Shown one piece after another: positions 1-20,557 of a stretch of 20,557 bases of DNA (position 1 is the stretch's first letter; every line of letters starts with the position of its first letter). The stretch is from a virus. Under the pieces are notes generated by a model. It saw only the letters and a list, made by a program, of their open reading frames with translations. It did not search any database and was not told the origin of the DNA. Location: positions 1 to 20,557 of IMG/VR virus record IMGVR_UViG_3300036889_000044; one strand, 5' to 3'. A program made the position numbers and the translations under genes.

Positions 1-49
1 GTATTCCATGTATCGAAGGAAAACCGCGTAAACCTCTCAATATAAAAAA

Positions 50-235
50 ATGAAATTATTTAGCAAATGCGACAAGTGTCATAAACGAAGCCTATTCATA
101 AGATACTGGACTTTCAACATGCCCTACCAAAAGACAACCATGAAATCAAAGTCAATGTACTGCATGAAGTGCGCCTATGAATTAAAGAAAGGGTTTGATA
201 TGATGAAGAAATCTAATGAGCAACAGCCTAACTAA
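50..235 (+). CDS. Small four-cysteine zinc-ribbon-like protein
   Basis: A 61-residue basic protein with two CxxC pairs (C7/C10 and C38/C41) about 28 residues apart. This is the layout of a small treble-clef or zinc-ribbon protein, so zinc binding is inferred from spacing only. It has no recognisable DNA-binding helix and I do not recognise the family. The ATG follows an A-rich leader with no Shine-Dalgarno sequence. The 3' end overlaps the first 20 nt of the terminase small subunit gene in another frame, so translation of the two may be coupled. Small zinc proteins beside terminase genes are common in phages (HNH-like, regulatory or host-takeover proteins), but the His/Asn residues of an HNH nuclease are absent here. 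Confidence 0.7.
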   Translation: MKLFSKCDKCHKRSLFIRYWTFNMPYQKTTMKSKSMYCMKCAYELKKGFDMMKKSNEQQPN

Positions 236-668
236 AAAAGAAAAAGGCTTTGTACAAGACTATGTAAAAACAGGGAATGGTACTCTTGCGGCTAGTAATA
301 ACTATGATGTAAAAGACGATAATTCTGCCGCAGTTATAGCTAGTAAGGGGTTAAGAAAAGCTAAGATACAGAAAGCTATAAAGTCAATAGCTGAACAAAT
401 ACCAGATAGACTATTAGTTGAAGTTCATAATGAAGGCCTACAAGCAAGTAAAAAGGTATTTAAGAACAATAATGAAAGTGGGGAAATAGAAGAAGTTAGC
501 GAAGAACCTGATTACGCAGTGCGTCATAAATATCTTGATAGTGCATATAAACTGAAGGGAACATACGCCCCAGAGAAAACCGAAAATAAAACCGTAGTAA
601 ACGTAGTCAGTCCTGAATCACTAGCCTTAGCAAAAGAATATGAAGAAAAGTTAAAGAAGAAACTATGA
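216..668 (+). CDS. terS: Terminase small subunit
   Basis: A 150-residue protein with the N-terminal pattern of terminase small subunits: LTKKEKGFVQDYVKTGNGT at residues 5-23, then an Ala/Lys-rich helix around residues 37-60 (ASKGLRKAKIQKAI). In this family that region is a helix-turn-helix which recognises the packaging site; the rest oligomerises and hands DNA to the large subunit. Residues 85-100 are acidic and the C-terminus (EEKLKKKL) is a charged helix. The position just before terL, with 1 nt between the stop at 668 and the next ATG, supports the call. The start overlaps the preceding ORF, and no earlier in-frame start fits the family better. Confidence 0.82.
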   Translation: MSNSLTKKEKGFVQDYVKTGNGTLAASNNYDVKDDNSAAVIASKGLRKAKIQKAIKSIAEQIPDRLLVEVHNEGLQASKKVFKNNNESGEIEEVSEEPDYAVRHKYLDSAYKLKGTYAPEKTENKTVVNVVSPESLALAKEYEEKLKKKL

Positions 669-669
669 T

Positions 670-2262
670 ATGCTCCTCGAACAAATCTCAATCATTGCCT
701 TCATCGTCAATAACGGAATAAGGACTGAAACGGGTGAACCATTGGAGTTTCACACCCACCGTTACCTGTACGACATTTACCGTGATAACTCAAAGTATCT
801 TTGCAGTATCAAAGCGGGACAGATAGGCTTCTCGCAGATGGCCATTCTCAAGACGTTGTGGATGGCGAAGAACAGAAAACTTAATGTGGGCTACATACTT
901 CCGACTGTCGAGATGGTGCAGAAGTTTGTTGGTTCAAAGGTCAATCCGATGGCTACACAGAATCCTGTGCTTCTCGATTGGATGAAAGACAAGGATAGCG
1001 TGACCCAGAAACAGGTAGGTGAATCCTTTATCCATTACCTTGGAGCGCAGACGGAACGCAGTGCTATCATGCTCTCACTGGACATGCTCGTTGCTGACGA
1101 ATACGACAAAGCACCACAGAATATATTGGAAACGTATGATAGTCGATTACAACATTCCAAGTTTGGTTACAAATGGGTGTTCTCCAACCCAACATCACCA
1201 GACTTCGGTGTAGACAAATACTGGAGAATATCAGACCAGAAGAAATGGCACGTTACGCATTCCTGCAAAGAAGTAGTATTATTGGACGAATCAACAATCA
1301 ATTATGAAAAAGAAATCTTTGAGTGTCCGAAATGCAAGAAAGAAATCACTGACGAAGAACGGAGGACAGGCGAGTGGATTGCAACATCGAAAGGCGAATG
1401 GTCAGGATACTGGATACCACTTTGGATTAACCCACAGAAGTCAGCCAAAGACATCAAAGCACTTAAACAAAACAAGACGGCAGAATACTTCGCCAATTTC
1501 GTTGCAGGATTACCTTATATCGGTTCTGGTAATAAAGTGTCAGCACAAACAATCATCCAGTGTCTCCAATCGAAAACAAATGACCAAGCGGACAGACCCA
1601 TTATTGGTGTCGATACGGGTGTTCCATACCATTTCGTAGTGGCAAACAAAAAAGGATATTTCTATTATGGAAAATTATCAGACCCAAGTACAGGCAGAGA
1701 CCCTGCTAAAGAACTGGAAGGCCTATTAGCCCGTTGGCCATCATCAATCATCGTTTCAGACGCCAATGGCGACCTTACGCCTATCAGACTATTACGACAG
1801 AAATATCCAGGTAGAGTATTCATGTGCTTTTATCGTATACTCAAGAACACGGGAGAAGTGGTAGAATGGGGAACAGGAGACAAGTATGGCGAGGTGTCAG
1901 TCAATCGCAATAAGGCCATCCAACAATTCATTGACGAGATGACGGAGAAGCGACACACGTTCAACGGAACTGAATCGGACTGGCACGACTACATAACTCA
2001 TTGGCTTAACATCTACCGTGAGTGGGAGTATGATGATAGCGGTCTCGTCAATCGTGAGAAAGGTTTTAAGTGGGAACGTAATGGAGCAGACCATTGGGTA
2101 CATGCAACCATATATGCTCGCGTAGGTTTGGAGAAGTTTCAAGAGCAGATGGCACAAGTAGTCGGCGACAGTTTGCTCGACAGTATCCCTGTGGGAACGA
2201 TGGGCAATGAAACGATGAAGGAGTGGGACGCTTTGAATGAGTATAATAAAAAATGGTTTTAA
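670..2262 (+). CDS. terL: Terminase large subunit, lambda GpA-like ATPase/nuclease
   Basis: A 530-residue packaging motor. It drives ATP-dependent DNA translocation into the prohead and cuts the concatemer. Residues 48-56, KAGQIGFSQ, align with the deviant Walker A of lambda gpA (KSARVGYSK), with the Lys at the start of the loop. Walker B is MLVADEYD (139-146), and FSNPTSP (171-177) fits the coupling motif. Cys199, Cys219 and Cys222 match the Cys-rich insert of GpA-type terminases. The C-terminal RNase H-like nuclease shows D315 in GVDTG, D364 in VSDANGD and D474 in GADHWVHA. Length suits the family, which is usually 500-650 aa. The gene directly follows terS and has no clear Shine-Dalgarno sequence. 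Confidence 0.93.
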   Translation: MLLEQISIIAFIVNNGIRTETGEPLEFHTHRYLYDIYRDNSKYLCSIKAGQIGFSQMAILKTLWMAKNRKLNVGYILPTVEMVQKFVGSKVNPMATQNPVLLDWMKDKDSVTQKQVGESFIHYLGAQTERSAIMLSLDMLVADEYDKAPQNILETYDSRLQHSKFGYKWVFSNPTSPDFGVDKYWRISDQKKWHVTHSCKEVVLLDESTINYEKEIFECPKCKKEITDEERRTGEWIATSKGEWSGYWIPLWINPQKSAKDIKALKQNKTAEYFANFVAGLPYIGSGNKVSAQTIIQCLQSKTNDQADRPIIGVDTGVPYHFVVANKKGYFYYGKLSDPSTGRDPAKELEGLLARWPSSIIVSDANGDLTPIRLLRQKYPGRVFMCFYRILKNTGEVVEWGTGDKYGEVSVNRNKAIQQFIDEMTEKRHTFNGTESDWHDYITHWLNIYREWEYDDSGLVNREKGFKWERNGADHWVHATIYARVGLEKFQEQMAQVVGDSLLDSIPVGTMGNETMKEWDALNEYNKKWF

Positions 2263-2263
2263 T

Positions 2264-2464
2264 ATGACTGAACCAACAACAGCAATCTATATGACTATCA
2301 TGGAACAAGAGCAATACGTTCGCATGATGAAGTATTACAATGTGGTCATAGAACTGGACAGGATTGATTTCTATAGCATGAAGAATTGCAGGGTGGAAAT
2401 AAACAAAGACAGGGACGGTAACTTATCAGCGGTGAATTATACTATCCACAAGCAGTTGCGTTGA
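2264..2464 (+). CDS. Small hypothetical protein after terL
   Basis: A 66-residue protein. I chose the ATG at 2264, one base after the terL stop; an upstream in-frame ATG lies inside terL and is unlikely. It has a Met/Tyr-rich N-terminal half and a C-terminal part alternating charged and hydrophobic residues (CRVEINKDRDGNLSAVNYTI), which looks like a beta hairpin. I do not recognise it. Its TGA stop lies inside the TTGACA of the first control cassette, so it is the last gene of the terminase transcription unit. Confidence 0.6.
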   Translation: MTEPTTAIYMTIMEQEQYVRMMKYYNVVIELDRIDFYSMKNCRVEINKDRDGNLSAVNYTIHKQLR

Positions 2465-2484
2465 CAGATTGAAAGTGGTAGTAT
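2456..2484 (+). promoter_or_regulatory. Promoter of control cassette 1
   Basis: TTGCGT (2456-2461), 17 nt, then TAGTAT (2479-2484) preceded by GTGG. A TTGACA at 2461-2466 overlaps it and is also present in the other two copies, so the exact -35 is uncertain. The same block is found at 5572 and 17343, always directly after a gene end. Predicted transcription begins near 2491 and enters the conserved CCCTTACGGGCA hairpin. Confidence 0.62.
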
Positions 2485-2508
2485 TTGGATAACTTAATAT
2501 AAGACTAA

Positions 2509-2541
2509 CCCTTACGGGCATACGCAAGTGTGCCTATTTTT
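2509..2541 (+). terminator. Conserved CCCTTACGGGCA hairpin with T-tract, copy 1
   Basis: CCCTTACGGGCA at 2509-2520. GGCATAC (2517-2523) pairs with GTGTGCC (2528-2534) around a GCAA loop, a GNRA-type tetraloop, and TATTTTT follows. This is intrinsic-terminator shape. Because it lies downstream of a promoter and ends one base before an ATG, it may be an attenuator, the 3' end of a short RNA, or a leader hairpin next to a U-rich initiation region. CCC (2509-2511) could alternatively pair with GGG (2516-2518), which competes with the main stem. Confidence 0.6.
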
Positions 2542-2685
2542 ATGGTATCAAAACAAACCAAAAGAAAAGCATTAACAATTAAAAAGATAGCGGAAGATTC
2601 CAACCCCAAACGTATGGACAACAAACCCCATGCCAAAGAGGGAACGTACGGAATTAACCTTAACACCAGAGCTTTAAGCTCATAA
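2542..2685 (+). CDS. 47-aa basic microprotein
   Basis: The ATG sits at the very end of the cassette 1 T-tract and opens a 47-codon frame ending in TAA at 2683-2685. The N-terminal part is strongly basic (MVSKQTKRKALTIKKIAED), followed by a Lys/Asn/Pro-rich region. No domain is recognised. The evidence is the uninterrupted frame filling the gap up to the next gene 13 nt later and its likeness in size and charge to the other small ORFs around portal. A DNA- or RNA-binding or virion-internal role is possible but only inferred. Confidence 0.5.
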   Translation: MVSKQTKRKALTIKKIAEDSNPKRMDNKPHAKEGTYGINLNTRALSS

Positions 2686-2698
2686 TTTAATAAATAAA

Positions 2699-2893
2699 AT
2701 GGCATTAGAAAAAATAAACACAAATAGAGCAGACCCGTTATATTACAGCAAAAAAACTGGAAAATATAAAGCAGATTTAAGTCGTTTTGGTTTATCCAAG
2801 AAAGTCACCGAAGATTCAATAACACCATCAGTAAAATCAATAAGGCGACATCAAATGTCAAAAAAAGAAGCGTTAGCTAAAGCTAAAAAATAA
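2699..2893 (+). CDS. 64-aa lysine-rich small protein upstream of portal
   Basis: A basic protein with Tyr/Lys-rich N-terminal part (YYSKKTGKYKADLSRFGLSKK) and a C-terminal amphipathic basic helix (MSKKEALAKAKK). The start follows an A/T-only leader without Shine-Dalgarno. It ends 3 nt before the portal ATG, so it is co-transcribed with portal. I do not recognise the family. The context, with similar small ORFs on the other side of portal, suggests a role in head assembly or DNA packing; this is inference. Confidence 0.6.
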   Translation: MALEKINTNRADPLYYSKKTGKYKADLSRFGLSKKVTEDSITPSVKSIRRHQMSKKEALAKAKK

Positions 2894-2896
2894 ACC

Positions 2897-4819
2897 ATGT
2901 CTGTAGATTCAAAGAGCGACCCATTTGCGTTGTCCATATCTGGTGTGAGAAATCTCATCGAGAGTGGCATCAACAAAGTCAAAGGTCAAGGTGCAAATCT
3001 TGATGGTGAAGGCGTGGAAGGTGAGAAGATAGACATACTCTCACTTGATATGTCTGATGATGAGCTATTTCGTTTGGCCAAGAAGTGGGAACTGAAATAC
3101 TCCGACTACGAGCCGAAGATTAAACTGCGCCAAGAGGCCAATAAAGCCTTTTATCTAGGCCAACAGAAACTGGGCAACCCCGCAGGAGTAGACGACAGCT
3201 CCGCAATCACCGCTAACCTCATTTTTGAGGCAATGGAGACATTCCTACCGGCCGCCCTCTCAAAGAACCCCGAACCTGTAGTGTGGTCTGATAACTCTCC
3301 TATGGGCAATGAGATAGCGGATAATGTAAAGACCATGTTGCAGTACCATGCAGACCAACTGGCTCTGCGGTCTAAACTGTCATTGATGACCCGCAAGTGG
3401 GCATTGGACTTTCTCGGAGTATTGAAACACGGCTGGAATAACGACTTACAAGAGATTAAGACTGAAATCAGGGACGCCAAGAACTTTGTCTTTGACCCAG
3501 AGGGTTATGTAGACGTGTATGGAGACTTTACCTCATGGATGGGAGAAAAGATTACCGTCAAGGCGGAGAAGTTGATTGAGATGTTTCCTAAAAAGAAAGA
3601 TGTCATTATCCTCATCGTGGACGGCAAACTCGGTACTGAAGTAACTTACACGGAATGGTGGACTGACGAATACACTTTTTACACGTTGAAAGACACGATA
3701 CTTGATAAGCACAAGAACCCCCATTTCAATTACTCACAGGACGGACAGGAGGAGGAAAAAGACGAGGCCACAGGAGCTATAACGAAACAGGCCATCGAGG
3801 AGATACAGGGCAAGAACCATTTTGCCCATCCCATCAAGCCGTACACGTTCCTATCGGTCTTCAATCTTCAGACACAGCCACATGACGTTACCGGCCTTAT
3901 CGAACAGAACATACCCAACCAGCGTCTGATCACCCGACGCACGGAACAGCTGGACTTCAACCTTTCACGGGCAAACAACTCAACCGTATTTTCGGGAGAA
4001 AACTTCAATCAACAGACGGCCAAACAAGCGGCCACGGGCTGGACTAAAGGACACCCTATTCTTGTCCCTGCTGGTAGACCGATACAAGAAGCCATCATGG
4101 ACTTCCCGCCGCCAACAGTGCCCGATAGTTTCTTTAAGGAGCTTGAAACAAACAAGGACAATCTACGCTCAATCTTCGGCGTACAGGGAATAACCGCACA
4201 AGAGCCGACTGACAACACGACGGCTCGAGGAATGATACTCAATCAGCAGTACGACAACTCCCGCATCGGCGGCGGCATTGGAGACAAACTGGAAATGATT
4301 GCCCGCACGGTATTCAACTGGTGGGTACAGCTCTACTATGTCTACTATGATGAACAGCATTTCGCTTCCGTCATTGGTCAATTAAAGGCAACCGAGTATA
4401 TCCAACTATCCTCACAAAACCTTACTGCACGACTCATCGTTTCGGTCTCGCCTGACAGCATGAAGCCTCACGATGAAATAACCGAGATGAATCAGGCTAT
4501 GGAACTCATGCAAGGCGGACTACTCGACCCACAGACGTTTTTCACCAGAATTAACTTTCCCAATCCAAAGGAAACAGCGGGACAATATATGCTTTACAAG
4601 CTACAGCCCCAGGTTTATTTTCAGCTTAATTTTCCGGAAGAGTTCCAGGCCGCTCAACAGGTAGTTATGCAACAGCAACAGGCACAGATGGCCGCTCAAG
4701 GCGGAGCACCACAGCCACAGGGTGGAGGAGGAGCACCGCCCATGCCACCGCAACCGCCAGGTAGCACGGGTGGCGTACCAGCCAATCCAAGTTTAGCAAG
4801 TGTCCCTTTACCAAAATAA
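2897..4819 (+). CDS. Portal protein
   Basis: A 640-residue protein of the size and composition of podovirus-type portals. These form the dodecameric ring at the unique capsid vertex, the site of packaging and tail attachment. An acidic N-terminal region precedes a helical part with typical portal wording: FYLGQQ (86-91), ITANLIFEAMETFLPAALSKNP (about 104-125) and WALDFLGVLKHGWN (168-181), then FDPEG (199-203). The middle contains the segment beginning TTARGM, followed by long helices. The C-terminal tail is Gln-, Gly- and Pro-rich (from about residue 590) and probably disordered or in the barrel/crown. Position between terL and scaffold agrees. Family assignment rests on pattern recognition and synteny. 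Confidence 0.85.
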   Translation: MSVDSKSDPFALSISGVRNLIESGINKVKGQGANLDGEGVEGEKIDILSLDMSDDELFRLAKKWELKYSDYEPKIKLRQEANKAFYLGQQKLGNPAGVDDSSAITANLIFEAMETFLPAALSKNPEPVVWSDNSPMGNEIADNVKTMLQYHADQLALRSKLSLMTRKWALDFLGVLKHGWNNDLQEIKTEIRDAKNFVFDPEGYVDVYGDFTSWMGEKITVKAEKLIEMFPKKKDVIILIVDGKLGTEVTYTEWWTDEYTFYTLKDTILDKHKNPHFNYSQDGQEEEKDEATGAITKQAIEEIQGKNHFAHPIKPYTFLSVFNLQTQPHDVTGLIEQNIPNQRLITRRTEQLDFNLSRANNSTVFSGENFNQQTAKQAATGWTKGHPILVPAGRPIQEAIMDFPPPTVPDSFFKELETNKDNLRSIFGVQGITAQEPTDNTTARGMILNQQYDNSRIGGGIGDKLEMIARTVFNWWVQLYYVYYDEQHFASVIGQLKATEYIQLSSQNLTARLIVSVSPDSMKPHDEITEMNQAMELMQGGLLDPQTFFTRINFPNPKETAGQYMLYKLQPQVYFQLNFPEEFQAAQQVVMQQQQAQMAAQGGAPQPQGGGGAPPMPPQPPGSTGGVPANPSLASVPLPK

Positions 4820-4836
4820 ATTATTAGTGTTATAAT
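4807..4836 (+). promoter_or_regulatory. Possible promoter before the small-ORF cluster
   Basis: TATAAT at 4831-4836 is a perfect -10, with a weak -35 (TTTACC, 4807-4812) 18 nt upstream at the end of the portal gene. The predicted transcript would start about 6 nt before the ATG at 4850. A/T-rich background makes chance occurrence plausible. Confidence 0.32.
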
Positions 4837-4849
4837 AAACAAAAACAAT

Positions 4850-5017
4850 ATGTCACACAAGTTAAATAATCCTTATAACCACCCCATGTTAAAGGGTTTC
4901 AAGGCTAAAACGGGAACTCTTGAAGAGAAGTTGGCCTATATCCGCAACAGCAAAAAGAATCCAGAAAATGTTGCTAAACTGGATGCATTAAAAGCTAAGA
5001 AAAAATATCAAGCATGA
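4850..5017 (+). CDS. 55-aa lysine-rich microprotein
   Basis: A frame of 55 codons from ATG 4850 to TGA 5015-5017. It has an N-terminal Asn/His/Pro part (MSHKLNNPYNHPMLKGFKAK) and then a charged helix with KKNPENVAKLDALKAKKK. No known domain is seen. It is the first of four consecutive small basic ORFs between portal and scaffold. The even length, Lys content and close packing argue that they are real genes. A ten-codon frame overlapping its stop (5014-5046) is too short to call. Confidence 0.55.
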   Translation: MSHKLNNPYNHPMLKGFKAKTGTLEEKLAYIRNSKKNPENVAKLDALKAKKKYQA

Positions 5018-5067
5018 GAATAGAAGCAAGAGAACTTAAAAGATAAAGAAGTTAATCAATAACAAAC

Positions 5068-5241
5068 ATGGAACCAACAAAAACTGCATATACAAGTATT
5101 GCGAAGAATAATAAACTAACCGCTTTACAGAAAAAGAAGTTAAAGAAAATGTCTACTGGAGAGAAAGTCTATAGCTCTCATGAAGACCACATGGACGCAA
5201 TGCACAAACAATTAGGAATAGGTAAGTATCGAAATCAATAA
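5068..5241 (+). CDS. 57-aa lysine-rich microprotein
   Basis: Starts at ATG 5068 after a leader reading AATAACAAAC, ends TAA 5239-5241. It contains a very basic centre (LQKKKLKKMSTGEKVYSS) and a His/Met-rich stretch (HEDHMDAMHKQLG). It is separated by one base from the next small ORF, which suggests translational coupling. I do not recognise the family. A nucleic-acid-binding or packaged internal role is a guess from charge and location. Confidence 0.55.
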   Translation: MEPTKTAYTSIAKNNKLTALQKKKLKKMSTGEKVYSSHEDHMDAMHKQLGIGKYRNQ

Positions 5242-5242
5242 C

Positions 5243-5398
5243 ATGCCACTCACACACAAAGGAAAGGAGATTGAACACGCAATGGAAAAGGAGTATGGAA
5301 AAAAAAAGGGCGAGTCTGTATTCTATGCAAGCAAAAACAAAGGCACTATCAAAGGCGTAGAAGGGAAAAAGAAAGCATTATCAGATAAAAAGAAATAG
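5243..5398 (+). CDS. 51-aa small phage protein with YASKNKGTIKGV motif
   Basis: ATG 5243 to TAG 5396-5398. The sequence KGKEIEHAMEKEYGKKKGE followed by VFYASKNKGTIKGV resembles a widespread family of short phage ORFs found near portal and capsid genes. I recognise the motif from memory and cannot give a family name or function. The protein is over one third Lys/Arg. One base separates it from the ORF before and 2 nt from the ORF after, so these genes form a tight operon. Of the microproteins here this has the best claim to being a conserved family. Confidence 0.62.
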   Translation: MPLTHKGKEIEHAMEKEYGKKKGESVFYASKNKGTIKGVEGKKKALSDKKK

Positions 5399-5400
5399 CT

Positions 5401-5571
5401 ATGGACTTATTCAAAGACATCAAAAAGTCAGGCAATGAAAAGCTCAAACATGAAGCTAAGCACGAGTTGTCAGAGCTTGGTGGTGAAAAGAAAGCCGAAG
5501 CCTATGAAAAGAAAGTAAAGAAGTCCAAGAAGGAAGCATTGGAAAAGAAGAAGAAAGGCGGACGGGAGTAG
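5401..5571 (+). CDS. 56-aa charged alpha-helical microprotein
   Basis: ATG 5401 to TAG 5569-5571. Composition is almost entirely Lys, Glu, Ala and Leu (for example LSELGGEKKAEAYEKKVKK), giving a highly charged, probably continuous helix or short coiled coil, and ending KKKKGGRE. No known family. Its stop codon touches the TTGACA of cassette 2, so it closes the portal transcription unit just as the gene at 2264 closes the terminase unit. Confidence 0.55.
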   Translation: MDLFKDIKKSGNEKLKHEAKHELSELGGEKKAEAYEKKVKKSKKEALEKKKKGGRE

Positions 5572-5599
5572 TTGACACGGTTTTGATTAGTGGTAGTAT
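5572..5599 (+). promoter_or_regulatory. Promoter of control cassette 2
   Basis: TTGACA (5572-5577), 16 nt, TAGTAT (5594-5599) preceded by AGTGG. This is the clearest of the three cassette promoters. It begins one base after the stop codon of the last microprotein gene. The -10 is followed 25 nt later by CCCTTACGGGCA. It probably drives the scaffold gene. Confidence 0.68.
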
Positions 5600-5624
5600 T
5601 GTAGACAAACCTCATAAAGATTAT

Positions 5625-5666
5625 CCCTTACGGGCACACATTGAAAAATGCGTGTCCGTATTTTTT
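5625..5666 (+). terminator. Conserved CCCTTACGGGCA hairpin with T-tract, copy 2
   Basis: CCCTTACGGGCA at 5625-5636. An 11-position stem, 5632-5642 with 5647-5657, includes one G-T pair and one A-C mismatch and closes on a GAAA loop. TATTTTTT runs to 5666 and an ATG follows at 5667. The stem sequence differs from copies 1 and 3 while the fold is kept, so the structure looks to be what is maintained. Confidence 0.62.
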
Positions 5667-5726
5667 ATGAGCATTATTAACGGTTGTAAAGCTTTCCAGG
5701 AATCCATAACAAAAAGCTTGAACTAA
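5667..5726 (+). CDS. Possible 19-aa leader peptide before scaffold gene
   Basis: ATG directly after the T-tract of cassette 2 opens MSIINGCKAFQESITKSLN, ending TAA 5724-5726, 23 nt before the scaffold ATG. It occupies the same place relative to its hairpin as the 47-aa gene at 2542. It could be a leader peptide coupling translation to the hairpin, a decayed small gene, or chance. It carries no obvious run of regulatory codons. Confidence 0.3.
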   Translation: MSIINGCKAFQESITKSLN

Positions 5727-5749
5727 GCCTATTGCAAAATAGCAAAACT

Positions 5750-6520
5750 ATGGACAAAACAAACAATGCAGAAGTAGACTTCCTGCAAAATCTGAAGTCA
5801 GACGACATTAAGATAAGCGACAACGACGATATTCTCGGAGGAGAGGTGAAGACGGAACCAAAGCCTGAAAAGGTGGAGGACGACGATTCGCCCCGAAACC
5901 GCAGAGAACGTAGATTCGTCAGGGAGATGGAGGAAGTCAGAGCCAAAGCCCAGGAAGACCGTGAGGCGAGAATTAAGGCTGAAGAAAGAGCCGCCGCTAT
6001 CATGGAACTTGGAAATCGTGCCTCGTCTTCTACCGACCCCGATGAAGTCAAGTTCTACGGAGACACACCAGAGGGCAAGTTCGCCAAAGCTTTCATGGAG
6101 AAGAAACTCAAGGAAGTGGAGGAACGGGCTTACTCCCGTGCCATAGGTGAAATCCAAAAAGAGAGGGACGAAGTAGCCCAAGAGGAAGCCAAAGATTCCC
6201 AGACCATTGACCAGGGCATATCCGCCGTTGAACAGGAGTTTGACGTGGACTTGTCAGGCGATACGAAAGAATCTCTGAAACTCCGCAACGGGTACATAGA
6301 CTTTCTTGAGAAATTGACAACCAACGATTTCCCCGATTTCGTGTCCTCATTTGAGATATATCAGCAAATCAACAAGAAGCAACCGAACGAAAACACCCAG
6401 CGTCAGAAAGCTCTCGCAGATAGGAGCATGACCTCATCTGGCAATACAGGTGCGCCGCAACAGCCAAAGTTTAGAAGCGGCAGGGATTACATAGACTATC
6501 TGCAACACATTAACAGCTAA
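5750..6520 (+). CDS. Capsid scaffold-like protein
   Basis: A 256-residue protein, very acidic at the N-terminus (residues 1-45) and then rich in Arg/Glu coiled coil (RNRRERRFVREMEEVRAKAQ from residue 49). A second helical segment follows (MEKKLKEVEERAYSRAIGEI), then a Gln/Pro/Ser linker and a short C-terminal segment (FRSGRDYIDYLQHINS) of the kind that binds coat protein. Scaffolds are highly helical, charged, and encoded between portal and major capsid, as here. No protease catalytic motif is evident. I start at ATG 5750; the alternative TTG at 5732 would add six residues without benefit. No Shine-Dalgarno sequence is present. Confidence 0.75.
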   Translation: MDKTNNAEVDFLQNLKSDDIKISDNDDILGGEVKTEPKPEKVEDDDSPRNRRERRFVREMEEVRAKAQEDREARIKAEERAAAIMELGNRASSSTDPDEVKFYGDTPEGKFAKAFMEKKLKEVEERAYSRAIGEIQKERDEVAQEEAKDSQTIDQGISAVEQEFDVDLSGDTKESLKLRNGYIDFLEKLTTNDFPDFVSSFEIYQQINKKQPNENTQRQKALADRSMTSSGNTGAPQQPKFRSGRDYIDYLQHINS

Positions 6521-6529
6521 CATTATTAA
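6518..6529 (+). repeat. 12-mer TAACATTATTAA upstream of HNH gene 1
   Basis: TAACATTATTAA begins in the scaffold stop codon. The same 12-mer occurs at 8977-8988 at the start of the second HNH gene; the shorter CATTATTAACG also appears at 5672-5682 before the scaffold gene. It may be a leader sequence of structural genes or a remnant of an endonuclease target. Confidence 0.5.
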
Positions 6530-6544
6530 CGTTAACATTTAGTA

Positions 6545-6573
6545 TTGAAAGTGTACTTTGAAATTGGTATAAT
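6545..6573 (+). promoter_or_regulatory. Consensus promoter giving a near-leaderless HNH transcript
   Basis: TTGAAA (6545-6550), exactly 17 nt, TATAAT (6568-6573). This is the best consensus promoter in the window. Transcription would start around 6580, which is the A of the HNH ATG, implying a leaderless mRNA or one with only a few leader bases. Confidence 0.7.
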
Positions 6574-6579
6574 GTGGTT

Positions 6580-7029
6580 ATGATTAAGGCACGAAATAAA
6601 GGAGCTGGGCAGAAAAAAGGACATATAGTAAGCCCAGAAACTAGACTCAAGATTAAGATTGCTAATACAGGCAAAAAAAGGACTTTGGAAGTAAGAAGAA
6701 AACTTAGCGATATAAAGATAAAAAGCTATGATTCTCAACTTCCCCCTGAAATCTTTATTGAAAATGAGTCAACAAGCGCTAGAAGAAAAAGAGTTAGACG
6801 GTGGAGGATTAAGATAAACGGAGGATTTCATTCTCTTGGAGAATGGGAAACCGTAAAAGCTCAATTCAACTGGTCTTGTCCATCATGCTCTAAGTCAGAA
6901 CCAGAAATAACATTAACGCGTGACCACATTATACCCATTTCAAAGGGTGGTACAGACAACATTGAAAACATACAACCATTATGTCGTAAATGTAACACTC
7001 TGAAATCCACAAGCACCATAACGTACTAG
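6580..7029 (+). CDS. HNH homing endonuclease 1, NUMOD3-like
   Basis: A 149-residue protein from ATG 6580; a GTG at 6574 is possible but overlaps the -10 end. The N-terminal 45 residues carry the NUMOD3-type DNA-binding pattern (SPETRLKIKIANTGKKRT, EVRRKLSDIK). The C-terminal HNH nuclease has a zinc site formed by C100/C103 and C135/C138, the DH pair D115-H116 in TRDHIIPISKGG, and N127/N130 in TDNIENIQPLC. Such proteins nick or cut DNA and spread their own gene. It has its own promoter and is visibly more A/T-rich than scaffold and capsid on either side, both signs of insertion. Its stop (7027-7029) overlaps the open capsid frame. Confidence 0.88.
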   Translation: MIKARNKGAGQKKGHIVSPETRLKIKIANTGKKRTLEVRRKLSDIKIKSYDSQLPPEIFIENESTSARRKRVRRWRIKINGGFHSLGEWETVKAQFNWSCPSCSKSEPEITLTRDHIIPISKGGTDNIENIQPLCRKCNTLKSTSTITY

Positions 7030-8092
7030 ACTTAAATTTATCGGACCAAATAACCTTATACAGACAACGACAAACCAGTATCTTGCCCCCGAGTGGCAAG
7101 ACCAGGTTCTCCGAGATAACCTTTTTTTCGGTAAGATTCTGTCAAAAGTAAAACGGTGGAAAGGTTCACAGATGCTATTCCCAATTAAGTACCAGAAGGG
7201 CATCGCATCCGTTCCTTTCTCCGGCTTCGACGTTCTTCCAATCAACCAGATTCCAACGACAGTAAACATGTTCTTCTATCCTTCCTTCGTTGCAACGAAC
7301 ATTGCAATTGCAGGTACGGATATTTCCCAGAACCGTTCAGAGGGCAATGGTGCTCTCAAGGTTCTCGACCTCATGGAAGTAACCATGAAAGCTCGCGGTC
7401 AGGATGCCGCAGACGACATCGGTAACTATCTTCAGGGCGACGGTTCCGCTTCCGACGGCAAAGCTCCTATGGGTCTTGCAGGCATTGTGGACAACGGTTC
7501 CGACCTTGCAACCTATGGAGGCCTTTCGCGCGCAACGTATCAGGGTCTTAACGCATACATCAACAACATCAGCGGCAACATTACGCTCTTGTCGCTTCGT
7601 ACTTCGTGGAACAACATTTCCGACGGCCCAATCCGACCGGATATGCTCCTCACGGACTACAACACATGGGCATACATTGAACAGCTCTACACGCCATTCC
7701 AGCGCAACACGATGACGGGCTTTGAGGCTTCAGCAATGAATAGAAAGGAGACCGCATCGGTTTCAGGTTACGCGGACTTGGTATGGGACGGTATGTCATT
7801 CTTCCGCGACAGGAAAGTCACGACGGGAACGATATACATGTTGAACACCGAGTTCCTTAACTTCTACGCCTTGAAGTGGTGGGAAGGTACGACGATTTCC
7901 CAGAAGACAGCCGACATTCAGGGCAACGTCTATGAGGATTCGATGTACTCTCCAAAGGGTGCGTTCACATGGACGGGTTGGATTCGCGCCTACAACATGG
8001 GTGCAATCAACGGCTTCGTCATCTTGGGCGGTCAGCTTGTCTGCGTCCAGCCGTGGAGGAACGCCGCTCTCACGAACGTAACGGGAAGTTGA
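7022..8092 (+). CDS. Major capsid protein, start codon missing or non-standard
   Basis: The first in-frame ATG is at 7172, but the frame is open and convincingly coding from 7022, after a TAA at 7019-7021. Upstream codons read NNLIQTTTNQYLAPEWQDQV, then LRDNLFFGKILSKVKRWKGS, a typical capsid N-arm, so starting at 7172 would delete it. No ATG, GTG or TTG lies between 7022 and 7172; ATC at 7040 is the nearest alternative. The rest reads as an HK97-type coat protein: MLFPIKYQKG, an Asn/Gly/Asp-rich loop (QGDGSASDGKAPMGLAGIVDNG), DMLLTDYNTW and a hydrophobic C-terminus. Codon choice is C/G-ending, as in a highly expressed gene. The coordinates given are the open frame, not a proven start. Confidence 0.83.
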   Translation, partial: RTRLKFIGPNNLIQTTTNQYLAPEWQDQVLRDNLFFGKILSKVKRWKGSQMLFPIKYQKGIASVPFSGFDVLPINQIPTTVNMFFYPSFVATNIAIAGTDISQNRSEGNGALKVLDLMEVTMKARGQDAADDIGNYLQGDGSASDGKAPMGLAGIVDNGSDLATYGGLSRATYQGLNAYINNISGNITLLSLRTSWNNISDGPIRPDMLLTDYNTWAYIEQLYTPFQRNTMTGFEASAMNRKETASVSGYADLVWDGMSFFRDRKVTTGTIYMLNTEFLNFYALKWWEGTTISQKTADIQGNVYEDSMYSPKGAFTWTGWIRAYNMGAINGFVILGGQLVCVQPWRNAALTNVTGS

Positions 8093-8167
8093 TTCATTAT
8101 TCACTTAGCTAATTTGTGGCGTAAAAGGAATAACCGAAAGGGAAAATCTCACGCTACCTAAAACAAA
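8093..8167 (+). promoter_or_regulatory. Structured leader after capsid gene
   Basis: GTGGCGT (8116-8122) pairs with ACGCTAC (8151-8157) over seven positions with one G-U pair. The enclosed 28 nt contain CC-GAAA-GG (8134-8141) and an A-rich strand. No T-tract follows, so this is not a simple terminator. It lies directly before the ATG at 8168 and may be a 5' leader or an mRNA processing site. No promoter was seen in the gap. Confidence 0.4.
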
Positions 8168-8434
8168 ATGGCAACAACAGGTCATCAATCACCACAGTCA
8201 ACTCTACCTCCTCTCAAGGTCAAGACAGTCAATACGACCACTTGGGGTGCAGGCGGAACGACGACAACGATAAAAGATTCGTATATCTCCCCTAACTCCC
8301 TCATTGATTACTGGGTAACGGGTGCAACGCCACAGGCAGGTCAGTGGGCGTTGGCGATAACAAACGGTCAGGTTGTGATAACCTCATCTTCTTCGGAATC
8401 TTCAACATTACCAATCTCATATGTAATCCTATAA
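8168..8434 (+). CDS. Small beta-rich virion protein (probable head component)
   Basis: An 88-residue, Thr/Ser-rich protein with alternating hydrophobic residues, predicted to be all beta: LKVKTVNTTTWGAGG, TTTTIKDSYISPNSLIDYWV, then AGQWALAITNGQVVITS and a closing strand ISYVIL. This layout (a DSxIxxNSxIDYW strand, AGxWxLxITNGxVxITS, then a final YVIL strand) recalls short domains in other phage virion proteins, and I have no firm family name. It follows the capsid gene, so a decoration or collar role is the best inference. The leader AAAACAAAATG has no Shine-Dalgarno sequence. Confidence 0.6.
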   Translation: MATTGHQSPQSTLPPLKVKTVNTTTWGAGGTTTTIKDSYISPNSLIDYWVTGATPQAGQWALAITNGQVVITSSSSESSTLPISYVIL

Positions 8435-8438
8435 AACC

Positions 8439-8963
8439 ATGAACACACAACTCAAAACAATTTTGATCGGTGTCGTCTGCGTGGTCGTAGGAGTACTTAT
8501 CGGATATGCAATGTTCCGAAATACGGGAACGTTGGCTGGAGCAGTCAGCCCTGTCGGTACATATCAGGCGGGTGTTCGTGCGGATTATCAATCAATCTCA
8601 ACTGCTACGGCAGCAACGACGACGGGTTCATTCGCAATCTTCAATTCGTCAAACGACAGGATTGTTGAAAGCGGATTTGCGTTCTGTACTGGAGTAACCG
8701 CTGAGACGCAAAGCGCGGGTGTTTGGGCTTTGACTGCCGCAACATCGTCGGTGGCAACGACTACAAACGTCGGATATGCCATTAACTTGACGCTTGCAAC
8801 GACCAGTTCAAATCTTCTTGTTTCGTCATCGACTTCAGGAACGGCAGGAACAGGCATCAACGCCACAAACTACATCTGGCCAGCAAACTCGTATCTCGTC
8901 TTCAGCTTCAATGCTACGGATACAGCAGTATGTACGGCGGGCGTCAAGGATATTCAGTTATAA
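8439..8963 (+). CDS. Membrane-anchored Ser/Thr-rich protein in the head gene cluster
   Basis: A 174-residue protein with an N-terminal hydrophobic helix at residues 7-25 (KTILIGVVCVVVGVLIGYA) after a short Lys-containing start, forming a signal anchor or uncleaved signal peptide. The remainder is a Ser/Thr/Ala-rich beta domain with stretches such as TATAATTTGSF and ATSSVATTTN, and two cysteines (C83, C165) that could form a disulfide outside the cytoplasm. No lipobox or catalytic motif is seen. Membrane proteins are unusual among head genes. It could be a cell-surface protein made during infection, or a virion protein assembled at the membrane. The gene starts 4 nt after the previous stop. 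Confidence 0.65.
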   Translation: MNTQLKTILIGVVCVVVGVLIGYAMFRNTGTLAGAVSPVGTYQAGVRADYQSISTATAATTTGSFAIFNSSNDRIVESGFAFCTGVTAETQSAGVWALTAATSSVATTTNVGYAINLTLATTSSNLLVSSSTSGTAGTGINATNYIWPANSYLVFSFNATDTAVCTAGVKDIQL

Positions 8964-8976
8964 TTATCAGCTTAAT

Positions 8977-8988
8977 TAACATTATTAA
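8977..8988 (+). repeat. 12-mer TAACATTATTAA at the start of HNH gene 2
   Basis: Identical to 6518-6529 upstream of HNH gene 1. Here its last A is the A of the HNH gene 2 ATG (8988). Confidence 0.5.
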
Positions 8989-9563
8989 TGGCTTTTAAGA
9001 AAAATTACATACCATGGAATAAGGGAAAAATACTTGCTCCATTAAGTGATGAAATTAAAGCCAAGATTAGTGTTTCGTTGAAGGGAAGAAAGTACAGTGA
9101 AGAACATAGAAATAAATTATCTCTTTCGAAGATGGGAGATAAGAATCCTCAAAGACTTCTAAAGAATAGAGAGAAAAATAGAATAGCTCATCTTGGAAAA
9201 AAGTGTTCTCCTGAAACAATAAAAAAGATGAGAGATTCTCACCCCACGGGAGAAAAAAGTCCTCTTTGGATTAAGGATAGAACCAAACTCTCTAGAATTA
9301 GCAAGCAAGGAGACCGAAGAACATCCGCATATCTTTTCTGGAGAAAATCAGTTTGGCTACGAGATAACTTCAAATGCAAGATAGCCAATCCAAACTGCAA
9401 CGGCAGAATAGAAGCACATCACATTCTATCGTGGAGAGATTATCCAGAATTAAGACATGATGTAAATAATGGAATTACTCTCTGCCATTATCATCACCCA
9501 AGAAAGAGAGTCGAAGAAGTAAGTCTAGTTTCTTACTTCCAAGAATTACTAAAAACTACATAA
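8988..9563 (+). CDS. HNH homing endonuclease 2, NUMOD3-type repeats
   Basis: A 191-residue protein. The N-terminal part opens IPWNKGK and then has tandem NUMOD3-like helices (SDEIKAKISVSLKGRKYSEE, HRNKLSLSKMGD, SPETIKKMRDSH) that grip DNA. The nuclease domain follows: FWRKSVWLRDNFKC with C130 and C137, the HH pair H144-H145 in EAHHILSW, N160 and/or N161, and C166/H169 in TLCHYHHPRKR. It is a free-standing homing-type nuclease related in plan to the gene at 6580 but with a different HNH zinc arrangement, so the two are not recent copies. It is markedly A/T-rich compared with both neighbours. Its stop lies 12 nt before, and in the same frame as, the TTG of the next gene. Confidence 0.9.
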   Translation: MAFKKNYIPWNKGKILAPLSDEIKAKISVSLKGRKYSEEHRNKLSLSKMGDKNPQRLLKNREKNRIAHLGKKCSPETIKKMRDSHPTGEKSPLWIKDRTKLSRISKQGDRRTSAYLFWRKSVWLRDNFKCKIANPNCNGRIEAHHILSWRDYPELRHDVNNGITLCHYHHPRKRVEEVSLVSYFQELLKTT

Positions 9564-9575
9564 TATATTACTAAC

Positions 9576-10508
9576 TTGTCAAAAATTACCCAGCAACCAT
9601 CAGTCGGTATCTTGAATCCTTTTGGAACGGCGATAACGTCGTCCAACTACACAGGTACTGCAACTCCAATTTCAGGAGGTCAGGCGTATTCCGCCTCTCC
9701 TGCAAACGGAGCACAGCCAGGGTCTGGCACTGGATTCTATGACCCAAACTTCTGCACCTATGTCGGTGAGAAGTTTGCAACTTCAGACGGTCGAGAGTTT
9801 GTCGTCGTCGCAAACGGCGGTGTAGCCCTCGTCGCGGGCAAAGTAGTTTCCAGCCCAGCGCAGATTACGACTGCACTCGGTCTCGCAATGACCGTTCCGA
9901 CTGCAACCCCTGCAACCGCAGGAACGTACCAGATTCTCGTTACGAACGGTTCAACTGTCCTTTCAGCAAATCAGTTTCAGGGAGGTTACCTTGTTACGCA
10001 GACGGGCACGGGCGCAGGTCAGCAACTTAAAATTGCAAGTCATGCGGCCGCCGCTAATGCCGCAACGTTCCTCGTTACCCTTGAGGACGCCATTCAGACG
10101 ACACTCGACGCAACCACGAAAGTATCGCTTGTATACAGTCCGTATGGTGGTCTGTCGGCGTCAGCCGCAGGCGCAGTATCGAACGGAGTTATCGTAGCTC
10201 CCACGACTGCTTCAGGCGTTCCACTCGGCGTATCGGTATATCCGATTGCCGCTTCGACATTGCCTACATTCAACACCACGACTGGTCTTCAGACAGCCAA
10301 TGGAACAATCCAATACGGCCTTATCCAGACCCATGGCCCTGTTGCTTGTCTCATTGACTCAACAACCACTGTTGGATACCCGCTTGGCCCATCGGGCAAC
10401 ACGGCAGGAGCACTGCTTGTCGCTACCGAGACCACGGTTCCACAAATCGCAATCGCAATGACCACACAGGTCAGCACGGATTACGGTATGGTTTTCTTGC
10501 AATTATAG
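9576..10508 (+). CDS. Head decoration/structural protein (TTG start)
   Basis: A 310-residue protein, rich in Ala, Thr, Gly and Val, almost certainly all beta. Residues around 64-90 (KFATSDGREFVVVANGG, then VALVAGKVV) match the pattern 'DGR.F.....GG..L.AGK' seen in capsid-associated decoration proteins. The rest holds repeated short strands and GTGAGQQLKIASH. No ATG is available: an in-frame TAA at 9561-9563 precedes the TTG at 9576, and the next residues SKITQQPSVG look like a natural N-terminus. C/G-ending codons resemble the capsid gene, suggesting high expression. Only one Cys pair is possible, and no enzyme motif is present. Confidence 0.7.
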   Translation: MSKITQQPSVGILNPFGTAITSSNYTGTATPISGGQAYSASPANGAQPGSGTGFYDPNFCTYVGEKFATSDGREFVVVANGGVALVAGKVVSSPAQITTALGLAMTVPTATPATAGTYQILVTNGSTVLSANQFQGGYLVTQTGTGAGQQLKIASHAAAANAATFLVTLEDAIQTTLDATTKVSLVYSPYGGLSASAAGAVSNGVIVAPTTASGVPLGVSVYPIAASTLPTFNTTTGLQTANGTIQYGLIQTHGPVACLIDSTTTVGYPLGPSGNTAGALLVATETTVPQIAIAMTTQVSTDYGMVFLQL

Positions 10509-10617
10509 TTTTAGGTTCCCCCAGCATCTTTATGGATGCTGGATGGAGCTGGAAACAGCGACCATTACAAGCTCCCTGAAAAGGGAAAAACTAATCGGGC
10601 TGTAAAGCCTAAAAACA
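10509..10617 (+). ncRNA. Highly structured leader RNA upstream of 164-aa gene
   Basis: The gap folds into consecutive hairpins. (1) CCAGCATC (10521-10528) with GATGCTGG (10535-10542), perfect, loop TTTATG. (2) GGAGCT (10545-10550) with AGCTCC (10570-10575), 19-nt loop. (3) TCCCT (10573-10577) with AGGGA (10582-10586), loop GAAA. (4) GGGCT (10597-10601) with AGCCT (10606-10610), loop GTAA. Hairpins 2 and 3 share bases and exclude each other, as in a switch. Two loops are GNRA tetraloops. No T-tract follows, and the ATG is 7 nt after the last stem. It does not match a riboswitch or ribozyme I can name. Confidence 0.5.
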
Positions 10618-11112
10618 ATGAATCCAAATACCAAGTACAAGTTTGCGACCGAGCTTCCGAAGGATTACAAGGGCACGCTTCACTTCACTAATTTCTCCGA
10701 TGAGGAGTTTCAGGGCAAGTGGGATAACGTAGTGTATTCGTTTCCCCCAAAGTCAACCGTTCCCATTTTTATCCCCACGGCGTCTCCCATTGAGACATTT
10801 AACATCCGTACCATGTTCGCCAAGCAGTTGGCCGACAAGGAGTTCCGCAAGTCAAAGAAGGCGGGGACGTTGAATGAAATGAACAAAGGCGTTCAGAGCC
10901 TTCATGCCGCAGTTTCATACACTGAAGGCGACTTGGATGCCCTCATCTCACGATGTCTCGAACCGCTCCCAATCGGTGAAGTGAAGACCGAGACAGTCGA
11001 GACGGAGGGCAACAAGCGTCCAAAAGCCCGCGTAGCGCGTCCTGTAAAGGATGCAAACTACGGAGGCGATGAGACGGACACCCTCGTAACTGGAAAAGGA
11101 GACTCACTATAA
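10618..11112 (+). CDS. Conserved phage hypothetical protein, head-associated
   Basis: A 164-residue protein. The N-terminal half has FTNFSDEEFQGKWDNVVYSF followed by a Pro-rich strand, then IRTMFAKQLADKEFRKSKK. The pattern 'FTN..DE.F.GKW....Y.F ... FAKQL..KE' recurs in small proteins encoded near phage capsid genes; this is recognition from memory and the function is unknown. The C-terminal 60 residues are charged, low in hydrophobics and probably disordered (EVKTETVETEGNKRPKARVA). It follows the structured leader at 10509 and precedes a coiled-coil gene. No Shine-Dalgarno sequence. Confidence 0.65.
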   Translation: MNPNTKYKFATELPKDYKGTLHFTNFSDEEFQGKWDNVVYSFPPKSTVPIFIPTASPIETFNIRTMFAKQLADKEFRKSKKAGTLNEMNKGVQSLHAAVSYTEGDLDALISRCLEPLPIGEVKTETVETEGNKRPKARVARPVKDANYGGDETDTLVTGKGDSL

Positions 11113-11142
11113 ACGTATGAGATAGATCTATAAGATAAACCT

Positions 11143-11850
11143 ATGAGACTTCCTGAAAAAAAAGAAGTAGACAGACTAAAACTTCTTGAACAGCAGGAAG
11201 AAGCGAAGATTGGTTTGAAACTTGCCCGTCAGGTGGACGACGTTCGTATCGAACTTATCAAAGAACAGAACAATCTTGAAAAGTTCAGGACTGAAACGAC
11301 GAAACTCGTTCAAAAGGAAATAGACAGCCTTTTTCAAACAAAGGAAAGTCTAAAGTATGAGAATGATGTTTTGGAACGGCACAACAAAAACCTCAAAGCT
11401 CCTTTCGATGAGGAATGGGAAAGTATACGAAATATCCGAATAGGTGAGCTTGATGCCCGATATGACGAGGTAGAACATATCAAAACATCTATCGAACGTG
11501 AAAGGGCTGAAATCGCTCGTATACGCCTTCAAAACGAAGCAGATAGGGTTGCTATTGAGTTACAGCTCAAACAAGCCTCTGAAGCGAGGGAGAAGGCTGG
11601 AAGCGAGCTAAAATCAGCCGATTCCATCCTTGAAAACGCCAGAATACAGCAAGCCGAGGTTCAATCGAGAATTGACGCCGAAAACAATCAGCTTGACAAG
11701 AAAACCCAAGAACTTTCCCTACAACTTCGGGATATTCAAGTTAGGGAAGCGGCATTGCAGAAGTCAGCTCGTGAGCTTGCACGGCGAGAACGTTTTATTA
11801 ACAGCAAATATAAGGTCTTAATGCAGACACAACAAGCATTACAGAAATAA
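11143..11850 (+). CDS. Long coiled-coil protein
   Basis: A 235-residue protein that is almost wholly helical and charged, with heptad-like spacing from residue 5 to the end and hardly any Pro, Gly or Cys. Breaks occur near residue 86 (KAPFDEEW). Examples are EVDRLKLLEQQEEAKIGLKL and ERERAEIARIRLQNEADRVA. No enzymatic motif. It could be a chaperone or scaffold-like assembly factor for the head or tail, or a rod-like virion component; its length is too short for a tape measure in a long-tailed phage. The start ATG at 11143 lacks a Shine-Dalgarno sequence, and the stop is 6 nt before the next gene. Confidence 0.6.
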   Translation: MRLPEKKEVDRLKLLEQQEEAKIGLKLARQVDDVRIELIKEQNNLEKFRTETTKLVQKEIDSLFQTKESLKYENDVLERHNKNLKAPFDEEWESIRNIRIGELDARYDEVEHIKTSIERERAEIARIRLQNEADRVAIELQLKQASEAREKAGSELKSADSILENARIQQAEVQSRIDAENNQLDKKTQELSLQLRDIQVREAALQKSARELARRERFINSKYKVLMQTQQALQK

Positions 11851-11856
11851 ATCAAC

Positions 11857-12183
11857 ATGGCATATCCAACTTTAGCTCAATACGCAGGACAGCCGGTAAA
11901 TGTGGGATTGTACAAAAATTTCACTTCTACCACTACAGGTACTCTTATCAATACCGGTCAGGGTGTACTGTACGGAATAACTTTCAATAAACCTGTAGCG
12001 ACTGGAGTCATTACTCTGTACGACGGCACGTCAACTGGCGGTACGGTTATCGGAACCATAACGATTCCATCGTCTCCACTTCCGTTCAATTGGGGGCCAA
12101 ACAATGGCGGATTTTACTACCAAGTCGGATTGTATATCGTGATTGCTACGGCGTCGCAAGACTGCACCGTATCCTATAGATAA
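11857..12183 (+). CDS. Small beta-sandwich virion protein
   Basis: A 108-residue protein with the pattern GVLYGITFNKP, TGVITLYDGTSTGGTVIGTI, GGFYYQVGLYIVIA and a final TVSYR strand. The string 'GVL.GI.......TG.ITLYDGTS.GGT.IGTI' occurs in many small phage virion proteins, I believe in head or tail-tip decoration, with no biochemical role known to me. No signal peptide. Six nt separate it from the coiled-coil gene before it and 14 nt from the next small ORF. Confidence 0.62.
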   Translation: MAYPTLAQYAGQPVNVGLYKNFTSTTTGTLINTGQGVLYGITFNKPVATGVITLYDGTSTGGTVIGTITIPSSPLPFNWGPNNGGFYYQVGLYIVIATASQDCTVSYR

Positions 12184-12197
12184 TTTAAAAAACTATC

Positions 12198-12338
12198 ATG
12201 CCAATAAATCAAGTAGATGCTCGCAGAGACCAAAACGATATTCCATCACTTCTCGGAGTGTCGAATGTAGATGAGGAGACAACAGTGCCCATTTACGCAG
12301 ACCCGATACTTCACGCAATCATTTTCCACGAGGTTTAA
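12198..12338 (+). CDS. 46-aa small protein with LLGVSNVDEETTVPIYADP motif
   Basis: ATG 12198 to TAA 12336-12338. The sequence RRDQNDIPSLLGVSNVDEET followed by TVPIYADPILHAIIFHEV reads as a compact two-strand unit ending in a hydrophobic strand. I recall similar 'R.....LLGVS..D..T.VPI..DP..H.I..' segments as short ORFs or as domains fused to other phage virion proteins; this cannot be checked here. It lies between a beta-sandwich protein and the Gly-rich adhesin, so an adaptor or fibre-attachment part is plausible. Confidence 0.6.
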   Translation: MPINQVDARRDQNDIPSLLGVSNVDEETTVPIYADPILHAIIFHEV

Positions 12339-12351
12339 TTTATAAAAAACT

Positions 12352-13830
12352 TTGAGTTACACAGCAAACATATTAGCAGTTGGAGGCGGTGGTAGCACTA
12401 GTGGTCCTGCTGGTGGTGGTGGTGGTGGACAGGTTTCATATAACGCCGCGGTTTCTCTAACTGCACAAACATATACTGTAACAGTTGGTGGTGCTGGACA
12501 GGCATCTAGTTTTGGTTCGGTTGTAACTGCTACTTATGGTCAAAATGGAACATCTGGAGCTGGAGGAACATCAGGAAGTGGAAAAACTGGTGGTGGTGGA
12601 AATGGAGTAAACGCTTTTGGTGGTGGTGCTGGAGATAGTGCTAACGGTTCATCATATCCTGGCAATGGAAGTGGTGGACAAGGTGGGGCAGGAACATCCA
12701 ATTCAATTAGTGGAAGTGCTGTGACTTATGGAGCTGGAGGAGGCGGTTATGGAAGTCTTACTCCTGGGCTTAATGGCAATGGTGGTTCAGGAGCTGGGCC
12801 AGCAAATACTGGAACTGGTGGTTCTGAGAATAGTTCTGGTGGTTCAGGTATTGTTATTGTGTCATGGGTAACAGCGAACTTTCCTACTGTGTCAATTACA
12901 GGTGCAGGAAATGTTATAACCACATCAGGCGCAAACAGTATCGCAACCTTTATCATAAATGGTACATTAAGTTTTCCTAATATCGCCTACTGGGTAGGAG
13001 GTTCTGGAAATTGGGACGCTTCAACCCAGACAAACTGGTCATACACATCAGGCGGAATATCAGGTGCGGCAATACCAACTACGACTACACCAGTCTACTT
13101 TAACGCTAATAGTGGCACTGGAACGGTAACTATATCCGCTACAGCAAATTGTCTTAATCTGACGACGACAGGTTCTACAGTAAACATAACAGGTTCCAAT
13201 GCTCTTAATGTATATGGTAATCTTACCCTTTCAACAAGTGTCTTATCTTCATATACAGGTACGTTATCATTCCTTTCAACTTCGACGGGTCAGACTATAA
13301 CGGTAGCTTCTAATAATTTAGGAACTGTAGTATTCAACGGTTCAGGTGGTGCGTGGACATTACAAGACAATTGGTCTGCCATTTCAGTTATCTTGACCGC
13401 AGGAACACTGGCGGCAAGCTCACGGACGATTACATTGACTGGTACGGGAACGGTTTGGACTGGTGGAGCAACATTCACCGCAGGGACTTCAACTATCGTT
13501 ATTTCAGACACATCATCTTCATCAAAGACTTTTGCAGGAGCCGGATTGACATACAACAATCTCACTTTTTCAGGTGGTACAGGAGTACACATCATTACAG
13601 GTTCAAATACTTTCAATGCGATAGCGATTACTACGCCGCCTACGACGATAAACTTTACCGCAGGAACGACACAGACAATGACATCATCAGCTTTTACTGT
13701 TAGTGGAACCGCGGGAAATCTTAACGTACTTCAAAGCACATCGGCAGGTTCAGCATGGTATCTCGCACAAAGTTTCACAGGAAACGTAGTGTGCGACTAC
13801 ATATCCTTGCAGGACAGTCATGTAATATAA
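12352..13830 (+). CDS. Glycine-rich tail adhesin / receptor-binding protein (TTG start)
   Basis: A 492-residue protein. Residues 1-170 form a glycine-rich domain: ANILAVGGGGSTSGP, a run of six Gly (22-27 region), TYTVTVGGAG and many GGxG turns, ending GGSGIVIVSW. This arrangement is that of phage glycine-rich tip adhesins, where polyglycine-II sandwiches display receptor-contact loops. From about residue 205 YWVGGSGNWDASTQTNWS begins a repetitive beta part (NLTLSTSVLSSYTGTLSF) resembling autotransporter-like beta-solenoids. No ATG is usable: an in-frame TAA at 12343-12345 precedes TTG 12352. GGT/GGA codon runs and lower GC set it apart from neighbours, consistent with a fast-evolving or exchanged host-range gene. 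Confidence 0.75.
   Translation: MSYTANILAVGGGGSTSGPAGGGGGGQVSYNAAVSLTAQTYTVTVGGAGQASSFGSVVTATYGQNGTSGAGGTSGSGKTGGGGNGVNAFGGGAGDSANGSSYPGNGSGGQGGAGTSNSISGSAVTYGAGGGGYGSLTPGLNGNGGSGAGPANTGTGGSENSSGGSGIVIVSWVTANFPTVSITGAGNVITTSGANSIATFIINGTLSFPNIAYWVGGSGNWDASTQTNWSYTSGGISGAAIPTTTTPVYFNANSGTGTVTISATANCLNLTTTGSTVNITGSNALNVYGNLTLSTSVLSSYTGTLSFLSTSTGQTITVASNNLGTVVFNGSGGAWTLQDNWSAISVILTAGTLAASSRTITLTGTGTVWTGGATFTAGTSTIVISDTSSSSKTFAGAGLTYNNLTFSGGTGVHIITGSNTFNAIAITTPPTTINFTAGTTQTMTSSAFTVSGTAGNLNVLQSTSAGSAWYLAQSFTGNVVCDYISLQDSHVI
12412..12426 (+). repeat. In-frame (GGT)5 trinucleotide run
   Basis: Five perfect GGT units, followed by GGA, code for the longest Gly run of the adhesin. Slippage would change the number of glycines without breaking the frame. 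Confidence 0.7.
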
Positions 13831-13836
13831 ATCCAA

Positions 13837-16200
13837 ATGTCTTATTTATTCGACAAAAGTAGAAACGAAATAGTAATCTCTGGCTTTGAAGGGGGGATTT
13901 CTCCAAGCCCATATATGGGTATTGCCAACATGCGCAATGTTGCCACTCACTGGATGCCTGGTGTGGCGTATGTAAACTATCGCCGTCAAGCCGCCACGCT
14001 TGGAGATTCTACATCGGGACTTTGGTTCGCAGGTTCTCATAGCACAAATGTATCAAACAATGAAGGTTGGTTTTTCAGTGGAGGCACTGTGGCCATGGGA
14101 AATCCCGTTCAGTCCGCACAATCTCCCGCAGGACTTAACTATATTCTTGATTCTAACGGTTTAGTGTGGAAACAAAGCGCAGTCAATTCTTCGACATTTA
14201 ATGTTCTTGGAAATGAAAATAGGGTAGGTTTGGGAAACGGGGGCATAGCCTATTGGAATAATTATATCGTAGTTTTTGGAGACGGACTGATAGAATTTTG
14301 CGGAAATGGCACCGGAGATGCAGGAATAACATCGTCGAATTGGAATCTGAACAGTGGATTCTTTCCAATATCCGAATACACGTTCCCTGCACAGCAGTTT
14401 CAATTGTCGGGTGTGCCAAGCGGAGGAACGTATACCGGCGGGACGCTTGCTTCATCAAATGTTTATCCAACAGGTACTTCCGCAAACTGGGGTTATGCGA
14501 CAAACACTACCGCCACAATTATCCTTTCAACGGGTCAGGTTATTACGGGCTGTACGGTTACAAACGGAAGCTCAACATTCTCTACTCCCTCAACGGTAAT
14601 CACGGGAAGTCCCTCAACGCTTGCATTTATTTCAAGTCCTGGAATATATCACGGAAGCAGTATCGTAACGCTTGGAGAGCAGATTGTATTTACGACGACA
14701 GGAACGCTTCCATCTCCGTTAGTTCCCAACACCATTTATTATGCGGTAGAGGCGGATTTTGCGGGAGAAGGAGGATATGTCTTTAATGTATCAGCAACTC
14801 CAGGCGGAACAGCAATAGTTTTGAACACGCAAGGAACGGGAACGCAATCATTTGAAACAGTGGACTTTCTAAGTCTTCCGCTGGGAAATGTGTCTAACTT
14901 AACCTTTACTGGCCCGTTACAATCAGGCGCGACAAGCGCGACGATAGCGGGATATACGCTCCCAAACGGGACAGCGGCAACTACAGACTGGCTATTGCCT
15001 ACCGGCATATACAATCTCATTGATTCAAACGGAAATAACATACCTGCCAATTTCCAATTGTCTTCCAGCACAGTAAACTTCCAACCTGCCATAACAGCAT
15101 ACGCTACAGGAAATTTTCAAGTAAATATCATCAATCCAAACGTAAATTCCAGGGCGTATACATCACAAGCGAATGGAAATCTATATTTCATCAATGGTCA
15201 GTCGATGGGTTCTCTAGAATTTGCCATTAATAATCTCATGGTTAATCCCGCCAATGGAAATAGTTATGGAGTAAACTATTCTGCCTTTACACTTGGAACA
15301 GCAGCCAATTACGGTTCAGATTCCATCGTGGATATGGTTGATTTACAAACAACGATGGTGGTTGCGGGACAGTCCAATATCTACACATGGGACTACACGT
15401 CGAGCTTCACAAGTGCTCCTGTTCCTGTCGGAGAAAAGATTGTGAGGATAAAAAACCTTTTGAACAGTATTTACATCACCGCAGGACAGAAAGGAAATGT
15501 ATATGTTTCTAATGGTTCATACGTCCAACTTATGTACAAAATACCCGATTACATTGCGGGTGTCATAGACCCTGTATGGACATTCGGGGACATCATGCGA
15601 CATCGAGGCAAGATATACTTTCAGGCAATGGCGCAGAACACTTCGGGTTCAAACATACTCGCAGGTGTGTTCTCTTTGATAGTTTCCCCAGCCGTAACGG
15701 GTGAAGTGGCTTCGGGACTTGTCATGGAAGCCCAAAACTCCTATGGCCTCACACCTGTCTCTGGTGCGTTAGGTTCAGGAATACTCATCGACGCAGAGCC
15801 GTCCTCAAGCGGCCAGGACAGCTATTACAGCGTTTATTCCACAGGAGCCTCGTCGGGAGCCATAGACTTCAACGATACGAGCGTGTGGCAGAATTTTGAG
15901 CCCACAATTGAAACCGATATTGTTCCTATAGGAACGTTCTTGGACAAGAAAACTCCAGGACAAATACAGTTCATGCTTGACCGTCCTTTGGCTTCGGGAG
16001 ACCAAATAGAACTTTCATGGAGACAATCTCTGTCAGATTTGTACAGTACACCTGTAGTTACAACAACAGCGATCATAGCAAATGAAATGGGTTCTACTCT
16101 GTCGCAAGTTTTGTGGGTACAGTTCAAAGTCCAGTTCAAGGGAGCGGCAAGCGGTACATCTTTCATTCCATTAAGGGAAATCAGAATAGCAATACAATGA
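13837..16200 (+). CDS. Tail nozzle-like structural protein
   Basis: A 787-residue protein, near the size of T7 gp12 (about 790 aa). The N-terminus, FEGGISPSPYMGIANMRNVA, then HWMPGVAYVNYRR, matches the opening of podovirus nozzle/beta-propeller proteins (a 'G...P..G....RNVD...PG.......' signature). Two short domains of a type also present in the next two genes appear at about residues 187-255 and 354-420. Between them at 275-340 is a third common phage module (GEQIVFTTTGTLPSPL, NTIYYAVEA, FNVSATPGGTAI, GTGTQSF). The C-terminal half is propeller-like, with YITAGQKGNVYVSNGSYVQ and KIYFQAM. The TGA stop overlaps the next ATG. The nozzle role is inferred from length, N-terminus and context. Confidence 0.65.
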   Translation: MSYLFDKSRNEIVISGFEGGISPSPYMGIANMRNVATHWMPGVAYVNYRRQAATLGDSTSGLWFAGSHSTNVSNNEGWFFSGGTVAMGNPVQSAQSPAGLNYILDSNGLVWKQSAVNSSTFNVLGNENRVGLGNGGIAYWNNYIVVFGDGLIEFCGNGTGDAGITSSNWNLNSGFFPISEYTFPAQQFQLSGVPSGGTYTGGTLASSNVYPTGTSANWGYATNTTATIILSTGQVITGCTVTNGSSTFSTPSTVITGSPSTLAFISSPGIYHGSSIVTLGEQIVFTTTGTLPSPLVPNTIYYAVEADFAGEGGYVFNVSATPGGTAIVLNTQGTGTQSFETVDFLSLPLGNVSNLTFTGPLQSGATSATIAGYTLPNGTAATTDWLLPTGIYNLIDSNGNNIPANFQLSSSTVNFQPAITAYATGNFQVNIINPNVNSRAYTSQANGNLYFINGQSMGSLEFAINNLMVNPANGNSYGVNYSAFTLGTAANYGSDSIVDMVDLQTTMVVAGQSNIYTWDYTSSFTSAPVPVGEKIVRIKNLLNSIYITAGQKGNVYVSNGSYVQLMYKIPDYIAGVIDPVWTFGDIMRHRGKIYFQAMAQNTSGSNILAGVFSLIVSPAVTGEVASGLVMEAQNSYGLTPVSGALGSGILIDAEPSSSGQDSYYSVYSTGASSGAIDFNDTSVWQNFEPTIETDIVPIGTFLDKKTPGQIQFMLDRPLASGDQIELSWRQSLSDLYSTPVVTTTAIIANEMGSTLSQVLWVQFKVQFKGAASGTSFIPLREIRIAIQ

Positions 16201-17015
16201 ACGAACAGGCCATCAGAAAAATAGTAGACGATGAGATAAAAAAGAAGCTGTTTCAGCTTCCTAAGATTCCGCCGCATAAGCATGACGGGACGGATAATAT
16301 AAATATTCCTGCAACAAGTGTTACCCCTCCCATCAGAGCAATGGCGACTAGAGTAAGGTTTAACGAAAATCAAAATTATACTTTCTACTTTCCGTCCATA
16401 TCACCGCAGATGGTACTGTTCGAGGGATATGCCCTGCAAAATACTTCGGTAACTAAGTTCACAATGACCAGTTCCCTTTCTGCGGGAGCAAATTTCGGTA
16501 CACTTACTTCGACATGGGGTGGTTCAACGGAAAACCTTTTGGTTACATTTTCAAGCGGTGAAACGAGAGTTGTCAGTTTTACAAGCGGTTCATTGACGAT
16601 ATTTTGGACTCCGCCGTTAAACTTTTCAGCAGGAACTACCGCCGAATACGCAACCGCGGCCGCATATGCCCTTATCAATGGAAATGCAATCATCAGCCCA
16701 GCCTATCAGTTTCAAGCGGCAACTTCTTCTTCTGTTGTAGTCGGAGGGTTGGAGTATCCTATTTCAACAATCACGCCCCAAGCAATAAATCAAATTGGAG
16801 TATTGGCACAGTCATCGGCAAACACCTATCTTGACCCTACAAACGTTGCAAACATGACCGCCCATTTGGACGCTAATTTTATCGTCAATGTGTATTCAAA
16901 TACGAATGGAAATGTTGCCACCGCGCAACTATTTTCAGTCAATCAGGGTTCGGTAGTTCTTCAGGTAACAAATCTAAATGGCTGGCATATACTCGGAAAT
17001 CTAACTTTTATCTAG
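16197..17015 (+). CDS. Fibre-like or tail accessory protein with HKHDGTD motif
   Basis: A 272-residue protein. ATG 16197 overlaps the previous stop (ATGA); an earlier in-frame ATG at 16113 lies inside the nozzle gene. A charged helix (MNEQAIRKIVDDEIKKKLF) leads to PKIPPHKHDGTDN at residues 22-34, a hinge motif common in phage fibre and baseplate-like proteins. Residues 75-142 hold the recurring beta domain (FTMTSSLSAG, STWGGSTENLLVTFSSGE, FTSGSLTIFWTPPL). The C-terminus is beta (VVLQVTNLNGWHILGNLTFI). The helix probably trimerises or docks on the tail. Its TAG overlaps the stop of the convergent gene by 3 nt. Confidence 0.62.
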   Translation: MNEQAIRKIVDDEIKKKLFQLPKIPPHKHDGTDNINIPATSVTPPIRAMATRVRFNENQNYTFYFPSISPQMVLFEGYALQNTSVTKFTMTSSLSAGANFGTLTSTWGGSTENLLVTFSSGETRVVSFTSGSLTIFWTPPLNFSAGTTAEYATAAAYALINGNAIISPAYQFQAATSSSVVVGGLEYPISTITPQAINQIGVLAQSSANTYLDPTNVANMTAHLDANFIVNVYSNTNGNVATAQLFSVNQGSVVLQVTNLNGWHILGNLTFI

Positions 17016-17305
17016 TTGTCAGACATTAAATGGTTTGACCTACAAGTTGGCTTTGCTTGAGAGGCGGGAAAGTCTCCGCACCACGGTAATGGATTTATAT
17101 ATACAGGTGTTTCTTGTGAAACAGTCTCGATATTATTAGGAGGTGTTGAAACTACGGGAGTAGATACGATTGGTGGGGTTACAACGGGAACGTCACTAGT
17201 ATTGACGATAATAGGAGTGCATACATACCCCACTGGACATAAATTCATGGTAGAATGGGTATATGAGGATGTGGCTATTGCCAAAGAAAGAATGATTGTT
17301 TTCAT
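17012..17305 (-). CDS. Secreted Pro/Val/Thr-rich small protein on the reverse strand
   Basis: A 97-residue protein, the only convincing reverse-strand gene. It starts MKTIILSLAIATSSYTHS, a short but plausible signal peptide (Lys, then nine hydrophobic or small residues). The mature part has NLCPVGYVCTP (C23, C29), a repetitive linker PVVTPPIVSTPVVSTPP (40-56), and a C-terminal part with PWCGDF (C76) and PTCRSN (C88). Four cysteines suggest two disulfides outside the cytoplasm. There is no competing + strand frame over this gap, so it is not a shadow. Function unknown: possibly a surface, lysis-related or superinfection-exclusion protein. No good promoter was found. Confidence 0.55.
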   Translation of the reverse strand: MKTIILSLAIATSSYTHSTMNLCPVGYVCTPIIVNTSDVPVVTPPIVSTPVVSTPPNNIETVSQETPVYINPLPWCGDFPASQAKPTCRSNHLMSDN

Positions 17306-17342
17306 ACGGAAACCCTAGCACAACCAAGACAAAAAAGCAAAC

Positions 17343-17371
17343 TTGATTTGACAGATAAAGTAGTGTACTAT
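17343..17371 (+). promoter_or_regulatory. Promoter of control cassette 3
   Basis: TTGATT (17343-17348), 17 nt, TACTAT (17366-17371). As in cassette 1, TTGACA (17348-17353) overlaps the -35 region, and the block TTGxxTTGACAGAT is shared with 2456-2469. It lies in the intergenic space between the reverse-strand gene and the adaptor-like gene and points at the latter. Confidence 0.6.
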
Positions 17372-17394
17372 TAAACTAACTTAATAACTAACCC

Positions 17395-17431
17395 CCCTTA
17401 CGGGCAACAGACAATGTTGCCTTTTATTTTT
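17395..17431 (+). terminator. Conserved CCCTTACGGGCA hairpin with T-tract, copy 3
   Basis: CCCTTACGGGCA at 17395-17406. GGCAACA (17403-17409) pairs perfectly with TGTTGCC (17415-17421) around GACAA, followed by TTTTATTTTT. The next ATG is at 17440. The upstream AACTTAATA...ACTAACC is shared with copy 1. Same fold as copies 1 and 2 with different stem bases. Confidence 0.62.
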
Positions 17432-17439
17432 ATACACAA

Positions 17440-18594
17440 ATGATTACGTTCACTCAAATTACAGGAAGCACTGCAAGCACTTCACCATCAACGTATGGCA
17501 ATGCCTTTACGACATTGTGCAACAACAATTCACAGACTGCTGTAACATTCGGTCAGGCACAGGCAAATAACTATCATCGTTTCCTCATACAGAAATACTT
17601 TGATAACGAGCGTACCTTTTCCATTCCCGTTGTCGGGCCGAGAACACTGACGTTCACAGGCTCTCTAGCCCAGTACGCCGTATCAGCAACCATGACAACC
17701 ACATGGCCTAAAATGACTTGTACACAGCAAGTAACGTTCTCAACGGGTGATATGCGGATATGTTCATTCACGAACGGTCTAGCGACGATTACATGGAACG
17801 TACCACTACCCAAAGCTGTAACCAGTTCAGCTTCTGCTTTAGGCGTTCGAGATTACCCCATTCCCGCAAATATCTCAAAAATAACCAACGGAACGGTTAC
17901 TGTCGGAGAATTAGTCTTTCAACCTTTCCCCACTCAATCCCGTCAAGAGTGGGATATGATAAACACCATTCCTTACGGTTCGGATATTCCCAACTACTTC
18001 TTCATTTACGGAGGAACTATGGGTATCTGGCCTATTCCCTCAACCGACTACAATCCCTTAACGTTCAACTACAAAGCCCGTGTGCCGGACTTGTCATTTC
18101 AAGATTATTCTACGGGCAATGTAACTGCCATGACGCAAAACAGTTTTCAGGTAACGGGTTCAAGTACAACATGGTCATCACAGTTTCCCCTCAATGTGGA
18201 CGTTTCATACTTCAACCTCATGCTACGGGTCAATCCGCCAAACGGAGACGGTATGTGGTATCCGATTTCCTCATTCCAAAGCGACACCGCGCTTACATTG
18301 GCGTTGCCTGTAGTGAACGCACCAAACATCACAGGAAGCTCAACCTACACCATTGGACAAATGCCACTGTTGCAGGAAGATTTTCATGACACTATTATCT
18401 ATGGGATTTTGATGTCTTACTATACGACCATCGGAAAAGACCCCGACAGGTTCAAGATATTCAAGGATATGTATGAGACACGTCTTCTCCTCATGGAAGA
18501 TTATCTTGGTACAAAGTCAATACAGGTAGACCTTGAGGACACCGTACCGCTTTTGAACCCGAATCTCATGCCTTATAAAACATCAATAAATTAA
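17440..18594 (+). CDS. Head-tail adaptor / tail tubular A-like protein
   Basis: A 384-residue protein. The recurring beta domain occupies about 68-124 (TFTGSLAQYAVSATMTTTW, VTFSTGDMRICSFTNG, ITWNVPL). From about residue 185 a typical podovirus adaptor pattern begins: FFIYGGTMGIWPIPSTDYNP, LTFNYKARVPDLSF, DGMWYPISSFQS, TLALPVV, then helices LLQEDFHDTIIYGILMSYYT and FKIFKDMYETRLLLMEDYL. In T7-like and related phages such proteins form the ring between portal and nozzle. The long 'YGG...IWP.P......Y......' stretch followed by a helical pair supports this, though I have no database match. It is the first gene after cassette 3. Confidence 0.62.
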   Translation: MITFTQITGSTASTSPSTYGNAFTTLCNNNSQTAVTFGQAQANNYHRFLIQKYFDNERTFSIPVVGPRTLTFTGSLAQYAVSATMTTTWPKMTCTQQVTFSTGDMRICSFTNGLATITWNVPLPKAVTSSASALGVRDYPIPANISKITNGTVTVGELVFQPFPTQSRQEWDMINTIPYGSDIPNYFFIYGGTMGIWPIPSTDYNPLTFNYKARVPDLSFQDYSTGNVTAMTQNSFQVTGSSTTWSSQFPLNVDVSYFNLMLRVNPPNGDGMWYPISSFQSDTALTLALPVVNAPNITGSSTYTIGQMPLLQEDFHDTIIYGILMSYYTTIGKDPDRFKIFKDMYETRLLLMEDYLGTKSIQVDLEDTVPLLNPNLMPYKTSIN

Positions 18595-18600
18595 AAAATT

Positions 18601-20352
18601 ATGGCACAAAACTCATCACCAGTTTCAAATACAGTTTCACAAAATAGCGGACAAAATCCATTTTCAAGTATATGGGGTCGTCTTCAAAATGTCGGAGGTG
18701 CAATAGGTTCAAATTTTCAAAATTCTGTAGTGCCTACCATGCAAAACATTGGTGGAGCTATAAATAGTTTTAGAAATGCTATGAACAATCCTAATCCAGG
18801 TACAAATATCAATGCACAAGGAGGTGCAGGAAATCAACCGTATGTTGAAACACCACTTCCCCAAACTCAGACACAAAATAATACTAGTACAGGCAGTTCA
18901 CAGAACAGTGGCTCCTTGACTTCCCTACCAGGTGGTGGCCAAACTACCGTACAAGGTGGCTATGCAGGAAATCCCGCAAACAATCCCTATTACACCGCCC
19001 CATCATCACAAAATAATACATCAACGACTGCCCCAACAACTACGAATAATCAAAATTCAATGATGACGCCAGGCGGAGGTTATGCTACTCCAGGCTCAAC
19101 GGTAAATGGAGTAGGCACAAATCTATTCCCGGGCGTGGCCTCAAGCCTCGCTAGTACTCAACCATATTCAGCAACTGGTAATGCTGTAAATACTTCTCAA
19201 TCACTTGCGACAGGATATAACCAAACCCCACAGCAATCTCAAAATACTCAAAATGTAAATAGTGGAGCACAAGTATCGGGCAATATAGCCCAAAATCAAA
19301 CTCCTGCTGTTCAAGGTGCGTATAATGCTTTGGCATCATTTAATCAAGCCGACCCTCTATTAAGGAATGTACAAGCCTCTATACCTATGGCCGCTGTTCT
19401 TTCAGAAGGTAGTGGAGCACAATTTGCTAATGCACTGTCAAACCAACAGCAAGCTCTCAATAATACCTACAATGCGGCAATTACTGGAGAAGGACAGCAA
19501 CTCACTGGTGCTAATCAGCAGGCTGGAGCTGGTCAGGCAAATATAAACTCTCAACTACAAGGTGCTCAACAGGCTGGTCAAATATCTAACGCCGCACAAC
19601 AAAATCAAATCGGTGCACAGCAGACTGTCGCAGGACTTCAATATGGTACTCCCGCCACTGCAGGGGCAGGAGGTGGAAACCTAGACCCACAGACCTATGC
19701 CTCACAACTTGCACAGCAGGTTATTAGCGGAAAAATGACACTTGCCCAGGCTCAAAGTTCTATGGGATATGCAGGGAATGCCGGTGGGGCAATGTTACAA
19801 CAGGCAATAACCTCCGCTTCTCCTGGATTTAATTTCAATCAGGCGGCCGAGAACAGTTCAATACAGGGACAAATTGGCCCACAATCAGCCTTAGCTCAAG
19901 GAGAAATACAAAATCTTCAGACTGCTCTTGCAAATGCTCCGGCTCTGCAACAGACAACTATTCCCGCAGTCAATGCGGTCGTAGGATGGATAAATGATAT
20001 GTTAGGTAATCCAAATTCTAAAGCCTTGAGTGATGCACAAAGTACGGCAGTAACGGCGGTACAAACCGCATTGTCTTCGGCATATGGAGGAACACCGACA
20101 AGTTTCGATTCTCTTACAAGCGGTTGGTTTCCTCCAGGTGCAACATCGGCACAGATACAGGCCGGTCTTCAGCAATTCGCTCAACTGATGACGCTTCGGG
20201 CTAATGCATACAACTCACCTGGCACTACTCCACAAGCAAGTGGTTCAAATGGGGCAACAGGAGGTTCTTCAACTTCTGGTGGGTCAGGAACGGTGTCAAC
20301 GGGAGGATACAACTATGTAATGCAAAATGGTAAATACGTCGTAGTATCATAA
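18601..20352 (+). CDS. Large Gln/Asn/Gly-rich putative internal virion or ejection protein
   Basis: A 583-residue protein, extreme in composition: Gln, Asn, Ser, Thr, Gly and Ala dominate, with almost no Cys, Trp or charge. Residues 1-230 are disordered-looking and repetitive (GSSQNSG, PGGGYATPGS, QTPQQSQNTQN). The middle is Ala/Gln helical (QQALNNTYNAAITGEGQQLT, GANQQAGAGQANINSQLQGA), and later parts are amphipathic (LDPQTYASQLAQQVISGKMT, AVNAVVGWINDMLG). The end is Gly/Ser-rich, closing NYVMQNGKYVVVS. Such Ala/Gln-rich helical proteins downstream of tail genes are often packaged in the head and ejected with the DNA in podoviruses. No lytic domain is visible in it; one may begin in the next gene. 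Confidence 0.6.
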   Translation: MAQNSSPVSNTVSQNSGQNPFSSIWGRLQNVGGAIGSNFQNSVVPTMQNIGGAINSFRNAMNNPNPGTNINAQGGAGNQPYVETPLPQTQTQNNTSTGSSQNSGSLTSLPGGGQTTVQGGYAGNPANNPYYTAPSSQNNTSTTAPTTTNNQNSMMTPGGGYATPGSTVNGVGTNLFPGVASSLASTQPYSATGNAVNTSQSLATGYNQTPQQSQNTQNVNSGAQVSGNIAQNQTPAVQGAYNALASFNQADPLLRNVQASIPMAAVLSEGSGAQFANALSNQQQALNNTYNAAITGEGQQLTGANQQAGAGQANINSQLQGAQQAGQISNAAQQNQIGAQQTVAGLQYGTPATAGAGGGNLDPQTYASQLAQQVISGKMTLAQAQSSMGYAGNAGGAMLQQAITSASPGFNFNQAAENSSIQGQIGPQSALAQGEIQNLQTALANAPALQQTTIPAVNAVVGWINDMLGNPNSKALSDAQSTAVTAVQTALSSAYGGTPTSFDSLTSGWFPPGATSAQIQAGLQQFAQLMTLRANAYNSPGTTPQASGSNGATGGSSTSGGSGTVSTGGYNYVMQNGKYVVVS

Positions 20353-20354
20353 CA

Positions 20355-20557
20355 ATGAATGAAAATCAACCACAAAACATTCCAACAGCCGACAATAATC
20401 CTGGTGATTTAAGAGACCCTTCAACGGGTAATTTTCAGCAGTTCTCCAATCCACAAGAAGGTTTTGCGGCGTTGTTGAATGATTTGAGTTACAAAATGTC
20501 CCCGCAGGATACTAAACTGGGGCCGAATGCTACTCTCGGAGACTTTTCCAATGTCTA
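20355..20557 (+). CDS. Start of a probable virion lysozyme/ejection protein (truncated by window end)
   Basis: ATG 20355, 2 nt after the previous stop, opens a frame that runs off the window after 67 codons. The sequence NNPGDLRDPSTGNFQQFSNP followed by QEGFAALLNDL matches the 'NNPGNLR......F.....EG..AL..DL' entry segment I associate with phage peptidoglycan-degrading or virion-internal proteins, which often combine such a segment with a transglycosylase domain. The catalytic part would lie beyond the window, so enzymatic function is inferred only. Confidence 0.62.
   Translation, partial: MNENQPQNIPTADNNPGDLRDPSTGNFQQFSNPQEGFAALLNDLSYKMSPQDTKLGPNATLGDFSNV

Follow-up and report, generated by a model that had tools for sequence, protein, structure and literature searches.

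Promoter-to-terminator cassettes with a covarying hairpin upstream of phage structural genes: probable attenuation switches accompanied by a small candidate antiterminator protein

Gene content of the window

The DNA analyzed, hereafter referred to as the window, is a viral record of 20.6 kb (20,557 nucleotides; IMGVR_UViG_3300036889_000044) that comprises the terminase-to-tail half of a phage with a P22-like portal. The genes for TerS and TerL start at positions 216 and 670, respectively. The gene directly following TerL (2264..2464, plus strand, with the start at either 2237 or 2264) encodes a protein of approximately 66 to 75 residues, here termed P75, and its stop codon overlaps the promoter region of the first of three cassettes described below. 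The P22-like portal gene (2897..4819, plus strand; PF16510, 4.8e-12; phrog_156) is located downstream of this cassette, and genes for a scaffold-like protein of approximately 256 residues, the major capsid protein, and a tail/adaptor protein start at positions 5750, 7172, and 17440. Two open reading frames (ORFs) of the HNH/NUMOD3 homing endonuclease type (6574-7029 and 8988-9563) lie on either side of the major capsid gene, the first of them being preceded by TTGAAA-17-TATAAT (6545-6573), which scores better as a promoter than any other site in the window.

A search of 50,697 named phage records gave only two relatives of the window portal, one in a TM7 (Saccharibacteria) phage (24%) and one in an unassigned member of the Caudoviricetes (23%), and more than 200 relatives are present in IMG/VR. 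Apart from the TM7 phage and MW202566, both of which lack the cassette as well as P75, no named phage has a related portal. A scan of genome contigs for the host returned a single contig of a metagenome-assembled genome with unsure binning. The promoters of the window are canonical sigma70-like, and its start codons are preceded by A/U-rich sequence.

Three cassettes of identical layout

The preliminary description had reported the succession of a promoter, an identical 12-mer, a hairpin, a T-tract, and an ATG at three loci, and direct reading of the sequence located every element at its place, always on the plus strand. In cassette 1, the promoter TTGCGT-17-TAGTAT with an extended -10 TG (2456..2484; -35 at 2456-2461, -10 at 2479-2484) is followed after 24 nt by the 12-mer CCCTTACGGGCA (2509-2520). 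Within it lies a small hairpin, CCC-TTAC-GGG (2509..2518), preceded by UAA, which aligns with a covarying hairpin of the relatives and is designated P1. The GGG of P1 is shared with an intrinsic terminator (2516-2535), whose T-tract (2536-2541; whole element 2516..2541) directly adjoins the ATG (2542-2544) of a 47-codon ORF (2542..2685), related ORFs being found at the same place in near relatives. Cassette 2 consists of the promoter TTGACA-16-TAGTAT (5572..5599; -35 at 5572-5577, -10 at 5594-5599), the 12-mer CCCTTACGGGCA 25 nt after the -10 box (5625-5636), P1 of the same sequence, likewise aligned with the covarying hairpin (5625..5634), and a terminator (5629-5660) with its T-tract (5629..5666), and is situated upstream of the scaffold-like/major-capsid block; the ATG at 5667-5669 opens an ORF of only about 19 codons, and the gene for the 256-residue protein begins at 5750. 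In cassette 3, the promoter TTGATT-17-TACTAT (17343..17371; -35 at 17343-17348, -10 at 17366-17371) is followed after 23 nt by CCCTTACGGGCA (17395-17406), P1 again with the sequence CCC-TTAC-GGG and aligned in the same way (17395..17404), and a terminator (17402-17422) with its T-tract (17402..17431), upstream of the tail/adaptor gene (ATG 17440-17442). Just upstream of cassette 3, a 97-residue ORF on the minus strand (17012-17305) displays a signal-peptide-like start and Pro/Thr/Val-rich repeats.

The 12-mer occurs exactly three times in the window, the number expected from 100 dinucleotide shuffles being 0.00, and the three leaders fold better than their dinucleotide shuffles (z = -2.7, -5.0, and -4.1). 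For the window alone, neither a generic promoter scan (40 hits versus 33.9 expected) nor a generic terminator scan (20 versus 18.8) was significant; the strength of the cassettes is in their arrangement and conservation, not in such scans. While the presence of the identical 12-mer 23 to 25 nt past the -10 box was borne out, its status as a linear motif was not: it forms the inner portion of a short hairpin overlapping the terminator, and in more distant relatives it is missing despite the preserved architecture, the same fold being formed by other letters. When all viral contigs were scanned for the combination of 12-mer and hairpin, the hits were five contigs with a terminase matching that of the window at 100% and one chance match within a coding region (L172).

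Conservation of the cassette in related phages

The order of promoter, short leader, intrinsic terminator, and start codon was found upstream of the portal gene in approximately 34 of 73 scorable portal loci, with differing primary sequence and with portal identities to the window of 36 to 100%; relatives at 36 to 87% identity retain this order in different letters. The cassette is positioned just downstream of TerL and a small ORF, the distance from the -10 box to P1 is 5 to 28 nt in most copies, and the start codon follows the T-tract within 0 to 25 nt, again in most copies. Promoter scores of at least 9.5 were obtained for 29 of 38 cassettes (shuffled mean 4.9, maximum 10). The preliminary description had raised the question of unrelated sequence at the three places in related phages. 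For site 1 the architecture is kept in the approximately 34 relatives mentioned, whereas for sites 2 and 3 conservation is limited to the nearest ones, one of which (G001) carries all three cassettes and another (G002) those at the portal and tail sites (1 and 3); in a further relative (G004), a second cassette is present at another place in the genome. Since the usual order of terminator and then promoter is found elsewhere in the same genomes (e.g., G006 27084 and G012 34657), the reversed order is specific to the cassette sites.

None of the 39 cassette-less relatives has a terminator within 150 nt upstream of the portal gene, and promoter-like sites are present there in modest excess, a pattern that would fit a joint gain or loss of attenuator and factor at an old promoter. 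A genome-wide scan for P1 plus terminator in which no promoter was demanded was unspecific (34 hits versus 19 to 34 in shuffled genomes), and the copies per genome were therefore counted by inspection, with a promoter required. In some relatives (L071 and L129 as well as, e.g., L025, L074, and L125), an extra hairpin is present between the start site and P1, the leader being 36 to 55 nt long; this additional hairpin might be a second regulatory input.

P1 covaries and shares a strand with the terminator

P1 comprises approximately 22 nt (about 14 to 25) and consists of an outer helix of 3 bp, a 3x1 internal loop of the type YAA/C, an inner helix of 3 bp, and an A/C-rich loop of 4 to 7 nt. Examples are TCC-TAA-CCT-AACAA-AGG-C-GGA (L037), ACT-CAA-CCT-AACAA-AGG-C-AGT (L117), GCC-AA-TGT-AACGAA-ACA-A-GGC (L124), GAC-TAA-CTC-CACGAA-GAG-C-GTC (L129), and GCC-ATC-CAC-AACAAA-GTG-A-GGC (L086). 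In the window, P1 is reduced to (U)AA-CCC-TTAC-GGG; here as in the closest relatives, the outer helix is lost and only 3 bp remain. Because the boundaries of P1 were set by complementarity, counts of paired positions lean towards structure, and shuffled searches served as the control: the outer helix is fully paired in 30 of the 30 copies having it (shuffled mean 8.1, maximum 16) and the inner helix in 38 of 39 (shuffled mean 10.7, maximum 19). Each of the six pairs is realized by two to four Watson-Crick types across the copies, five of them by at least three. Specifically, in nine copies of equal length, aligned without gaps, 54 of 54 cells pair (100%), and the covariation score is 0.741 compared to 0.144 after shuffling (reached in 0 of 500 shuffles) and at most 0.157 for slid controls. 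In a motif search that used the helix layout only, with no contribution of the unpaired positions, 28 of 39 copies scored 14 or more (shuffled leaders, mean 5.3, maximum 13). While the stems vary, unpaired bases are kept: the 5′ bulge ends with AA in 23 of 39 copies, and the hexaloop ends with A in 18 of 19. With its A/C-rich loop and conserved bulge, P1 looks like a protein-binding hairpin. No Rfam family scored above the gathering threshold in the window, L011, L016, or 20 relatives, and no match up to an E value of 5 was obtained for window positions 2400-5700.

In all copies, the 3′ strand of P1 (e.g., AGG-C-GGA) is the lower part of the 5′ arm of the terminator, so that the two structures are mutually exclusive. 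The folding energies are about +1 to -7 kcal/mol for P1 and -10 to -28 kcal/mol for the terminator; consequently, the unaided outcome would be termination, and P1 would need something to hold it. With the 3 bp of P1 kept in the window copies and the closest relatives, a residual hairpin would be left if P1 forms, a point that weighs against the switch. The exclusivity of P1 and terminator and the default outcome follow directly from the sequence and the folding energies, and we infer that the switch operates in the cell. The suggestion of attenuation or antitermination made in the preliminary description is supported by these data, since a putative covarying antiterminator hairpin overlaps a terminator right after a conserved promoter in approximately 34 relatives. 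A leader peptide would not fit into the stretch preceding P1 (mostly 11 to 28 nt, counted from the -10 box), which speaks against attenuation of the trp type.

P75 co-occurs with the cassette

Among the 73 scorable portal loci, divergent homologues of P75 occupy the corresponding position in every cassette-bearing locus, including L117, whose very divergent P75 was missed by the profile and read by eye, and P75 is present in 0 of the 39 cassette-less loci. On a 73-row portal tree, from which three truncated contigs were left out, P75 and the cassette changed five times each and always together. The independent pairs are all concordant, only three of them on well-supported branches, and with three to five independent changes a sign test cannot reach significance. 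When the ORFs of 20 records were clustered, P75 was the sole cluster shared by the eight near-complete genomes with a cassette and missing from every genome without one, only two related genomes of the latter kind having been searched near-completely. The link between P75 and cassette may in part be synteny.

P75 matched no Pfam or PHROG family, tblastn gave no match in named phages, and the P75 profile was too divergent for a scan of the collection. AlphaFold2 predicted a helix-helix-strand-strand fold with a pLDDT of 90, for which no significant PDB or BFVD match was found, the best hit (GnsA, VIA Z 3.3) not being meaningful, and no match to a known RNA-binding fold was obtained. The charge of P75 is near neutral, an unusual property in an RNA-binding protein and the main doubt about such a role. 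P75 is a good candidate and the probable antiterminator protein of the cassettes.

Proposed mechanism

We propose, with a probability of roughly two in three, that the cassettes are transcription-attenuation switches for late structural gene blocks, in which P1 competes with the terminator and P75 is the likeliest factor. Host RNA polymerase would initiate at an ordinary sigma70-type promoter and copy a leader of approximately 10 to 25 nt, then P1, and then an intrinsic terminator re-using the P1 3′ strand. By default, the stronger terminator would prevail, and an RNA of approximately 45 to 65 nt would be released. A trans-acting factor, most likely P75 encoded just upstream, would recognize the unpaired positions that stay constant, in the YAA/C internal loop as well as in the A/C-rich loop, and keep P1 shut. 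With P1 held, the terminator would be blocked, allowing read-through, presumably timed during infection, into the portal, capsid, or tail genes.

Comparison with known systems and alternative explanations

The RAT elements of BglG, SacY, and LicT (PMC9981650) are likewise protein-stabilized hairpins mutually exclusive with a terminator, as is P1 in all copies; they too have a regulator encoded beside its own target and are defined by covariation. In contrast to them, P1 has only about 22 nt and one internal loop, shows no RAT consensus, and occurs outside a sugar/PTS context; among phage proteins, the CAT_RBD domain was found in 0 of 11 phage records, with the control positive in four genomes. 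The targets of the ANTAR proteins EutV, NasR, and AmiR (PMC3369931) resemble P1 in that a tiny short-stem hexaloop hairpin overlaps an intrinsic terminator at its 5′ part and several copies per regulon have a common sequence of about 13 nt, and some P1 loops (AACGAA, AATGAA) fit AANGRR. The repetition of AGCAANGRRGCUY (approximately 13 nt) at four terminators of the eut operon (PMC3369931) is what most closely resembles the threefold occurrence of CCCTTACGGGCA. Unlike ANTAR targets, P1 is single rather than one of two tandem hairpins, for which the 5 to 28 nt between -10 box and P1 leave no room in most copies; a few relatives have a further upstream hairpin, which is of a different type. Moreover, the A1/G4 hexaloop feature is lacking (19 of 39 loops are hexaloops, with A1 in 13 and G4 in 8), P1 has in addition the 3x1 internal loop and the outer helix, and the downstream genes are phage structural genes. 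An ANTAR-domain search matched 0 of 11 records, its control also matching nowhere. The switch would work like RAT and ANTAR and, as far as tested, belongs to neither, since it departs from them in the tested features (dual hairpins, A1/G4, and CAT_RBD) and has no Rfam match.

In the Q (lambda/21) and AlpA systems (PMC6606751, PMC9371919), the known layout is a late promoter with a terminator immediately behind it, which has to be overcome, ahead of late or lysis genes; this layout is found here as well. Processive antitermination of this type, in which a phage protein loads onto polymerase at the promoter so that the adjacent terminator is ignored and P1 is incidental, nonetheless appears unlikely. 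Q and AlpA bind promoter DNA and modify polymerase, whereas here selection acts on an RNA hairpin competing with the terminator; the covariation of P1 with the terminator arm would be left unexplained, and the sequences between the -35 and -10 boxes differ among the copies, as judged by eye. Two of the several Q families, PF06530 and PF03589, were absent from 11 records, with positive controls.

The small conserved RNA near the start site, together with the near-neutral charge of P75 and its lack of an RNA-binding match, would also be compatible with an unassisted switch, in which P1, alone or together with the next hairpin, acts directly on polymerase or via co-transcriptional folding kinetics, P75 being an unrelated neighbor. 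The put RNA of HK022 (PMC9378689) is such a protein-free nascent phage RNA near a promoter opposing termination, but its approximately 70 nt form two long stem-loops, with no overlap to the terminator that it suppresses, unlike the single, overlapping 22-nt hairpin P1. As P1 alone lacks the stability to keep the terminator from forming and P75 tracks the cassette perfectly, an unassisted switch is improbable.

The short RNA of approximately 45 to 65 nt postulated in the preliminary description is retained as the predicted default product of the attenuation switch; no sign of a regulator role in its own right was found. A regulatory RNA with P1 and terminator as its 3′ end and downstream genes relying on leaky read-through would account for a discrete product of this size and might accommodate the tRNA-like RNA between promoter and P1 in L011 (see below). 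It is very improbable, since a target-pairing sequence would be expected to be kept, yet the leaders vary freely with only the fold conserved, and the terminator lies directly before structural genes in each case. Finally, a translation leader in which hairpin and U-rich tract replace the Shine-Dalgarno sequence, which the preliminary description had also proposed and which is suggested by the proximity of start codon and T-tract in most copies, can practically be discarded, because a clear Shine-Dalgarno sequence is missing in front of all 23 starts that were read in the window, among them every start lacking a cassette, so that the absence is genome-wide, and because the promoter and the exclusivity of P1 and terminator would remain unexplained.

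Implications

Phage late genes are classically activated by sigma factors, phage polymerases, or Q/N/P7 proteins modifying RNA polymerase, and terminator/antiterminator RNA switches are known from bacterial metabolic operons. In the literature searched, no paper was found that links phage RNA motifs, intrinsic terminators, and capsid genes, nor one that links antitermination with Patescibacteria. We tentatively consider the possibility, somewhat short of an even chance, that P1, with its YAA internal loop and A/C-rich loop, and P75, as a family of small RNA-binding proteins of new fold, form an undescribed protein-dependent RNA antiterminator family for phage structural genes. It would serve up to three operons per genome in a large clade of uncultured phages and act by RNA refolding rather than via a phage sigma factor, a phage polymerase, or Q-type modification. 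The P75-P1 pair is accordingly offered as a candidate new regulator-target family amenable to testing. If true, a broad group of uncultured phages would use a different late-gene route, namely an RNA switch for virion genes, and a function would be assigned to a small protein family that has no Pfam or PHROG match. The compact RNA-protein pair could serve as a genetic switch, and the motif would be searchable for late-gene control in viral dark matter.

RNA genes of relatives

In a relative with 78% identity (L011), a tRNA-like RNA ending with CCACCA (9360-9473) is located between the promoter of the portal cassette and P1; its best Rfam match, tRNA-Sec (21.6 bits, E value 0.04), is below the gathering threshold, and ARAGORN made no call. 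One record of approximately 42 kb (G003, L166:4638-7756) contains 23 RNA genes, i.e., 22 tRNAs and a tmRNA with the tag AKAIPSPYARELGVLAFA, and another of approximately 42 kb (G008, L168/L169) contains 19 tRNAs, sets that are unusually large for the genome size.
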